From Winogradskyella sp. (GTDB lineage: Bacteria > Bacteroidota > Bacteroidia > Flavobacteriales > Flavobacteriaceae), in the NCBI GenBank assembly GCA_028383925.1, contig JAOEWO010000002.1, positions 1-64,000 on the forward strand: a DNA stretch of 64,000 nt. The letters run 5' to 3'. The stretch's first letter is position 1. Every line of letters begins with the position of its first letter. The notes under the pieces are model-generated. The model ran no database searches. It worked only from the letters and a program-made list of their open reading frames with translations, and was not told the DNA's origin. Positions 1-64,000 of the stretch are shown in pieces. The position numbers were made by a program, and so were the translations under genes.

Positions 1-50
1 ATTTATTTACTAAATTAGTTGATTGTAACACGCAACTAATCTTATACATA
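1..50 (+). repeat. Palindromic dispersed repeat, copy 1
   Basis: The core TTACTAAATTAGTTG..CACGCAACTAA contains an 8-bp inverted pair (ATTAGTTG 14-21, CAACTAAT 33-40). A closely similar copy lies in opposite orientation at 14276-14323, differing by a few bases and single-base indels. Neither copy is in a gene. Confidence 0.6.
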
Positions 51-230
51 CACGTTAACCACAAATTAGTAACCAAGGAATCATCGAGCCACTTCCTTCA
101 TAATTAAAGGAAGTTTAAACTCGTTACTTAAGTGTTATTGAGGAAGGAGTATTGGATATCGTCCAAGGCGAGTGGATCGTCAAAAGAAGAAATTGTGTTG
201 CAACTTTGAATAATAGGGGGAGCATACAAA
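1..230 (+). other. Gene-free structured stretch, possible non-coding RNA
   Basis: No open frame of useful length was found here on either strand. The stretch is rich in perfect hairpins read on the plus strand: an 8-bp stem at 14-21/33-40, an 8-bp stem around 91-114 (ACTTCCTT/AAGGAAGT), and a 5-bp stem TTGGA/TCCAA near 153-167. It ends in the strong terminator at 231-256. A row of stems closed by an intrinsic terminator is what a small RNA, or the 3' UTR of a gene just left of the window, would look like. No known RNA family (RNase P, SRP, tmRNA or 6S) was recognised. The first 50 bases are also a dispersed repeat listed separately. Confidence 0.3.
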
Positions 231-258
231 GCCATTACGAAAGTAGTGGCTTTTTTGT
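228..258 (+). terminator. GAAA-loop intrinsic terminator, copy 1 of a 31-bp duplicate
   Basis: The stem GCCATTAC/GTAGTGGC (231-238/243-250) is closed by a GAAA tetraloop and followed by six T. The same 31 bases recur exactly at 7196-7226 in the same orientation. The two copies bracket the pseudogene-rich 0.3-7.2 kb segment. Confidence 0.75.
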
Positions 259-321
259 TTTATTACTTAAAGGGAGTTTAAGATTTACATAAAAAATCTT
301 TAAAAACTTTTGTATCGGTAA

Positions 322-362
322 ATAAAAAACCCGAAACAACAATATGTTGATCCGAGTTTTTA
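322..362 (-). terminator. Probable terminator of the decayed secreted-protein gene
   Basis: Read on the minus strand, an AAAACTCG/CGGGTTTT stem (one wobble pair) encloses an inner CAACA/TGTTG stem and is followed by a T-rich tract. It sits just downstream of the stop of the remnant at 377-485, so it probably terminated that gene when it was intact. Confidence 0.4.
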
Positions 363-376
363 TCCTTTAAATTAAA

Positions 377-485
377 TCATCTGTAACATTTCACTTCAAT
401 CACTGTCGTATAAGTTCCGGCACCGCCAATATAGTTTGCAAATACGTATACATTTTCAGGGTTTGCCACCGTAATTCTGAACCTA
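377..485 (-). pseudogene. 3' remnant of a secreted-protein gene, paralogous to the next gene
   Basis: About 36 codons on the minus strand read ..FRITVANPENVYVFANYIGG.. and end KCYR-stop (TGA). This matches the last 35 residues of the neighbouring 316-aa protein (..LRISVANPENVYMYTSY..VECQRN). No upstream part of the gene is visible, and the 138 bases between this fragment and the intact relative contain no further homology I can see. It is most simply the tail of a tandem duplicate that lost the rest of its sequence. It is not expected to be translated. Confidence 0.7.
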
Positions 486-623
486 GGTTTATACTTATTT
501 CTACTTTATCTTATATAAGGTTTCAATATATTATGAAATTATATATACCAAAGTGGTACGAACTTAAAGTGAAAGTTGAAAAACAACTACTTAGTTACTA
601 TTTAGTGTTCTACAAATCTTAAC

Positions 624-1574
624 TTAATTACGTTGGCATTCTACTTCTACATAACCCCTACTAGTTGATCCAACATAAGAAGTATACATGTATACATTTT
701 CTGGGTTTGCCACACTAATTCTTAACGCAATGCTATTACCAGTAAATCCTTGACTTTGCAAAGCGCTTCTAACCTGTGGACTTATTTTATTTACTCCCAG
801 CCCTGCAGTACTTATAACACCCAGGTTATAAAGATTACCAGATTCGTCTACAGCTTCTGCTGTAATATCTCCAGCTGTGTTAACGCCTTCGCCTACCCAA
901 CTAGACGGCACGCGAGTAACATAAATTATTTGTGCGAAACCAGTATCATAAGGCATATAAGGGATAATATAAGAATTACAATTGCGCTTAGAATTTGCTC
1001 CACCATTTGAAACTAACGATATTCCTGCTCCCCATACGCCGGCCGTTCTAGGTCCAAACATTGTTGAGTTAGAAGTGTTAACATAAAAATCACCGTCATT
1101 TCCTTCGGTAGTAGGATCGTTAACGCCATTCAGTATTGTATTGCCATCTTGTCCTGCAGGACCAGCGCTACTTCCAGATGTTTTGGCATATAGTGCATAA
1201 GGCACACTTAATAACTGGCTGGTACCAGATATGGTATAATTGGCACCTCCTGTTGGGTCGGTTTCAGTTTTAGTATAGTAGGTGTCAGAAGACCAGTCTA
1301 TAGTTGTGAAATCACCACTTACAACGTTTCCTGTTCCTATTTCTAAAGTTACTAATCCGTTAACATTAGTTGTTGGTGTTTGTGTTTCTACATACACCGC
1401 TGTTCCTGTAGTAGAGGTTTGTAATATGCTTATTTGCATGCCAATAGTTTGTGAGATGACCAAGCCGCCATTGCTGTCTTTAACCATAGCTTGGTAGCTC
1501 ATCTTTTCTGGAGCTTGGGCAAAACAGATAGAGGTTAGTACTATTATTGTGAGAAATGAGAGTAATTTTTTCAT
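624..1574 (-). CDS. Secreted hypothetical protein with Bacteroidota surface-protein N-terminal domain
   Basis: This is a 316-aa protein of unknown function. Residues 1-19 form a signal peptide ending FAQ. Residues 20-135 form a repeat-rich beta domain (APEKMSYQAMVKD.., SQLLSVPYALYAKT) common in Bacteroidota secreted proteins that also carry short collagen-like pieces; here GPAGQDG follows at about 138. The C-terminal 100 residues are a separate beta-type domain, also seen in the remnant at 377-485. No T9SS sorting domain is evident, so the final location (periplasm or surface) is open. It lies 38 bp downstream of the T9SS protein gene on the same strand and may be co-transcribed with it. Confidence 0.7.
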   Translation of the reverse strand: MKKLLSFLTIIVLTSICFAQAPEKMSYQAMVKDSNGGLVISQTIGMQISILQTSTTGTAVYVETQTPTTNVNGLVTLEIGTGNVVSGDFTTIDWSSDTYYTKTETDPTGGANYTISGTSQLLSVPYALYAKTSGSSAGPAGQDGNTILNGVNDPTTEGNDGDFYVNTSNSTMFGPRTAGVWGAGISLVSNGGANSKRNCNSYIIPYMPYDTGFAQIIYVTRVPSSWVGEGVNTAGDITAEAVDESGNLYNLGVISTAGLGVNKISPQVRSALQSQGFTGNSIALRISVANPENVYMYTSYVGSTSRGYVEVECQRN

Positions 1575-1612
1575 AGTAATTTGAAATTTAAAAAGGTTTG
1601 TAATGTTTTGGT

Positions 1613-3439
1613 TTATTGCAGTATCATCTTTTGTGTAAGTTGTTGTTGGTTATTTAACAATTGTAGTACATAAACGCCCTTGCTTAAATACGAGGTATCA
1701 ATGTATTGCGATAGTTTGTTTTTATCGAGATCAGTACTTAATATTAAGCGCCCATTGACATCAAATAATTTAAATGTGGTATTTTGAGTTAACTGTCCTT
1801 TAATAACTATTTGCTGTTGCTCAGTTACGGAATAAATAGTGATGCCCTTAAAAATAGATTCTGGGTTACCTAGTACACTGTACTGAAAATGCAAAAAGAA
1901 GCGACCTGTACCATTAAGGTTTTCATTAGGGGCAAAGGTATAATCAGTTGTATTGAGTAATGTAAAACTAGAGTTCTGGTTATCTTCTAAGTACACACTT
2001 ATGGTTTCGGGAAGGTTAGCATCTTCAATACTAATATTGAGCTGTGTGCCTTGTGATGCATTAATACCTAAAGGAATACTTATATCAGAGATATCCGTAT
2101 TGTCAAAGGCTTGTATAGCCATTGGCAACCCTGTATTATCTTCAACCAAATGTGAGTAAATAGAAAATGCTGGAGCTTCGGTACCATACATCGCAGCATC
2201 ATAACCAGGATCTAATCCTAAGCCTGTATTGTCGTTAAAATAAAGACTGGTAGTGTAATTATTTTCTGCACTTTGTAGTTTTATTTTTAAACCTGTTGTA
2301 TTAGTGCTTGAGAATCGGTCTGCAATAAAATCATCAGAAGACCCTGCAACTTGCATAGCTGAGGTAAATTGTAGCTGCGAAGACACATTCTTTGAAGATA
2401 CAAAGAATCCTTGTCCAGGTGCAATGAGGATTGGTCCTTCAACCAAATTAGTGATGGTCCAAAAGGACCCATCAGTATCATCTCCATCATAACCATATAT
2501 GGCTGCACTATTTGCATCAAGTAAACTTAAATTGGAAACACCTGGGGATACTTCATGATTTAAAAATTCAGTAATATCTAAATAGGCAGGAAAAGGATTA
2601 CCAACAAGGTTCCATTCTGCATAGTTACCTGTTTGGTCATCAACAATATCTACATTAACGGGTGAGGTGAGCACACTACCTTCAAAAGTTAAGGTTTCAC
2701 CATTGCCATTAATAGTTGCTGTGTTAGTCGCTGCTCTATAACCTTTACCAGCCGTTAAGGTGGCAATAGTACTATTGCTATAGATTAAATAATCATCTGT
2801 AGATCCTTTTTCGTATGGACCAAACAAATAAAGTGTACTCATACCTGTAAGACCATTAGTAAATAAAGCACTGGCATTACTGCTGCTGTTATTATTTAAA
2901 AATGACGACCAACTCTGACCATCCATGGGTGGTGTTATAAGATCGTTTCTATTTAGCTGTGCATTTACATATCTGTGGTATATTGAACTTCCTGCAACTG
3001 GTGCGTTCCCTTTTACCACAAGACTCGAAAAGGAATTAGAAATGGAGTTCATTGTCAAATCACCATTAATATTTAATGTATGATTAGGTTCTACAACCAC
3101 AGCAGCTCCACTAGATAAATCCAAGTCCTTTACAGCAACATCAGTTGTTACCGTATAAATGCCATCTATTACAAAAACCTCATTAGATCCAGTCGAAGCA
3201 GAAGGTGCCATAGGCAACCAACTTCCATTAGTGAACTTCAATTTAAAAACGGGAATTTGTACGCCTTCTTCTATAGAACCTTCTGTTGAGGTATTGGTGT
3301 TATAAAATACTTGACCAATAGAGTAGCTCACTGAGCCACCACTGCCAGTAGCATTACCTCCAGAGGCTAGTATAATTTCTTGAGCTTGCATCGTTAATGC
3401 AGAATACATTATAAATGTTGCTAAAACAGATTTTTTCAT
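1613..3439 (-). CDS. T9SS-sorted cell-surface or secreted protein
   Basis: This 608-aa protein has a signal peptide (residues 1-19, ending MQAQ) followed by an IILASGGNATGSGGSVSYSIGQ segment typical of Bacteroidota adhesin-like proteins. The middle is beta-rich, with wording common to surface proteins that carry FVSSK and GNPFPAYLDI motifs. The last 75 residues form a type A sorting domain (IYSVTEQQQIVIKG.., LFDVNGRLI, YLSKGVYVLQL..QKMILQ), the signal for export by the type IX system. No enzymatic motif was found, so its role at the surface is unknown. It is the first gene of a short minus-strand run with 624-1574. Confidence 0.8.
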   Translation of the reverse strand: MKKSVLATFIMYSALTMQAQEIILASGGNATGSGGSVSYSIGQVFYNTNTSTEGSIEEGVQIPVFKLKFTNGSWLPMAPSASTGSNEVFVIDGIYTVTTDVAVKDLDLSSGAAVVVEPNHTLNINGDLTMNSISNSFSSLVVKGNAPVAGSSIYHRYVNAQLNRNDLITPPMDGQSWSSFLNNNSSSNASALFTNGLTGMSTLYLFGPYEKGSTDDYLIYSNSTIATLTAGKGYRAATNTATINGNGETLTFEGSVLTSPVNVDIVDDQTGNYAEWNLVGNPFPAYLDITEFLNHEVSPGVSNLSLLDANSAAIYGYDGDDTDGSFWTITNLVEGPILIAPGQGFFVSSKNVSSQLQFTSAMQVAGSSDDFIADRFSSTNTTGLKIKLQSAENNYTTSLYFNDNTGLGLDPGYDAAMYGTEAPAFSIYSHLVEDNTGLPMAIQAFDNTDISDISIPLGINASQGTQLNISIEDANLPETISVYLEDNQNSSFTLLNTTDYTFAPNENLNGTGRFFLHFQYSVLGNPESIFKGITIYSVTEQQQIVIKGQLTQNTTFKLFDVNGRLILSTDLDKNKLSQYIDTSYLSKGVYVLQLLNNQQQLTQKMILQ

Positions 3440-3482
3440 TGGGGAACTTGTAAAATGTTATGTATTTATATTTTGTAAATTT

Positions 3483-4220
3483 TTAATCCTTTTTTATAAT
3501 CTTTAAGGTTTTATAAGCATTGTTCGAATTGATATTTACAAAATAAACACCCGCTGCCAAAGCTTCTATAGATACTTCTTCTGCATTATAGTTGTTAATA
3601 GATTGAACCAATTGCCCTTGCATGTTTACAATTTGCAATTGCGCGTCAGGTCTGGTTAAACCTTTAATTTGAAAGCTGTATACAACTGGGTTAGGGTATA
3701 ATACAAGATTTTCTATCTCTAGTGTTGGAACACTTAAAGTTGTACAATCTAAACCTCCATCTGTAATAGTCCAACCATATGTATTTATAAGATCTGTACG
3801 TTCAGTTTCACCAATACAATACTTACTATTACCTCCATGAAAGTTGATTCCTGTAGGGATTTGTATTTCACCTCCAACAGTATCTAGTGTGTTCCAGCCA
3901 ATTAAGGTATTATCATAGTTGGTTAGGCTTAAGGTTGCATTAAGAAGCATATCAGTCAAATTGGTCATGTTGGTTATATCTCAGGCGCCCAAATTTTGAT
4001 CAAAGCTAGAAGCACCAGAAAACATAGCCTGCATATTTGTAACATTACTTACATCCCAAGAACTAATATCTCTATTAAAAGCTGATGCATATTGAAACAT
4101 ATATGACATATCTTCTACATTACTTGCATCCCATGAACTAATATTTTGATTAAAACTGCTAGCTTCGGCAAACATAGTTTGCATATTAGTTACATTACTT
4201 ACATCCCAATGATTTATGTA
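3483..4220 (-). pseudogene. Truncated DUF285 (BspA-like) surface protein with internal TGA and T9SS tail
   Basis: The ORF track splits this into 67 and 161 codons. They are one reading frame interrupted by TGA at 3983-3981, where the family repeat (..FDQNLGAW-D..) demands Trp, so TGG became TGA. Upstream, the repeat [11 protein letters not shown].. starts abruptly: the frame runs into stop codons within a few codons of 4220, and no signal peptide exists. What remains is about three DUF285 repeats, a linker (IPTGINFHGGNSKYC..) and an intact T9SS sorting domain (LYPNPVVYSF.. to LKIIKKD). Full-length relatives are secreted proteins with many tandem repeats. This copy has lost its 5' part and then acquired a nonsense change, so it is almost certainly dead. 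Confidence 0.85.
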
Positions 4221-4366
4221 CTAATTAAAGCACAATTATAACCGATCAAATGCACAAATAAAATAAAATGTCGTGAGTTAATGACTTTTGTACGTGAAAG
4301 ATTCGTTTATTTAATCTAAAGCATATTTTGGATTAAGAATCCTTAAAATAGTTTGCTATTTATGCT

Positions 4367-5082
4367 TTAAAAGTTAAATACTTGTAAAAACCCTTCGTAG
4401 AAGGAATTAGATATTGGAATTTTGATTTGACCAATTAGAATACTTTGTCCTTTTACACTATCAATTTTGGTTAGATTAACGGCATAAGATCGATGTACAC
4501 GAAAGAGGTCGTCTAGGTTATTAGTTCCCATAAATGAATCTATGCCATCTCGTTTCACATAACGTTTATGGGTAGTATGTATTTCGATATATTTATCTGC
4601 AGATTGAATCCAGAGCAGATCGTTTAGTTTTACTTTATGCACTTCATGTCCAATCTTTAAATTGAAGTAAAGATCTTTCTTTTCAAATCTTTTTAAAACA
4701 ACGTTTAGTGTCGAAAAAATATCCCGTTCGTTGAAAGGTTTGAGCAAATATCCATCTGGTGCGAATTCGGAAGCTATCTTTACTGTGGTTTCATCGGCAA
4801 AAGAGGTTAAAAAAACACAAATGGAATATCCATGTGTTCTCTAATATATTCAGCAATTATAAAACCTTGGTTTTCGCCGTGCATTTTAATATCTAAAATA
4901 GCCAAATCTGGTGGATTTGAATTTAAAGACTCTATAGCAGTAGGTGTATCGTAGGCTATTGAAGTCACATTATAATCTAATTCTACTAATATGACATTGA
5001 GTTGTTCAGAAATAAACACTTCATCGTCTACTATTAATACCTTGATCTTTTTGTTACCTACCTTTGAAGGTGATTTTCGCAT
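4367..5082 (-). pseudogene. LytTR response regulator with a frameshift at a T7 run
   Basis: Frame 1 (from 5082) encodes a receiver domain: VLIVDDE at the start, phosphoacceptor Asp in DLAILDIKM, ending at IPFVFF-stop. Frame 2 (4747-4367) continues with KPFNERDIFSTL and a LytTR DNA-binding domain (VKLNDLLWIQSADKYIEIHT.., FRVHRSYAVNL). Between them lies GTG followed by seven T and AA. Reading one base back gives FVFF-LTSFADETT.., which restores the family sequence across the join. The gene overlaps the end of the upstream histidine kinase by 29 bp, as partner genes often do. It is either a pseudogene, a sequencing error in a homopolymer, or a slippage-decoded gene. Confidence 0.8.
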
Positions 5083-7129
5083 AGAATCCTTCTGTGTTTC
5101 TTAATTCAATGGCACCTAATAATTGTCTGGTGACAAGGGAATGAATTAATTTCATTCCAAATGATTTTGTAGTCTCAAGATTGAAACTACTCTCCAGACC
5201 TTTACCATTATCCAAATATACTAATTGAATTTCATTATTCTTATTTGTAAGACTAATTTGGACACATTTAGGTTGTGTTTTATTCCAGGCATATTTAATA
5301 CTGTTTGTTATTAGTTCATGAATAACAAAGCCAATTGCTTGGGCTTGTTCAACTTGCACCGAAAACTCATCGCCAGTAACTATAAACTCATCTTTGTCCG
5401 TTTCCATAGAATCTAAGAGTAATGCTTTTATATCGTAACAATATTCTACAATGTTGATTTTCTCGTAATTTCCTTTTTGATACATTTTTTGATGTGCCAA
5501 TTTCATGGAATCAATACGTTTTTTACTATCGAGTAACGCTTCTTTTACTAATTTGTCTTTAGTATTAATAGATTTTAAATGAAGTAGAGAGGATACGGTC
5601 TGCATATTATTTTTTACACGATGATGCACTTCTTTTAATAGAATTTCCTTGTCTTTTAGGGCTTGTTCAATAATTTCATTTTTCTCACCAAGAACATCAG
5701 CACTTTTTCTTTTTTGAATAAAAAAGTACAGCACAGATAAGAGAATTAAAGAAAGCGCACCAATCCCACTATATGCAAAATAAGACTGTAACAAACTACT
5801 TGCTTCTTTTTTGTTGTGTACAACTTTTAACTTGTTAATTTCATTAATCTTGACTAAACTATCCGCAATCACCTTAATACGATAATTACTGCTCAGCTCT
5901 ATTTTAATAATATCTTTCACTTCATCTTCATTTCTTTTTTGATTGGAATAGGTTATGAATTCTTTATAAAAGAAAAGGGATTTTACCGGATTATTTTCAT
6001 TTTCAAAAATAAGCGCTAGACCATTACTTGCGTTTGCTAACGCGCTAATATTTTTACTCTTTTTTGCTATGTTATAACTTTTTAAGTAATAGTTTTTACT
6101 TCTATTTATTTGATTCAGTTCTTTGTATACTTGAGCCGTTATTAAATAGGTCTCATCCAAGTTTTCTTTTATGTCATGCTTTTCAAAAAGAGCAATGGAT
6201 CCTAAGATATATTTTAGGGCTTCATTGGTGTTTTTTTGTTTTAAACTAACACTTGCTAAATTAGACATCAATTTTGCCTCTAAACCTGGCACTTCATTAC
6301 CTGATGCAATTTGCAGTCCCTTTTTATAATATTGTAATGCAATATTTAAATCACCTAATTCTTGGTTTAATATCCCTAATTTCTGTAACGATTGAATTTC
6401 CCTATTGATATTAGATAATCTTTTGGCAAATTGTAGAGCATTTTTATAGTTTTTTCTAGCCGTTTCATATTCTTTGATACTTAAGTTGACATCTCCAAGA
6501 TTTTCATAGACCGAAGACAAAAAACCGCTTAGTTTACTGTCAATACAAATAGACAAGGCTTCTTGAAACATCTGTAGACTTTGTTTGTATTGACCTTGAA
6601 TTTCATAAATTTCCCCAATATTAATTCTGGCCCGAGCTCTTTGAACGGTTAGCTTTTCTAAATCAGCTACCTCTAGACATTTCTTGTGAGACGCTATAGC
6701 TTCTTCGTTTTGCCCCATTTTAACTTTAAAGTTTCCTATATCGCCATACAATTTTGCTATTTGTAATTTATCTTCACTCTTTACAGCTACTTTTAATCCT
6801 CCTTGATATGTTTTGAATGCTGCATCAAAATCCCCAAGCATCATTTCTGTGTATCCTTTATAATGCGAAGCCTGGGCAATTCGTATTTCATTTTGATTGG
6901 ATTTTGCAAAGGATAAATATTCTGAAGTTATTTTTAGTCCTAGTTCGTAGTCCTGATAGGCCGACTTCCGACTAGATCGATGGTAAGCCCGTAATCTAGT
7001 GTCAAGGGTTTTACTGGAGTCTATTGCTATTTTATAAATCGAATCTAATTCATGTTTTTGTTGTTCAGAAAGTTGGGCATGTCCATGAAATGCAAAAAAG
7101 AAAATTGGTAAAAAGATGAGGTATTTCAT
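5054..7129 (-). CDS. TPR-domain sensor histidine kinase (HisKA_2 type)
   Basis: I prefer the ATG at 7129 over the track start at 7246, because it begins MKYLIFLPIFFFAFHGHAQ, a clear signal peptide; this gives 691 aa. Residues 60-430 are tetratricopeptide repeats placed in the periplasm. One membrane span lies near 455-475 (GIGALSLILLSVLYFF). The phosphoacceptor block is VHHRVKNNMQTVSSLL, the HisKA_2 hallmark, and the ATPase domain carries an N-box (VIHELITNSIKYAW) and G-box (DNGKGL). It presumably phosphorylates the LytTR regulator encoded by the overlapping downstream gene. That partner is frameshifted in this sequence, so the pathway may be silent here. Confidence 0.85.
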   Translation of the reverse strand: MKYLIFLPIFFFAFHGHAQLSEQQKHELDSIYKIAIDSSKTLDTRLRAYHRSSRKSAYQDYELGLKITSEYLSFAKSNQNEIRIAQASHYKGYTEMMLGDFDAAFKTYQGGLKVAVKSEDKLQIAKLYGDIGNFKVKMGQNEEAIASHKKCLEVADLEKLTVQRARARINIGEIYEIQGQYKQSLQMFQEALSICIDSKLSGFLSSVYENLGDVNLSIKEYETARKNYKNALQFAKRLSNINREIQSLQKLGILNQELGDLNIALQYYKKGLQIASGNEVPGLEAKLMSNLASVSLKQKNTNEALKYILGSIALFEKHDIKENLDETYLITAQVYKELNQINRSKNYYLKSYNIAKKSKNISALANASNGLALIFENENNPVKSLFFYKEFITYSNQKRNEDEVKDIIKIELSSNYRIKVIADSLVKINEINKLKVVHNKKEASSLLQSYFAYSGIGALSLILLSVLYFFIQKRKSADVLGEKNEIIEQALKDKEILLKEVHHRVKNNMQTVSSLLHLKSINTKDKLVKEALLDSKKRIDSMKLAHQKMYQKGNYEKINIVEYCYDIKALLLDSMETDKDEFIVTGDEFSVQVEQAQAIGFVIHELITNSIKYAWNKTQPKCVQISLTNKNNEIQLVYLDNGKGLESSFNLETTKSFGMKLIHSLVTRQLLGAIELRNTEGFYAKITFKGR

Positions 7130-7195
7130 AGCAAAAAATACAATGTAATGATAAATCTCATAAGTTGCATTTCTATACTTTGTAGCGAAGTAAAA

Positions 7196-7226
7196 AAAGC
7201 CATTACGAAAGTAGTGGCTTTTTTGT
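7196..7226. terminator. GAAA-loop terminator, copy 2 of the 31-bp duplicate
   Basis: The sequence is identical to 228-258: GCCATTAC-GAAA-GTAGTGGC, here with A7 on the left and T6 on the right, so it can act in both directions. On the minus strand it follows the stop of the deaminase gene by about 40 bases and precedes the kinase gene. Confidence 0.75.
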
Positions 7227-7263
7227 GTTTTAATATTTCCTAACAACTATAAAAAAGGGTTAA

Positions 7264-7704
7264 TTAAACACCAATATCCTCATTCCAAAGTTCGGGACGA
7301 TTTTCAATGAAGGCTGTCATCATAGAAATACACTCTTTATCATTTAATACAATAACTCCAACACCATTAGCTCTTAAATATTCTTCTGCTCCCAAAAACG
7401 TTTTGTTTTCACCAACGACTACTTTAGGAATACCATATAGTAGAATTACTCCAGAACACATGGGGCAAGGCGAAAGTGTAGTATAAATAATAGACTCCTT
7501 ATAAACTGACGCAGGTTGTCTGCCTGCATTTTCTAAAGCATCCATTTCACCGTGTAACACAACACTACCATCTTGGACTCTTTTATTATGACCTTGACCT
7601 AATATTTTTCCATTATGAACGAGTACACTCCCAATGGGAATACCGCCTTCATTTAATCCTTTTTTTGCCTCACTTATTGCTACTTTTAAAAATTCGTCGT
7701 GCAT
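7264..7704 (-). CDS. Cytosine deaminase-like nucleoside/base deaminase (yeast FCY1-like)
   Basis: This is a 146-aa zinc deaminase. The zinc and catalytic motifs are present: H51-G-E53 and PC-x-x-C (C80, C83). Many other blocks (GHNKR, LHGEMDALENAGR, YTTLSPC, YGIPKVVVGEN, RPELWNEDIG) resemble the single-domain cytosine deaminase of yeast more than bacterial tRNA adenosine deaminase TadA or guanine deaminase. The likely reaction is cytosine to uracil plus ammonia in pyrimidine salvage. This assignment rests on motif memory and the exact substrate is not proven. It starts 12 bp after the stop of the threonine dehydrogenase gene, suggesting co-transcription. Confidence 0.75.
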   Translation of the reverse strand: MHDEFLKVAISEAKKGLNEGGIPIGSVLVHNGKILGQGHNKRVQDGSVVLHGEMDALENAGRQPASVYKESIIYTTLSPCPMCSGVILLYGIPKVVVGENKTFLGAEEYLRANGVGVIVLNDKECISMMTAFIENRPELWNEDIGV

Positions 7705-7716
7705 ATTAGGATTGGT

Positions 7717-8676
7717 TTAGGATTCATTTTTATATTTCTCTTTCAATTGTTTCAGCATCTCAGTTGTTAATGCATCTAAATCGTAACTATGTTGCCAATT
7801 CCAATCCTTACGAGCTACACTATCATTGATCGATGATGGCCAGCTATCTGCTATCGCTTGTCTAAAATCTGGTTTATATTTAATTGTAAAATCTGGCATT
7901 TGGGTTTTTATACTTTCAAAAATTTGCTTTGGAGTAAAACTTAGCGCTGATAAATTATAAGCAGATCTAATAGACAGATGTTCTGGAGGCGCTTGCATTA
8001 AATCTACTGTTGCTTTTATTGCATCATCCATAAACATCATTGGTAAGCTTGTGTTTTCAGATAAGAAACAATTATATTCTCCTTTTTTTATGGCCTCATG
8101 GTATATCTCTACAGCATAATCTGTAGTGCCACCGCCTGGCATGGCTTTATGACTTATAATACCTGGATAACGTATACTCCTTACATCTACACCGTATTTG
8201 TTAAAGTAATATTCGCACCAGCGTTCGCCTACTTGTTTGGTAATACCATAAACAGTAGTGGGTTCGCAAATGGTATGCTGTGGGGTATTTTCTCTTGGTG
8301 TAGTAGGCCCAAATACAGCAATACTACTTGGCCAAAATATTTTTTTTATGGTCCCAGCTTTTGCCAAATTAAGGACATGAAAAAGTGAATTCATGTTTAA
8401 GTCCCAAGCTTCCATTGGGTATTTTTCTCCTGTAGCACTTAAGAGTGCAGCCATAAGATAAATGGTGTCTATATTGTGATTAATACAGCAATCTTTAATA
8501 GCATTGAAGTTTTTAGCATCAATAATCTCAAAGGGACCAGCATTTACCGGGTCTAATGCTCTAGTATTAATGTCACTAGCAATGACGTTATTGGTACCGT
8601 GAATTTCTCTAAGCTTAGCTGTAAGTTCAGTACCTATTTGGCCACAAGCGCCAATTATTAATATTTTTGAAGACAT
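7717..8676 (-). CDS. L-threonine 3-dehydrogenase, epimerase-fold (SDR) type
   Basis: From the ATG at 8676 this is 319 aa; the track start at 8685 adds MYY. The nucleotide-binding motif GACGQIG lies near the N terminus. The SDR catalytic pair is YGITK with an upstream WPSSIAVFG serine block. The block YPGII..PGGGTTDYAVEIY is characteristic of the UDP-galactose-epimerase-like threonine dehydrogenases, which oxidise L-threonine to 2-amino-3-ketobutyrate in the cytosol. A perfect TAnnTTTG element lies about 22 bases upstream. The downstream deaminase gene is 12 bp away. Confidence 0.85.
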   Translation of the reverse strand: MSSKILIIGACGQIGTELTAKLREIHGTNNVIASDINTRALDPVNAGPFEIIDAKNFNAIKDCCINHNIDTIYLMAALLSATGEKYPMEAWDLNMNSLFHVLNLAKAGTIKKIFWPSSIAVFGPTTPRENTPQHTICEPTTVYGITKQVGERWCEYYFNKYGVDVRSIRYPGIISHKAMPGGGTTDYAVEIYHEAIKKGEYNCFLSENTSLPMMFMDDAIKATVDLMQAPPEHLSIRSAYNLSALSFTPKQIFESIKTQMPDFTIKYKPDFRQAIADSWPSSINDSVARKDWNWQHSYDLDALTTEMLKQLKEKYKNES

Positions 8677-8697
8677 GTAATACATTTATTAGATTCT

Positions 8698-8705
8698 CAA
8701 AAGTA
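8698..8705 (-). promoter_or_regulatory. Flavobacterial -7 element before the threonine dehydrogenase gene
   Basis: On the minus strand this reads TACTTTTG, matching the Bacteroidota -7 consensus TAnnTTTG. It sits about 22 bases before the chosen ATG at 8676. No clear -33 TTG was seen. Confidence 0.4.
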
Positions 8706-8845
8706 ATAAGAAAGCAGGTGTGTTTTTATTAAAATAATTAAAAAAAGCATGTTTTTTTTAAGAAATTGAGAATCAAGTATTTTAATAATATACTAAGATC
8801 TAAAAATTTTAGTTTAAGTATCTTTACCCCAAATTAGATCTATTT

Positions 8846-9373
8846 ATGAAAGTTATAGTTGTTGTTTTTAGTTTAGCGTGTTCTATTTTAATTTTGAGTT
8901 GTAATAATTCAGAAGACCAACAGAATATTACAAATAAAAATGAGACCCAAACCGAATTAAAAATTTCGGCTAAGGCTATTGAAGCTTTTAAGTATGATGA
9001 TTACGCATTAAGTGATGAAGGCCAAGATCTATTAAACGAATGGCAAAAATACCAAGAGTTAGCTATTCAAATTAATTATTTAAAAAAGGCAGACCTTTCA
9101 TTTTTTAATGGTGACAAAAAACTACTAACAGATTTTATTGCTGATTTTAGTAAAAATATACCCGAGCGTTTACAAACCAATCCTATTACTTCAAGAGTTG
9201 TAATAGTAGAAACAAAACTATTAAAGCTTAACGAAAATTTGACCCTCAGTAATATAAAAACAACGACTAAACTTACGAGTATTGTAGAGGTGCTTGTTGC
9301 GTTTTCTAATCTTACATTACAGATTAATAAGAAGTTAGAATTTGATATTTACAACAAAATTGAAGCAGAATAA
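8846..9373 (+). CDS. Putative lipoprotein of unknown function
   Basis: This is a 175-aa protein that I do not recognise. Residues 1-19 form a lipoprotein signal with lipobox LILSC, so the mature protein would be anchored by Cys19. The rest is mostly helical and charged (EAFKYDDYALSDEGQDLLNEWQKYQEL..), with a short polar linker just after the lipobox. No catalytic motif is visible. It lies 100 bp upstream of the M13 peptidase gene on the same strand. Confidence 0.65.
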   Translation: MKVIVVVFSLACSILILSCNNSEDQQNITNKNETQTELKISAKAIEAFKYDDYALSDEGQDLLNEWQKYQELAIQINYLKKADLSFFNGDKKLLTDFIADFSKNIPERLQTNPITSRVVIVETKLLKLNENLTLSNIKTTTKLTSIVEVLVAFSNLTLQINKKLEFDIYNKIEAE

Positions 9374-9473
9374 GTCTTTAGTTAACTGTTAATTTTTATG
9401 AAGTTGTAACAATTTTATGATTTTTTGGTCTTATAAATAGTTATTTTTAATTAAAACTAATCAATTCTATATT

Positions 9474-11537
9474 ATGAAAACTAATCTTAGTCGCGTACTA
9501 GCGATATCAAGTTTGGCATTTTTTACTGTGGTAGCATGTAAAGAAGAAGCTAAAGACTCTGCAATGGCAGAGGTGAAGATTCCAGGTATTATTTTAGAAA
9601 ACATGGACACTTCTGTAAACCCTAAAGACGATTTCTATAACTATGTTAACGGAAGTTGGGTAAAGAATAATACCATACCAGACGACGAATCGCGTTGGGG
9701 AGGTTTTGGTGTTTTAAGAAAAACGACAAGACAAGACGTATTAGATATTTTAAATACATCTAAAGAATTAGGCACGTACTCAGAAGGATCAGACCAGAAA
9801 AAAGCCTTGTTAATTTACGAATCAGAATTAGATACACTAGCACGTAATGAGGCAGGTATAAAGCCATTACAGCCCTTATTAGCCAAGATTAATGGTATTA
9901 ATAACCTTAACGATATGCAAACTGTATTTGCAACTACTTTAGGTGTTGGTGCACCGTTTGCAGGTATTGGTGCCAATCCAGATCTTAATGATAGTAGCAT
10001 GAATACAGCATGGGTTTATCCTGGTGGTTTAGGTTTGCAACGCGATTATTATTTAGATCAAGATGATAAAACTAAGGCGATAAGAGGTAAATATGTAGAT
10101 CATATTACCAGAATGCTTCAATTTATAAACTACACAGAAGCTGATGCTCGTGTGGCAGCAGAAACCATTTTAGCTTTAGAAACGCAATTGGCAGAGCCAC
10201 GTTTAGATAAAGTAGCGAGTAGAGACATTAGAAATTTTAATAACCCAACAGCGCTTACAGATTTACAAGCCATGGCACCAGCAATTAATTGGCAAAAATT
10301 AATGGATGATATGGGTATTGAGAAAAAAGTAGATACACTTTTGGTAATGCAACCCAACTATATGAAAGCGATGAATGCTTTTTTAATGGCAACACCTATT
10401 GAAGATGTTAAGACTTTAATGATATGGAATACCTTAGATAACTCAGCGTCATTACTCACCACAGAAATGAATAAGGCCAACTGGGATTTTTACAGTAAAA
10501 CCTTAAATGGGTCTAAATCTCAGCGCGCACCAGAAGAACGTGCTTTAGGCACTGTAAATGGTAGTGTGGGTGAAGCAATTGGGCAGTTGTATGTACAAGC
10601 AAAGTTTCCGCCAGAAGCAAAGGAAAAAGCAGAAAAGATGATTGCTAATGTTATTTCAGCATTTCAAAATCGTATTACTAACTTAGAGTGGATGAGTGCA
10701 GATACAAAGAAAAAAGCCATTGAAAAGTTAGATAAATTTACTGTAAAAATTGCATACCCAGATGAATGGGAAGACTACTCAGAGATGCAAATTAAAGAAG
10801 GCAACTCTTATGCCGAAAACATGTTGGCAGTAGGCGCTTGGTCGCAAAAGAAAAATTTAGCAGATATAAATGAGCCTGTAGATAAAACAAAATGGGGCAT
10901 GGCACCACAAACGGTTAATGCTTATTTTAACCCATTAAATAACGAGATTGTATTCCCAGCTGCCATATTACAGCCACCATTTTATAACTACACCGCAGAT
11001 GAAGCTGTAAATTATGGAGGAATTGGTGCCGTTATTGGTCATGAAATTTCTCATGCTTTTGATGATTCGGGTGCACGTTTTGATGGTGATGGTAATGTAA
11101 ATAATTGGTGGACACCAGAAGATTTATCTGAATTTGAACAAAGAGGTAAAGCTTTAGCAGATCAATATTCTGCAATCGAAGTTTTAGATGGTGTTTTTGT
11201 TAATGGCCCTTATACTTTAGGTGAAAATATTGGTGATCTTGGTGGTGTGCTTGGTGCATATGACGGTTTACAATTATACTATGAAGAAAATGGAAGACCA
11301 GACGCTATTGATGGGTTTACAGCAGAGCAACGTTTCTTTATGTCTTGGGCTACTGTTTGGAGAACATTAACAAGAGATGAAGCTTTACGTACATTAATTA
11401 AAACAGATACACACTCGCCAGGTGTTGTTAGAGCAACCCAGCCACTTAAAAATATTGATGCCTTTTACGAAGCGTTTAATATTAAAGAAGGAGACTCTAT
11501 GTATTTAGCACCAGAAAAGCGTGTAAGAATCTGGTAA
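9474..11537 (+). CDS. M13-family zinc endopeptidase (PepO/neprilysin type), lipoprotein
   Basis: This is a 687-aa lipoprotein (signal ending VVAC, Cys22) with the full two-domain M13 fold. The N-terminal half shows the family signature DDFYNYVNGSWVKNN. The zinc site is HEISH at about residues 523-527, and the third ligand is in GENIGDLGG near residue 584. The C terminus APEKRVRIW is the conserved family ending in W. It probably cleaves peptides in the periplasm or at the outer membrane. The length is normal for the family and all catalytic residues are present. A strong terminator follows 24 bases after the stop. Confidence 0.93.
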   Translation: MKTNLSRVLAISSLAFFTVVACKEEAKDSAMAEVKIPGIILENMDTSVNPKDDFYNYVNGSWVKNNTIPDDESRWGGFGVLRKTTRQDVLDILNTSKELGTYSEGSDQKKALLIYESELDTLARNEAGIKPLQPLLAKINGINNLNDMQTVFATTLGVGAPFAGIGANPDLNDSSMNTAWVYPGGLGLQRDYYLDQDDKTKAIRGKYVDHITRMLQFINYTEADARVAAETILALETQLAEPRLDKVASRDIRNFNNPTALTDLQAMAPAINWQKLMDDMGIEKKVDTLLVMQPNYMKAMNAFLMATPIEDVKTLMIWNTLDNSASLLTTEMNKANWDFYSKTLNGSKSQRAPEERALGTVNGSVGEAIGQLYVQAKFPPEAKEKAEKMIANVISAFQNRITNLEWMSADTKKKAIEKLDKFTVKIAYPDEWEDYSEMQIKEGNSYAENMLAVGAWSQKKNLADINEPVDKTKWGMAPQTVNAYFNPLNNEIVFPAAILQPPFYNYTADEAVNYGGIGAVIGHEISHAFDDSGARFDGDGNVNNWWTPEDLSEFEQRGKALADQYSAIEVLDGVFVNGPYTLGENIGDLGGVLGAYDGLQLYYEENGRPDAIDGFTAEQRFFMSWATVWRTLTRDEALRTLIKTDTHSPGVVRATQPLKNIDAFYEAFNIKEGDSMYLAPEKRVRIW

Positions 11538-11560
11538 CAGATTTAGCCTTTTATTATAAC

Positions 11561-11593
11561 AAAAAACGCAGCCCATTGGGCTGCGTTTTTTTT
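11561..11593. terminator. Bidirectional terminator between convergent genes
   Basis: The stem ACGCAGCCCA/TGGGCTGCGT is flanked by A-runs on the left and T8 on the right. It serves both the M13 peptidase gene (plus) and the TPR protein gene (minus). Confidence 0.9.
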
Positions 11594-11612
11594 AGGTATA
11601 TAAAACAGTAAT

Positions 11613-12317
11613 TTAATTTTTGTTAGCCGCATTTTTTTGCGCCTTTTGCGCTTCTAAAGCCTCTCTGCTTATTCTTGCTAAATTAAAGTTAGGATCTATT
11701 TCTAAAGCATCATTCATTAATTTTAATGCTGCATTTAGATTGGTTTCTTGGTTTTCCTTAAACACAAGTAAGCCTTTAAGACAAAGAAAAGCAGCTTTTA
11801 AAGACGCCTCGTAAGGTTGTTGTGTCTCATAAAAGGTGTATTTCATATCGTCTTTAACATTTGTTAAACCATATACAATTTTGGCTCTAGCACCTTCTAA
11901 ATCATCAACCTGTACTTGCATATCTGCAATTTGGTAAGCTAAACTAGGGTTTGGGCTCTTTTTAAACAAAACTTCGTAATGCTCTAAAGCAAGTTTTGGT
12001 CTGTTAAGACTTTTTAAAGCTAAGGCCTTAACTTCAGTATTCATGTTAGAGTCTGTTGTATTTTTTTCAATACCAATAGTATTTAATGCTTGCATATAGT
12101 TGCCGTTAGATAAATACATGTAAGCTAACGTATCTTTTCTTGCTACAGACGGCTCTAAAATATCTAAGTGTGTGTGTGCATTAATGATACCTTGTACATC
12201 TCCACGCGTTTTCATGGTCTGTAAAAATGTTTCGTAATGCTTTTTTAAGTCTGCATTAGTTTGTGCAAAAACACTTACCGAAAGTAGTAATGCTAGTGCC
12301 ATTGTAATATGTTTCAT
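11613..12317 (-). CDS. Periplasmic TPR-like repeat protein
   Basis: This 234-aa protein has a signal peptide (ending VFAQ) followed by helical repeats with TPR spacing (LAYMYLSNGNYMQALNTIG.., ALEHYEVLFKKSPN.., MNDALEIDPNFNLARI). TPR proteins usually act as binding scaffolds, and no partner can be named from the context. The C terminus is Lys/Ala/Asn-rich. It has its own transcription unit, ending at the shared terminator. Confidence 0.7.
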   Translation of the reverse strand: MKHITMALALLLSVSVFAQTNADLKKHYETFLQTMKTRGDVQGIINAHTHLDILEPSVARKDTLAYMYLSNGNYMQALNTIGIEKNTTDSNMNTEVKALALKSLNRPKLALEHYEVLFKKSPNPSLAYQIADMQVQVDDLEGARAKIVYGLTNVKDDMKYTFYETQQPYEASLKAAFLCLKGLLVFKENQETNLNAALKLMNDALEIDPNFNLARISREALEAQKAQKNAANKN

Positions 12318-12385
12318 TTCATTTTAATTTTAGTGGCTAAAACTATAAAAATTAATTATAATTGAGCTTAAAAATATCTTAATTT

Positions 12386-13195
12386 CTATGGTGCCTGTTT
12401 AAATTTATAATTCAAAATTTGTACCAATTTAGAACTATCTATTAGTTTACCCTTACTTTTTTCGGTTTCATTAAATTTTGGGACTGTCATTTCTCTTTTT
12501 AGACAGTAGTTCGTATAATAGTCTTTTTTGTTTGGGTGCAATGGGTACACTGCATTAAAAGTAGTGTTCCAAATTTCTTTTTTTAATACCGCAGTTATAA
12601 TGCCAATACAATCGTGTTTATGAATAAGATTTATAGGCGCTTCTGGGTTGGTATTCATTGTTTTTTTAGATAAAAATAGACCAGGATGACGTTCTTCATC
12701 AAACAAACCACCAAAGCGTAAAATTGTGGTATTATTGTTTTTAGGGTTACGCAGTAGTTTTTCTATTTCTATAAGTTGTTGCCCACTATTAGAATTGGCA
12801 TTGGGTAAAATTGTCTCTGTAATATTAGAGAAATTCTCATCATCTTTATAAACAGATATAGAGCTTATAAAAAGTATGTTTTTTACAGTACTTAATGCCA
12901 CTGCATTTAGTAACTGAAGAATTTCTTTAGTGTGATTTTTATTTGGGCTTTTTCTTAAACCTGGTGGTACATTAATAATTAGTGTGTCACTTCCTTTTAA
13001 AAATTCTGCATAATTACCACTAATTTTATCTTCATGCAACGCAACTACATAGGGTAAAATACCATGAGATTTTAAGCTCTTTAGTTTCGTGTTTGAAGTT
13101 GTAGAACCCTTAACAACAAACCCTTCTTTTAGTAAGTGTTTAGCTAAAGGTAAGCCTAACCAACCACAGCCTATAATGCTAATTTGTGCTTTCAA
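12386..13195 (-). CDS. NAD(P)-binding Rossmann/SDR protein (YeeZ-like)
   Basis: This is a 269-aa protein with an N-terminal dinucleotide-binding motif IIGCGWLGLPLAKHLL, a central LIINVPPGLR strand, an ILFISSISVY block in the place of the SDR serine motif, and LRFGGLFDEERHPG in the substrate half. This is the layout of the YeeZ/atypical SDR group. The canonical YxxxK catalytic pair is not evident, so it may bind nucleotide without being a standard dehydrogenase. The substrate is unknown. It is monocistronic and divergent from the CBS-domain gene. Confidence 0.7.
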   Translation of the reverse strand: MKAQISIIGCGWLGLPLAKHLLKEGFVVKGSTTSNTKLKSLKSHGILPYVVALHEDKISGNYAEFLKGSDTLIINVPPGLRKSPNKNHTKEILQLLNAVALSTVKNILFISSISVYKDDENFSNITETILPNANSNSGQQLIEIEKLLRNPKNNNTTILRFGGLFDEERHPGLFLSKKTMNTNPEAPINLIHKHDCIGIITAVLKKEIWNTTFNAVYPLHPNKKDYYTNYCLKREMTVPKFNETEKSKGKLIDSSKLVQILNYKFKQAP

Positions 13196-13309
13196 ATTGT
13201 TTAAAATTGTAATCTATTGCTAAGATACAATTAACATTTATGTTAGCCGTGTTTATTTTGTTAACCCATTAATTTTCAGTAAATTTAATACAATACTAAA
13301 ATTAATATT

Positions 13310-13792
13310 ATGGGAATTAAAAGTTTTCAAGGGGCAAGACGGCAACAAAATACAGATGAGGTTGCCCTAAAAGTTAGAGATTATATGAGTACTAATCTTA
13401 TTACGTTTACACCAAACCAATCGGTACAAGATGTTGTAGAATCATTAATAAAAAATAAAATATCTGGCGGACCAGTGGTGAATGAAAAAAACGAACTCGT
13501 AGGTATTATATCTGAAGGAGATTGTTTAAAGCAACTTAGCGAAAGTCGGTATTATAATATGCCATTAGAGCACGATAATGTAGAAAAACGCATGGTAAAA
13601 GATGTTGAAACTATTGATGGTAATATGGATGTATTTGATGCTGCCAACAAGTTTTTACAGTCTAAAAGGAGACGTTTTCCTATTGTAGAAAACGGTAAAT
13701 TAATTGGGCAAATTAGCCAGAAAGATATTCTTAAAGCCGCCCTTAATTTAAAAGGCGAAAACTGGAATAGCAAGACTAAAAACAATATTTAA
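13310..13792 (+). CDS. CBS-domain pair protein
   Basis: This 160-aa cytosolic protein consists almost wholly of two CBS domains: about 25-80 (YMSTNLITFTPNQSVQDVVESL..GIISEGD) and about 90-150 (VETIDGNMDVFDAANKFLQ..LIGQISQKDIL). CBS pairs bind adenosine nucleotides and act as energy sensors. With no fused effector, its target cannot be named. The gene overlaps the convergent zinc-ribbon gene by 4 bp at their stop codons. Confidence 0.85.
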   Translation: MGIKSFQGARRQQNTDEVALKVRDYMSTNLITFTPNQSVQDVVESLIKNKISGGPVVNEKNELVGIISEGDCLKQLSESRYYNMPLEHDNVEKRMVKDVETIDGNMDVFDAANKFLQSKRRRFPIVENGKLIGQISQKDILKAALNLKGENWNSKTKNNI

Positions 13793-14139
13793 TCATCTCT
13801 TTTTACCAAAGCATAGTAGTCGCCTTCTAATGGTAAATAGCCTTGGTCATACACAAAATAGTAAGTTGTGCCTGCCTTTGTGGTGTATATACTTGTAAAA
13901 TAATTAAAGTCAAACCCTTTTTCTATAAGCTTTGCTCTAGAGCATTTAGTTTTTTTATTAGGGTTCAGTACGTCTAGTATTCTGTAGTTTTTTCTTAATC
14001 TGTTATTGGTGTTTCTAATTAGGTTTTTAGAATCCTTATTTATACGATTGTTAAAGGCATTTCTACAACCATCACTGCAGAATTTTTTATCCATTCTACC
14101 AATAATCTTATCACCACATTCTGGACATTGTTTTTGCAT
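13789..14139 (-). CDS. Small zinc-ribbon protein of unknown function
   Basis: This 116-aa protein begins with a treble-cysteine zinc finger (CPECGDKIIGRMDKKFCSDGCRNAF), in the style of DNA-gyrase-inhibitor or zinc-ribbon domains. A basic helix (NRINKDSKNLIRNTNNRLRKNYRIL) and a C-terminal beta region (YTTKAGTTYYFVYDQGYLPL) follow. The layout suggests nucleic-acid binding, but the function is unknown. Its 3' end overlaps the CBS gene by 4 bp in a tail-to-tail arrangement. The repeat-bearing accessory region begins just upstream. Confidence 0.75.
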   Translation of the reverse strand: MQKQCPECGDKIIGRMDKKFCSDGCRNAFNNRINKDSKNLIRNTNNRLRKNYRILDVLNPNKKTKCSRAKLIEKGFDFNYFTSIYTTKAGTTYYFVYDQGYLPLEGDYYALVKRDD

Positions 14140-14509
14140 ACTTGTTTAATTAAGATCTACAATATAATAATTAAATAGGTGACAAGGGTCTGGTTGTGAG
14201 AATGCTTTGGTATTATAACATTTGTTTTTATTGTAATGCGTTATAAAAAATGATGCAATTACGATGGTGGTGGACTTGTGTATGGTTAGTTGCGTGTTTA
14301 CAACAACTAATTTAGTAATAATTACCGACCACGTAAGTCTGAGAGGATTTTTGTAAGTAGGCGAGAAGCCAGCAATAAATTGCTGTGTGTAATAAGTTAC
14401 TATAACAAGCTTTTGCAATAGCTAAATCAGGATTAATATATGATGGGGAATATAAAAGTACGTTAGTGAAAAATTAATGAGATTTTACTTGTTTTTTACC
14501 ACAGTACTT
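14140..14509. other. Gene-free repeat-bearing region next to the NTPase cassette
   Basis: The track offers a 90-codon minus ORF (14146-14418), but its composition is unlike a folded protein and it runs straight through palindromic DNA, so I do not call it. The region holds the dispersed repeat (14276-14323), a 6-bp stem AGCAAT/ATTGCT pairing (around 14370-14388), and GTTACTATAAC. Its character suggests non-coding remnants of mobile cassettes. Confidence 0.4.
14276..14323 (-). repeat. Palindromic dispersed repeat, copy 2
   Basis: The minus strand reads TTACTAAATTAGTTG-TTGTAAACACGCAACTAACCATACAC, nearly the same as plus-strand positions 1-50. The inverted pair is TTAGTTG 14286-14292 and CAACTAA 14304-14310. 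Confidence 0.6.
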
Positions 14510-17025
14510 TGTTGGGCTTAGTTTCTTTCAATTCTCCTAATATCCTTTGTAAGATTCGGTTCAATATATTCAACAAAACTTCCAAAGTAAGATTTTAGTC
14601 TATTCGATTGTTTTTCCTCACAACTCTCAATATACTTTAGAAAAGATTTTACACATTCAACACGACCATTCAAACTTCTTTTTCCTTCATCATTGGACAA
14701 AGGGAATTTTGAGTGAATTTCATTAAAGGAATCCTTGTCAAATATGGGTGTGTCTTGAATAATTAAATCAAAATAATGGAAACGTGTGCATAATTCCTTA
14801 ATGTAATAATACCCTTTTAGAGTAATTGTTATATTCAACTCGTCTGGTATGTCCTTTTTATCAATATCTGTTAAAACTTCATCGGTATCGATTAAAGAAA
14901 TATTAATTAACTCAAGAATTGCAGACCTTAAAGTTTTAATTGAATAACCAAAAGATGAAAATAAATCATAAACAGTGTTTATAGAAATAAATCTATTTGC
15001 ATTTCCTTCGTTCTCGTAGAGTTTTACTAATTCTTTAAGAATATAAAAATTTAGAAAATGGTCAGTTGAGTTCTCATTTATTGATAGAATATTATAAATA
15101 GCACTATTTTTTGAATTGTAATAATGCTTATTAATCAATCCAATAGATTTAATAAACTCGTGAAACGGTATTGGACTATGTGTTTCATCTTCAATTCTAA
15201 ATCTTTCCCTCATTATGTAATCTTCAACTTTTGTATGACCAGAAGTTAGGAATAACTTGAAAATTCTCAAACCCTCTCTGATGTTAGGATAAGTAGTTTG
15301 ATTTAGAAAATCTATTATATCATTATTATCTGATGAGAATACTGAACTTTTCAAACTTGTTAAAAATTCAATTACAGCTTGATTGTTTATTTTAACTTTA
15401 TACCCTTTAGCATTTTGGGCTTCAATCTCAATATCGTCAACATTTAAATTTTCTAAAGTATAATCAAGTCTTTTTTGTAATACTTCAGAATATTTTGGTG
15501 CAGTAATGTGATAAACATTACTTTCATATGCATCAAAAGGTGGTGAGAATCTCCACTTATAATAATATCCTTCTCTTAAACTTATTACAGTACCACAAAG
15601 GCTCGTTTTAGCTAAGGAATGAGCAAATAAGAATGCTTGTTCTTGTACTTCATCTTTAAATTGGTCAGCATTATCAATGATAATTATTAAGCGTTTTCTT
15701 CTATCTATAATAAAGTATTTACTTAAATTTTCGAAATGATTTAGATGATTGCTTTGTCTTTCAGTTAGAAAATCTGCTATTTTTTTTTGATAAGAAGTTT
15801 CGTTGTTTTCTTTATCAAAAAGCCATATTCCTTTATCATTTCTCTTTATTTCTTTTAAATAAATTCTTTTTAAGGTTTTTAATGAATGCAAATCATAGCT
15901 CTCATATTTTTCATATATATTCTCAAGTATACTTTTACAAATTAGGCTTGCGTCAAAATAATTATTTGTGTTGAAGTAATCTCTTAAATCCAGATATGTA
16001 GTTAAATGGTTATTTAAATCATATTCCTTTGTTTGGAATTTAAAGAGGTGGTTGATAAAAGTAGATTTTCCAGCTCCTTTTGAACCTATAATTACTATTG
16101 GTTTTGGTGGTGTTAAATTGGTTGAATTTATATCATCAGTTTTTATCTCTTCGCTGATTTGTTTTTGAATATTAGTTGTGTTTATAGCAGGTACAACATT
16201 TGATAGTTTAGGTGCAACGTCAGAAAAAAGCCGTTCTATATCATCTCTGTTTTTTTTAGTTTCTTTGTTTTCTACAAAACATTTTTCAATAAAATCTTCA
16301 TTACTTTTTGTTTCTGAACTGAATATTTCTCCAAAAACACTATTAATAATTGGTGTGATTTTAGAACTTAAAGGATTTCTAATTAGCTCTTTTTCGTTTT
16401 GCGTAATTTTTGAGAATATCGTGTAACTAGGATTTACATTACTAGGAAGATCGTAAATAAAACCTCCGTTATTAATTACAGAAAATTTAGATAAAGTTTC
16501 ATAAAATTCAACAAAGCGATTTTGAATATCTTCTATTCCATTAAAGACAATACAAGGGTTTTCTTTCCAAGAGGTACCATCTGAGTTGTAAAGTTTTAGT
16601 ATTATATACTGTTTACCATTTGTTATAACTCCATAATTAACACCAAAATCTCCAGCATAGTTTCTGATTTGGTTTATAACATCTTCATTCTCTTTTAAAA
16701 AGGTTTTAACTTTTAATGATTTATGATTTTTTGGTATTACAAATTCTTTAAAATTTCTTTTTGCTTCAATAATAAAGTGAAAGCCTGAAATGGATACTTT
16801 GTAATCAAAATATCCCGACTCGACTTTTCCCTCTCTAGTAACATCAGATTCATTTCAACCGAGAATTTTAAATAATACACTATCAATTAATTTTGAACGA
16901 GTATCAGATTCGTTGATATCTTCTTGTATGAATTTGTCAAAATCTGATTTTAATAAGCTAAAATTTTCAAATGCTTCATCAACTGATAATGTTTTTTCCA
17001 TATGTTTTTTAAATTAAGCCCAACA
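14510..17025 (-). mobile_element. Inverted-repeat-bounded gene cassette carrying a nuclease-NTPase gene
   Basis: The 11-bp sequence TGTTGGGCTTA (14510-14520) is repeated perfectly inverted as TAAGCCCAACA (17015-17025). The two arms hug a single gene: the left arm contains its stop codon and the right arm lies 13 bases before its ATG. The arms contain GTTGGGC and GCCCAAC, which fit the integron core consensus GTTRRRY and its complement RYYYAAC. No integrase or transposase is nearby. I infer that the gene moved as one unit; the mechanism is unknown. Confidence 0.5.
14518..17001 (-). pseudogene. HsdR_N-like nuclease domain fused to P-loop NTPase, one in-frame TGA
   Basis: The full frame runs 827 codons from ATG 17001 (MEKTLSVDEAFENFS..) and is interrupted only by TGA at 16857-16855 (codon 49). 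The track shows only the last 457 codons from a TTG. At the stop the sequence reads KILG-stop-NESDVTREGKVESGYFDY, then FHFIIEAKR. Relatives have LGW at that place, so TGG became TGA. This N-terminal 200-residue domain has the E..GYxDY..IEAKR core of type I restriction R-subunit N-terminal nuclease domains. A Walker A (GSKGAGKST) follows at about residue 310, and a Walker B-like LIIIIDNAD lies about 60 codons into the track ORF. The C-terminal 300 residues are helical. Proteins of this layout are often anti-phage or regulatory NTPases; that role is inference. Past codon 49 the frame is intact over 778 codons, so the lesion is recent. Confidence 0.75.
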
Positions 17026-17277
17026 CCTATTATCCCACATTAAATCGATTTCCAAAGTCTGTGCTGCAACCACAAATATAATTCATAAATTACTTAAATA
17101 CAGTATTATAGCCTGTTTTTTATAGTGATTTTATCCATTTACAAACGAATACAAATGTTTACAAACGAAATTAAACACGTAACTACCGAGTAAAGTTGGG
17201 TTGTTGTTAAATCTTTGCAGTGTCGAAACATTAGAACTCGATAGTATTAACTGTTTAACGCAAAAAATTAAAACACA

Positions 17278-17610
17278 ATGAACACATTAAGAAACAAAGT
17301 ACAGTTAATTGGTAACTTAGGTAACGATCCAGAAATTATCAATTTAGAATCAGGTAAAACATTAGCCAAATTTGCAATTGCAACTAACGAGAGTTATAAG
17401 AATGCGCAAGGTGAAAAGATTACAGATACCCAATGGCATAATATAGTTGCTTGGGGAAAAACGGCTGAGATTGTAGAAAAATACATTACAAAAGGTAAAG
17501 AAGTTGCTATAGAAGGCAAACTCACTACACGCTCTTGGGAAGATAAAGAGGGTATAAAACGGTATACCACAGAAGTGGTTTGTAGCGAACTTTTAATGTT
17601 AGGTAAATAA
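17278..17610 (+). CDS. ssb: Short single-stranded DNA-binding protein
   Basis: This is a 110-aa SSB: one OB-fold (NKVQLIGNLGNDPEI.., FAIATNESYKN.., DTQWHNIVAWGKTAEIVEKYITKGKEVAIEGKLTTRSW) that binds ssDNA as a tetramer. It ends ..CSELLMLGK and lacks the Gly/Pro-rich tail and the acidic DDDLPF-type tip that recruits repair proteins. It may therefore be a secondary SSB rather than the main replication protein. It is transcribed alone, with a strong terminator 30 bases after the stop. The accessory cassette lies 250 bp upstream. Confidence 0.9.
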   Translation: MNTLRNKVQLIGNLGNDPEIINLESGKTLAKFAIATNESYKNAQGEKITDTQWHNIVAWGKTAEIVEKYITKGKEVAIEGKLTTRSWEDKEGIKRYTTEVVCSELLMLGK

Positions 17611-17640
17611 GCATTATAAGATAAAATATATTTAAAATAA

Positions 17641-17685
17641 AAAAGCTGTATAGAACGTATTACGTTTTCTATACAGCTTTTTTTT
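17641..17685. terminator. Bidirectional terminator between ssb and metalloprotease genes
   Basis: A 15-bp perfect stem AAAAGCTGTATAGAA/TTCTATACAGCTTTT (17641-17655/17667-17681) has a T-run to the right and an A-run to the left. Confidence 0.9.
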
Positions 17686-17700
17686 GCTTAAAAAACAAGT

Positions 17701-19002
17701 TTAGTTTTTTACAATTTTTTTAGTAATATGTTGTCCGTTGGTGGTATCGGTTAGTTTTAAAAAGTATATGGCATTTGTTAAACGGTCTAGGTTAGATAGT
17801 GTTATTTCACCATTAACTGCTGTTTTACTTTCGTTTACAACAAGTCTTCCGTTTATATCTATAAGTTCTAGCTTATAATCATTAGAAAAGCCGTTGGTTA
17901 TCTTTATAGTAATAGCAGACATAAATGGGTTAGGGCTTACTGCTATACTTGCCAAATCAAAGTCTTCAACCGTTAAAGAACCTCCACATATAGACCATCC
18001 CATTTGTTCAAATAAACCAAGAGTTATTGGTCCGGGATTGTGATTTGCTTCACCAGGTCCTATTTGAGGTGTCATTAAAGAGTTAATAGTACCGTTAAAG
18101 GTTGCTTCATTCCAATGGCTATAACTAGACCCTTGATTCCAAGAGCCAGGTGCAAACATTCTAGGTAAAACACCTCCGTTTTGGCCTATAGCAATGGCGC
18201 TGTCACAAAATAAATCGTTACCTGTTAATTCATCTCCTAAAGCCATACTAGGATCTGCAAATGATAAAATGGCATCACCAGTTCCGTTTTCAATAAATGT
18301 ATCGTAAATTATTGGTGTATTGTTAAATCTTATTTCGCCTTCACCTGCACCATCTACACTAGCACCACCAAAAAAGCCAAGTCCATGGCCTAACTCGTGT
18401 AATACAACAGATACAAAATCTATTTGGTTAGCTGGTGGGTTGGCATCTAGACCATAATACCAGTTTGCAGTACTGCTAAAACTTGCATTAATATCTACGG
18501 TAGCTCCACCAAAAGCATCCGATTCCATATCTTCTATTTTTTCCCATAAAGCGCGTGCATAAAAAACATTTGGTACAGCGTTAGGGTTATTAGACGTTAA
18601 AGCACTATTAGAACCTGCACTACCTAATACACCAGGATCTAGTGGACTAAATTGCGCATTAACTCTTATGGGTTGCGAAGACCCAATTGAAGTAGACCAA
18701 ATATCTACAGCAAATTGAAATGCTGTTTGAGCTTCTGGTGTAAACCCATTATAGTTTACAATAAAAGAGGAACAGTTAGTGCCTGCATTTTGCATTTTAG
18801 ATATTACAGCCGGTGAGCGAGGTATAGAAATAAGTCCATTAAATTCTCCTTGGTAAAACACACAAGAAGGTCCTGTAGGTGTATAAACCTCTGGCACAAA
18901 ATCTAGAGTTTCTTGGCTTGTTGCTGTAAAAGAACAGCATACTAAACCAAGTACAGATAGGGTTTTAATAACTGTATTCATTTTTAAAGTAATTTTTTTC
19001 AT
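17701..19002 (-). CDS. Secreted metzincin-like zinc metalloprotease with T9SS tail
   Basis: This 433-aa protein has a signal peptide to about residue 30 (..TATSQE); an alternative start seven codons in also leaves a signal. The catalytic motif is HELGHGLGFFG at about residues 202-212, with a later NSLMTP block that could be the Met-turn. In standard metzincins position 11 of the motif is His or Asp, but here it is Gly. The third zinc ligand may therefore come from elsewhere, for example the YSHWNE block near residue 293. The last 80 residues are a T9SS type A sorting domain (VSPNPFMSAITIKI.., LIDINGRLV.., IYFLKLTD..KKIVKN). The predicted role is extracellular proteolysis; substrate unknown. 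Confidence 0.82.
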   Translation of the reverse strand: MKKITLKMNTVIKTLSVLGLVCCSFTATSQETLDFVPEVYTPTGPSCVFYQGEFNGLISIPRSPAVISKMQNAGTNCSSFIVNYNGFTPEAQTAFQFAVDIWSTSIGSSQPIRVNAQFSPLDPGVLGSAGSNSALTSNNPNAVPNVFYARALWEKIEDMESDAFGGATVDINASFSSTANWYYGLDANPPANQIDFVSVVLHELGHGLGFFGGASVDGAGEGEIRFNNTPIIYDTFIENGTGDAILSFADPSMALGDELTGNDLFCDSAIAIGQNGGVLPRMFAPGSWNQGSSYSHWNEATFNGTINSLMTPQIGPGEANHNPGPITLGLFEQMGWSICGGSLTVEDFDLASIAVSPNPFMSAITIKITNGFSNDYKLELIDINGRLVVNESKTAVNGEITLSNLDRLTNAIYFLKLTDTTNGQHITKKIVKN

Positions 19003-19402
19003 AGTATGAGTGATTTTTTGCCTTTAAAAATAAGATAAATATAATTAACAGCTATAAAATTAACGATATCAATAAATTAAAGCCTCAATTGAAGTGTTTG
19101 TGCTTTTTAAATATAATAGCTGTGTTTTTTAGTTTTTTTAGCACTAAAAAAATGTAACCTTTTAATAAATTACACGTTGTAGTTGCTCATTATTCACGCT
19201 AAACGTATACGGCTATCAGTGTGTATTGAGGTTATTGTTGTTGGGTAAAGCCTCTTTTTGTTGGTTGGTGTGATTTTGAGCAACTAAAAATAGCATCTAT
19301 AATTCTTTAAAGCACTAAAATTCTGTAACTAGATACAGTGTTTGTCAATACCAATCGTAAAATGTAATTGAAGCGATACCTTTTATTAGAATTTACAACA
19401 GG
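19003..19402. other. 400-bp gene-free region with a structured core
   Basis: No ORF above 40 codons with a plausible start was found. A perfect 10-bp inverted repeat (TAGTTGCTCA 19180-19189, TGAGCAACTA 19277-19286) encloses a GAGG..CCTCTTTTT terminator-like hairpin. A short direct repeat, AGCACTAAAA..TGTAAC, lies outside it, near 19140 and 19311. It may be a small RNA gene or a relic element. Confidence 0.3.
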
Positions 19403-19579
19403 TTAGGCTACTTTTTTAAGAAGATCAAAACAAGGGCATTTTTTACAGCGTTTGTGCTCTGCCTTTTTAAATTTTTCACAACATTTAGATTTTACGTTAC
19501 CTAAAGTTTTAAAACCCGTAGTTTCAAGAACTTTAATGCGTTCTTTCTTAAGCGCTTTGTTTTTCTTTTTCTTGCCCAT
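19403..19579 (-). CDS. Small conserved Cys/Lys-rich protein (58 aa, missed by ORF track)
   Basis: The frame begins MGKKKKNKALKKERIKVLETTGFKT and ends CCEKF..CKKCPCFDLLKKVA before TAA. It has 58 residues, with a strongly basic N terminus and five cysteines spaced CC-x11-C-x2-CPC, which could hold a metal ion. Similar short proteins are, from memory, common in Flavobacteriaceae and have no assigned function. The coding look is good: the start is ATG, the frame is fully open and the cysteines are clustered. It lies downstream of ferritin, separated by the long palindrome, so it probably has its own promoter. Confidence 0.7.
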   Translation of the reverse strand: MGKKKKNKALKKERIKVLETTGFKTLGNVKSKCCEKFKKAEHKRCKKCPCFDLLKKVA

Positions 19580-19674
19580 CTTTATCTTCTCATTAAAAGA
19601 GAACCTTTAAGTTAGACTACAAAAATAGTTATTTTTATTTATTCTAAATAAACTTTATAATAAATTAACAAAAA

Positions 19675-19813
19675 AAGAGGCGCTATAAAAAAGGGTTATT
19701 TATTACCATACTGTAATGTTAAGTGTAGATAAAATGTCTTAAAATGACATCTTTTAATTTTATGGACTACCCTTAAAATAACAGTACGTATTACCTTTTT
19801 TATAGCGCCTCTT
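19675..19813 (-). repeat. 139-bp imperfect palindrome with 20-bp perfect terminal inverted repeats
   Basis: AAGAGGCGCTATAAAAAAGG (19675-19694) is repeated perfectly inverted at 19794-19813. Pairing continues inward imperfectly (TACTGT/ACAGTA, TTAAG/CTTAA) to an ATGTC/GACAT tip. On the minus strand it follows the ferritin stop by 17 bases and ends in T7, so it can also work as a terminator. No flanking target duplication was seen. Confidence 0.7.
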
Positions 19814-19830
19814 ATAGCACTTAGAGATTA

Positions 19831-20349
19831 TTACTTAGCAGTTATGTCTGCCGCAGAATTAACTGTTAGTTGCATTATATCGCGATCAAACAAGTACAAA
19901 CCACCTTTGTCGTCTCCAATCATTTTTATTTTATCGAGAATAGTTCTTGCTGTCGCTTCTTCTTCAATTTGTTCAGCCACGTACCATTGTAAAAAGTTGT
20001 GTGTAGCGTAATCTTTTTCTTGAAGCGATATATGAACCAATTCATTAATACTTTCAGATACAAATATTTCGTGCTCTAAGAGTGTTTCAAACATGCCTTT
20101 AAATGATGTAAAAGAGACACTTGGTGCTTTTAGCTCAGAGACATGTGCGTGTCCGCCACGTTCGTTTACAAATTTAACAAGCTTTAGCATGTGCTCGCGC
20201 TCTTCGTCTGACTGGTCGTACATAAAGCCAGAAATACCTTCTAGACCTTTTACTTCTGCCCAAACGGCCATAGCTAAGTAAGCTTGAGACGATTCAGCTT
20301 CAATTCTTATTTGTTTATTTAACGCAGATTCTATAGATTTTGATAACAT
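19831..20349 (-). CDS. ftnA: Ferritin
   Basis: This 172-aa bacterial non-haem ferritin stores iron as a 24-mer shell with ferroxidase activity. It has a four-helix-bundle layout, with helices starting LNKQIRIEAESSQAYLAMAVWAE, SDEEREHMLKLVKFVNERGG, FETLLEHEIFVSESINEL and THNFLQWYVAEQIEEEA. These supply the conserved ferroxidase residues (E17-type Glu, ExxH in EREH, Glu in QIEEE). The length is normal. A perfect -7 promoter element lies about 20 bases upstream of the ATG, and the long palindrome follows downstream. Confidence 0.95.
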   Translation of the reverse strand: MLSKSIESALNKQIRIEAESSQAYLAMAVWAEVKGLEGISGFMYDQSDEEREHMLKLVKFVNERGGHAHVSELKAPSVSFTSFKGMFETLLEHEIFVSESINELVHISLQEKDYATHNFLQWYVAEQIEEEATARTILDKIKMIGDDKGGLYLFDRDIMQLTVNSAADITAK

Positions 20350-20367
20350 AGCTTTTATAATTTATAA

Positions 20368-20375
20368 CAAAGATA
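20368..20375 (-). promoter_or_regulatory. ftnA: Flavobacterial -7 element before ferritin
   Basis: The minus strand reads TATCTTTG, an exact TAnnTTTG match, 18 bases before the ferritin ATG. The -33 TTG is not obvious. Confidence 0.45.
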
Positions 20376-20510
20376 AGCAGTAAAAAACACTATTAAAAGG
20401 TTTTTATGATTTCTAAATAAATGATGTTTTAAAGCTATAATATATTTAAAATGAATTGTTTGGTTTTTAAAATAGTCTAAAGAAGCTTGTTTTATATTTT
20501 AATTGAAATA

Positions 20511-21062
20511 TTACTTTTTTGTAAGTTCAAAATTAAAAGTGATAGTGACTTTGTCTGATAGTTTGTTTTTTACAATTTTAGGAATATTTATATTAAAATC
20601 TGAAACCAAAACTGTAAAATTTCCATTTAAAATAAGCTTGTTAGCCTCAACTTTAATAGAAATAGGACTGTTTTTAATCTCTTTTGTAACACCATGAAAG
20701 GTAAGCGTACCATTAAATTGTTTAACGGTATCTGTTTTACTTAGCTCATTAAAATTTAAGTTTTCTATTTTACCTCTAACTGTGGCTTTTGGGTAGTGGT
20801 CTGACTCTGCATAGTTTTCGTTAAAGTGCTCTTCCATTAAAGCATTTTTAAAACGAAAGGCTTTGACCAAGGCCAGTGCCGCAAATTCCCCATTTTTAGT
20901 ATTTAAAATTGCGGTAACGGCTTTGTTTTTTGCAGCAACGTCTTCAAAAGCGGGTACCGAAGCTTCAAACGTAAGCGTGCCTGTTTTTGTTAAATATTTA
21001 GCCTGACCAAGAGTTGTATTAATTGTAAGAATAGTAATTAATGTAAAGATGATGTTTTTCAT
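20511..21062 (-). CDS. YceI-family lipid-binding protein, periplasmic
   Basis: From the ATG at 21062 (MKNIIFTLITILTINTTLGQ, a signal peptide) it is 183 aa. The track start at 21098 adds a basic leader that would spoil the signal and is less likely. YceI proteins are lipocalin-like barrels that bind polyisoprenoids such as quinone precursors. Family blocks here include GTLTFEASVPAFEDVAAKN.., HYPKATVRGKIENL, FNGTLTFHGVTKEI and FTVLVSDFNINIP. It is the last gene of the six-gene operon, starting 5 bp after the cytochrome stop. Confidence 0.88.
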   Translation of the reverse strand: MKNIIFTLITILTINTTLGQAKYLTKTGTLTFEASVPAFEDVAAKNKAVTAILNTKNGEFAALALVKAFRFKNALMEEHFNENYAESDHYPKATVRGKIENLNFNELSKTDTVKQFNGTLTFHGVTKEIKNSPISIKVEANKLILNGNFTVLVSDFNINIPKIVKNKLSDKVTITFNFELTKK

Positions 21063-21067
21063 AGGTT

Positions 21068-21430
21068 TTAATTTTCTAATAAGCCTTCTTGTTGCCACTG
21101 TATAATTAAATCAATTAAGTTTTGTGGTAACCTTGGTCCGCCCGAGGGCATTACAAAACCAAGATCATTAGAAGATATACGCTCAATTAAATCTCTGTTT
21201 TCTATGGCTGCAATTACATCTGTATAAGTTGCCAACGCCATTGGTGCACCATTAACTGGTGGGCTACTATGGCAAGATATGCAGTTGTTGTCTATAATTG
21301 TTTTAATGTTTGCAGTATAAGTTACTAAACCGTCTACAATAATAACCTCTGTTAAATCGTCTTCATTTACATAAGAACAACTGTAAAACGCAGTAATAAT
21401 AAAGAGGTATAAAAGGTGTGTGTGTTTCAT
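21068..21430 (-). CDS. Cytochrome c lipoprotein
   Basis: This 120-aa protein has a lipoprotein-type signal with lipobox-like FYSC (Cys18) and one haem c motif C50-I-S-C53-H54. The likely distal haem ligand is Met94 in FVMPSGG, typical of small class I cytochromes. It should carry electrons in the periplasm, anchored to a membrane. It lies between the DUF5777 barrel gene (12 bp upstream) and yceI (5 bp downstream), so the three are almost certainly co-expressed. Confidence 0.88.
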   Translation of the reverse strand: MKHTHLLYLFIITAFYSCSYVNEDDLTEVIIVDGLVTYTANIKTIIDNNCISCHSSPPVNGAPMALATYTDVIAAIENRDLIERISSNDLGFVMPSGGPRLPQNLIDLIIQWQQEGLLEN

Positions 21431-21442
21431 GTGTTTAAGATT

Positions 21443-22297
21443 TTAGAAGCTACGACTTAGGTTAAATCCAAAATAAATATTACCAGTAGTCCAATCTCCA
21501 GTTGCTTGCCCTAAGAATCCGTTTGTATTCATAGCTTGTGCATTAGAAAAATGCATTTGAAACACGTGTCCACCAGTTTCTAGATCTAAACCAATTGATA
21601 ACGGATTTTTAAAGGGTGAATTTTCTGCCCTATTGAGGTGCCAACCATAATCCATATTTAAAGACAAACGTTTGCCTAATTTTTGTCTGCCACCAAAACC
21701 AATGGCATACTGTGAGTTTTGTTGCGCGTTATAAGCAACAAAATTATCGTGAAAAAACGTTGGTGCTAATTCTAACGATAATTTTGAGCTTACTTTTTTA
21801 GATATAAGCAGTTGCGCTGTATATCCTAAACGATCTCTAAATTTTAATTTCGGTAAATTTTCTTTTTCAAATGATGTGTTTACGAGTATCGAATTATAGG
21901 CAACTATAGTAAAAGGAAATGTATTTTCTTGTTGTCTTACCAGTCTATATTTTGCTGAGGCTTCATATATTTTTTGAAACGAACTGCGCGATACACCAAT
22001 ATTTACAGCATCTGTAATACCATAAACAAAGTTGAGTCGGGTTACGGCATCGTCTAGCCCAAAGAAGCTGTCAAAACCATTTTCTACACTACCAAACCTG
22101 TGCGAAACTATAAGTGTCAATTCTTTTTTAGCAACCAACTTTGTAGATTCAAAATTTACAATTTTTAGTCCTTTAAAAGCCGCAGTGGCGTAGTTGTTAA
22201 AGACGGTATCTGTATCAATTTCACTTAACAAATCGTCTTCTTGTGCTGTTAAAAAAAGGCATAGCGATAGCTTTAACAAAAATATTGAATATTTCAT
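21443..22297 (-). CDS. DUF5777 outer-membrane beta-barrel protein
   Basis: This 284-aa protein has an N-terminal signal peptide. The body has alternating hydrophobic beta-strands ending with aromatic residues (..GNIYFGFNLSRSF, a terminal Phe typical of barrels). Family blocks include LIVSHRFGSVENGFDSFFGLD and RLNFVYGITDAVNIGVSRSS. The function is unknown. In Bacteroidota this family often neighbours cytochrome c and YceI genes, as here. It starts 52 bp after the T9SS protein gene and ends 12 bp before the cytochrome gene. Confidence 0.8.
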   Translation of the reverse strand: MKYSIFLLKLSLCLFLTAQEDDLLSEIDTDTVFNNYATAAFKGLKIVNFESTKLVAKKELTLIVSHRFGSVENGFDSFFGLDDAVTRLNFVYGITDAVNIGVSRSSFQKIYEASAKYRLVRQQENTFPFTIVAYNSILVNTSFEKENLPKLKFRDRLGYTAQLLISKKVSSKLSLELAPTFFHDNFVAYNAQQNSQYAIGFGGRQKLGKRLSLNMDYGWHLNRAENSPFKNPLSIGLDLETGGHVFQMHFSNAQAMNTNGFLGQATGDWTTGNIYFGFNLSRSF

Positions 22298-22349
22298 TTT
22301 AAAATGTTAGAGTGAAAATGTTGACGAGCTTATAAAGACTTAGCTTCTG

Positions 22350-23093
22350 TTATTGTTTTACAAAGCGCTTTGTCTCTTCTCCGTTTTCTGAAGATATTTT
22401 AATTAAGTATAAGCCACTTTTAAAGCCTGATACATTAATTTGTGGTACTGTATTTGTAGTTATAGCGGTATTTAATAGTTGTTTGCCTAGCATATCAAAA
22501 ACCTGAATTGTACCTTCTAAAACACGGTTTGCAAACTCAATAGTAATAACATCATCAACAGGGTTAGGGAATAATTTAAAGTTGTTTTGGTTATTAAAAT
22601 CTTCAATACTAAGCGTTACCCAATTTGTGACTCCGTTTTGGGTACCATTACCTGTGTATTCAAAAGGTGGTGCTACATTAACAAATGTACCAACGTCCCA
22701 AAGTCCGGCTGTAACGGCAACAGATTCTCTTTGGTGATTAGCGCTTCCCCATTGCAAATAATCTATCATTGCAGCACTAGAGCTAAAACTATTAGTATTG
22801 TATAAACCAAATTCGCCATCTGCAACCGCAAAATTTATGTCGCTCTCTATATTAACTTCTTCGCCAGCATCTAAGCTTACTACTGACGTCATATTACCAA
22901 CTTGTGCGTAAGACGGAAAATTACAAAACCAATAATTAGAGATAGGTACATTGGTAGATCCAAAGTTTTTAAGCGTCACAGAGTTTGTGGCTGGGTCTAG
23001 TTTTAAGATTCTAACTTGAGCCTTAAGTTGTGTTGCATAAAATGTTACTAAAACTAACATTAGGATGGTGGTGATTGAGTAATTTCTTTTCAT
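22350..23093 (-). CDS. Short T9SS-sorted protein with beta-sandwich (lamin-tail-like) domain
   Basis: This 247-aa protein has a signal peptide to about 26 (..LKAQ). Residues 27-150 resemble a lamin-tail-like beta-sandwich (ILKLDPATNSVTLKNFGSTNVPISNYWFCNFPSY.., IDYLQWG). The C-terminal 75 residues are a type A T9SS sorting domain (LFPNPVDDVITIEF.., VFDMLGKQLL, GLYLIKISSENGEETKRFVKQ). It would be secreted or surface-attached. It lies third in the operon, 11 bp after the OB-fold gene. Confidence 0.82.
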   Translation of the reverse strand: MKRNYSITTILMLVLVTFYATQLKAQVRILKLDPATNSVTLKNFGSTNVPISNYWFCNFPSYAQVGNMTSVVSLDAGEEVNIESDINFAVADGEFGLYNTNSFSSSAAMIDYLQWGSANHQRESVAVTAGLWDVGTFVNVAPPFEYTGNGTQNGVTNWVTLSIEDFNNQNNFKLFPNPVDDVITIEFANRVLEGTIQVFDMLGKQLLNTAITTNTVPQINVSGFKSGLYLIKISSENGEETKRFVKQ

Positions 23094-23104
23094 AATTTTT
23101 GTTT

Positions 23105-23491
23105 TTATTTATTTGTAATTAGTATAGATTGATCTATTTTAACTTGCTCTAAAAGGTCATCGTAACCAATAAAACGGCCTTTAATTTTTATTTTTGAGCC
23201 TTTTAAAGCGGTTGTTTTTATTTGATTTGTAAACTGACAAAAGACGGTGTTTTCTATAGTAATTTCAGTACTGTTTATATCTGAAATTAGCCCTGAAACT
23301 TCAATGGTTTTATTTAGTAAAAGTTGTTCTGATGCGCTACTATTTTCAGAAAATAATTGCGTAACCTCATCTGACGTCATTACAAACTCTGCGGTTTCAT
23401 TTTCTATATTTCTGTGGTCTTGGTAGATATAGTTATAGGCAATTACAGCTGCAATAATTAAAAAGATTAAGACTATTAGTTTCTTACCCAT
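23105..23491 (-). CDS. Membrane-anchored OB-fold (tRNA_anti-like) protein
   Basis: This 128-aa protein has one N-terminal membrane span or uncleaved signal (LIVLIFLIIAAVIAYNYIY). An OB-fold domain faces the periplasm, with strands such as KTIEVSGLISDINSTEITIEN, VFCQFTN and GSKIKIKGRFIGYDDLLEQVKIDQS. This fold class is seen in tRNA_anti-like envelope proteins and its ligand is unknown. It is the second gene of the operon, 12 bp after the lipoprotein gene and 11 bp before the T9SS gene. Confidence 0.78.
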   Translation of the reverse strand: MGKKLIVLIFLIIAAVIAYNYIYQDHRNIENETAEFVMTSDEVTQLFSENSSASEQLLLNKTIEVSGLISDINSTEITIENTVFCQFTNQIKTTALKGSKIKIKGRFIGYDDLLEQVKIDQSILITNK

Positions 23492-23503
23492 ACCTTTAGT
23501 TAA

Positions 23504-24574
23504 TTAGTTACAAATGTTTTCGTATTGCAATTTATTATCATTACCTAACCTAAAATCTACTTCTGTTTCTACACTGCAGGTTCTAACTTCTTGTAAAATC
23601 CAATTGTTATTACATAGCGGTAAACTAGGCACATCTATAACCACCTCTAGACTGTTACCATTACCACCAGCGCTCCACGTGCCAAATACGGTTGTCGCAT
23701 TCCATGATACAGACATGGTGCCATCTGTTAAAAAATTAAAATTATAGTTGTAATAGACATCATCGTAGTCTGTATTGTCTCGTTTTAGTCTATTAACTAT
23801 CCAATTTGGGCAATTTGTAAGTAAGTTTTCTAGTTGCGTTGTGTTACAGTCGTTACAATCGTCATCGTTGTAATCGTAATCGTCATCTTCATCACAACTA
23901 TTATCTGCATTTAAAATAGCAGTTTCTAAGGCTATAAAATTTGTAATACTAGTCTCTATGCCATTGGCATCTATGGTTGTAATAGGAAAGTTAAATGTTA
24001 CAATGTCGCTGGTATTAATAGCTGTTATAAAATTATAGAGTTGGTTATCGCGCTCAATAGTTACCGTTTCTAATATTTCGCTATTAGCGTTAAACGTTGA
24101 TGCTTCAATAGGGTACAAAAAGTCTAAACACTCAATATCTGTATCATTAACATTTTCACCATTACAATTTGCTATAAAATTATTTAATTGGTTAAGGTTG
24201 GTGACTTCTATTTCAGAGAAATCTCCTTGTATTATAGTAATAGGAAATTCAATATCTAAATTATCTATATCAGCATCAGACGCATCAAAAACACACTCTA
24301 CAGTTTTAAAATCTGTAATAGAATTTACAACCACTTGCTCACTATTGGCCATTACCACATAAGGAAACACAATATCAAAACAATTAGCTTTATCTATAAT
24401 ATTATTAATAGAGCCATCATTAGCAGCGGTACGTTGCATAAGTTCCGCTATGCTAGAGTTCGCAACAAGTACTTCGTCTTCGGGAGTTTCTATAAACTCT
24501 GTTTCTTCTGTTCTACAAGATGTAAACAGTAGTACAGTTAAAAAAAACGATAAAATATAAGTTCTTATTTTCAT
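23504..24574 (-). CDS. Repeat-containing lipoprotein of unknown function
   Basis: This 356-aa protein has lipobox LLFTSC (Cys20). About four repeats of 50-60 residues share the pattern [C/I]xDIxFPI..IEVTNLxQLxNFI; examples are CFDIVFPYVV.., DIEFPITIIQ.., CLDFLYPIEA.. and VTFNFPITTI... A short Asp/Asn/Tyr linker (DEDDDYDYNDDDCND) then leads to a C-terminal beta domain with FGTWSAGGNG, reminiscent of a lipocalin-type fold. The cysteine pairs suggest disulfides. It is the first gene of the six-gene operon and is divergent from the ECF sigma gene across a 113-bp promoter region. Confidence 0.72.
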   Translation of the reverse strand: MKIRTYILSFFLTVLLFTSCRTEETEFIETPEDEVLVANSSIAELMQRTAANDGSINNIIDKANCFDIVFPYVVMANSEQVVVNSITDFKTVECVFDASDADIDNLDIEFPITIIQGDFSEIEVTNLNQLNNFIANCNGENVNDTDIECLDFLYPIEASTFNANSEILETVTIERDNQLYNFITAINTSDIVTFNFPITTIDANGIETSITNFIALETAILNADNSCDEDDDYDYNDDDCNDCNTTQLENLLTNCPNWIVNRLKRDNTDYDDVYYNYNFNFLTDGTMSVSWNATTVFGTWSAGGNGNSLEVVIDVPSLPLCNNNWILQEVRTCSVETEVDFRLGNDNKLQYENICN

Positions 24575-24687
24575 GATGGCTGTAATTTGTTTGTTGCCAT
24601 TTAATATATAACAACTAACTTTTAAAAACTACTGAACTTTTCTAAAAAAAGATTTATTTACCTTTAACAAAACATAACAAATTCCCC

Positions 24688-25212
24688 TTGGCTAAAAGTT
24701 TAAACGAAAATATCTGTGACGCTAAAATTTTTGAGCGTGTTTATACAAAGCATTCAGAAGACTTACATAACTTCTTGTATTATAAATATGGTGCACAATT
24801 TAACCCAAGAGACAAAGCACAAGATGCGTTTATTAAACTTTGGGATAATTGTAAAAAAGTAACCTTTGCCAAAGCAAAATCTTTTTTGTTTACGGTTGCA
24901 AATAATATGATGCTAAATGAAATAAAACACCAAAAGGTGGTTTTAAATCATCAAAAAATTAAGCCAAAACATTATACCAATGAAACGCCTCAATTTGTTT
25001 TAGAACACACGGAGTATTTAGAAACATACAATAAAGCCCTCGCTAGTTTAAAAGAGGAGCAACGTGTTGCTTTTTTGCTAAGTAAAGTTGAAGGTAAAAA
25101 GCATAGTGAAATTGCTGAGCTTTTAGGTGTTACCCAAAAAGTAGTAGAATACAGAATTTATAGTGCATTTAATATTCTAAAAAAAGAACTTAAAGGTTTT
25201 AAAATAAAATAA
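24688..25212 (+). CDS. ECF-type RNA polymerase sigma factor
   Basis: This 174-aa sigma-70 family factor has region 2 (FERVYTKHSEDLHNFLYYKYG.., AQDAFIKLWDNCKKV..FLFTVANNMMLNEIKH) and region 4 (LKEEQRVAFLLSKVEGKKHSEIAELLGVTQKVVEYRI). The start is TTG: going upstream the frame meets a stop with no ATG or GTG, and the first internal ATG would remove region 2. The weak start may keep expression low. It heads a sigma / anti-sigma / TonB receptor operon, the FecIRA-like signalling arrangement. Confidence 0.88.
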   Translation: MAKSLNENICDAKIFERVYTKHSEDLHNFLYYKYGAQFNPRDKAQDAFIKLWDNCKKVTFAKAKSFLFTVANNMMLNEIKHQKVVLNHQKIKPKHYTNETPQFVLEHTEYLETYNKALASLKEEQRVAFLLSKVEGKKHSEIAELLGVTQKVVEYRIYSAFNILKKELKGFKIK

Positions 25213-25259
25213 TAAGGAGAAATTATACTTAGGTTGTTATATAATTAAGAAGATAGTTT

Positions 25260-26168
25260 ATGATTGAGGATGATTTATTAAAAAAATGGTTAAATAACGA
25301 ACTTACAGCTGCAGAAAAAGAGGCATTTAGTAAGCAAGACGACTATGCTATAAATCAAAATATAATAGATAATGCAAAGCAGTTTAAGGCATCGCATTTT
25401 TCTAAAGTCCAAGATTTTGAATCTTTTAAAACAGCTTATAATAATAGAAAAACAAAATCAACATTGCAGTGGATACGTCCATTATTAAAAATAGCAAGTG
25501 CACTCGTTGTTGGTCTTGCTGTTTATTTTTCATTTTTTAATAGTAATCGTGTAGAGGCTTATGCACTCGCAACAGAGCAGACAACAATTACGCTACCAGA
25601 TTTGTCTAAAGTAACTTTAAACGCAGATTCTAAACTTAGTTATAACGCAGACAGTTGGGGTACTAAATGCCTTTTAAATTTACAAGGTGAAGCCTATTTT
25701 AAAGTTGCTAAAGGCCAAACATTTACGGTCAGTACCAAATCAGGTAAAGTTACGGTTGTGGGTACTGAATTTAATGTAAAACAACGTGATAATTATTTTG
25801 AAGTAATTTGTTACGAAGGCATTGTAAAAGTTGCATCTGGGACGATTATAAGACAATTATTAGCAGGTGATACTTACCGTATTATAAATAAGAAATTTAC
25901 AGCAGATAAAACTTTAGACATACAACCACAATGGACGCGTAATAGAAGCCGTTTTAAGTCTGTGCCTTTTGCTGAAGTTATTAACGAGTTAGAGCGCCAG
26001 TATAATGTAAAGGTTACCCTAAAGAACATGGATGCTACTAGAGTTTTTTCGGGCACATTTATGCATAACAATTTAGAAGAAGCACTTTCTGCACTAACAC
26101 AACCTATGAATTTAGCTTTTGTAATTAGTTCACCGAACCAAGTTCTAATTCATGGCAAAACAAATTAA
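25260..26168 (+). CDS. FecR-family anti-sigma factor
   Basis: This 302-aa protein has a cytoplasmic N-terminal helix region (about 1-70) that would bind the sigma factor and one membrane span at about 75-95 (LLKIASALVVGLAVYFSFF). A periplasmic FecR domain (TITLPDLSKVTLNADSKLSY..GTEFNVKQRD..EGIVKV) is followed by a C-terminal DUF4974-type domain (FKSVPFAEVINELERQYNVKVTL..) that contacts the receptor. Its last 17 bases overlap the start of the TonB receptor gene, so the two are translationally coupled. Confidence 0.9.
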   Translation: MIEDDLLKKWLNNELTAAEKEAFSKQDDYAINQNIIDNAKQFKASHFSKVQDFESFKTAYNNRKTKSTLQWIRPLLKIASALVVGLAVYFSFFNSNRVEAYALATEQTTITLPDLSKVTLNADSKLSYNADSWGTKCLLNLQGEAYFKVAKGQTFTVSTKSGKVTVVGTEFNVKQRDNYFEVICYEGIVKVASGTIIRQLLAGDTYRIINKKFTADKTLDIQPQWTRNRSRFKSVPFAEVINELERQYNVKVTLKNMDATRVFSGTFMHNNLEEALSALTQPMNLAFVISSPNQVLIHGKTN

Positions 26169-28443
26169 GCAGTACACGTTATTCGTATTCTTAAGCTTAT
26201 TCTTTGCTCTTAAAACACACGCGCAAACGGCTGATAATAAGAGGCCATTAATCGAAATTTTAAGTAATTTAGAACAACAATTTAGTGTTCAGTTTAATTA
26301 TGCTGAAGACGCCATTACCAACCTTACAATTTCGCCACCACCAAAAGATTTACAGCTAAATACAGTTTTAATTTTTTTAGAAGATAAAACAGGTTTAACC
26401 TTTACTTTAACCTCTAGTAATGTGGTTTTGGTAATTGCGAATACAAACCGTTTAGAGCTTCAAAAATTATCAGAAATTGTTCTTGAAGGTTATATTGTTC
26501 GTGGTATTAATAAGTTAAGTAATGGTTCTTTTGAAATTGATATTTCAGATTTTGACATACTGCCGGGTTTAGTAGATACTGACGTTTTGCAAGCCGTACA
26601 GGCATTTCCTGGTATACAGAGTATTAATGAAACGGTTTCTAACATTAACATTAGAGGAGGCACTCACGATCAAAATTTAATCTTATGGGATGGTATTAAA
26701 ATGTACCAATCGGGTCATTTTTTTGGTCTTATTTCTATGTTTAATCCGCAAATTACCCAACGTGTGGCCTTAACTAAAAACGGGTCTCAAGTAGAGTATA
26801 CAGATGGTGTATCTGGCACAATTGCTATGCAAACCGATAAAGCAGTTAGTAAAGAATTTAAAGGCAGTTTGGGTGTTAATTTTATTGATGCTAATGGTTT
26901 TGCCGATGTCCCTTTAAGTAAAAAATCATCCTTACAAATAGCGGCCCGAAAATCTATAAGCGATTTTACAGAAACACCAACTTATACTAATTTCTTTGAA
27001 CGTATTTCTCAAGATACAGAGGTGGAGCAAAATGCAATGAATATTACAAATTCAGATAAAACGTTCGATTTCTATGATATTTCTCTGCGTTGGCTTTATA
27101 AAATTAACGACAAAGAAGTGCTACGCGTTAATTTTATAAATGCTGCTAATACATTAGGTTTTAATGAGAATATAAGGGTTAATAACCAGCAAGATTCTAG
27201 AGCGAGTACTTTAAGTCAAAACAGTATTGCAGGTGCCATAGCATACTCAAAAATTTGGAATACAAACTGGCAAACCATTTTTGAAGCTTATGAAACAGAT
27301 TATAAATTAAAGTCTGAAAATGCTAATATTTTAGACGCGCAACGTTTTTTGCAAGAAAACAAAGTGTCTGAAACAAGCCTAAAATTAAAAGTAAATTATG
27401 CTATTAATAACCGTTTAAATTTGCAAAGTGGTTACCATTTTGTTGAAACTAAAATTACCAATTTAGATGATGTAGATAACCCAGTTTTTAGGTTATTAGT
27501 TTCAGAAGTACTTAGAACTCATAGTTTATTTTCTCAACTATCATATATATCAAAAGACAGAAAAACCAATTTTAATACAGGTTTAAGGTATAATTATATT
27601 GGCAAGTTTAATAGACATTTACTAGAGCCAAGGTTAAGTGTAACACATAAGTTTTTAGACTATTTTTCTTTTGAATTTTTGGGCGAATTTAAACATCAAA
27701 ACATATCTCAGGTTATTAATTTTCAGAACGATTTTTTAGGTATTGAAAAGCGCAGATGGCAACTTTCTAATGATAGTGATATACCAATTATAAGAAGTCA
27801 ACAAGGGTCTGTTGGTTTGTCTTACACTAAAAGTGGCTGGCTTGTTAGCGCAGAAGCATACTATAAAAAAGTGAAAGGTATTACCACACAAAGTCAAGGG
27901 TTTCAAAACCAATATGAGTTTGTAAAAACCGATGGTACTTATAATGTGCGTGGTGTTGATGTTATTGTAAGAAAGCAGTTTAATAAATTTAATACCTGGT
28001 TGAGTTATGCTTACATGAATAATGACTATACATTTTTAGCATTACCAGAAAATACATTTCCTAGCAATTTTGATATTACACAAGCTTTTACTTTGGGAGC
28101 AAATTATACGGCTGAACGTCTAAAATTAGCAGCCGGCTTAAACTGGAATTCTGGCAGGCCAACCACACAACCACAAGAAGGCAACCCAATTAGCAATGGC
28201 GAAATTAATTTTAACCCAACAAATTCTTCGCAACTACAAGACTATTTAAGAGTAGATATATCTGCTATGTACAATTTTAAATTAGGGAAAACTACAGCAA
28301 ATTTGGGCCTCTCTATTTGGAATCTTTTAAACAAAAGGAACATTATTAATAGTTTTAACAGACTAAATAATGATGCGGTAGATACCATAAACCAAGGTTC
28401 TTTAGGTGTTACACCTAACCTTCTTTTTAGAGTAAATTTTTAG
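26152..28443 (+). CDS. TonB-dependent receptor with N-terminal STN signalling domain
   Basis: This 763-aa outer-membrane receptor has a signal peptide ending THAQ and an STN (secretin/TonB N-terminal) domain at about 30-105 (IEILSNLEQQFSVQFNYAEDAI..), then directly a plug (LQAVQAFPGIQSINETVSNINIRGGTHDQNLILWDGI) without the usual carboxypeptidase-like domain. The rest is a beta-barrel ending LLFRVNF. STN receptors signal ligand binding to FecR proteins. No SusD partner is present, so this is not a glycan SusCD pair, and the substrate is unknown. Confidence 0.9.
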   Translation: MAKQIKQYTLFVFLSLFFALKTHAQTADNKRPLIEILSNLEQQFSVQFNYAEDAITNLTISPPPKDLQLNTVLIFLEDKTGLTFTLTSSNVVLVIANTNRLELQKLSEIVLEGYIVRGINKLSNGSFEIDISDFDILPGLVDTDVLQAVQAFPGIQSINETVSNINIRGGTHDQNLILWDGIKMYQSGHFFGLISMFNPQITQRVALTKNGSQVEYTDGVSGTIAMQTDKAVSKEFKGSLGVNFIDANGFADVPLSKKSSLQIAARKSISDFTETPTYTNFFERISQDTEVEQNAMNITNSDKTFDFYDISLRWLYKINDKEVLRVNFINAANTLGFNENIRVNNQQDSRASTLSQNSIAGAIAYSKIWNTNWQTIFEAYETDYKLKSENANILDAQRFLQENKVSETSLKLKVNYAINNRLNLQSGYHFVETKITNLDDVDNPVFRLLVSEVLRTHSLFSQLSYISKDRKTNFNTGLRYNYIGKFNRHLLEPRLSVTHKFLDYFSFEFLGEFKHQNISQVINFQNDFLGIEKRRWQLSNDSDIPIIRSQQGSVGLSYTKSGWLVSAEAYYKKVKGITTQSQGFQNQYEFVKTDGTYNVRGVDVIVRKQFNKFNTWLSYAYMNNDYTFLALPENTFPSNFDITQAFTLGANYTAERLKLAAGLNWNSGRPTTQPQEGNPISNGEINFNPTNSSQLQDYLRVDISAMYNFKLGKTTANLGLSIWNLLNKRNIINSFNRLNNDAVDTINQGSLGVTPNLLFRVNF

Positions 28444-28446
28444 GTT

Positions 28447-29349
28447 TTAAAAGAAAATATCTTGAGCCAGTCTAAAGGTATTAGCATGTGCATCTACAAT
28501 GGTTTTAATATCGTGAGAATAACCACCACCCATACTACACATTACAGGAATTTTATTGCTTTTGCAGTGTTCTAATACAAAACGGTCTCGTGCTTTACAA
28601 CCTAAAACAGACATGCCAAGCTTGCCCAATTTATCGGTTGCAATAACATCTACACCACAGAGGTAATAGATAAAGTCTGGTTTTTGTTCTTCAATTAGTT
28701 TTGGTAAAGTGTTTTTTAAAATGTTTAGGTATGTAGTATCATCTGTATCATTGTCTAACGGAATATCTAAGTCGCTCTGTTCTTTTTTAAATGGATAATT
28801 GTTTTTACCATGCATAGAAAAGGTAAAAACAGAGGGATCGTTTTTAAAAATTTCGGCAGTACCATTGCCTTGGTGTACATCTAAATCTACGATTAAAATT
28901 TTTTTAGCCAAACCTTTAGTTTGTAGGTAACGCGCACTAATGGCTTGGTCGTTTAATAAACAAAAGGCTTCTCCACGATTGGTATATGCGTGGTGTGTAC
29001 CACCAGCAATGTTCATAGCAATACCATGTGTTATGGCAAATTCACTTGCTTTAATACTACCATCGGCTATTATAACTTCGCGCTCTATTAAAACTTCGCT
29101 TAATGGGAAACCTATTTTTCTGGCAGCGCGTTGGTCTAAGGTTATGTTTAATAAATCATAGTAATATTCTGGCTCATGTACTGCAAGAATAAATTTATTG
29201 TTTGGTTTTTCAGGTTCAAAAAAATTATCACTACTACAGGTGCCTTCGTAAAGCAACTGTTGCGGTAACAAGTCGTATTTTTCCATAGGAAAACGGTGTC
29301 CTTCAGGTAATGGGTGTTTATAGATTGGGTGAAAAGCTATTTTAAGCAT
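28447..29349 (-). CDS. Histone-deacetylase-superfamily amidohydrolase
   Basis: This 300-aa cytosolic protein belongs to the arginase/deacetylase fold family (acetoin utilisation AcuC-like or acetylpolyamine amidohydrolase-like). The zinc and catalytic motifs are present: GGTHHAYTNRGEAFCLLND (the His pair), LIVDLDVHQGNGTAEIF (DxH zinc ligands) and the late GVDVIATDKLG (Asp ligand). It removes acyl groups from an unknown amine or protein substrate. The stop lies 3 bases from the convergent TonB receptor stop, with no hairpin between them. Confidence 0.88.
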   Translation of the reverse strand: MLKIAFHPIYKHPLPEGHRFPMEKYDLLPQQLLYEGTCSSDNFFEPEKPNNKFILAVHEPEYYYDLLNITLDQRAARKIGFPLSEVLIEREVIIADGSIKASEFAITHGIAMNIAGGTHHAYTNRGEAFCLLNDQAISARYLQTKGLAKKILIVDLDVHQGNGTAEIFKNDPSVFTFSMHGKNNYPFKKEQSDLDIPLDNDTDDTTYLNILKNTLPKLIEEQKPDFIYYLCGVDVIATDKLGKLGMSVLGCKARDRFVLEHCKSNKIPVMCSMGGGYSHDIKTIVDAHANTFRLAQDIFF

Positions 29350-29376
29350 TTAAATTAGTCATGAATTTAGAAATGT

Positions 29377-31758
29377 CTAATTTAAGGTTATAGATTTCTC
29401 TTCAAAAATAAATGCGCCATCATTTGCAATACCTTCTATAAAAAGTGTAATTGGTACTTTGGGTTGTTTTATTTTTAAGCTAATAGTTCCGTTTTCGTTT
29501 AATTTTAGTTGAGGTTTCCAATCAACAATACCGTAACCTTTAAAAAAGTTATCATCAAAATATTTGTACTTAGGTATATAAAATTGTTTTTCTGCACTAA
29601 ATGTTAAAGGTATTTTATAAGACTGCGCGGTTTTATTACTTACAAGAGATTTGTAAACTTCAGTATTAATGGTATATAATTTTAGTTCCCCATTATTACC
29701 TCTAGCCCCTCCACCAATACCACTTCGGTTTATTTCTATGTAGTCTATTTCATTTAAAGACATTCTATATAACATGCTTGTGCCCATTAATTGTTGGTCG
29801 TTTAAATACACCATCATAGGATTGTCTGATCGGCCTCCATAAAATTGTACTTCACCATTATTACCCACAACAGTTTCTACACGGTTGGCCCTGAGGTAAT
29901 CTTCTAATGTATAAAATGCATAACGCTCGTTGTCTGTAATAATTTTAACGGTCCCAAATCTGTTTTTACCTAGCTCACGGGTTCTAATTCTTAATTTATC
30001 TAGTTCTGATACGACGAGTACTTCATCTAATTGTTGTACTTCATCTAAGTTTTGGTAAGCCACAGAGTTAATATTCATGTCTACATCTAACGTGTTTGAT
30101 GCGGTAGGAATAAGTATATTTTGTTTAGTAGATATTGGTGGTATTTTACTGGGTATACTCTGTAAATAAAGTTTTGCAGGTAGTAGCCCATCATCTGCTT
30201 TTAAGCGCGATAAATAAATTTTATCTGTTTCTGAGATAAAAATATTTGGTATAAAAAAAGCGTTTTCGTTCTCGTTAAATTCAAATAAAGTAGGTTCCCA
30301 TTTTGGTGTAGCATGTAGCATGTAACTCGCTGCTTTGTCATTTTCATTGCCATTTACATTAGCTTTTAAGGTGATACCTTGCTCAAAAGGATAAAACTGA
30401 TTTGTGGTGTCATCGTAAATTTTATCCCAATTATAGCTGCTCCAACCTTGGGTTAATAGCAAATCATCTAACTCATATTTCTTTTTTTCATTTACATTGG
30501 TAAAGTAGTATTTTCCACGTTCTATAGTACCGTTTAAATAAGGTTGTAAATAAGTGTAAGAAAGGATGTTGTGATGCTTTTTGTACGATAGTGTTTTCTC
30601 TGGGAGTATAGATACACTCAACGAGCTAAACTGTGATGCGTTAATATTTTTATAACTTAAATCTATAGTTAAAGAGTCGTACTTTTTCTTAGCAGATACA
30701 CCATCAGAACTTATAATAGAAATACCTTGGTGGTTAAAAAACAGGCGTTCTGCAATGGGTTGGTCATCCTCGTTAAATAAGGTTATAATGTTAGTTCCTT
30801 TTGGGCAATTATTAAAATCTATAATTTTGGTAATTGTAGTTTTATCATTAAAATAAATATCTACTAGCTCATAAGCATCTCCATTGTGTATTAATAGGGT
30901 GTGGCGTTTATCTTTAATTTTTTGTAATGTAGAATTGTTGGTAGAAATAGACAGATATGCTTTGTCTTTTTGTCTTTTTAAAGATAAAATAATGCCATTA
31001 GCTTTAATGCTTTCACTTATGTTAAAGTTAAGATTAGTATCCTTATAATTTAGTTTTACGCGGTAGTTATTAGTGATATCTGCAAGTAACGGAAATTTAC
31101 TAATACCAAATTGATTGGTAGTAAACTCAGACAAAACTACATTATTTTTATCTACAACTTCGCCTGTTAAATTTGCTATACCAAGGCCATATTTATCTTT
31201 AATTACAACACCAATATTATTAATTATACCATTAAGTATATGGCCACTTTCTGGTAAAAATTGCGGATCTATGGTGCTGTCTTTTTCTGCGGCTTCTACA
31301 TAAGTTTCATTTGCAGGGTCTATAACTCTAATAGATTCTGTGTAGTAGTTTTGCTCATCAAAATTACGCATCCAGTTGGTGTAAGCTTTAAAGGTATAGT
31401 AACCAGATGAAAAAGTAGAATCTAAAGCTATGGCGTTAATTGCAATACCTTTATCTACACGTATAAGTTTCTCTTTTATAATTTTATTATTTGCATCAGA
31501 GATACTTACATACAAGTTGGTGGTTAATAATGAAGGTTTCTTATCTTTTTTATCTAAAACATAAGCTGTAAAGCCAATATCTTCACCTTTAATAAATGTA
31601 GATTTATTAAGGTGTGCATAAACGAGTTCTCTAGCCGCTTCTGTATAATCTTCATAAGCATCTACAATATCAGAGTCTTCTTGTGCTGTAGCAGAAAAGT
31701 TGAGAGAAAAAAATAAGGCAAACACAAGTGGGTACCTAAGGAAGATAAGCATTTTCAT
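29377..31758 (-). CDS. Large envelope protein with macroglobulin-like and TonB-plug-like domains
   Basis: This 793-aa protein has a signal peptide to about 25 (..SATAQ). The N-terminal part resembles an alpha-2-macroglobulin MG2 domain (VYAHLNKSTFIKGEDIGFTAYVLD.., SGYYTFKAYTNWMRNF). A mid-region of beta domains follows, and near residue 610-690 a segment resembles a TonB receptor plug (YTLEDYLRANRVETVVGNNGEVQFYGGR..MVYLNDQQLM), but no barrel follows. Such proteins are common in Flavobacteriaceae and unexplained; they may link envelope layers or partner with receptors. It is transcribed toward the HDAC-like gene with a 27-bp gap. Confidence 0.75.
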   Translation of the reverse strand: MKMLIFLRYPLVFALFFSLNFSATAQEDSDIVDAYEDYTEAARELVYAHLNKSTFIKGEDIGFTAYVLDKKDKKPSLLTTNLYVSISDANNKIIKEKLIRVDKGIAINAIALDSTFSSGYYTFKAYTNWMRNFDEQNYYTESIRVIDPANETYVEAAEKDSTIDPQFLPESGHILNGIINNIGVVIKDKYGLGIANLTGEVVDKNNVVLSEFTTNQFGISKFPLLADITNNYRVKLNYKDTNLNFNISESIKANGIILSLKRQKDKAYLSISTNNSTLQKIKDKRHTLLIHNGDAYELVDIYFNDKTTITKIIDFNNCPKGTNIITLFNEDDQPIAERLFFNHQGISIISSDGVSAKKKYDSLTIDLSYKNINASQFSSLSVSILPEKTLSYKKHHNILSYTYLQPYLNGTIERGKYYFTNVNEKKKYELDDLLLTQGWSSYNWDKIYDDTTNQFYPFEQGITLKANVNGNENDKAASYMLHATPKWEPTLFEFNENENAFFIPNIFISETDKIYLSRLKADDGLLPAKLYLQSIPSKIPPISTKQNILIPTASNTLDVDMNINSVAYQNLDEVQQLDEVLVVSELDKLRIRTRELGKNRFGTVKIITDNERYAFYTLEDYLRANRVETVVGNNGEVQFYGGRSDNPMMVYLNDQQLMGTSMLYRMSLNEIDYIEINRSGIGGGARGNNGELKLYTINTEVYKSLVSNKTAQSYKIPLTFSAEKQFYIPKYKYFDDNFFKGYGIVDWKPQLKLNENGTISLKIKQPKVPITLFIEGIANDGAFIFEEKSITLN

Positions 31759-31838
31759 AATGGGTAATTTTTTATATAAAAATATCGAAAATTAAACCAT
31801 TGCCATTCTTTTTAACTAATCTTTAAGGCATTAAAAAA

Positions 31839-33965
31839 TTACTTAATGAGTTGAAGCTGAATACGCTTTCTAGCCACATCTACCTCTAAAACTTTTACTA
31901 TAATTTGTTGGTGCAATTGTACGTGTTCATTTACATCTTTTACAAACGTATCTGATAAATTTGAAACATGTATGAGTCCACTTTCTTTAATCCCAACATC
32001 TACAAAACAGCCAAAATTGGTAATATTGTTTACAATACCTGGTAATAATTGGCCAGTATGTAAGTCTGTAATTGTTTTTATGTTTTCATTAAAGGCAAAA
32101 ACCTTAGCTTGTTCTCTAATGTCTAAACCTGGTTTTTCTAACTCTTTTATAATATCTTGAAGCGTTAATAAACCAATAGTGTCTGTATAATATTTTTTTA
32201 AATCTATATTTTGAAGCACTGTTCTATTGCCTATAAGTTCTTTAAGTAAAACACCTTCGTCTTTAGCCATTTTTTCAACTATTCTATAAGTTTCAGGATG
32301 TACAGACGAATCGTCGAGCGGATTTTTAGCATCTCTAATTCTTAAAAATCCAGCAGCTTGCTCGTAGGCTTTACCACCTAAACGGGGTACTTTTTTAATG
32401 GTATTTCTAGAGGTAAAAGCGCCATTTTTATTACGATAATTAAAAATATTTTCGGCCAGTTTTGGTCCAATACCAGATACATAACTGAGTAAAGAGGAAC
32501 TTGCAGTATTAATATTAACACCTACTGCGTTTACACAATTTTCTACCACAACATCGAGTTGTTTTTGAAGTTTGCTTTGGTCTATATCGTGCTGATATTG
32601 ACCAACGCCTATAGATTTAGCATCAATCTTTACCAACTCTGCTAAAGGGTCTTGTAAACGTCTACCAATAGAAACAGACCCTCTAACTGTAACATCGTAA
32701 TTAGGAAACTCGTCGCGTGCAATTTTTGAAGCAGAATAAATACTCGCGCCAGCCTCACTCACCACAAAAACCTGAATGTCGTTTTTAAACTGAATTTTTC
32801 TAATTATAGCTTCTGTTTCTCTCGATGCTGTACCATTACCAATAGCAATGGCTTCAATTTTATAAGCTTCAACTAAAGACGCTATCTTTTTTATAGCACC
32901 AATACTGTCGCTTTTTGGTGGATGTGGGTATATAGTTTCGTTATGCTTTAAAGCACCTTGTGCATCTAGGCAAACCACTTTACAGCCTGTTCTAAAACCA
33001 GGATCTATAGCTAAAACACGTTTTTCGCCAAGGGGAGAGCCTAATAGTAATTGTCTTAAGTTTTTCGCAAAAACAGTAATAGCGCCTTCGTCTGCTTTTT
33101 CTTTTGTATTTTGAAGTGCTTCGTTGCTTAACGACGGAAATAATAAGCGTTTGTAAGCATCTGCAATAGCTAGTTTTATTTGGTTTGCACAAGCATTTTG
33201 ACTTCGTATAAGTCTGTCTTCAATATATTTTAAAATACGAAGGTTGTCTATTTCAATTTTAATACGAACAAAGCCTTCATGTTCTGCTCTTAAAATGGCT
33301 AATAATCTATGAGAAGGAATTCTGTTTAAACTTTCTGACCAATCAAAATAATCTCTAAATTTCTGAGCTTTTTCGTCTTCAGCCTTACTTTTTATAGCTT
33401 TAGTTGCAATTTGGGCTTGACGATTTAATTGGTTTCTAAGATGATTTCTAATATCTGTACGCTCATTAATCCACTCTGCAATAATATGTCTTGCACCTTC
33501 TAAGGCATCTTCAATAGTATAAATTTTACCTTTTGTATAACGTAATGCTACAGATTCTATAGCGGTTGTATTTTGGCTCATTATAATTTTGGCCAGTGGT
33601 TCTAAACCATTTTTACGCGCAGTTTCAGCTTTTGTTTTTCGCTTTTTCTTGTAGGGTAAATAGAGATCTTCAAGTAAGGTTAAATCTTGCGTTTTTTTAA
33701 TCTTTAGTTTTAAGTCTTCTGTTAAAACTTGTTGTTCTTCTAATGCTTTTAAAATTGTTGTTTTTCGTTTTTCTAATGCTTCAAATTCATCTTTAAATTT
33801 TACAATATCTCCAATCTGTACTTCGTCTAAGTTGCCTGTGGCTTCTTTTCTATAACGCGAAATAAAGGGAATGGTACAATCTTCGTTTAAAAGTTGGACG
33901 GTATTTTTAACCGAAGATTCTGCTATTTTGGTTTTTGAGACTATGTAGTTTAATAATTGAGTCAT
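31839..33965 (-). CDS. tex: Tex-family RNA-binding transcription accessory protein
   Basis: This 708-aa protein has an N-terminal helix-rich Tex domain (FISRYRKEATGNLDEVQIGDI), a YqgF/RNase H-like domain (RVLAIDPGFRTGCKVVCLDAQG.., AIGNGTASRETE), helix-hairpin-helix motifs (LLSYVSGIGPKLAENIFNYRNKNGAF) and a C-terminal S1 RNA-binding domain (GQLLPGIVNNITNFGCFVDVGIKESGLIHVSNL). The length is slightly under the usual 720-780 but all domains are present. It acts in the cytosol on nucleic acids and transcription. Confidence 0.95.
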   Translation of the reverse strand: MTQLLNYIVSKTKIAESSVKNTVQLLNEDCTIPFISRYRKEATGNLDEVQIGDIVKFKDEFEALEKRKTTILKALEEQQVLTEDLKLKIKKTQDLTLLEDLYLPYKKKRKTKAETARKNGLEPLAKIIMSQNTTAIESVALRYTKGKIYTIEDALEGARHIIAEWINERTDIRNHLRNQLNRQAQIATKAIKSKAEDEKAQKFRDYFDWSESLNRIPSHRLLAILRAEHEGFVRIKIEIDNLRILKYIEDRLIRSQNACANQIKLAIADAYKRLLFPSLSNEALQNTKEKADEGAITVFAKNLRQLLLGSPLGEKRVLAIDPGFRTGCKVVCLDAQGALKHNETIYPHPPKSDSIGAIKKIASLVEAYKIEAIAIGNGTASRETEAIIRKIQFKNDIQVFVVSEAGASIYSASKIARDEFPNYDVTVRGSVSIGRRLQDPLAELVKIDAKSIGVGQYQHDIDQSKLQKQLDVVVENCVNAVGVNINTASSSLLSYVSGIGPKLAENIFNYRNKNGAFTSRNTIKKVPRLGGKAYEQAAGFLRIRDAKNPLDDSSVHPETYRIVEKMAKDEGVLLKELIGNRTVLQNIDLKKYYTDTIGLLTLQDIIKELEKPGLDIREQAKVFAFNENIKTITDLHTGQLLPGIVNNITNFGCFVDVGIKESGLIHVSNLSDTFVKDVNEHVQLHQQIIVKVLEVDVARKRIQLQLIK

Positions 33966-34104
33966 TAGTAAGCAAAGCGTATGGTGTTAATTATTATAAC
34001 AATTTTTAATCATCATTTTGTAAGAAGCGTATTTAATATAAATCTCTTTTTTGCCTTTGTAAGTATGATTTATTTTTGTTCTATTACGTGCCTAATTATA
34101 TACA

Positions 34105-36165
34105 TTAACTAATCTTTAAACCATTAGAAACATTAGCTGTATCTGGGTTTACAAAAACCAAATTACCACCTTCGTCCTCAGTCATTAAAATCATGCCTTG
34201 GCTCTCAACTCCTCGCAATGCTCTTGGTGCTAAATTTACAAGAACAGTAACACGCTTGCCAACAATGTCTTCTGGTTTAAAACTTTCTGCAATACCAGAA
34301 ACAATAGTACGTACATCTATACCAGTATCTACTTTTAAAACTAAAAGCTTTTTAGTTTTAGGCATTTTTTCAGCTTCGATAATGGTACCAACTCTAATAT
34401 CTAATTTTGTGAAATCATCAAAAGTAATTTCTTCTTTTTGAGGTTCTAAAACTTTAGCAGCCGCTTCATTTGCCTTTTTACTAGCTTCTAGTTTTTCGCG
34501 TTGTTTTTCGATTTCTGAATCTTCGATTTTTGAAAATAATAATTCTCCTTTACTGATTTTATGATTTGCAGGTAGTAATACTTCTTTAGTTGAAACATCG
34601 CCCCAATTAGCTTCTGCATCGCGTTCAGAATGACAAAGAATTCCTTTTAATTTAGTTGACGTAAATGGTAAAAAAGGTTCAGATAAAATAGCTAAAGCAG
34701 ATGCAATTTGTAAGGCAACAAACATTACCGTTTTGGTGCGTTCCTCATCTGTTTTTATGGTTTTCCATGGCTCTTCATCTGCTAAGTATTTGTTACCAAG
34801 GCGTGCTAAGTTCATTAACTCTTGGCTAGCTTCTCTAAAACGGTAACGCTCTATAGAGCTAGAGATGACTGCAGGATATGCTTTTAAAGTGGCTAAAGTG
34901 TCTTGGTCTATTGTTTTGTAGTCCGCAGGTGTTGGGACAATACCATCGTAATATTTGTTGGTAAGTACCACGACACGATTAATGAAATTACCAAAAATGG
35001 CCACTAATTCATTGTTGTTTCTGGCTTGAAAATCGCTCCAAGTAAAATCATTATCCTTGGTTTCTGGAGCGTTAGCTGTTAGCGCATAGCGTAATACATC
35101 TTGCTGATTAGGAAAATCTATTAAATAATCTGGTAACCAAACCGCCCAATTTTTTGAAGTCGAAAGTTTACTGCCTTCTAGGTTTAAAAACTCATTTGCA
35201 GGCACATTATCTGGTAAAATGTAAGAACCTTCAGCTTTTAACATTGCTGGAAAAATAATGCAATGAAACACAATATTATCTTTACCTATAAAGTGTACTA
35301 GTTTAGTGTTTTCGTCTTTCCAGTAGTCTTCCCAATTTTTACCCTCGCGTGCAGCCCATTCTTTTGTTGCTGATATGTAGCCAATAGGCGCATCAAACCA
35401 AACATATAAGACTTTACCTTCGCCACCTTCGACAGGGACTTTAATACCCCAATCTAAATCTCTTGTTACGGCTCTTGGTCTTAAGCCATCATCTATCCAT
35501 GATTTTACTTGTCCGTAAACATTAGGTTTCCAATCTTTTTTATGGCCTTCTAAAATCCACTTTTTTAGAAACGCTTCATGCTTATTTAAAGGTAAAAACC
35601 AGTGTTTTGTCTCCTTTAGGCTTGGTACATTTCCTGTTATGGCAGATTTTGGGTTTATTAAATCTGTGGCATTATGGCTAGTGCCACAGTTTTCGCATTG
35701 GTCTCCATAACTTTCTTCATTACCACATTTTGGGCAAGTGCCTACTACAAAACGGTCTGCTAAAAATTGGTTGGCTTCTGCATCGTAAAGTTGTGCAGAG
35801 ACTTCTTCTACAAACTCGTTTTTGTCGTACAAGGTTTTAAAAAATTCTGAAGCCGTATCATGATGAATTTTAGCTGATGTCCGTGAATAATTATCAAACG
35901 TGATACCAAAATCTTCAAAAGAAGTTTTGATTATTGCATGGTATTTGTCAACAATATCTTGTGGTGTTACCCCTTCTTTTTTTGCTTTTATTGTAATAGG
36001 TACTCCGTGCTCATCGCTTCCACAAATAAAAGCAACATCGTTACCTGTTAATCTTAAATATCTTGCATAGATATCAGCGGGTACGTAAACACCTGCTAAA
36101 TGGCCAATATGTATTGGGCCGTTAGTATATGGTAAGGCTGCGGTAATTGTATAACGTTTAGACAT
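34105..36165 (-). CDS. metG: Methionine--tRNA ligase
   Basis: This 686-aa class I synthetase charges tRNA(Met). The HIGH motif is in [14 protein letters not shown] near the N terminus. A knuckle CPKCG..CENCG binds zinc. The KMSKS-equivalent is KLSTSK. The C-terminal 110 residues form an EMAP/Trbp111-type tRNA-binding domain ([34 protein letters not shown]..) used for dimerisation and tRNA capture. The length is normal for the dimeric type. A perfect TAAATTTG element lies about 25 bases upstream of the ATG. Confidence 0.97.
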
Positions 36166-36187
36166 GAAGCTTTATTTAATTAGACGG

Positions 36188-36195
36188 CAAATTTA
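36188..36195 (-). promoter_or_regulatory. metG: Flavobacterial -7 element before metG
   Basis: The minus strand reads TAAATTTG, an exact TAnnTTTG match, 22 bases before the metG ATG. No strong -33 TTG is seen. Confidence 0.45.
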
Positions 36196-36220
36196 CGATT
36201 TTACAGCTAGTTAATAAAAT

Positions 36221-36254
36221 AAAGAAGCCTTTAGGATTAACTAAAGGCTTCTTT
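36221..36254 (-). terminator. Terminator after the DUF1501 gene
   Basis: The stem AAAGAAGCCTTTAG/CTAAAGGCTTCTTT (36221-36234/36241-36254) is perfect over 14 bp with a 6-base loop. It lies 17 bases past the stop of the DUF1501 gene on the minus strand and just upstream of metG. Confidence 0.85.
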
Positions 36255-36270
36255 ATTATTAAGTGTCAAT

Positions 36271-37875
36271 TTATCTTATAATTAAGGGTTTGCTAAAGTT
36301 TTTATTTCCTACAGAAATTCTATAAATATACTGACCTACGTATAGTTTTTGTGTCACTGTATTTTTAACACTTATGTTATGCTCGCCAGCAAATAACATT
36401 TCATTTTTTAAAGTAGCCACATCTCTACCCATAATATCATATAACTTAACAACAGTATGCTGAGTATATGGGTTTTTGATATGAATAATAGTATCTAAAT
36501 CTGTATAAATTACCTGATGCTTAAATCTGTTTTGATTAAAATCATCTACAGATAAGAGACTACAATTAAAACCAAGATCTACCCTTGCATAGGTTTGGTT
36601 AAGAAGAGCTTCGTCAACTAAATCTGCATCAATACAGAGCCACTCTTGCATTACTGTGGCATAAACTTCTCTAAAATCTTGGGTGTAATTAAGGTTGCCA
36701 TTTGTAAGATTACTTAAATCTGGATGATCGCTCACAAAGCCATTACCTTGTAAAGCTGGGCCAAATAATAGCAGTGGTGCAGCAGTGCCATGATCTGTAC
36801 CGTTAGAGCCATTTTCGTAAACGCGACGTCCAAATTCGCTAATACTCATAGACATCACTTTATCATCATGTCCCGATTGTGCTAAATCTTCATAAAAGGT
36901 TTTAATAGAGTTAGATAAATCTACTAATAAGTCTCTATGGTTATTTACTTGGTTGGCATGTGTATCAAAACTGCCAAGCGTAACCATATACACTTTAGTA
37001 CCCAAATTGCCTTTAATAAGACGTGCTACTATAGAAAGTTGTCGTCCTAAATCAGAATCCATATACTCAGAGGTATTTACACCTTCTGTATAGGCTTCAT
37101 GTATAGTACCTGCATATTGATATGTTGTATTTGTTGTACCACGCATAAATTCTAATTGCTCTCCATAAATGCAATCTGGAAAATTAGACATGTCGTGAAC
37201 CGTACCATTTTCTGCAATAGCTTGTAGTTGGTTAGGGTTGGCTACCGAAAACGCAAAGTTACTTGTGTCGCTATCAAAAATTAAATTTCCAATACTTCCT
37301 ATTTGCACAGCTGCTGGCACATCTGGCGGGTTTATTAAATATTCTGGGTATAAGTCTTCAAAATGTCTACCTAACCAGCCAGATTGGGTGCTATTTGTTG
37401 GGTCTGTTGAGGCCCAAATATCTGAACCTGCAAAGTGAGATTGACTAGAGTTTTCATAACCAACTCCATTTACAACCTTCATACCGCCATTATCCCAAAG
37501 GCCTAGTAGGTCATCCATATAGCTTGGCATACCAAAATTTGGTGTTAAAGCTGTTATTTGATTTTGATAATGTCTAATGTTTGGTCTATATGCAGCATAG
37601 GTGTCATAATCGTAAAGTGGTACAATGGTATTAAGGCCATCGTTACCTCCTTTAAGTCTTATAATAACGAGAACCCTGTCTGTTTCTGAGCTACTAATAG
37701 CTGCGGCAAGTTTAGAATTACTAGAAGCAGAGAGTGGCATGCCACCTAACATCATACTTCCGGCACCAGCAAGACCTAAGGCTTGTAAAAAAGAGCGTCG
37801 ATTCCATTTCTTATGTTCTAAATCATGTTCGTTAGTACCAAATTTAGTGTCTTTGCTTGAGTTGTGTTCGCACAT
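36271..37875 (-). CDS. DUF1501 protein with Tat signal and T9SS sorting domain
   Basis: This 534-aa protein has an N terminus with a twin-arginine motif (KWNRRSFLQALGLAGAGSMMLGG), suggesting Tat export in a folded state. The DUF1501 body has a sulfatase/phosphatase-like fold (VIIRLKGGNDGLNTIVPLYDYDTY.., SISEFGRRVYENGSNGTDHGTAAPLLLFG). The last 75 residues are a T9SS type A domain (VIYTDLDTIIHIKNP.., LYDIMGRDVA.., YIYRISVGNKNFSKPLIIR). Having both signals in one protein is notable. DUF1501 genes pair with DUF1800 genes, as here with 9 bp between them. The substrate is unknown. Confidence 0.85.
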   Translation of the reverse strand: MCEHNSSKDTKFGTNEHDLEHKKWNRRSFLQALGLAGAGSMMLGGMPLSASSNSKLAAAISSSETDRVLVIIRLKGGNDGLNTIVPLYDYDTYAAYRPNIRHYQNQITALTPNFGMPSYMDDLLGLWDNGGMKVVNGVGYENSSQSHFAGSDIWASTDPTNSTQSGWLGRHFEDLYPEYLINPPDVPAAVQIGSIGNLIFDSDTSNFAFSVANPNQLQAIAENGTVHDMSNFPDCIYGEQLEFMRGTTNTTYQYAGTIHEAYTEGVNTSEYMDSDLGRQLSIVARLIKGNLGTKVYMVTLGSFDTHANQVNNHRDLLVDLSNSIKTFYEDLAQSGHDDKVMSMSISEFGRRVYENGSNGTDHGTAAPLLLFGPALQGNGFVSDHPDLSNLTNGNLNYTQDFREVYATVMQEWLCIDADLVDEALLNQTYARVDLGFNCSLLSVDDFNQNRFKHQVIYTDLDTIIHIKNPYTQHTVVKLYDIMGRDVATLKNEMLFAGEHNISVKNTVTQKLYVGQYIYRISVGNKNFSKPLIIR

Positions 37876-37884
37876 AATAATAGG

Positions 37885-39342
37885 TTATTTAAGTTGAAAT
37901 TCGGGAAGTTTTATTAAGTGAAGTAGCAGAAGTACCACTTGGTATGGAACAGACTCGTATTGTAAATTCCATATTTGATTTTCGTAATAATTTTCAGGTA
38001 AATTATGTTTAAAAATATCTGTAGCAGCTTGGTAATCTTCAATTGAGTATAATTCTAAAGGCATAAACCTATCTATAATACTTTTAGCAACTATATAAGG
38101 ATCATTACTATTATTAGAACTTTCAATCGCAAATGCTCGTAATTCTTCATTAAAATTATTCCAAGTGTGCCAAATGGTCCATTGTAGTATTTCCCAACGT
38201 CCTGTAAGTGTGCTAGAGTTAATCCAGTCTCTGTCTCCTTGCCAACCAGCAACATCAACAGGCTCAAACATTTGCTGCCCTAGTACATTGTTAAACCATA
38301 CCATGGCTTCGTAATGGTCTTGTTGTAGGCTAAAATTTGTGATGTTTAGATATGACATCGTCATATCGTAAGGACTTTTAATTTGAGTACCTATGGTTTT
38401 AGAATCAAAAAAGTGTTCACTTTTAAAGAGTATTCTAAGTATGTTACTAATATTAAAATCTTGAACAAAAATGCTTGCCATTTCTGTAACAACTGTTTCG
38501 TTTACTGTTGCGCTTACAAAATAACTGTAGAGTTTTTTACAAATAAATTGGGCTATTTGCGGTGCTCTTTCTTCAAAAAGAAGATCTATTAAGCCATCAT
38601 AATCGTAGTTGCCAGTTTGATTGAAAATTGTTTTTTCTGAATTGTCAAAAGTACTAGCGTCAAAGTAAATAGGGTAGGTCCAGTTTTCTCGATGATTATA
38701 GCCTGTAAGTGCTTTAGAGGTTTCTACAATATCATTTTGGGTATAGCCATTATCTACCCCAAGGGTAAACAATTCGAAAAGTTCGCGTGCGTAATTTTCG
38801 TTAGGGCTGTTATTTGTGTTTTCTAATCCGTTAAGAAAAACCAGCATGGCACTTGTTTTACCTATTGCTCTAACAAATTCTTGGAAGTTTCCTAATAGGT
38901 GTTCTTCAATAGTGCTATAGTATTCATACAAATGATTACTTGCATAATAATCTTCTAGTCGCGTTACAAAATGATTACTCCAAAATAAAACCAAACGTCC
39001 TTTTAGGCCTGTGGTTTGCATTTGGTTCATCACTTCTAAAAATATTTCTCTATGATTTTCTTGAGTTTGTTCGTCAAAATCAAATCCTAAATTAGCATAA
39101 TCATCATTAGTGAAATCTGCCCAAACGGGTTCTGGCCAACTCGGTGCGTTTAAAGACGTGTCTATAAGTTGATTTATTAAATCGTTTGGTGCTAATGCTA
39201 GTGAAGCATCAATAGTAGCTTTGTTTGCATCATAACCAAGGCGTCTATAAGCGTGCCTTATACGTTCTGCGTTCCAGGGGTTTAGGGTAGATGGTACATA
39301 AGGTTGTAATGTACTTGTTATACAAGATGTAAAGACACTCAT
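37885..39342 (-). CDS. DUF1800 family protein
   Basis: This 485-aa protein belongs to the mainly helical DUF1800 family: IRHAYRRLGYDANKATIDA near the start, ENYARELFELFTLGVDNGYTQNDIVETSKALTGY in the middle, and DVAGWQGDRDWINSSTLTGRWEIL. The start MSVFTSCITS lacks a clear signal peptide; a lipoprotein-like SC at position 6-7 is too early for a normal lipobox. The function is unknown. It is the first gene of the DUF1800-DUF1501 pair, which is widely conserved and likely works on an extracellular substrate. Confidence 0.85.
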   Translation of the reverse strand: MSVFTSCITSTLQPYVPSTLNPWNAERIRHAYRRLGYDANKATIDASLALAPNDLINQLIDTSLNAPSWPEPVWADFTNDDYANLGFDFDEQTQENHREIFLEVMNQMQTTGLKGRLVLFWSNHFVTRLEDYYASNHLYEYYSTIEEHLLGNFQEFVRAIGKTSAMLVFLNGLENTNNSPNENYARELFELFTLGVDNGYTQNDIVETSKALTGYNHRENWTYPIYFDASTFDNSEKTIFNQTGNYDYDGLIDLLFEERAPQIAQFICKKLYSYFVSATVNETVVTEMASIFVQDFNISNILRILFKSEHFFDSKTIGTQIKSPYDMTMSYLNITNFSLQQDHYEAMVWFNNVLGQQMFEPVDVAGWQGDRDWINSSTLTGRWEILQWTIWHTWNNFNEELRAFAIESSNNSNDPYIVAKSIIDRFMPLELYSIEDYQAATDIFKHNLPENYYENQIWNLQYESVPYQVVLLLLHLIKLPEFQLK

Positions 39343-39501
39343 AAGTAGGAATTTTTAATTAAACTAGTTTAAAAGAACTAATAATTTAAATAAGATACGT
39401 TTATATTATGTTATTTAGATGTTTTGTGTTAAAAAAATATTAAAATAGCATTATTTATTAATCTGAATATAACTTTTTTATATTTACACAAAGCTATTTA
39501 T

Positions 39502-40530
39502 ATGATTTTGAGATCCCCATTAGTTGTTGTAATATTTAGTATTTGTTTAGTCTTAAAGGGGACTATTTATGCTCAAAGTGAAACTAATAATTCTATTAAA
39601 ATGACCTCTACTTTAATACAACCTACATATTTAAAAGCTGGTGATACCGTTGCAATAGTTGCCCCATCAGGTGTTTTAAAAAATCGTGAAGGTGAAGTAC
39701 AACAAGCTGTCGCACTATTAAAAAGTTGGGGTTTGTATGTTGTGGTCGGTAAGCATGTTTTTAAACAGTCTAATCATTTTGCAGGTACAGATGATGAGCG
39801 ATGTGAGGATATTCAAAATGCTCTAGACGATCCTACAATTAGTGCTATTTGGTGCGCTCGAGGCGGCTACGGAACTGTTAGAATTTTAGATAAATTAGAT
39901 TATACAAAGTTTAAAAATCATCCCAAATGGGTTATTGGCTACTCTGATATTACTGCGTTACATAACCAATTACACAACAACGGTTTTAAGTCTATACATG
40001 CCATAATGTGTGTAAGTTTAACTAAAGATTTAAGCGAAATAGCAGACGCTGTAGAAACGTTTAAGGCGGCACTATTTGGGTATCCTAAAAACTACGATTT
40101 ATACTATTCTCCATATAATAAAATTGGCGAAGCCAAAGGCCAACTAGTTGGAGGTAATTTAACCATATTGCACACCATGTTGGGTTCTAAAGAAAGTTTA
40201 GATACAACTAATAAAATTCTTTTTATAGAAGAAATAGGGGAGTACAAATACCATATAGATCGTATGTTGCAAAGTATGAAGCGTGCAGGTTATTTTGAAA
40301 ATTGTAAAGGTCTTATTGTTGGTGATATGTCTAGAATGCGAAAAAATACAACCCTTTGGGGCTCATCTGTAGAGCAGCTTATTTTAGATGTACTTAAGGA
40401 TTACGATTTTCCAATAACCTTTAATATGCCAGCAGGCCATGAGAAGAAAAATTTAGCATTAACTTTAGGTATGACCGTTGAGTTAAAAGTTGAGAAGGAT
40501 AAGACTTTGGTTAGTTTTATAAACAAATAA
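39502..40530 (+). CDS. LD-carboxypeptidase (peptidase S66), exported
   Basis: This 342-aa serine peptidase removes the terminal D-Ala from muropeptide tetrapeptides in cell-wall recycling. The nucleophile Ser lies in WVIGYSDITALHN; the Glu and His of the triad are expected in LFIEEIGEYKYHIDRML and PAGHEKKN. Unusually for this normally cytosolic enzyme, residues 1-24 (MILRSPLVVVIFSICLVLKGTIYAQ) look like a signal peptide, implying a periplasmic form. An internal ATG (KMTSTL, residue 34) could instead give a cytosolic protein. The yraN gene follows 46 bp downstream. Confidence 0.88.
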   Translation: MILRSPLVVVIFSICLVLKGTIYAQSETNNSIKMTSTLIQPTYLKAGDTVAIVAPSGVLKNREGEVQQAVALLKSWGLYVVVGKHVFKQSNHFAGTDDERCEDIQNALDDPTISAIWCARGGYGTVRILDKLDYTKFKNHPKWVIGYSDITALHNQLHNNGFKSIHAIMCVSLTKDLSEIADAVETFKAALFGYPKNYDLYYSPYNKIGEAKGQLVGGNLTILHTMLGSKESLDTTNKILFIEEIGEYKYHIDRMLQSMKRAGYFENCKGLIVGDMSRMRKNTTLWGSSVEQLILDVLKDYDFPITFNMPAGHEKKNLALTLGMTVELKVEKDKTLVSFINK

Positions 40531-40576
40531 CGATTAAATAGGCGGTAGTTATTACTGTTTTTATTGAAACAAAAAT

Positions 40577-40936
40577 ATGGCACAACACAACGAACTTGGA
40601 AAAAAAGGGGAGCAACTTGCTGTAGATTTTCTTCATAAGAACAACTATAAAATTATACAACGCAACTACCGTTTTGATAAAGCAGAGGTAGATATTATAG
40701 CACAAAAGACTGGTATTTTAGCTATAGTTGAAGTAAAAACAAGATCTACCACAGATTTTGGGAATCCGCAAGATTTTGTAAAACCCAAACAGATTAAAAA
40801 TTTAGTAAAGGCTGTAGATGCTTATGTTATAGAGAATAATATAAACTTAGAAGTGCGTTTTGATATTATTGCTATTGTAAAAAAGAATAAAGGCTTTGAA
40901 ATTGAGCATTTAGAAAATGCATTTTATCATTTTTAA
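40577..40936 (+). CDS. YraN/UPF0102 family endonuclease-like protein
   Basis: This 119-aa protein has the restriction-endonuclease-like fold of the UPF0102 family: NELGKKGEQLAVDFL, NYRFDKAEVDIIAQK and AIVEVKTRS give the E..D..ExK nuclease signature. The cellular role is unsettled in the literature as I recall it; it is often near DNA-recombination genes. It sits 46 bp after the LD-carboxypeptidase gene. Its last 4 bases overlap the convergent membrane-protein gene. Confidence 0.88.
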   Translation: MAQHNELGKKGEQLAVDFLHKNNYKIIQRNYRFDKAEVDIIAQKTGILAIVEVKTRSTTDFGNPQDFVKPKQIKNLVKAVDAYVIENNINLEVRFDIIAIVKKNKGFEIEHLENAFYHF

Positions 40937-41271
40937 ATATACAGATGTATAACAACAAAAAACAGACTGTAGAATGCTACATTAACTATAGCATCTTTTG
41001 TTTTAAGCGTTTTTAAGCGTTTTATTTCCTTCTTTAAAATTCCAAATGATAATACAAAAGACACCAAGGCAATGCCAGTGAAAATAAACCAATACAGAGA
41101 TTGTGGATAGGGTAGGGTTATATTGGTAACAAAAAATAAAATAAACAAACCACCTGCAATTACTAATCGCTTTTCTTCATTTAAACTAAGCTTGTTTCTA
41201 AGTGAAATATCTCTAAGCTTAAAAACGATTAATACGCTAATAGCAGTGATAAATATTAAGGTTAAGTTCAT
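40933..41271 (-). CDS. Small four-helix membrane protein of unknown function
   Basis: This 112-aa protein has four hydrophobic spans at about 1-16, 37-53, 59-78 and 93-110, joined by short basic loops (KLRDISLRNKLSLNEEKR, KKEIKRLKTLKTKD). No family was recognised. Its stop overlaps the yraN stop by 4 bp in a tail-to-tail arrangement, and it lies 59 bp after nadD stops, further down the same strand. Confidence 0.6.
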   Translation of the reverse strand: MNLTLIFITAISVLIVFKLRDISLRNKLSLNEEKRLVIAGGLFILFFVTNITLPYPQSLYWFIFTGIALVSFVLSFGILKKEIKRLKTLKTKDAIVNVAFYSLFFVVIHLYI

Positions 41272-41330
41272 GTGCTGAGTTTGTAGTAAAAATAATAATT
41301 AAAGGTTAATTTTTATTTTTTTATAATTAT

Positions 41331-41909
41331 TTATTTGTAGAAATTCATTTCATCAATGTAATGCCATACGTTTTCCGATAGCATTGGGCGCACATTTCGA
41401 TGAGCTTTTATTTCTTTTCTTATAAACGTAGAAGATAGCTCCATTATTGGCGCAGATATGAAAAAAATTTTTGGATGGTTTATAAATTGTTTATCTACAG
41501 TAGCTTCAGACAATCTTGGGTAAACATAGATACTATGATTTTCTAAAATAAGCTCATAGTTTTTCCACTTATGAAAACTTTTTAAATTGTCTTCTCCCAT
41601 AATTAACGAGAAGTTGTATTCTGGGTGTTTTTCAAAAAGATAAGTCAGCGTGTCAATAGTATAGTTGGGTTGCTTTAAACTAAACTCTATAGCACTTGGG
41701 TGTAATTTTTCATAATCCTTTGTAGCACGGTAAACCATCTCTAAACGCTGATTATTGTCTAGCAAACTACTTTTCTTTTTAAACGGACTTAAAGGGGTAA
41801 CGACAAACCAAATTTGGTCTAAATCACTATGCTCGGCTAGATGGTTAGCAATTGTTAAATGGCCAATATGTATAGGGTTAAATGTGCCAAAATATAAACC
41901 GATTTTCAT
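41331..41909 (-). CDS. nadD: Nicotinate-nucleotide adenylyltransferase
   Basis: This 192-aa cytosolic enzyme of NAD synthesis joins nicotinate mononucleotide and ATP to give deamido-NAD. The nucleotidyltransferase motifs are clear: GTFNPIHIGHLTIANH (the HxGH motif) and the C-terminal SSTFIRKEI (ISSTxxR). The length is normal. It is the third gene of a yicC-gmk-nadD operon, starting 12 bp after gmk. Confidence 0.96.
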   Translation of the reverse strand: MKIGLYFGTFNPIHIGHLTIANHLAEHSDLDQIWFVVTPLSPFKKKSSLLDNNQRLEMVYRATKDYEKLHPSAIEFSLKQPNYTIDTLTYLFEKHPEYNFSLIMGEDNLKSFHKWKNYELILENHSIYVYPRLSEATVDKQFINHPKIFFISAPIMELSSTFIRKEIKAHRNVRPMLSENVWHYIDEMNFYK

Positions 41910-41921
41910 TATATACGCTAT

Positions 41922-42512
41922 TTATTCCTTTATAAAATCTGAAACCAAATTATAAGCATTTTCTAAAGCCTCGTCTAGGTTTTTATTAACCACAATAGTA
42001 TCAAAAAGAGGTGCTGTTGCTAGTTCTGCTGGTGCCTTAGCAACACGCATACTTATTTTGTCTTCGCTTTCTTCACCTCTGTCTTTAAGACGTCTTACCA
42101 ATTCATTTAAATCTGGTGGTTTAACAAAAATAGAAAGAGTTTGCTCTGGAAATTTTCTTTTTATACGAAGACCGCCAGAAACATCAATATCAAAAATAAC
42201 ATGTTTACCTTCGGCCCAAATACGTTCTACTTCTGCTTTTAGTGTACCATAAAAATTGTCTCTATAAACTTCTTCCCACTCTAAAAAAGAGTCTGCTTTA
42301 ATCTTATCTTTAAATTCTGAAAGCGATAAGAAATAGTAATCTTTACCATGCTTTTCATTACCACGGGCAGCACGAGAGGTTGCAGAAATAGAAAATTCTA
42401 AATTAAGTTCTTTTTGTTTTAGTAAATGACGAACAATAGTTGTTTTACCAGATCCTGATGGAGCTGAGAATACAATAAGTTTGCCTTGTTTTATGTTTTT
42501 TGATTCTGACAC
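41922..42512 (-). CDS. gmk: Guanylate kinase
   Basis: This 196-aa enzyme phosphorylates GMP to GDP. The P-loop is SAPSGSGKTTIV near the N terminus. The GMP-binding segment includes SATSRAARGNEKHGKDYYFLS and FLEWEEVYRDNFYGT, and the late DIDVSGGLRIK block is also conserved. The length is normal. It follows yicC by 48 bp and is followed by nadD at 12 bp. Confidence 0.97.
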   Translation of the reverse strand: MSESKNIKQGKLIVFSAPSGSGKTTIVRHLLKQKELNLEFSISATSRAARGNEKHGKDYYFLSLSEFKDKIKADSFLEWEEVYRDNFYGTLKAEVERIWAEGKHVIFDIDVSGGLRIKRKFPEQTLSIFVKPPDLNELVRRLKDRGEESEDKISMRVAKAPAELATAPLFDTIVVNKNLDEALENAYNLVSDFIKE

Positions 42513-42560
42513 TTTTAAACTTTTTTTACTGAATACTAAGACTTGGGGACTCTGTACTAG

Positions 42561-43418
42561 TTAGAGTACATTTAATAATTGTTCTTTAATTTTTTCGAGC
42601 TCATCTTTCATCTGCACTACCAGTTTTTGCATTGGTGCATGGTTAGATTTAGAGCCAATAGTATTTATTTCGCGGCCAATTTCTTGAGAGATAAACCCTA
42701 ATTTTTTACCATTAGAATCGCTAGAATTTAGAGTCTTAATAAAATAATCTAAGTGGTTATCTAGCCTTACTTTTTCTTCTGTAATATCAAATTTCTCAAT
42801 ATAGTAGACTAACTCTTGCTCAAAACGGTTTTCATCTACTTTTTCTTTAATATCAGAAATACCTTTTTCTAATCGGGCTCTAACCCCATCAATACGGTCG
42901 GGATCCATAGTAATTACCTCTTCTAGAAGTCGTGTTAAAGTTGCAATTCTATTTTCAAAATCTTGTTTTAAAATAGCCCCTTCATCTTTACGATACGCAA
43001 CTATTTTGGTAATAGCTTCGTTAATTTCGTTGTTAATTAAAGCCCATTCATTTTCATCAATATCATCACGCTCTGTTGTAATTGCATCTGGCAAACGAAT
43101 AGCCATTTTTAAAAGCTCAGTGGCGTCGCCATCAACAACTTCTTTAAGTTGTTTTATGTATTCATTTACAACTGTTTTGTTAATTTTAGAGCTAGTGTCT
43201 TCTCCTGTAATTTCTACAAAAAGTGAAAAATCTACTTTGCCACGTACCAGGCTTTTAGCTATAACTTTTCTTATGCCTAACTCTTTTGCACGGTACATAG
43301 ACGGCATACGCGCGTTAAGATCTAAACTTTTACTGTTAAGTGATTTTAATTCGATAGATATTTTTTTGGTTGGGAGCTGTAGTACAGATTTCCCATAACC
43401 GGTCATAGATTGTATCAT
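42561..43418 (-). CDS. YicC family endoribonuclease-like protein
   Basis: From the ATG at 43418 it reads MIQSMTGYGKS, the universal start of this family, giving 285 aa; the track start at 43445 adds nine non-conserved residues. Other family blocks are ELKSLNSKSLDLNARMP, RGKVDFSLFVE and the C-terminal KKLGFISQEIGREINTIGSKSNHAPMQKLVVQMKDELEKIKEQLLNVL. YicC proteins are linked to RNA turnover and often sit beside gmk, as here. A perfect TACCTTTG promoter element lies upstream. Confidence 0.93.
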   Translation of the reverse strand: MIQSMTGYGKSVLQLPTKKISIELKSLNSKSLDLNARMPSMYRAKELGIRKVIAKSLVRGKVDFSLFVEITGEDTSSKINKTVVNEYIKQLKEVVDGDATELLKMAIRLPDAITTERDDIDENEWALINNEINEAITKIVAYRKDEGAILKQDFENRIATLTRLLEEVITMDPDRIDGVRARLEKGISDIKEKVDENRFEQELVYYIEKFDITEEKVRLDNHLDYFIKTLNSSDSNGKKLGFISQEIGREINTIGSKSNHAPMQKLVVQMKDELEKIKEQLLNVL

Positions 43419-43442
43419 TAATACGATGCGATTAAAGTTAGA

Positions 43443-43450
43443 CAAAGGTA
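43443..43450 (-). promoter_or_regulatory. -7 element for the yicC-gmk-nadD operon
   Basis: The minus strand reads TACCTTTG, an exact TAnnTTTG match, 24 bases before the yicC ATG. It faces away from the promoter at 43501-43527. Confidence 0.5.
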
Positions 43451-43500
43451 CAAAAATGAATGGTTTTTATACAGTAATAAAAAGTTTGAAAACCACTGAG

Positions 43501-43527
43501 TTGCCACCTCATACTTTTTTAACTTTG
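43501..43527 (+). promoter_or_regulatory. Flavobacterial promoter for the thioesterase gene
   Basis: TTG (43501-43503), a 16-base spacer and TAACTTTG (43520-43527) match the Bacteroidota housekeeping consensus. The ATG follows 23 bases later. Confidence 0.6.
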
Positions 43528-43550
43528 CAACTGCTTAAGAACACAAAACT

Positions 43551-44030
43551 ATGTATAAGAAACAATTTGAAATTCGTTGGAGTGATGTAGACGCAAATGG
43601 ACATTTAGCTAATTCTGCATACACTAATTTTATGAGTCATGCGCGAATGTCCTTTTTTGGTGAACAAGGCTTTTCTATGCCTCAAATTAGAACGCACAAT
43701 GTTGGACCAGTTGTTTTTTATGAACACATGTTCTATTTTAAAGAGTCTTTTATAGGTGCGCCTATTACTGTAACTATAGAGGTATCTGGCTTAAGTGAAG
43801 ATGGTATGTTATTTATGTTTGAGCATAATTTTTATAATGATAAAGGCGAAAACTTAGCGTATTGCGAAATGCAAGGTGGTTGGATAGATTTAACTTATAG
43901 AAAACTAACAGGTTTGCCAGAAACTTTACTCGCATTGGCAAAAAAATTCCCAAAATCTGAAAGTTTTAAGGTTTTAACCAAAGCAGATACGCGCAAGCAC
44001 GGTATAAAGCCAAAAGCTATGAAACTATAG
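43551..44030 (+). CDS. Hotdog-fold acyl-CoA thioesterase
   Basis: This 159-aa cytosolic protein belongs to the 4-hydroxybenzoyl-CoA thioesterase/FadM-like group. The block IRWSDVDANGHLANSAYTNFM carries the catalytic Asp and the conserved NGHLAN loop. A second part, FYFKESFIGAPITVTIEVSGL, is the expected central strand-turn-strand. It hydrolyses an acyl-CoA of unknown chain type. It is monocistronic, with its own promoter. Confidence 0.85.
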   Translation: MYKKQFEIRWSDVDANGHLANSAYTNFMSHARMSFFGEQGFSMPQIRTHNVGPVVFYEHMFYFKESFIGAPITVTIEVSGLSEDGMLFMFEHNFYNDKGENLAYCEMQGGWIDLTYRKLTGLPETLLALAKKFPKSESFKVLTKADTRKHGIKPKAMKL

Positions 44031-44051
44031 TTTACTGTAAGCGAATAACAT

Positions 44052-45185
44052 TTATTTAAAAGGTTGGTGTTGCTTAAAAGACTTTATTTGTACGTTTTTA
44101 ATAAACGGCTTTAATAGTAGATTAGGTACATACCTTTTGTGTTTGCAATAACAAGTTAATGTTTTGGGTATAGCACCGAGCGTGCTTTTTATTTCGGAGG
44201 CGGTTCTGCCTAAATTTATGTGTTTAGATTTGGTAGATATACCTAGCCTAATATAGTCGTTTAAAATGCGGGTATATATGCCGTAATCTTTGTTTTTAGA
44301 ATAGTCAATACCTATAAAATGAGCATCAAGATTAGCCCCGTTTAGCATTGCAGAGAGAAACCCAACTAATTTATCATCTAAAAAATAGCCTTTTACTATA
44401 AATTTTTCTTTGAATGTGTTTTTAAGATGCACATATGTTTCTAGGTTTAAAACTTGCGCGTTAAAATCTGCATTTTCTATTGTGTTTTGGTATAAAGCTT
44501 GTAGTTCTTCTTTGTGTTTATTAATAGCTTCAGTAGAAAATGAAACAACGTTTAAAGCATCACTTTTAGCATCTGCTCGGTTCGCCTTTACTCTGTATTT
44601 AGATTTTAAAGCACTTGTGTAATCTTTAAAAGATGCCCATTTAGGGTCTAATGTAATGATCATATTAGGCTCAACTTGCATAGCTGTATAATCGTAAGAT
44701 TGTAAATGATCTGTAATATAAAGCGATTCGTTTTCAAAATCTTTAACAAAAATAGTGCTTAGTTTTTTAGTGCTTTTAGATAACTTTTTAACCCCTTTTA
44801 CTAGGGCTTTAAATGTTTCAATTTTATCTTCACCTTCTTTTAAAAATGTACCATATTCGCCGCTTAAAAAAGCATTACCACAAAATAAAACACGTATTTG
44901 ATTATTGCAAAACATAGTGTTTACAAAACGTCTTATTTTGTGAGACATTTTAATGTTTTTTGTAATTGTTTCTACACCTATTGTTACAATTTGTGTGTTG
45001 GCAAAGGCTATAGCTTTTTTATCTTTTATAATAAAGATATAGTTAAAATTAATGTCTGTGTTAGCGAACTCAAAAGCTTTTAAAAATTGTGGTGAATAAT
45101 AAATATTTGTACAACAATTTACATTATCCCAATAGGCTTGAGGAATAGATTTTACGGTTGTAAATACTTCAGATTTTAAATGCAA
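44052..45185 (-). CDS. GNAT-fold acyltransferase-like protein
   Basis: This 377-aa protein starts at TTG 45185: no ATG or GTG lies between the upstream in-frame stop and the conserved region. Residues 190-340 look like a GNAT or FemX/CelD-type acyltransferase half (YTSALKSKYRVKANRADAK.., KGYFLDDKLVGFLSAMLNGANLDAHFIGIDYSKNKDYGIYTRIL..). Such proteins attach acyl groups to surface polymers or amino acids. The N-terminal half is a degenerate second copy of the fold. It follows the EamA gene with a 1-bp gap, so it is probably in the same operon. Confidence 0.65.
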   Translation of the reverse strand: MHLKSEVFTTVKSIPQAYWDNVNCCTNIYYSPQFLKAFEFANTDINFNYIFIIKDKKAIAFANTQIVTIGVETITKNIKMSHKIRRFVNTMFCNNQIRVLFCGNAFLSGEYGTFLKEGEDKIETFKALVKGVKKLSKSTKKLSTIFVKDFENESLYITDHLQSYDYTAMQVEPNMIITLDPKWASFKDYTSALKSKYRVKANRADAKSDALNVVSFSTEAINKHKEELQALYQNTIENADFNAQVLNLETYVHLKNTFKEKFIVKGYFLDDKLVGFLSAMLNGANLDAHFIGIDYSKNKDYGIYTRILNDYIRLGISTKSKHINLGRTASEIKSTLGAIPKTLTCYCKHKRYVPNLLLKPFIKNVQIKSFKQHQPFK

Positions 45186-45186
45186 A

Positions 45187-46080
45187 TTAGTGTGCTTTTT
45201 TTCGTTTTATAGTAACTAAGTAAACACCTAAAAATATAAGTAGCATCGCACCAATTTTTATAGCATCTATAAAGTCTGCACCCATTGCTAGGGCAAAAAG
45301 TCCTGCAATTACAGGCTGAAGGTAAATAAATATACCTACAGTAGATGCTTTTAGTTTGTTTAATGCTAGCGGGTTAAGTAAGTATGTGCCAAAAGTGGCG
45401 CCAACTATTACAAATACAACAGACCATGATGTATATGTTGTAAATGTTTGCCATTGCACTGCTTTTAGCTCGGTATAACCAAAAGGAATTAATATAATAA
45501 GACCAAATAGAAATAGCCATTTAATAAATGTAAACGGATGGTATTTAGCCGTTAGTTTTTTAATTAATATAACATATATACTGTATGATATTGCATTTAA
45601 GAAAATAAATAAATTTCCTAGAGGCACGTTATCACCTGGCCTACCAGACTTACCATATAATGTTAAAATTAAAGCGCCAACTAGACCTAGAGTTACTCCA
45701 AATATTTTGAGTTTGGTAACATGCTCCTTTAAAATAATTGAAGACAAAATTAAAATAATGATTGGCACAATAATCATTATTGATGATGCATGTATTGGTG
45801 AAGTGTATTCTAAGCCTTTAAAAAATAAAAGCATATTAATTACAACACCAAAAAGCGCCGCAATAAAAAATTTAAAAAAATCTTTTTTATCTATTTTTTG
45901 CTTTGGTAAAAAAATGCTGATTATCCAAAATAAAGCTGTGGCGCCAATAACTCTTAACAGTACAAAACCAAAAGGTTTTATATAGTTTTCGTTCATTACT
46001 ACTTTTGCTATAGTATAATTAAGACCGTAAAGAAGTTGCACCATAAAGAGTGCGAAAATTGCAAATCCTCTGCTATTCAT
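45187..46080 (-). CDS. EamA/DMT-superfamily transporter
   Basis: This 297-aa protein has ten predicted membrane helices arranged as two EamA repeats (first about 5-135, second about 150-290), in the drug/metabolite exporter pattern. The C terminus is basic (TIKRKKAH). The substrate cannot be told from sequence. Its ATG overlaps the end of the ArsC/Spx-like gene by 8 bp and its stop lies 1 base from the acyltransferase gene, indicating a three-gene operon. Confidence 0.88.
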   Translation of the reverse strand: MNSRGFAIFALFMVQLLYGLNYTIAKVVMNENYIKPFGFVLLRVIGATALFWIISIFLPKQKIDKKDFFKFFIAALFGVVINMLLFFKGLEYTSPIHASSIMIIVPIIILILSSIILKEHVTKLKIFGVTLGLVGALILTLYGKSGRPGDNVPLGNLFIFLNAISYSIYVILIKKLTAKYHPFTFIKWLFLFGLIILIPFGYTELKAVQWQTFTTYTSWSVVFVIVGATFGTYLLNPLALNKLKASTVGIFIYLQPVIAGLFALAMGADFIDAIKIGAMLLIFLGVYLVTIKRKKAH

Positions 46081-46426
46081 GTATGGCTAGTTTTGCGGCT
46101 TCGACTGTTTTTTTAGAATTACCTATAAAAATGGCAGTATTGTAAATAATTACTGGGCGTTTTAAAAATGTGTAATGTTCTAAAATATAGTTTTTGTAAT
46201 CCTCTTCAGTAAGTGTTTTTTCCTTTAAGCCTAGTTCTTTGTAAAGTCTAGCGCGTTTACTAAATAGGTTTTCAAAACTGCCAGCTAAAGCTTTCATTTC
46301 GTTAATTTGAGATTCGCTAATGGCTTGTGTCTTTATATCTTGAAGCTCAAAATCATTAGTTATATTAAGTGTATTTATAATACGCTTACATGTGTCACAG
46401 GTACTTAAGTGGTAAATCTTTTTCAT
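46073..46426 (-). CDS. ArsC/Spx-family thioredoxin-fold protein
   Basis: This 117-aa protein has the thioredoxin-like ArsC fold. The active-site cysteines are C10-D-T-C13, as in Spx, whereas classical glutaredoxin-coupled arsenate reductase has a single cysteine. The conserved RPVIIYN and FIGNSKK blocks follow. It could be an arsenate reductase-like enzyme or a redox regulator; I cannot decide from sequence. It heads the ArsC-EamA-acyltransferase operon, overlapping the next gene by 8 bp. Confidence 0.82.
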   Translation of the reverse strand: MKKIYHLSTCDTCKRIINTLNITNDFELQDIKTQAISESQINEMKALAGSFENLFSKRARLYKELGLKEKTLTEEDYKNYILEHYTFLKRPVIIYNTAIFIGNSKKTVEAAKLAIHE

Positions 46427-46575
46427 GTGTATTTGTTTAAAAAGACAATTGCTTTTAGCTCTTTATGAGCTATTTTTTAAAGTACAAAGTAACTTCATTT
46501 AAATCTAAATTGAATTAGATTTCATTAAATAAAATGCATTATTCTATTTTTACCATTAAGAATTTATTTTATACT

Positions 46576-47823
46576 ATGGATTATTATTCAATTGCAACTG
46601 TACTTATTGTATTGTCAGCCATTTTTGGTTACATCAATGTTAGATTTTTAAAATTACCAATAACAATAGGTTTAATGCTAATCACTATAGTTTTTACGCT
46701 CATACTTGTAATTATTGGCCAGTTTGATGACAGCTTGCTTTTACGGGAGAAAGCATTTATAATGCAAATAGATTTTGAAACTGTGCTCTTAGATATTATG
46801 TTAAGTTTTTTGCTTTTTGCAGGTGCTTTGCACACTAATTTCGATCAGCTTAAAATTCAAAGAGGTCCTATACTGGCTTTCGCTACGTTTGGTGTTATTA
46901 CATCTACTTTTCTTGTAGGTATTTTTATGTATTATCTTCTTCAACTTGTAGGTTTAGAAATCTCGTTTATTAATTGTTTACTATTTGGTGCTTTAATTTC
47001 GCCAACAGATCCTATAGCGGTTTTAGGTATATTAAAAAAGGCTGGCGCACCAAAAAAATTAGAAACCAAAATTGTAGGTGAATCGTTATTTAATGATGGT
47101 GTTGGTGTTGTAGTATTCTTAACCATTTTTGCAGTAGCAGCTAAGCCAAATGCAGCTATTGAGTTTTCTGAAATTGCCACATTGTTTGGTCAAGAGGTGT
47201 TTGGTGGTATTATTTTGGGTGGCTTATTGGGTTGGGTAACTTACCGACTAATGCGCTCTATTGATAACTATGAGGTTGAGGTAATTTTAACTATTTCTGC
47301 AGTAATGGGTGGTACAATGTTAGCGCATCAACTACACTTGTCTGCACCTTTAGCGATGGTAACTGCAGGTTTAATTGTTGGTAATGATACGGTTAGGGAT
47401 TCTGCAATGTCAGAAATTACAGAAACATATGTAGATAAGTTTTGGGAATTAATTGATGTTTTACTAAATACTGTGCTGTTTATAATGATAGGCATGGAGA
47501 TGTTGGTGCTCACTTTTAAAGAAAATTATATCTATGCAGGTTTACTAGCTATTCCTTTAATTTTAATGTGTCGTTATATCTCACTTTGGTTACCGGTTAA
47601 GTTCTTTTCTAAACGCTTAGATTTTGTGCCGAAGACTAATTTAATAATGACTTGGGGAGGTTTACGAGGTGGTATCTCAATTGCATTAGCATTAAGTCTT
47701 ACCCAGGCTATGGACAGAGAGTTATTTTTAGTTATTACTTATATTGTAGTCGTTGTATCTATTGTAGGGCAAGGGTTAACTGTAGAGCCAATTATAAAAC
47801 GATTAACAAAAAAAGTAAATTAA
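46576..47823 (+). CDS. Monovalent cation:proton antiporter (CPA1 type)
   Basis: From the ATG at 46576 (MDYYSIATVLIVLSAIFGY) it is 415 aa; the track start at 46534 adds 14 residues and cannot be excluded. About twelve membrane helices are predicted. The transport core motifs are LFGALISPTDPIAVLGILKKAGAPKKLETKIVGESLFNDGVGVVVF, with the ND pair expected of electroneutral Na+/H+ exchange, and MTWGGLRGGISIALALSL. It works at the inner membrane in pH and Na+ homeostasis. Its stop overlaps the convergent DUF3298 gene by 4 bp. Confidence 0.9.
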   Translation: MDYYSIATVLIVLSAIFGYINVRFLKLPITIGLMLITIVFTLILVIIGQFDDSLLLREKAFIMQIDFETVLLDIMLSFLLFAGALHTNFDQLKIQRGPILAFATFGVITSTFLVGIFMYYLLQLVGLEISFINCLLFGALISPTDPIAVLGILKKAGAPKKLETKIVGESLFNDGVGVVVFLTIFAVAAKPNAAIEFSEIATLFGQEVFGGIILGGLLGWVTYRLMRSIDNYEVEVILTISAVMGGTMLAHQLHLSAPLAMVTAGLIVGNDTVRDSAMSEITETYVDKFWELIDVLLNTVLFIMIGMEMLVLTFKENYIYAGLLAIPLILMCRYISLWLPVKFFSKRLDFVPKTNLIMTWGGLRGGISIALALSLTQAMDRELFLVITYIVVVVSIVGQGLTVEPIIKRLTKKVN

Positions 47824-48539
47824 TTAACCTTTAAATAAGGGGATAGAATATCTGTTGGTATTGCAAACTCTGTATAACCTTGGTTATAAGATGCAATTTC
47901 ATATACGTTGTATAATAAGACTAAGCCATCTTCTGTAAAGCCAATATTATTTGGAAGTTGAAACGGTTCACCAAAAAAGAAATCTTCAATACTTAAATTT
48001 TCAGAAGTATTAGAGTCTATAGCTATCTTAAAGTGTTTTTTAGCTAGGTTTTTAAAAGCTACAACATCATTTATAATATCTTCTAGTGTAAAAAGACGCC
48101 CTGTATTTGGGTTAAAATTTAAGAATGTAATAGTATCATTACCATGTGCACCGCCTTTATCTGTATAAATGCTGAGCGCAATAGTGAGTACTTCGCTAGA
48201 GCTGTAGGTAACTTCAGATTCAATATTTAAGACCCAAGTTGACTCTCTGTCTGAAAAATATTTTTTAAAATTTACAAATTCAGTATCAAATTCATTTAAG
48301 GCATCTTCTAAGTTTTTTATAGATTCTGAATCTGAAATAGCCTTAATGATCTCGTTTTTAATACTTGTATTTATAGCTTTAGAAATTGCATTATTAGCAG
48401 TAGCTTCCGTTAATAGTACATTAATATCTGCATTATAGATTTTAGTGGTTTCAGTGGTTTTAAAGCTAAGTGGTTTTGTGTCTTTATTACAAGAAAAAAG
48501 AAGACAAATAAAGAGAGCTAAAACAGTGAGTTTTTTCAA
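47820..48539 (-). CDS. DUF3298 (RsiV-like) lipoprotein
   Basis: This 239-aa protein has lipobox LLFSC (Cys17). The body carries a DUF4163/DUF3298 pair; the DUF3298 block GGAHGNDTITFLNFNPNTGRLFTLEDII..KHFKIAI and ..FAIPTDILSPYLK are typical. The family includes the lysozyme-binding part of the anti-sigma factor RsiV, but here no sigma-binding domain is attached. Function unknown. It follows the outer-membrane protein gene by 27 bp on the same strand. Confidence 0.78.
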   Translation of the reverse strand: MKKLTVLALFICLLFSCNKDTKPLSFKTTETTKIYNADINVLLTEATANNAISKAINTSIKNEIIKAISDSESIKNLEDALNEFDTEFVNFKKYFSDRESTWVLNIESEVTYSSSEVLTIALSIYTDKGGAHGNDTITFLNFNPNTGRLFTLEDIINDVVAFKNLAKKHFKIAIDSNTSENLSIEDFFFGEPFQLPNNIGFTEDGLVLLYNVYEIASYNQGYTEFAIPTDILSPYLKVN

Positions 48540-48566
48540 AATATAAATGTATTTTATTTGGGTGTT

Positions 48567-49370
48567 TTAATCTAAATAATAAATGTATCCAAAATTTAAC
48601 CAAACATTCCAATCATTATCTTTATTAGATGGTAAATTATGGTTTAGACCATCTATAAAGTCATTAAAATAGTATTGTCCTCTAAGCTCTACAAACAAAT
48701 CTGATAATATAGAGAGTTTGTAGCGTGTGCCAATACTTGCTACAAAAGACCACGTGCTACCTCCATCGACGCTAACAAAAGGCTCTCCGTTTGCTACATC
48801 ATCCCAAAAATTGTAAAAATTATCATTGTTATTAACATTACCATCTCCAAAAGTGGTTTTTACATTAGGTTGGTAGGATACTAAATGTGCACCAGCGGCT
48901 ATAAAAGGTGCAAAAGAGTAAACCCCTGCAGAAAAGGCTCTAATACTTAACGGAAAATATTCTAGCTGCATACCAATATCCCAGTTTTGGGCTTCACCTG
49001 TGTGAGCTCTTAATTGGTTTGCTTCTTCGCTTTGCCTACTATTATCTACCCATTCGCCAATATGCTCTAGTTCGGTTTTATTCCAAGAAATTTCACTTCT
49101 TAATTTAAAATGATCATTAAAATAAGTGTCTGTAGAGTAGCAATTACAATCTGCACGGTAGGCAAAATTAATATAATGTACTACACCAAGTGCTATACCT
49201 GTGTTACCAGCGTTGGTGCCAAAATCATTACGAACGCCAAAATCCGATTTAAAAGCTACGGAGCCAACAAAGACACCAATTTCGTGAGAAATTCCCAATT
49301 GAGAATAGCTATTCTGAATAGTAAAAATAAACGCTAAAAAGATGAGGGACCTTTTAAAGTATTTTGTCAT
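48567..49370 (-). CDS. Outer-membrane beta-rich protein of unknown function
   Basis: This 267-aa protein has a signal peptide ending SYSQ. Barrel-like strands follow (HEIGVFVGSVAFKSDFG.., IALGVVHYINFAYRADC.., FVELRGQYYFND.., VWLNFGYIYYLD) and a CNC pair lies at about residue 79. It resembles the flavobacterial group that, as I recall, is called the THC0290_0291 family, often beside gdhA as here. The role is unknown. It is divergent from gdhA across a 207-bp region and co-directional with the DUF3298 lipoprotein gene. Confidence 0.7.
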   Translation of the reverse strand: MTKYFKRSLIFLAFIFTIQNSYSQLGISHEIGVFVGSVAFKSDFGVRNDFGTNAGNTGIALGVVHYINFAYRADCNCYSTDTYFNDHFKLRSEISWNKTELEHIGEWVDNSRQSEEANQLRAHTGEAQNWDIGMQLEYFPLSIRAFSAGVYSFAPFIAAGAHLVSYQPNVKTTFGDGNVNNNDNFYNFWDDVANGEPFVSVDGGSTWSFVASIGTRYKLSILSDLFVELRGQYYFNDFIDGLNHNLPSNKDNDWNVWLNFGYIYYLD

Positions 49371-49512
49371 ATCTGCCTATGTTGAAGTGCTTTGCAAACA
49401 AATATATAAAAACGCGCTAGAATACAAAGTAAAACAGATAAAATGCAAAGTTTATTGTTTTTGGGGATAATGTAATTTGATAAAATTTTAATGAGAATAT
49501 AAAAAATATAAG

Positions 49513-49541
49513 TTGTTATTTTTACAGATAATGTATCTTTA
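49513..49541 (+). promoter_or_regulatory. gdhA: Consensus promoter for gdhA
   Basis: TTG (49513-49515), an 18-base spacer and TATCTTTA (49534-49541) are one base off the ideal -33/-7 consensus. The predicted transcript has a leader of about 30 bases before the ATG at 49578. Confidence 0.6.
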
Positions 49542-49577
49542 CACCCAATTAAACACAATTTCTTAACAATACTTTAT

Positions 49578-50921
49578 ATGAAAGATAAAATTGAAGCTTT
49601 TTTAGATCTTGTAAAGGAGCGCAATGGTCATGAGCCAGAATTTTTACAAGCCGTTAAAGAGGTAGCAGAAACAGTTATTCCTTATATCGCTAAACACGAT
49701 ATTTATAACGGGAAAAATATTCTATTAAGAATGGTAGAGCCTGAAAGATTAATCTCTTTTAGAGTGAGTTGGGTAGATGATGATAACGAGATACAAGTTA
49801 ATAGAGGGTATAGAGTACAAATGAATTCTGCAATTGGGCCTTATAAAGGTGGTTTGCGTTTTCACCCAACAGTAAATGCTAGTATTTTAAAGTTTTTAGC
49901 TTTTGAGCAGGTATTTAAAAACTCATTAACAACATTACCAATGGGTGGTGGCAAAGGTGGTTCTGATTTTGATCCAAAAGGAAAGTCAGATAACGAAATT
50001 ATGCGTTTTTGCCATGCGTTTATGACAGAGTTATACAGACACATTGGGCATAACACAGATGTACCTGCAGGTGATATTGGTGTTGGCGCAAGAGAAATTG
50101 GTTTTATGTTTGGGATGTACAAAAAACTCAACAATACATTTACTGGTGTTTTAACAGGTAAAGGTGCATCTTGGGGTGGCTCTTTAATAAGACCAGAGGC
50201 AACAGGTTACGGTAATGTGTATTTTGCACAAAACATGTTAAAGTTAAAGAACGATTCTTTTGAAGGTAAAAAAGTAGTTATTTCTGGTTCGGGTAACGTG
50301 GCACAATATGCTGCAGAAAAGGCTATTGAGTTAGGAGCTACTATATTAACATTATCAGATTCTGGTGGTTATATACTAGACGAAGACGGTATCAATACAG
50401 AGAAATTAAACTTTGTAATGGATCTTAAAAATGTAAAAAGAGGCAGAATTAGTGCTTATGTAGATAAGTACCCAACTGCAAAATATATAGCAGGCGAGAG
50501 ACCTTGGTCTGTTAAATGTGATATTGCTTTGCCATGTGCAACTCAAAATGAGTTAAATGGCGATGAGGCAAAACAACTTATAGCAAACGGCTGTATGTGT
50601 GTGTCTGAAGGTGCAAATATGCCTTCAATGCCAGAAGCAATTCACGAATTTCAAAAAGCAAAAATATTGTTTGCACCTGGTAAAGCATCTAATGCTGGTG
50701 GTGTAGCAACGTCTGGTTTAGAAATGAGTCAAAATTCTTTACGTCTAAGTTGGACGAGAGAAGAAGTTGATGCAAGACTAAAAGATATTATGGAAGATAT
50801 TCATGATTCTTGTGTTGCGTATGGTAAAGAAGACGATGGCTCTGTAGATTATATAAAAGGAGCAAATATTGCTGGCTTTGTTAAAGTTGCTGATGCAATG
50901 ATAGCACAAGGTGTTATATAA
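49578..50921 (+). CDS. gdhA: NADP-specific glutamate dehydrogenase
   Basis: This 447-aa cytosolic enzyme converts 2-oxoglutarate plus ammonia to glutamate. The catalytic motifs are GPYKGGLRFHPTVN, MGGGKGGSDFDPKGKS (catalytic Lys) and VPAGDIGVGAREIGFM. The Rossmann motif is VVISGSGNVAQYAAEKAIELGA. The length and the C-terminal YIKGANIAGFVKVADAMIAQGV are normal for the hexameric bacterial type. It is monocistronic, with a consensus promoter upstream and a hairpin terminator 23 bases after the stop. Confidence 0.97.
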   Translation: MKDKIEAFLDLVKERNGHEPEFLQAVKEVAETVIPYIAKHDIYNGKNILLRMVEPERLISFRVSWVDDDNEIQVNRGYRVQMNSAIGPYKGGLRFHPTVNASILKFLAFEQVFKNSLTTLPMGGGKGGSDFDPKGKSDNEIMRFCHAFMTELYRHIGHNTDVPAGDIGVGAREIGFMFGMYKKLNNTFTGVLTGKGASWGGSLIRPEATGYGNVYFAQNMLKLKNDSFEGKKVVISGSGNVAQYAAEKAIELGATILTLSDSGGYILDEDGINTEKLNFVMDLKNVKRGRISAYVDKYPTAKYIAGERPWSVKCDIALPCATQNELNGDEAKQLIANGCMCVSEGANMPSMPEAIHEFQKAKILFAPGKASNAGGVATSGLEMSQNSLRLSWTREEVDARLKDIMEDIHDSCVAYGKEDDGSVDYIKGANIAGFVKVADAMIAQGVI

Positions 50922-50943
50922 CTAAATCGTATAAACATTTATT

Positions 50944-50974
50944 AAGCCTTTATATACTCTATAAAGGCTTTTTT
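50944..50974 (+). terminator. Terminator after gdhA
   Basis: An 11-bp stem AAGCCTTTATA/TATAAAGGCTT (50944-50954/50960-50970) is followed by TTTT. Confidence 0.9.
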
Positions 50975-51019
50975 AGTACATATATATATGATAGAACAGA
51001 TATTATCGTTAGTATTAAA

Positions 51020-51027
51020 TATATTTG
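51020..51027 (+). promoter_or_regulatory. porZ: -7 element upstream of porZ
   Basis: TATATTTG is an exact TAnnTTTG match 16 bases before the ATG at 51044. The -33 box is not clear. Confidence 0.4.
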
Positions 51028-51043
51028 AAAAAATTAATTTTTA

Positions 51044-53431
51044 ATGCAAAAAATCACTGCAAAGGCAATTTTAATACTGTTGTTGGTTTTTACCAAGAGT
51101 AATGGTCAAGATTTTTCAGCACTTTGGGAACCTCACTTTTCATACAATACTATTATAGATGTTGTAGCGGGTAATAATAAAATTTATGCTGCAGCACAAA
51201 ATAGTGTGTTTCAATACGATCCGCTTTCTTTAGAATTAACAACAATTACTACGGTAGAAGGTTTATCTGGCCAAGATATTACTACACTATATTACAGCGA
51301 AATTTATCAATATGTGTTAATAGGCTATGGTAGTGGTTTAATAGAGCTATACTCAGAGACAGATAGATCTGTACTAACCATAGTAGATATATTAGATAAA
51401 GCCAATATTAATCCTGAAAATAAAGGGATTAATCATTTTTATGAAAATAATGGTCTCGTATATATATCAACAGATTTTGGTGTTTCGGTTTACGATTTAG
51501 AGCGTTTAGAGTTTGGTGACACTTATTTTTTAGGTAATGGTGGTGCCCAAATTACGGTAAATCAAGTTTCTGTTTTAGAAAATGAAATTTACGTGGCATG
51601 CTCAAGCAATAATGGTTTAAAAAAAGCAAATCTTACTAATCCTAATTTAATAGATTTTCAGCAATGGCAAACACTTTTACCTGGTAACTTTATTACTATG
51701 AATACCTTTAATAATAAGGTGTATAGTGTAAGGGCTAATAGAGCATTGTTTGAAATTGAACCCACGTCTTTTAATCAGTTGTTTATTTTAGATCAATTAC
51801 CTATAGATAGTAAATCTACTACCACTAATTTAATCTATTCATTTACTAATAGCATTCAGGTGTACGATACCAATATACAATTGGTAAATACATTTCAACC
51901 AAATGCAGATTTTAATACCAGTTTTACATCTGCGACAATGCTTAACGATTTTGTTTATATAGGCACAGAAGATTTTGGTGTTCTTGAAGCTCAGATAACT
52001 GAAACTAATGTATACACTGAGATTAAACCAAACGGCCCACTATTTAATAGTGTGTTTAGAATTAATGCAGATTCTCAGTCTGTTTGGGCTTCTTTTGGTG
52101 ATTATACGGCATCAGTTAATCCTGCTCCTTTTAGATCGCGAGGTGTTAGTTATTTTAACAATGAGCAATGGGAGAATATCCCTTTTAGTGGTGTGCTCGG
52201 AGCCAGAAATTTATCTGAAATTTCGGTTAATATATTTAATCCAAATCAAGTTTTTATTAGCTCTGTAAATGATGGTATTTTAGAAATAAATGATTTTGAG
52301 CCAACGGTGTTATATAACCAAGACAATAGCGGACTAGAATCTTTAATTGTTCCGGGTGCACCAAACTTTATAAGTTTAAGAGTCACAGACTCAGATTTTG
52401 ATAATAATGGCTTACTATGGTCTTTAACCAGTAGAGTTGATAGTGCTTTAAAATCTTATGATCCAATTACAGGCAATTGGCAAGGTTATAGTTTTTCTAG
52501 CTTAATAGAAAACCCATTATTAGACGAACTTGGTTTTTTTGAAATAGCTATAGATAATAATGGAACAAAATGGATAGGCTCTTATTCTAACGGCTTGTTA
52601 GCCTATAATGAGAGTGTTGCATCCAATCCGTTACGAAACTTAAATTCTGAAGCACAAAATGTAGCTCCATTTTCTAGGTTTACAGCTTTAGCCTTAGATG
52701 ATAGAAATCAATTATGGATTGGTACCACAACAGGGTTGCGTGTTTTGTTTAATACAGCCGGTTTTTATAACGACCCCAACCCAGTATTAAGTCAAATAAT
52801 TATTTTAGAAGATGGTATTCCTAAAGAGTTATTAGAAGGGCAATCTATTACAGATATTGAGGTAGACGGTTCTAATAATAAATGGGTAGCAACATCAGAT
52901 TCTGGCGCATTTTATTTCTCTTCAGATGGGCAAAATACAATCTATCATTTTACAACAGATAACTCACCACTACCATCTAACAGAGTTAGTGATATTGCTT
53001 TAGACTCAGACAATGGTGTTGTTTATATTGCAACAACTCAAGGCTTAGTAGCATTTAAAGCAGGTGGCTCAAAACCCGAAGAAACTTTAGAAGCTGCATT
53101 TGCATATCCTAATCCTGTAAGACCAGAATATAATATTCTTGGTTTTAACGATTTAAACGATATTAATAAAGGGGTTAAAATTAGCGGATTAACAGACCGT
53201 GTTAATATTAAAATTACAGATATTGAAGGTAATTTGGTTGCCGAGGCGCAGTCTAATGTTAACTTAAGATCTTCAAGCGCTAATTATAATTTTGCAATAG
53301 ATGGTGGTACAGCAATATGGAATGGTAAAAATCTAGGTAATTCTGTGGTAAGAACAGGTGTGTATTTAGTTATGATTTCAGATTTAGATTCTTTTGAAAC
53401 TAAGGTTATTAAAGTGCTTATTGTAAGGTAG
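51044..53431 (+). CDS. porZ: PorZ-like T9SS propeller protein
   Basis: This 795-aa protein has a signal peptide to about 21 (..SNGQ). Two beta-propeller stretches with two-component-regulator-propeller style repeats follow (AAAQNSVFQYDPLSLELTTITTVEGLSGQDITTLYYS.., GTKWIGSYSNGLLAYNE.., NQLWIGTTTGLRVLF.., NNKWVATSDSGAFYF). The C-terminal 100 residues are sorting-domain-like (FAYPNPVRPEYN.., NIKITDIEGNLV, GVYLVMISDLDSFETKVIKVL). This layout matches PorZ, part of the type IX attachment complex that joins cargo to anionic LPS. Location next to recO also agrees. It is co-transcribed with recO (2-bp gap). Confidence 0.75.
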   Translation: MQKITAKAILILLLVFTKSNGQDFSALWEPHFSYNTIIDVVAGNNKIYAAAQNSVFQYDPLSLELTTITTVEGLSGQDITTLYYSEIYQYVLIGYGSGLIELYSETDRSVLTIVDILDKANINPENKGINHFYENNGLVYISTDFGVSVYDLERLEFGDTYFLGNGGAQITVNQVSVLENEIYVACSSNNGLKKANLTNPNLIDFQQWQTLLPGNFITMNTFNNKVYSVRANRALFEIEPTSFNQLFILDQLPIDSKSTTTNLIYSFTNSIQVYDTNIQLVNTFQPNADFNTSFTSATMLNDFVYIGTEDFGVLEAQITETNVYTEIKPNGPLFNSVFRINADSQSVWASFGDYTASVNPAPFRSRGVSYFNNEQWENIPFSGVLGARNLSEISVNIFNPNQVFISSVNDGILEINDFEPTVLYNQDNSGLESLIVPGAPNFISLRVTDSDFDNNGLLWSLTSRVDSALKSYDPITGNWQGYSFSSLIENPLLDELGFFEIAIDNNGTKWIGSYSNGLLAYNESVASNPLRNLNSEAQNVAPFSRFTALALDDRNQLWIGTTTGLRVLFNTAGFYNDPNPVLSQIIILEDGIPKELLEGQSITDIEVDGSNNKWVATSDSGAFYFSSDGQNTIYHFTTDNSPLPSNRVSDIALDSDNGVVYIATTQGLVAFKAGGSKPEETLEAAFAYPNPVRPEYNILGFNDLNDINKGVKISGLTDRVNIKITDIEGNLVAEAQSNVNLRSSSANYNFAIDGGTAIWNGKNLGNSVVRTGVYLVMISDLDSFETKVIKVLIVR

Positions 53432-53433
53432 CT

Positions 53434-54153
53434 ATGCTCTCAAAAAACAACTGTCTTGTTCTTTCAAAAATAAAATTTAGGGATTACGATCTTATAGTAA
53501 AGTGCTACACACAAGAGCGAGGTGTGGTAAGTTATATTTTACGAGGTGTTTTAAAATCTAAAAAAAGCCAGTCTAAAACAGTCTATTTTCAAGCCTTATC
53601 ACAACTTCAAATAGAAGAAAGCTATAAGCCCAACCAATCGTTACATTCTATAAAAGAAATTAAGCTAAATTATATTTATAAAAGTCTACATACCAATATT
53701 TATAAAAGTGCTATTGTTTTGTTTCTTTCCGAAATTCTTTCAACTGTATTAAAAGAAGAAGAAAAGAATTTAGACTTATATAATTATATAGAAACAGCGC
53801 TTCAGTATTTAGATAACGAAGACAAATTCTCTAATTTTCATTTATTATTTCTATTAAAATTAACCCGTTATCTTGGGTTTCAGCCAGAGCAAAAATTTAA
53901 TGAATTAGATTACTTTAATTTAGAATCGGGTGTTTTTGAGGCTGTAGAAAGTAGTATATATTCTATCTCTGGTGAAAATTTAACACTACTAAAATCGTTG
54001 TTAGGCACAAATTTTGACGATTTAGATTTAATTAAAATTAATGCAAAGCAAAGACAAGATTTTTTGAACATGTTATTGCATTATTTTGAATTACATTTGG
54101 GTGGTTTTAAAAAGCCAAAATCTTTACAAGTGCTTAATGATGTATTTCATTAA
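53434..54153 (+). CDS. recO: DNA repair protein RecO
   Basis: This 239-aa protein has an N-terminal OB-fold (CLVLSKIKFRDYDLIVKCYTQERGVVSYILRGVLKSKKSQSK) followed by the helical C-terminal half (IYKSAIVLFLSEILSTVLKEEEKNLDLYNYIETAL..). RecO helps load RecA onto SSB-coated ssDNA in the RecFOR pathway. Bacteroidota RecO often lacks the zinc-finger cysteines, as here. The length is normal. It starts 2 bases after the porZ stop, and the TonB receptor gene follows at 24 bp. Confidence 0.93.
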   Translation: MLSKNNCLVLSKIKFRDYDLIVKCYTQERGVVSYILRGVLKSKKSQSKTVYFQALSQLQIEESYKPNQSLHSIKEIKLNYIYKSLHTNIYKSAIVLFLSEILSTVLKEEEKNLDLYNYIETALQYLDNEDKFSNFHLLFLLKLTRYLGFQPEQKFNELDYFNLESGVFEAVESSIYSISGENLTLLKSLLGTNFDDLDLIKINAKQRQDFLNMLLHYFELHLGGFKKPKSLQVLNDVFH

Positions 54154-54177
54154 GGCTATTTATACGAAAAGAATTTT

Positions 54178-56613
54178 ATGTCTATTAATTTGAAAGTAAA
54201 ACACTTTATAATTTTACCTTTTTTTTGTTTTCTGTTTACTTTAGTTGGTTTTTCTCAAACAATTACAGTGTTAGAAGAGGGTACAAATGAGCCAATACCT
54301 GGTGTAGCCCTTTATAATTTAAAGAAAACGAAATATGTAGTAACCGATAGTAATGGAAACGCTTTATTAGATAAGTTTGGTAGCGATGAGGCTATTTTTT
54401 TTCAAAGTATTTTGTTTGTAAAAACACAAATAAAAAAATCTGAAATAGCACAAAGTAATTATACGGTTTACCTTGTGCCCAGTGTAGAAAGTTTAAATCA
54501 GATTGTAATATCGGCTTCTAAATTTGAACAAAGCAAACGCGATATACCACAAACAATTGTAAGTGTAAGCGCAAAACAAATTGCGTTTGTAAACCCACAA
54601 ACAAGTGCAGATTTATTAGAAAACACAGGTAATATATATATTCAAAAAAGCCAACTTGGTGGTGGTAGCCCAATGATTAGAGGTTTCTCTACTAACAGAT
54701 TGTTAATTACGGTAGATGGTGTAAGAATGAATAATGCCATATTTAGAGGTGGTAATCTTCAAAATGTAATCTCAGTAGACCCTTTTACAGTTCAAAATAC
54801 AGAAGTTACACTTGGTGCAGGTTCTGTAGTTTATGGTAGTGATGCTATAGGTGGTATAATGAGTTTTTACACTAAAAAACCACAATTGTCTTATAAAGAC
54901 GATTTGTTTTTAAAAGCTAATGTTTTAACTAGACATGCGACTGCAAATAACGAAAAAACAGGACATTTTGACTTTAATCTCGGTTATAAAAAATGGGCGT
55001 TTTTAACTAGTGTAAGTTATACAGATTTTGATGATTTAAGAATGGGAAGTAAAGGCCCTTTAGATTATTTAAGAAACGAATACGTGGTTAGAGAAAATGG
55101 TGAAGATATTATACGTACAAATCCAAACCCACAAGTGCAGGTGCCAACAGGTTATAACCAAGTTAATTTAATGCAAAAGGTAAGGTATGAACCGTCTGAT
55201 AATTTAAATTTTGATTTGGGTTTGTATTTTTCTACAACATCAGATTACCCAAGATATGATAGGCTAATTAGACCTAGAGGAGAACTGTTACGATCTGCCA
55301 AATGGCAGTACGGACCACAACAATGGTTTATGGGAAATCTGCAACTTACAAAAATGAGTAGCAGTTCTAATTTATACGATAAGCTACAGGCAACAGCAGC
55401 CTACCAAAATTTTCAAGAAAGTAGAAGCGATAGAGATTTTCAGTCTGCATTACGAGAAGTAAGATCAGAAAACGTAGATGCCTTATCCTTTAATTTAGAT
55501 TTAGAAAAAAGATTAAGTTCTAAAACGTCACTGTTTTATGGTGTTGAGTATTTATATAACACTGTAGGCTCTAAAGGGCGAGAAGATAATATAGACACAA
55601 ATACAAGCATAGCCAATGTTACACGCTATCCTAATGGCTCTAACTGGCAGTCTATGGCGGGTTACGCTAGTTTAAAGTACAAGCCAAATGCAACTTTTGT
55701 TTTTCAGTCGGGTTTACGTTACAATCAGGTTATTGCAAATGCAGATTTTACAGAAAATAATGTGTTTTTAGATTTACCGTTTAATGATGCACAAGTTAAT
55801 ACAGGTGCACTTACTGGTACAGCTGGTATTACATGGTCGCCAAGCGCTATAATGCAATGGAAACTTAATGCATCTACCGCTTTTAGGGCTCCAAACATAG
55901 ATGATATAGGTAAAGTGTTTGATAGCGAGCCAGGCTCTGTAGTAGTTCCTAATAAAAATCTAAAAGCAGAATATGCCTATGGTGGTGAACTTGGTTTAAA
56001 ATTAAATTTTAATGATAAAATTATTTTAGATTTAGCCACCTATTATACGTTTTTAGATAATGCATTAATTAGACGAGATTTTGAGTTAAATGGTGAAACT
56101 CAAATTATTTATGATGGGGAATTAAGTAATATTCAGGCCATACAAAATGCGTCTAAAGCATGGATTTATGGTTTTGAAGTTGGTGTTGAGGTTAATTTTA
56201 CAGAACATTTAAAGTTGCGTTCTCAATACAATGTTATTGGTGGTACAGAAGAAAATGAAGGTATCGAAGTACCTATTAGACATATAGCACCACATTTTGG
56301 TCGCACCCATTTTATTTGGAAAAAGAATAAGTTACAATTAGATGCTTTTTTAGTTTATAATGACGAATTATCCTTTAATCAGTTGGCACCATCTGAAGCT
56401 GAAAAAGACTACATCTATGCTGCTGATACTAATGGGAACCCTTTTGCACCAGCTTGGCATACACTTAACTTGCGTACACAATACCAATGGAATACTAATT
56501 TTAGTATTACAGCAAGTTTAGAAAATATTACAGACCAACGTTATAGGCCATATTCTTCTGGTATTTCTGCACCTGGTAGAAATTTAATATTGGCTTTAAA
56601 ATATACACTCTAA
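54178..56613 (+). CDS. TonB-dependent receptor, haem/hemoglobin-receptor-like
   Basis: This 811-aa outer-membrane receptor has a signal peptide to about 26 (..GFSQ), a short carboxypeptidase-like regulatory domain (about 27-100) and a plug with QTSADLLENTGNIYIQKSQLGGGSPMIRGFSTNRLLITVDGVRMNNAIFRGGNLQNVISVDPF. The barrel ends ..NLILALKYTL. The plug wording recalls haem/hemoglobin-type receptors, but the ligand is not proven. Unlike the receptor at 26 kb, it has no STN domain. It is third in the porZ-recO unit; a shared hairpin terminator follows. Confidence 0.88.
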   Translation: MSINLKVKHFIILPFFCFLFTLVGFSQTITVLEEGTNEPIPGVALYNLKKTKYVVTDSNGNALLDKFGSDEAIFFQSILFVKTQIKKSEIAQSNYTVYLVPSVESLNQIVISASKFEQSKRDIPQTIVSVSAKQIAFVNPQTSADLLENTGNIYIQKSQLGGGSPMIRGFSTNRLLITVDGVRMNNAIFRGGNLQNVISVDPFTVQNTEVTLGAGSVVYGSDAIGGIMSFYTKKPQLSYKDDLFLKANVLTRHATANNEKTGHFDFNLGYKKWAFLTSVSYTDFDDLRMGSKGPLDYLRNEYVVRENGEDIIRTNPNPQVQVPTGYNQVNLMQKVRYEPSDNLNFDLGLYFSTTSDYPRYDRLIRPRGELLRSAKWQYGPQQWFMGNLQLTKMSSSSNLYDKLQATAAYQNFQESRSDRDFQSALREVRSENVDALSFNLDLEKRLSSKTSLFYGVEYLYNTVGSKGREDNIDTNTSIANVTRYPNGSNWQSMAGYASLKYKPNATFVFQSGLRYNQVIANADFTENNVFLDLPFNDAQVNTGALTGTAGITWSPSAIMQWKLNASTAFRAPNIDDIGKVFDSEPGSVVVPNKNLKAEYAYGGELGLKLNFNDKIILDLATYYTFLDNALIRRDFELNGETQIIYDGELSNIQAIQNASKAWIYGFEVGVEVNFTEHLKLRSQYNVIGGTEENEGIEVPIRHIAPHFGRTHFIWKKNKLQLDAFLVYNDELSFNQLAPSEAEKDYIYAADTNGNPFAPAWHTLNLRTQYQWNTNFSITASLENITDQRYRPYSSGISAPGRNLILALKYTL

Positions 56614-56624
56614 ATACAGAAATA

Positions 56625-56656
56625 AAAAAAGCTTCATTTATAAATGAAGCTTTTTT
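56625..56656. terminator. Bidirectional terminator between convergent genes
   Basis: The perfect palindrome AGCTTCATTTA/TAAATGAAGCT has A6 before and T6 after it. It serves the TonB receptor gene (plus) and the giant T9SS protein gene (minus). Confidence 0.92.
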
Positions 56657-56679
56657 AAATGTTATTTATTGTTGCTAAA

Positions 56680-59600
56680 TTACTTTTGCTTTATTGCCTT
56701 TTTGCTAATAACTTGCCCGTTAGACAAGGTAATTTTAGCAATATAAGCAGCTTTACTAAGTTTAGATAAGTTGTAAACTTCTGTTGAGCTGTTTCCGCTT
56801 AAATTATAAACATGTCTTCCTGTAATATCAAAAATATCAACCTTAGTTATCTTAAAGTTATTTGTTATTTTAATTTCAACGTCACCGTTTAATAATTCAA
56901 CAAGTGTTACGGCATTGGCATCTGCTATGGTATCCTCAACAGAAAGGATATTATTGTTAAATATAATTTCAAAACGGTTGTTAAACTCACCAATTTCTGA
57001 AGTAAAGTTATAGTCTGCATCCTTAAGATTATGAATAGCTCCTACTAAGTTATCCTTTAAATAAATAGGATTAGTGTTTAGGAAATCTCCTTCAAATTTA
57101 AGAACTTTAATGGTATATATACTAGCTTCACTAACGTTAGTTGTAAAACCTAAAGGTATTATTTCTTGTTCTGTAAGTGTATTAATTGCTTTACCCTGTA
57201 TTGCAAATTTTGTATCGTTAAAACCATCAATTATTGAGTAAATTGATGCTGCATTAGTATAAGATTCATTTCGCCTTGCATCATAGCTCATACCATCAAA
57301 ACCATCTGTAGCACCAGCCACATAACCAATACCTGTTTGGCTGTATACACCAGTATCTGAGTTTAAATTAATCCACAATCTGTTTGTTGGGCTCGTGTTT
57401 GAAGGTGGATTAGCAGTTCTATAAAATTCATCATTAGCATTATCTCCACTTAGTCTCATACTGTTATCAAAACGTATAGGATTTGCCGATGTACTGCTTA
57501 CAAAAAAGGCTTGTCCAGACGGAATCTTAGTGTCAGGCATATCTAAACCATCAACAACACCATCACCATTTAAGTCGCTGCCATTACCTGTTCCCATAGT
57601 GCCATTAATAATAAGATAATCACTTTGGTTAAAGTTTAATACCTCGTTACCTATGTTTGTATTTAAAGGCGCTGTAAAATGAGACCATAAATACACTACA
57701 TTATTAATAGATGTGTTTCTTGCAAAAAATATATCTGTATCTATTGCAGATGGATAGGGGTTACCTACAAGATTCCAACTACTTAGATTTGTTGGGTTAT
57801 AAGCTAAAGGAAATGCATAGTCACCAGTGTTTAGTGCACCTGAAAAATTATACTCAGGCGTGAGGCCAGGTGAAAAACCGTTTTGTGTATGTGTTGCTGC
57901 GTAACCACGTCCAATTTCCATAACACCTGTTCCGGTAGCTAAAGTCCAATCATTACCATCATCGTCAATATCGTCACCATCTAAATCTTCAAAATTAGCT
58001 GCATTGTAGAAAAAACGCCTTTCAGGATTAGCACTACTCAAAGCAATATCTACATCTGCATTTGCTACAGGCGAGCTCCAATACGTATAGTCGTACCAAT
58101 TATTTAAAGGTGATGTGTTTTTATTTACAAGAGCACTTCCGTTTCCGTTTATTATAAAACTACCTGCAGCAGCAGCACCGACACCTTTTTGGATAAATGA
58201 TCCTTGTGTTTGTACAATTATTTCGCCACTGTCTTCAACAATGACGTTACGCACAACGTCTATAAATTGTCCATTACTTACTCTTAATACAGCGTTAACA
58301 ATTAAAGAACACGTTGTAAAACTTCCACCGTTTAAGTTGGTGTCATAATTTGCATTTATAAAGGCTACTGTGTTTATATCTGGTGCACCATTGTCCCAGC
58401 CAGTTTCTGTCCAGGTTGTAGAGTTTGCACATTGACAATCGCTTAAATGACTACCTAAATCGTTAGTATTATTAGATGCAACAACTGCCCATTGCGAGGC
58501 ATCATAAGTTACTGTTGGTGTGGCTATGTCTGCATTTCTTCTAAGTGCAACGTTTTGTGCAAAAATATTTATATTACCTATAATACCAATAACATCAATG
58601 TTATCACCGTCAAATGTTTGAAGAGCTATAGCATCATTACCATCAAAATTTAAAACAGGACTATCTGGACATAAATCTGCTTCAGTACAGAGTGAAGATC
58701 CATCCCTTGAAACTAAATAGGTTTCATAAGCATTAATAGTGCCTGTAAGGTTCAAAGTGCTTGGAAGAACAACTCTTCCGTCAATATACCTCGCTAATCT
58801 ATAGTTATTTGTTAAGTCTATTGCTGAATCTGTAGGATTGTATAGTTCTATAAAATTTTCATTTCCGTTAGCTCTTTCATGATATTCTGAAATAATTAGT
58901 TCAGAACAGTCACTTATTGGTAAAGTTACTTCTCCACTTAAATCAATATTTTGAGTGGTTATATCAGTTGAGGTAGCTGTAAGTGTGCCACTATAGGTAC
59001 TTGCAGTTAGCCCATTTTCTAATCTTACATAAATTGTAGTAACATTTACTTCACCACCTGTTTGATTTAGTGTAATGGTATTGTCAAACCCAACTCCAGG
59101 TATTGTAGATATTTCAAAATTAGGAGGTGCTGTTAAAACGATTTCTCCTGTTAAATTTAAACCTTGTATGGTAAACGTACTTTCTTGTAATGAATTCTCA
59201 CCTTCAACATAGCCTAATACATTAATGATATTAGGAATAATATTGGGGGTTATAATAACTATCGGATCCGTTGTGGCTGTACCTTCAATTATGATATTAT
59301 CTAAAGCATGTATTTCATTAATATCATCATTATTCATTGAAATTCTTAGCTGAATAGTGTTCCCAGCCAAACTATTTGTAGAGACGTCCTCAGTAACGAA
59401 TGTTCCTGTAATATTGCCATTAACTGTAGCTTGTTGCCAAGGCCCAGTGTTATTAATACGGTATTCAGTTAAAAAACTATCATCAGGTTCTAGATTAACG
59501 GCATAATTATATGCATTTAAAGAGAATTTGACATCTGTAAAATTAGAAATATCAATAATAGGCGATAACCAAACTGCAGTACCTCGTAAGTGCCGACCAA

Positions 59601-59847
59601 TAAATTTTGCATCTCGTTCTCCATTCTCGATCATATTTTCTACAATAAAGTAATCGGTATTATCTAAAAAATTTGTTGCAGAAATATTTATTGACCAATT
59701 AACACCCGAAAGGTCTTCAGCAGGAAGTACACCTATTGCCCCTTTTCCATTTTGACCAGAAAAGTCTTCACTATATATAATAGTTTGCGCTAAGGAAAAA
59801 CTAAAATATCCAAAAATTAATATTAAACTTAGGACGTATTTTTTCAT
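56680..59847 (-). CDS. Very large T9SS-sorted surface protein with lamin-tail domain
   Basis: Starting at the ATG 59847 (MKKYVLSLILIFGYFSFSLAQ, signal peptide) it is 1055 aa; the track start at 59895 adds a second hydrophobic stretch and is less likely. After an N-terminal beta-sandwich (FSGQNGKGAIG.., ITPNIIPNIINVLGYVEGENS..) comes a lamin-tail domain at about 310-450 (SELIISEYHERANGNENFIELYNPTDSAIDL..). A large middle region has GFFVSS-type blocks, then a T9SS type A tail (VEIKITNNFKITKVDIFDITGRHVY..ISKKAIKQK). Likely a secreted or surface adhesin; function not known. Confidence 0.85.
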   Translation of the reverse strand: MKKYVLSLILIFGYFSFSLAQTIIYSEDFSGQNGKGAIGVLPAEDLSGVNWSINISATNFLDNTDYFIVENMIENGERDAKFIGRHLRGTAVWLSPIIDISNFTDVKFSLNAYNYAVNLEPDDSFLTEYRINNTGPWQQATVNGNITGTFVTEDVSTNSLAGNTIQLRISMNNDDINEIHALDNIIIEGTATTDPIVIITPNIIPNIINVLGYVEGENSLQESTFTIQGLNLTGEIVLTAPPNFEISTIPGVGFDNTITLNQTGGEVNVTTIYVRLENGLTASTYSGTLTATSTDITTQNIDLSGEVTLPISDCSELIISEYHERANGNENFIELYNPTDSAIDLTNNYRLARYIDGRVVLPSTLNLTGTINAYETYLVSRDGSSLCTEADLCPDSPVLNFDGNDAIALQTFDGDNIDVIGIIGNINIFAQNVALRRNADIATPTVTYDASQWAVVASNNTNDLGSHLSDCQCANSTTWTETGWDNGAPDINTVAFINANYDTNLNGGSFTTCSLIVNAVLRVSNGQFIDVVRNVIVEDSGEIIVQTQGSFIQKGVGAAAAGSFIINGNGSALVNKNTSPLNNWYDYTYWSSPVANADVDIALSSANPERRFFYNAANFEDLDGDDIDDDGNDWTLATGTGVMEIGRGYAATHTQNGFSPGLTPEYNFSGALNTGDYAFPLAYNPTNLSSWNLVGNPYPSAIDTDIFFARNTSINNVVYLWSHFTAPLNTNIGNEVLNFNQSDYLIINGTMGTGNGSDLNGDGVVDGLDMPDTKIPSGQAFFVSSTSANPIRFDNSMRLSGDNANDEFYRTANPPSNTSPTNRLWINLNSDTGVYSQTGIGYVAGATDGFDGMSYDARRNESYTNAASIYSIIDGFNDTKFAIQGKAINTLTEQEIIPLGFTTNVSEASIYTIKVLKFEGDFLNTNPIYLKDNLVGAIHNLKDADYNFTSEIGEFNNRFEIIFNNNILSVEDTIADANAVTLVELLNGDVEIKITNNFKITKVDIFDITGRHVYNLSGNSSTEVYNLSKLSKAAYIAKITLSNGQVISKKAIKQK

Positions 59848-59942
59848 TTTGAGGTATTTTAAAAATAGTGCTAGCATAAATATTATGTAACACAAAACAC
59901 AAATATCTACAATTAATTGTTAAAATGTTATAATTTAGATGC

Positions 59943-60413
59943 TTGAATCCACAAAAAACATATACGGTCGACGAAGCGCAAAAAAAGCTTGAAAATTACT
60001 GCGCATATCAAGAGCGGTGTCATAAAGAAGTACGTTCTAAACTCATGGAAATGAGAATGATTCCTCAAGTTGTAGATACAATTATAGTACACTTAATTAC
60101 ACATAATTTTCTTAACGAAGAACGGTTTGCTAAGTCATTTGTTAGGGGGAAATTTAGAATTAAGAAATGGGGAAAAGTACGGTTAGTAAGAGAGCTGAAA
60201 TTTAGAGATGTTTCTAAATATAGTATTGATATGGCATTGCAAGAAATAGATTTAGATGACTATTTTGATACACTAGATGCACTTGTGCAAAAGCGTATAG
60301 CGCAGGTTACAGAAAAAAATATATACAAAAAGAAAAAAAAGGTAGCAGATTATCTTTTATATCGTGGTTGGGAATCTCATCTTATTTACGAAAAAATTAA
60401 TGAGCACTTATAA
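59943..60413 (+). CDS. recX: RecX regulatory protein
   Basis: This 156-aa RecX protein inhibits RecA filaments. Three RecX helical repeats are visible: KLENYCAYQERCHKEVRSKLMEM.., FLNEERFAKSFVRGKFRIKKWGKVRLVRELKFR.. and KKKVADYLLYRGWESHLIYEKI. The start is TTG at 59943; an overlapping ATG at 59939 is in another frame that stops after 17 codons. The hairpin terminator begins at the stop codon. Confidence 0.9.
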   Translation: MNPQKTYTVDEAQKKLENYCAYQERCHKEVRSKLMEMRMIPQVVDTIIVHLITHNFLNEERFAKSFVRGKFRIKKWGKVRLVRELKFRDVSKYSIDMALQEIDLDDYFDTLDALVQKRIAQVTEKNIYKKKKKVADYLLYRGWESHLIYEKINEHL

Positions 60414-60451
60414 AAAAACCTTTTTCAATACGTATTGAAAAAGGTTTTTTT
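60412..60451. terminator. 20-bp palindromic bidirectional terminator after recX
   Basis: AAAAAAACCTTTTTCAATAC and its exact complement abut (60412-60431/60432-60451), with T7 at the end. It serves recX (plus) and the barrel gene (minus). Confidence 0.92.
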
Positions 60452-60471
60452 AGAATTAAGAGTTCTATTAT

Positions 60472-60963
60472 TTATAAATTAAAAGAGGCTCCAATGTGTA
60501 TTGTAAATTGGTTGTGTAATTCTTCAGCTGGTGATAAATCGTCCGAATTGTACTCTGCAAACGGTACATTAAATTCTGTATAAAGACCAAAACCGTTTGT
60601 GAAAAAATAACGGGCACCCAAATGGCCACCAAAATTCTTTAAACCAAAACTTAATCCTGGGTATAAATCAAAATTTTTGTCAATGGCTAAAACATTTCCA
60701 ATATTAGCATTAAAACGTGCTCTAAGATCGTAGCGATCTCCAAATTTTGCATCTATTTTTTCTTCAACACCCAAAAGGTAGGTAGATGATAGCCCTAAAG
60801 ATATGTTTTCACCAATACCGTAATCGTAAGATAGGTTTAGGCCAGTTCCGTTATTCTGAAAGTTGGCACCTACTTGAAATTTACTATCGCCTTTACCGCT
60901 AAATGCTTGAGAATTGCAAAAATAAAAGCTAATTAATAATGCTATAAAGAGGGTGTTTTTCAT
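60472..60963 (-). CDS. Small outer-membrane beta-barrel-like protein (DUF6646-like)
   Basis: This 163-aa protein has a signal peptide ending SQAF. It has about eight amphipathic strands (SKFQVGANFQNNGTGLNLSYDYG.., SLGLSSTYLLG.., GGHLGARYFFTN.., FTIHIGASFNL) and a terminal hydrophobic Leu after Phe, the ending expected of a barrel. It resembles small Bacteroidota OmpA/DUF6646-type barrels; function unknown. It is monocistronic. Confidence 0.72.
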   Translation of the reverse strand: MKNTLFIALLISFYFCNSQAFSGKGDSKFQVGANFQNNGTGLNLSYDYGIGENISLGLSSTYLLGVEEKIDAKFGDRYDLRARFNANIGNVLAIDKNFDLYPGLSFGLKNFGGHLGARYFFTNGFGLYTEFNVPFAEYNSDDLSPAEELHNQFTIHIGASFNL

Positions 60964-61492
60964 ATTATTTGTTTTAAAAAAATCTAGCTGTAAATATACA
61001 AATTGTAAACTATTATTGATGTTAAACTAACCGAACTTGTTGAGGTTAATTAAATTTTTTTACAATGCTTATCTTTAGATTGTATTGAGTTATTGCAATT
61101 ATACAGTATAAAAATTGTTAGTATAAATTTCACTAAATCTTTTAGTGTTTCTTAAAATTTTTTTGAATCGTCCATAAAATTGAGGCACAATATATTTGAG
61201 TAATACCGATGTATTGCGCGACTACTTTGTTTTATTTTAAATATGCTAATTCGTCTAATATTAAAATTTTAGCAATAAATTAATTCTTTTAAAATAGAAC
61301 TAGCTTTTAATATTAATTACTAGATTACGAACTATTTTTCGTACGTTTGAGATTGATTATATTTTTGAGTGCGTTATTAAAAAAGTTTTAAACATCTGTT
61401 TAATGAATTGTAACCTATATAGTTTTAGAGATAACAGACTCAAAACTCTCAATGAGTATTTATAAATAATGTTTAATTTAAAATCAACTAAG
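60964..61492. other. 529-bp gene-free intergenic region
   Basis: No ORF of note was found on either strand. It is very AT-rich, with a CACTAAA/TTTAGTG hairpin (61131-61147) followed by a broken T-rich tract, and TAnnTTTG-type strings at 61191-61198 and 61360-61367 without a good -33 partner. It may hold a small RNA or long leader, but I see no firm evidence. Confidence 0.3.
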
Positions 61493-61789
61493 ATGATTAA
61501 AAAATCAATGAAAATGATGACTGTAGCTTTTGCAGTGTCTATGTTATTAACTTCTTGTTACTCTTACACAAGTGTAGTAGGAAAAGGAGCTCAAGGAAGT
61601 TCTAAAGTTACAAAATGGAATCATTATGTAATTTATGGTTTAGCTCCTGTAGGTGTATCTGACTCAAAAGCTATGGCTGATGGTGCAAAAGATTACACTG
61701 TACATACGAGACAAACATTTGTAAACGGATTAGTTTCTGCTATAACTTTCGGAATTTATTCTCCAAGTACAACTACAGTAACTAAATAG
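61493..61789 (+). CDS. Bor-like lipoprotein
   Basis: The ATG at 61493 gives 98 aa (MIKKSMKMMTVAFAVSMLLTSC), a lipoprotein signal with lipobox LLTSC; the upstream track start adds a non-signal leader. The C-terminal half matches the phage lambda Bor family: HYVIYGLAPVG.. and TRQTFVNGLVSAITFGIYSP. Bor proteins are small surface lipoproteins linked to serum resistance in enterobacteria; in Bacteroidota the role is unknown. A perfect 22-bp palindromic terminator follows 11 bases after the stop. Confidence 0.85.
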   Translation: MIKKSMKMMTVAFAVSMLLTSCYSYTSVVGKGAQGSSKVTKWNHYVIYGLAPVGVSDSKAMADGAKDYTVHTRQTFVNGLVSAITFGIYSPSTTTVTK

Positions 61790-61800
61790 TATTTTTTAAG

Positions 61801-61834
61801 AAGTTGGTCTTAAGACCAACTTCTTATTTTTTTT
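61801..61834 (+). terminator. Terminator after the Bor-like gene
   Basis: The 22-bp perfect palindrome AAGTTGGTCTT/AAGACCAACTT (61801-61822) is followed by a T-rich tract (CTTATTTTTTTT). It lies just before the start of the next small gene. Confidence 0.88.
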
Positions 61835-61839
61835 ATCTT

Positions 61840-62037
61840 ATGAAGAAAATTATATTTTATATTACGGCCATAGTGTCGTTTTTTTTAATTGTAAATATTA
61901 TTAAAATTATCGCAACTGATTTTAATCGATTAACCGAATATGGTTTTGGTTATTTGGTGGGTCAGATTATTTTGTTTGTGATGTTTATAGTTATTGCTTT
62001 AATTACAAGAAAATCTGTATTTACAGCAGAGACGTAA
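61840..62037 (+). CDS. Small two-helix membrane protein
   Basis: The ATG at 61840 (MKKIIFYITAIVSFFLIVNII) gives 65 aa; the track start at 61804 lies inside the terminator hairpin and is rejected. Two hydrophobic spans (about 4-21 and 35-56) are joined by a short loop (ATDFNRLTEYGFGYLVGQ). No family was recognised. It follows a terminator, so it either depends on read-through from the Bor-like gene or has its own weak promoter. Confidence 0.5.
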   Translation: MKKIIFYITAIVSFFLIVNIIKIIATDFNRLTEYGFGYLVGQIILFVMFIVIALITRKSVFTAET

Positions 62038-62078
62038 TAACGCATTAAAAAACAAATAGCTATTTTGTTTTAATTTTA

Positions 62079-62552
62079 TCACAACCACTTAGAGTCTGTA
62101 GTGGTTGCATCCAAGATATCTATATTTAATTTTGAAGCTATAGACTTAGCTCGGTCAAAGGCAGTATTAGTGTCTTTTGTGATGTAGGCTTCAATCTTTT
62201 TGTTGGTATCATAAAATAGATTTACTTGAATTACCGCACTCGACACGTTTGTACTTGCAGTTCTAGCCCAAACAGTAGTCACTTCTGTAGTTTTAAACAC
62301 AGAGATATACTCAATATTAGGTAACGTTTTCCATGGTCCTACGGTAATCCCAAAAATAGATCTAAAAGACCTATAGGTTTTGTTATCAAAATTTATGGCG
62401 ATGCCATTTTCAACTAATAAATAACCTCCAATAAACAAAGGAACTACCCCTTTGATATCACGAATTAAAGCCAATACTCCAACAATTACAGCAAAAATTC
62501 CTAGTACATATTGCCACAGTAAATGTTTTCTTTTAAATATATATACATCCAT
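62079..62552 (-). CDS. Membrane protein with PH-like C-terminal region
   Basis: This 157-aa protein has two N-terminal membrane spans (about 10-27 and 30-47). The cytosolic or periplasmic rest is beta-rich (GIAINFDNKTYRSFRSIFGITVGPWKTLPNIEYISVFKTTE.., ending in a helix FDRAKSIASKLNIDIL), like the PH-type domain seen in small bacterial membrane proteins. Function unknown. The stop codon is TGA, showing TGA still acts as a stop here. It lies downstream of the flotillin-like gene and its terminator. Confidence 0.6.
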   Translation of the reverse strand: MDVYIFKRKHLLWQYVLGIFAVIVGVLALIRDIKGVVPLFIGGYLLVENGIAINFDNKTYRSFRSIFGITVGPWKTLPNIEYISVFKTTEVTTVWARTASTNVSSAVIQVNLFYDTNKKIEAYITKDTNTAFDRAKSIASKLNIDILDATTTDSKWL

Positions 62553-62570
62553 AGTTAAGGCTTAAATGTA

Positions 62571-62600
62571 AAAAGTCCACTTTTTTAAAAGTGGACTTTT
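62571..62600 (-). terminator. Terminator after the flotillin-like gene
   Basis: The stem AAAAGTCCACTTTT/AAAAGTGGACTTTT (62571-62584/62587-62600) lies 15 bases past the flotillin-like gene stop on the minus strand. Confidence 0.85.
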
Positions 62601-62615
62601 AGGGTTGTAACTGTT

Positions 62616-63989
62616 TTATTTAGCGGTGTCAATCTCAGCGTCTTCTGTGTCAATTACTTTTTTGTCTTTACCTTTTAAGTATTCAGGTAAATCCATACCA
62701 GCCATATTGAACATTTCTTGTAAAGGTGGTACAGATTTGTACATACCAGATAAGAAGTTTGCTGTAGACGACTTTCCATCTTCACTGCTTCCGCCATTAT
62801 CCCAAACGGTCACTTTATCAATTTTAATGTTCTTAATAGCATCAGCTTGTATTTGTACTAGTTCTGGTAATTTATCTGCAATTAATAATAATACGGCATC
62901 TCTACTGTTATTGCCAGCAGCTCTTACAATTTCTTGTAAACCTGCAGCTTGCTTTGTTAATACTTCAAACTGTCCTTGTGCTTCGGCTTGAGCTTTAAAT
63001 AAAATAGCGTCTGCTTCACCTTTTGCTTTTCTTCTAATACGTTCAGCTTCTGCTTCAGCGTCTATTTCTACTTTCTTTTTGTCAATTTCTGCTGGTACAA
63101 TGACATCTGCCATTTGAGACGAACGCTCGCGTTCTGCCCTTGCGGTTTCGGCTTCTTGCTCTGCGGCATAAGACTCTTGTAAGGCTTTTGCGCTTTGTAC
63201 TTTTTCTGATGCAATTGCCACACGTTCTGCCTCTGCTTCACGTTGACGACGTAGTGAGTCTGAATTTGCTACTGATATTTTAGCTGCATTTTCACCCTCT
63301 ACAGCTTGCGCGTTAGCCGCTGCGACTTGGGTACGTTCATCTTGTACAGCGTTAGCTTCACCAATAGAACCATCTCTAGTCTTTTCTGCAACAGATTTAC
63401 GGGCAGCGTTAATTGCATGTGCTGCCGCTTCTTTACCGAGTGCTTCAATGTACCCAGATTCATCAACAATATCCGTAATATTAACGTTGATGAGCTTTAA
63501 ACCTACTTTACGTAATTCGGTTTCTACACTTTCAGAAATATTAGTTAAGAATTTATCACGATCATTATTAATTTCTTCAATATCCATTGAAGCTACTACT
63601 AAACGTAACTGACCAAAAATGATTTCTTGTGCTAAATCTTGTATTTCATTTTGTCCTAAGCCTAATAAACGTTCTGCCGCATTTTGCATAACACCTGGCT
63701 CGGTAGATACACCAATTGTAAAACGCGATGGTACGTTAACACGAATATTTTGTTTTGATAATGCATTTATTAAGTTAACCTCAATTGAAATAGGCGTTAA
63801 TTCTAAAAATTCAAAATCTTGAATTACAGGAATAATAAAAGCAGCTCCACCATGAATACATTTAGCAGATTGGCCTCCACCTACTTTTCCGTAAACCACT
63901 AAAATTCTATCTGATGGACAGCGTTTGTAACGCTTTACTAATATGATGAGTGTTAATATTATAAATAAGACGACAAAGATACCTACCAT
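62616..63989 (-). CDS. Flotillin-like SPFH-domain membrane protein (5' end near window edge)
   Basis: This protein is 457 aa from the ATG at 63989. An N-terminal membrane span (VGIFVVLFIILTLIILV) is followed by an SPFH/band-7 domain (about 20-210: YKRCPSDRILVVYGKVGGG.., VNVPSRFTIGVSTEPGVMQNAAERLLGLGQNEIQDLAQEIIFGQLR). A long Ala/Glu coiled coil (210-350; AEAERVAIASEKVQSAKALQESYAAEQEAE) precedes a C-terminal flotillin tail (AAGLQEIVRAAGNNSRDAVLLLIADKLPELVQIQADAIKNIKIDKVTVWDNGG). Flotillins organise membrane microdomains as oligomers. The frame stays open to the window end at 64000, so the true start may lie outside. Confidence 0.9.
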   Translation of the reverse strand: MVGIFVVLFIILTLIILVKRYKRCPSDRILVVYGKVGGGQSAKCIHGGAAFIIPVIQDFEFLELTPISIEVNLINALSKQNIRVNVPSRFTIGVSTEPGVMQNAAERLLGLGQNEIQDLAQEIIFGQLRLVVASMDIEEINNDRDKFLTNISESVETELRKVGLKLINVNITDIVDESGYIEALGKEAAAHAINAARKSVAEKTRDGSIGEANAVQDERTQVAAANAQAVEGENAAKISVANSDSLRRQREAEAERVAIASEKVQSAKALQESYAAEQEAETARAERERSSQMADVIVPAEIDKKKVEIDAEAEAERIRRKAKGEADAILFKAQAEAQGQFEVLTKQAAGLQEIVRAAGNNSRDAVLLLIADKLPELVQIQADAIKNIKIDKVTVWDNGGSSEDGKSSTANFLSGMYKSVPPLQEMFNMAGMDLPEYLKGKDKKVIDTEDAEIDTAK

Positions 63990-64000
63990 AGGTATGCCTA

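Follow-up and report, generated by a model that had tools for sequence, protein, structure and literature searches.

The element at positions 14,510 to 17,025 of the analysed DNA (a stretch of 64,000 nucleotides from a draft genome of Winogradskyella sp., hereafter the window) is, with a probability of about 0.9, a single integron cassette of a Flavobacteriaceae type that has been stranded and has decayed. The reading as a cassette is well supported. Since the attC site in the window is incomplete, membership rests on the core boxes at the 5′ and 3′ ends of the gene, on the core of the attC site and on a copy of the same gene in Gelidibacter sediminis. The central idea of the preliminary description, that the gene is a cassette, was right and reaches further than stated, and the element itself proved to be decayed. 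The system behind the cassette looks like a little-described class of integrons.

The 11-bp sequence TGTTGGGCTTA occurs without a mismatch at positions 14510–14520 on the forward strand and 17015–17025 on the reverse strand; the draft assembly of 2.9 Mb (101 contigs) contains no third exact copy. The repeats are thus perfect and lie tight against both ends of the gene, the left arm spanning the stop codon, as had been reported. They are the integron core sites R′ (GTTGGGC, at the gene start) and R″ (GCCCAAC, at the stop). The proposed fit to the consensus GTTRRRY/RYYYAAC was borne out by the exact complementarity of the boxes at both cassette ends and by G. sediminis, where the gene is a cassette with the same exact pair. 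We scanned for ORFs of at least 60 amino acids framed by an inverted repeat of at least 9 bp. Apart from the marked gene, none of 55 such ORFs in the window was framed in this way, compared with 9 of 297 in control loci (nearly all of them AT-rich runs) and 86 of 361 in cassette arrays. The suggested search for other genes bounded by TGTTGGGCTTA in the genome yielded no further exact copy; as the boxes differ from cassette to cassette, such a recurrence is not expected for an integron. The coordinates of all features are listed in Table 1.

Table 1. Features of the cassette and its surroundings in the window (positions of the whole stretch).
Feature	Position	Strand	Remarks
Cassette gene, 827 codons, PD-(D/E)XK-like nuclease and KAP/AAA P-loop NTPase; pseudogene as assembled	14518..17001	-	ATG at 17001, TAA at 14518
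In-frame TGA, codon 49	16855..16857	-	TGG in L003, L004 and L005
PD-(D/E)XK-like motif SGYFDYKVSISGFHFIIEAKR	16756..16818	-	D and ExK invariant in 4 homologues
Walker A, GSKGAGKST	16060..16086	-	
Walker B-like, LIIIIDNAD	15664..15690	-	
R′ core (GTTGGGCTTA), 5′ end of the cassette	17015..17024	-	exact; same box in L003
G/TT junction with the ssb upstream region	17024/17023		part of the R′ core
R″ core (GCCCAAC), 3′ end of the cassette, immediately past the stop codon	14511..14517	-	complements R′ at 17018-17024
attC R″ end, then IS110-family element	14378..14515	.	138 nt, 90.6% to L057; insertion directly past R″-A
Remnant of the IS110 transposase C-terminus (AVCNKLL*QAFAIAKSGLIYDGEYKSTLVKN), one stop	14382..14477	+	longer L057 copy has PF02371
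attC core and L′ part of the marked cassette; outer R′ (GTT) unrecognisable	14284..14381	-	R1, 54.7 bits, model positions 19-114
ssb; cassette junctions recur upstream of it in the genus	17278..17610	+	
3′ half of another attC-like site, R′ GTTAACCACA	1..63	+	R1, 36.6 bits

The gene had been described as a fusion of an HsdR_N-like domain with a P-loop NTPase. The NTPase part was recognised by Pfam above the cut-offs (AAA_22, 31.8 bits; KAP_NTPase, 24.9 bits), and HSDR_N_2 reached 22.7 bits, slightly under its cut-off of 25 bits. Close homologues are present in Gelidibacter sediminis (L003, 86%), Algibacter (L004, 85%) and Tenacibaculum (L005, 72%), and the four proteins agree fully in the D...ExK motif, Walker A and Walker B. 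A likeness to stand-alone restriction/NTPase proteins is given by remote homologues on proteobacterial plasmids, which align over the full length with 24–25% identity and are annotated as 'predicted type IV restriction endonuclease' or 'P-loop NTPase fold protein'; one of them is adjacent to a methylase/restriction pair and one to phage packaging genes. A protein search of 150 related genomes gave no other copies of the gene, and no relatives were found on viral contigs. PADLOC matched the gene to no named anti-phage system; only IetA and mad8 gave partial matches over the P-loop region (E ∼0.002). An anti-phage role, as first proposed, is nevertheless plausible, and the intact product would probably be a stand-alone nuclease-NTPase acting on invading DNA.

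The in-frame TGA at codon 49 had been overlooked. After this codon, the next in-frame ATG, GTG or TTG is codon 371, which lies past the nuclease motif and the P-loop, so that neither of the two is made from the gene as assembled. As the genome is a draft (101 contigs), this TGA could stem from an error in the assembly.

In G. sediminis (L003), the marked gene is the third cassette of a three-cassette array and lies between two matching core sites, with a nucleotidyltransferase gene of the aminoglycoside/lincosamide type in the first and YefM-YoeB in the second cassette. The YefM-YoeB cassette starts with GTTAGCAGC and ends with GCTGCTAAC, and the copy of the marked gene has an exact R′/R″ pair, starting with GTTGGGCTTA and ending with TAAGCCCAAC. 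The 5′ box complements the 3′ box within a cassette of this locus, whereas the boxes of neighbouring cassettes differ. Such complementary ends are expected if circular cassettes are inserted at G/TT, R′ and R″ being joined in the circle. The nucleotidyltransferase of the first Gelidibacter cassette (L003:228-998) matches PF04439 and PF21418.

The Algibacter copy (L004) is accompanied by a full-length attC (66.5 bits) in which the GTT is mutated, and the Tenacibaculum homologue (L005) has no core sites. According to the preliminary description, finding the same gene without the repeats would speak against a cassette. The Tenacibaculum locus is such a case; it indicates that the gene can also exist outside cassettes, and the evidence for the cassette stands.

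The proposed covariance search for attC gave a match directly downstream of the gene, at 14284-14381 (54.7 bits). This site is incomplete: R″ and the core with L′ are present, a remnant of an IS110-family element lies between them and the outer GTT is gone. In another species, an IS110-family element occupies the same position of an attC (L057), and its transposase contains PF02371 and PF01548. The insertion point is common to L003, L013, L049/L094, L057, L095 and L136. Members of the IS1111-attC group are known to insert, as IS110-family elements, at one end of attC (PMC11187229). The elements of this group (Tetu and Holmes, 2008; ISKpn4 and ISPst6 in PMC11187229) share with those described here the IS110-family DEDD transposase and its location at the R″ end of attC, and differ from them in that the hosts here are flavobacteria. 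The odd sequence after R″ was also considered as a different class of attC, which was rejected because it is the end of the IS110 element. Owing to the interruption by IS110 and the lost outer R′, the cassette can no longer count as intact and mobile.

The G/TT junction of the cassette is located 254 bp upstream of ssb. Six of 29 congeners have an R1 site (R1 being the covariance model that we built for these attC sites) upstream of ssb, pointing away from it, with a matching junction 197–236 bp before the start codon, and a GTTGGTATG junction was found upstream of ssb in a seventh (L013). Cassette junctions in seven of 29 congeners indicate that this region is a recurrent docking place; it is perhaps a secondary attI. 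A point against the cassette reading is that attI is resembled only weakly by the 5′ boundary of the window cassette (GGGATAATAGGT/GTT). A comparison with strains lacking the insert had been suggested; among the congeners, the sequence separating ssb from the zinc-finger gene was unalignable, and no clean empty site with matching flanks was found. An apparent acetyltransferase-type gene was seen at the same ssb-adjacent spot in L011, L015, L018, L020, L023 and L030, which marks the region as a generally variable one.

A short motif from the centre of the attC-like sites was found in 50 of the 61 genus genomes, and the reversed control pattern occurred once among the matches listed. Using R1, sites were detected in all 61 sampled genomes of the genus and, across the phylum, in 92 of 297 Bacteroidota genomes. 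The genome studied here has 13–16 R1 sites, the cassette register being visible in its arrays on contigs C68 and C65, and the genomes of Gelidibacter, Algibacter and Tenacibaculum have 21, 41 and 67, respectively. The sites are either 136 nt or about 200 nt long and have a conserved central hairpin; in an alignment of 52 sites, compensatory changes were evident in seven of the nine pairs of the L″/L′ stem. The window contig itself starts inside an attC-like site (Table 1), suggesting that the assembly probably broke at that repeat.

The register of the arrays was most clearly seen in G028, a single-contig genome with approximately 77 sites, all in one direction, in an array of more than 100 kb. 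In this array, R′ and the R″ of the next site agree at a mean of 5.1 of six variable bases, the agreement being perfect in 54 of 76 cases, compared with a mean of 2.4 bases and a maximum of 2.84 in 2000 trials with shuffled order. A gene-less cassette-like repeat starting with GTTGGTATGTAATTGCCTGCGGCACG and containing a strong internal hairpin recurs in the arrays of several species. It is located at L086:2401-2640 (about 226 nt between site starts), in L013 upstream of ssb and in L004 after position 7619, just past the Algibacter copy of the marked cassette.

The arrays start at a tyrosine recombinase gene. The best TIGR02249-matching recombinase was chosen from each of 20 genomes, blind to attC, and R1 sites were present at 13 of these 20 loci, always downstream and on the same strand. 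At six of the seven loci without sites the contig edge follows within about 0.5 kb downstream; at the seventh, L131, which encodes a recombinase of 281 amino acids, the sequence on the downstream side contains no sites, and the sequence on the upstream side ends after 136 nt. There were no R1 sites in 20 XerC/D-type loci (289 kb). Next to the recombinase gene, a GTTnnnnnn box fits R″ of the first attC in 22 of 23 arrays, with 9/9 matching positions at 20 loci and 8/9 at two. This box lies 28–46 nt past the recombinase stop codon in 19 loci, 83 nt past it in one and, in two divergent loci, 151 nt upstream of the recombinase gene; it often directly follows GATATAACNN or ATATCCAATT. On sequence grounds, the GTT beside the recombinase is the attI. 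The possibility that the TIGR02249 matches are unrelated IS- or Xer-type recombinases was ruled out by their linkage to attC and by the attI tests.

That no integrase is nearby holds for the window, which encodes no tyrosine recombinase, but not for the genome, which has an array-type recombinase with attI on contig C38, followed by the junction TATATAACTA/GTTGGCAGT. The route of spread, previously called unknown, can therefore be named as an integron platform whose attI and integrase are found on C38 and throughout the genus. The C38 recombinase (L163) and that of L133 are both located downstream of pnp (91% identical), which suggests a common platform position. Several subfamilies can be distinguished among the array-head recombinases (L083, L086 and L094 versus L085, L087, L089-L092 and L096): proteins of 355 amino acids divergent from the array, proteins of about 375 and of 385–415 amino acids co-directional with it, and proteins of about 280 amino acids without the N-terminal extension.

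All 31 array-linked recombinases lack the IntI-specific (I2) insertion of about 41 residues. The spacing between KGxKxR and HxLRH is 65 residues in 30 of them and 66 in one; the IntI of this phylum have 106–107 residues there, and XerC/D have 72. In most of them about 100 additional N-terminal residues are present. On the other hand, the catalytic residues R, K, HxxR, H and Y are kept, and the best structural match of the L083 recombinase model was V. cholerae IntI4 (PDB 2A3V), which together constitute the likeness to IntI and Xer/XerA. Tyrosine recombinases matching TIGR02249 are present in all congeners, with scores of about 190–216 versus a cut-off of 265, and in none of the 61 genus genomes was an IntI above this cut-off found. 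Such IntI occur in 84 of 297 Bacteroidota genomes, all but one outside the class to which this genome belongs. In the recombinase tree, a single clade (100/100) unites the classical IntI of the phylum and contains no array recombinase; the branches are long, and the tree gives no firm order at its deeper levels. The I2 helix has been described as the innovation that enables integron integrases to recombine single-stranded attC, and Xer proteins are devoid of it (eLife 2020, PMC7790495). Integrons have been reported to be rare in Bacteroidetes, and among the complete genomes analysed with IntegronFinder 2.0, Salinibacter ruber was the only member of Bacteroidetes proper with a complete integron (PMC9024848). 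The open literature searched, which excludes subscription papers and preprints, contained no account of integrons in Flavobacteriaceae whose integrases lack I2, and an earlier description may exist.

The shortness of the arms, and a Tenacibaculum homologue that does without them, might suggest a chance inverted repeat or a regulatory or terminator sequence around an ordinary chromosomal gene. This is extremely improbable, as the only two copies in the genome lie precisely at the gene ends, the same boxes occupy the same places in G. sediminis, no other ORF of the window is so framed, and an attC core with the remnant of an attC-targeting IS follows directly downstream; the Gelidibacter locus and the array statistics have already refuted it. 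Terminal inverted repeats around one gene and the lack of an integrase nearby would also fit a non-autonomous transposon or a MITE-like unit with 11-bp termini. However, a family of such elements would share its repeat sequence, whereas the repeats seen here vary by cassette and pair only within a cassette. Moreover, TGTTGGGCTTA is not repeated elsewhere in the genome, the many genes bounded by the same 11-mer that a transposon predicts were not found in it, and the cassettes are directional, each closing with an attC-like site. We therefore regard a transposon as very improbable.

More serious is the idea that the cassette was brought in by a classical, I2-bearing IntI belonging to another lineage of Bacteroidota and that the I2-less recombinases at the array heads are bystanders. 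The 84 of 297 Bacteroidota genomes above the TIGR02249 cut-off, some of which also have R1-type sites, are in line with it. We consider it unlikely, because none of the 61 genus genomes has such an IntI yet all have the sites, because in almost all arrays an attI-like junction is found at a distance of 28–46 nt from the stop codon of the recombinase, and because the XerC/D-type controls are free of sites. This genetic evidence strongly suggests that cassette recombination is catalysed by the I2-less array recombinase.

In its intact form, such a system consists of the tyrosine recombinase gene, the adjoining attI (..ATATAACNN/GTT) and the cassettes, each comprising one gene and an attC of 136 or about 200 nt. 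A cassette begins with TTRnnnn and ends with the complementary nnnYAAC, so that R′ and R″ would make up a single attC once the cassette is excised as a circle. Joining would take place at G/TT: the recombinase would attach such circles to attI or attC and could also place them at secondary sites, of which a recurrent one would be about 200–250 bp upstream of ssb. As judged from the present sequence, the marked cassette was likely captured upstream of ssb, after which an IS110-family element would have entered the attC next to R″, most of this element would have been deleted with loss of the outer GTT of R′, and TGG would finally have changed to TGA at codon 49.

Like known integron cassettes and CALIN elements (PMC9024848), the flavobacterial cassettes combine one gene with an attC, have GTTRRRY/RYYYAAC boxes and form directional arrays, and as in CALIN elements they can be placed away from the integrase. 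They differ in their attC sites, which are group-specific with 136 or 200 nt and a conserved central hairpin. With the sedentary chromosomal integrons of Vibrio and Xanthomonas they share very large arrays (about 77 sites and more than 100 kb in G028), the similarity of attC sites within a genome, and toxin–antitoxin and resistance-like cassettes. Their integrase, by contrast, is without I2, has in most cases about 100 extra N-terminal residues and is mostly co-directional with the array, with attI after its stop codon. Both the K-to-HxLRH spacing (65 versus 106–107 and 72) and the TIGR02249 score (about 190–216 versus 265) set it apart from IntI and XerC/D.

On balance, we favour the view that Flavobacteriaceae possess their own, largely overlooked class of integrons with arrays reaching more than 100 kb, in which I2-less Xer-like recombinases would recombine attC and the region upstream of ssb would be a second docking place. 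In that case, the folded attC would be handled otherwise, for example by the extra N-terminal domain, or a second recombinase lineage would have evolved cassette recombination. The whole genus carries attC arrays under I2-less recombinases with matching attI. If these recombinases are the enzymes, the need for I2 in cassette recombination becomes directly testable, as does the origin of integron integrases from Xer-like ones. If true, there would also be a large pool of cassettes, represented in the loci read by the nucleotidyltransferase, YefM-YoeB and the nuclease-NTPase gene, which present-day integron finders would probably either overlook or report as lacking an integrase.
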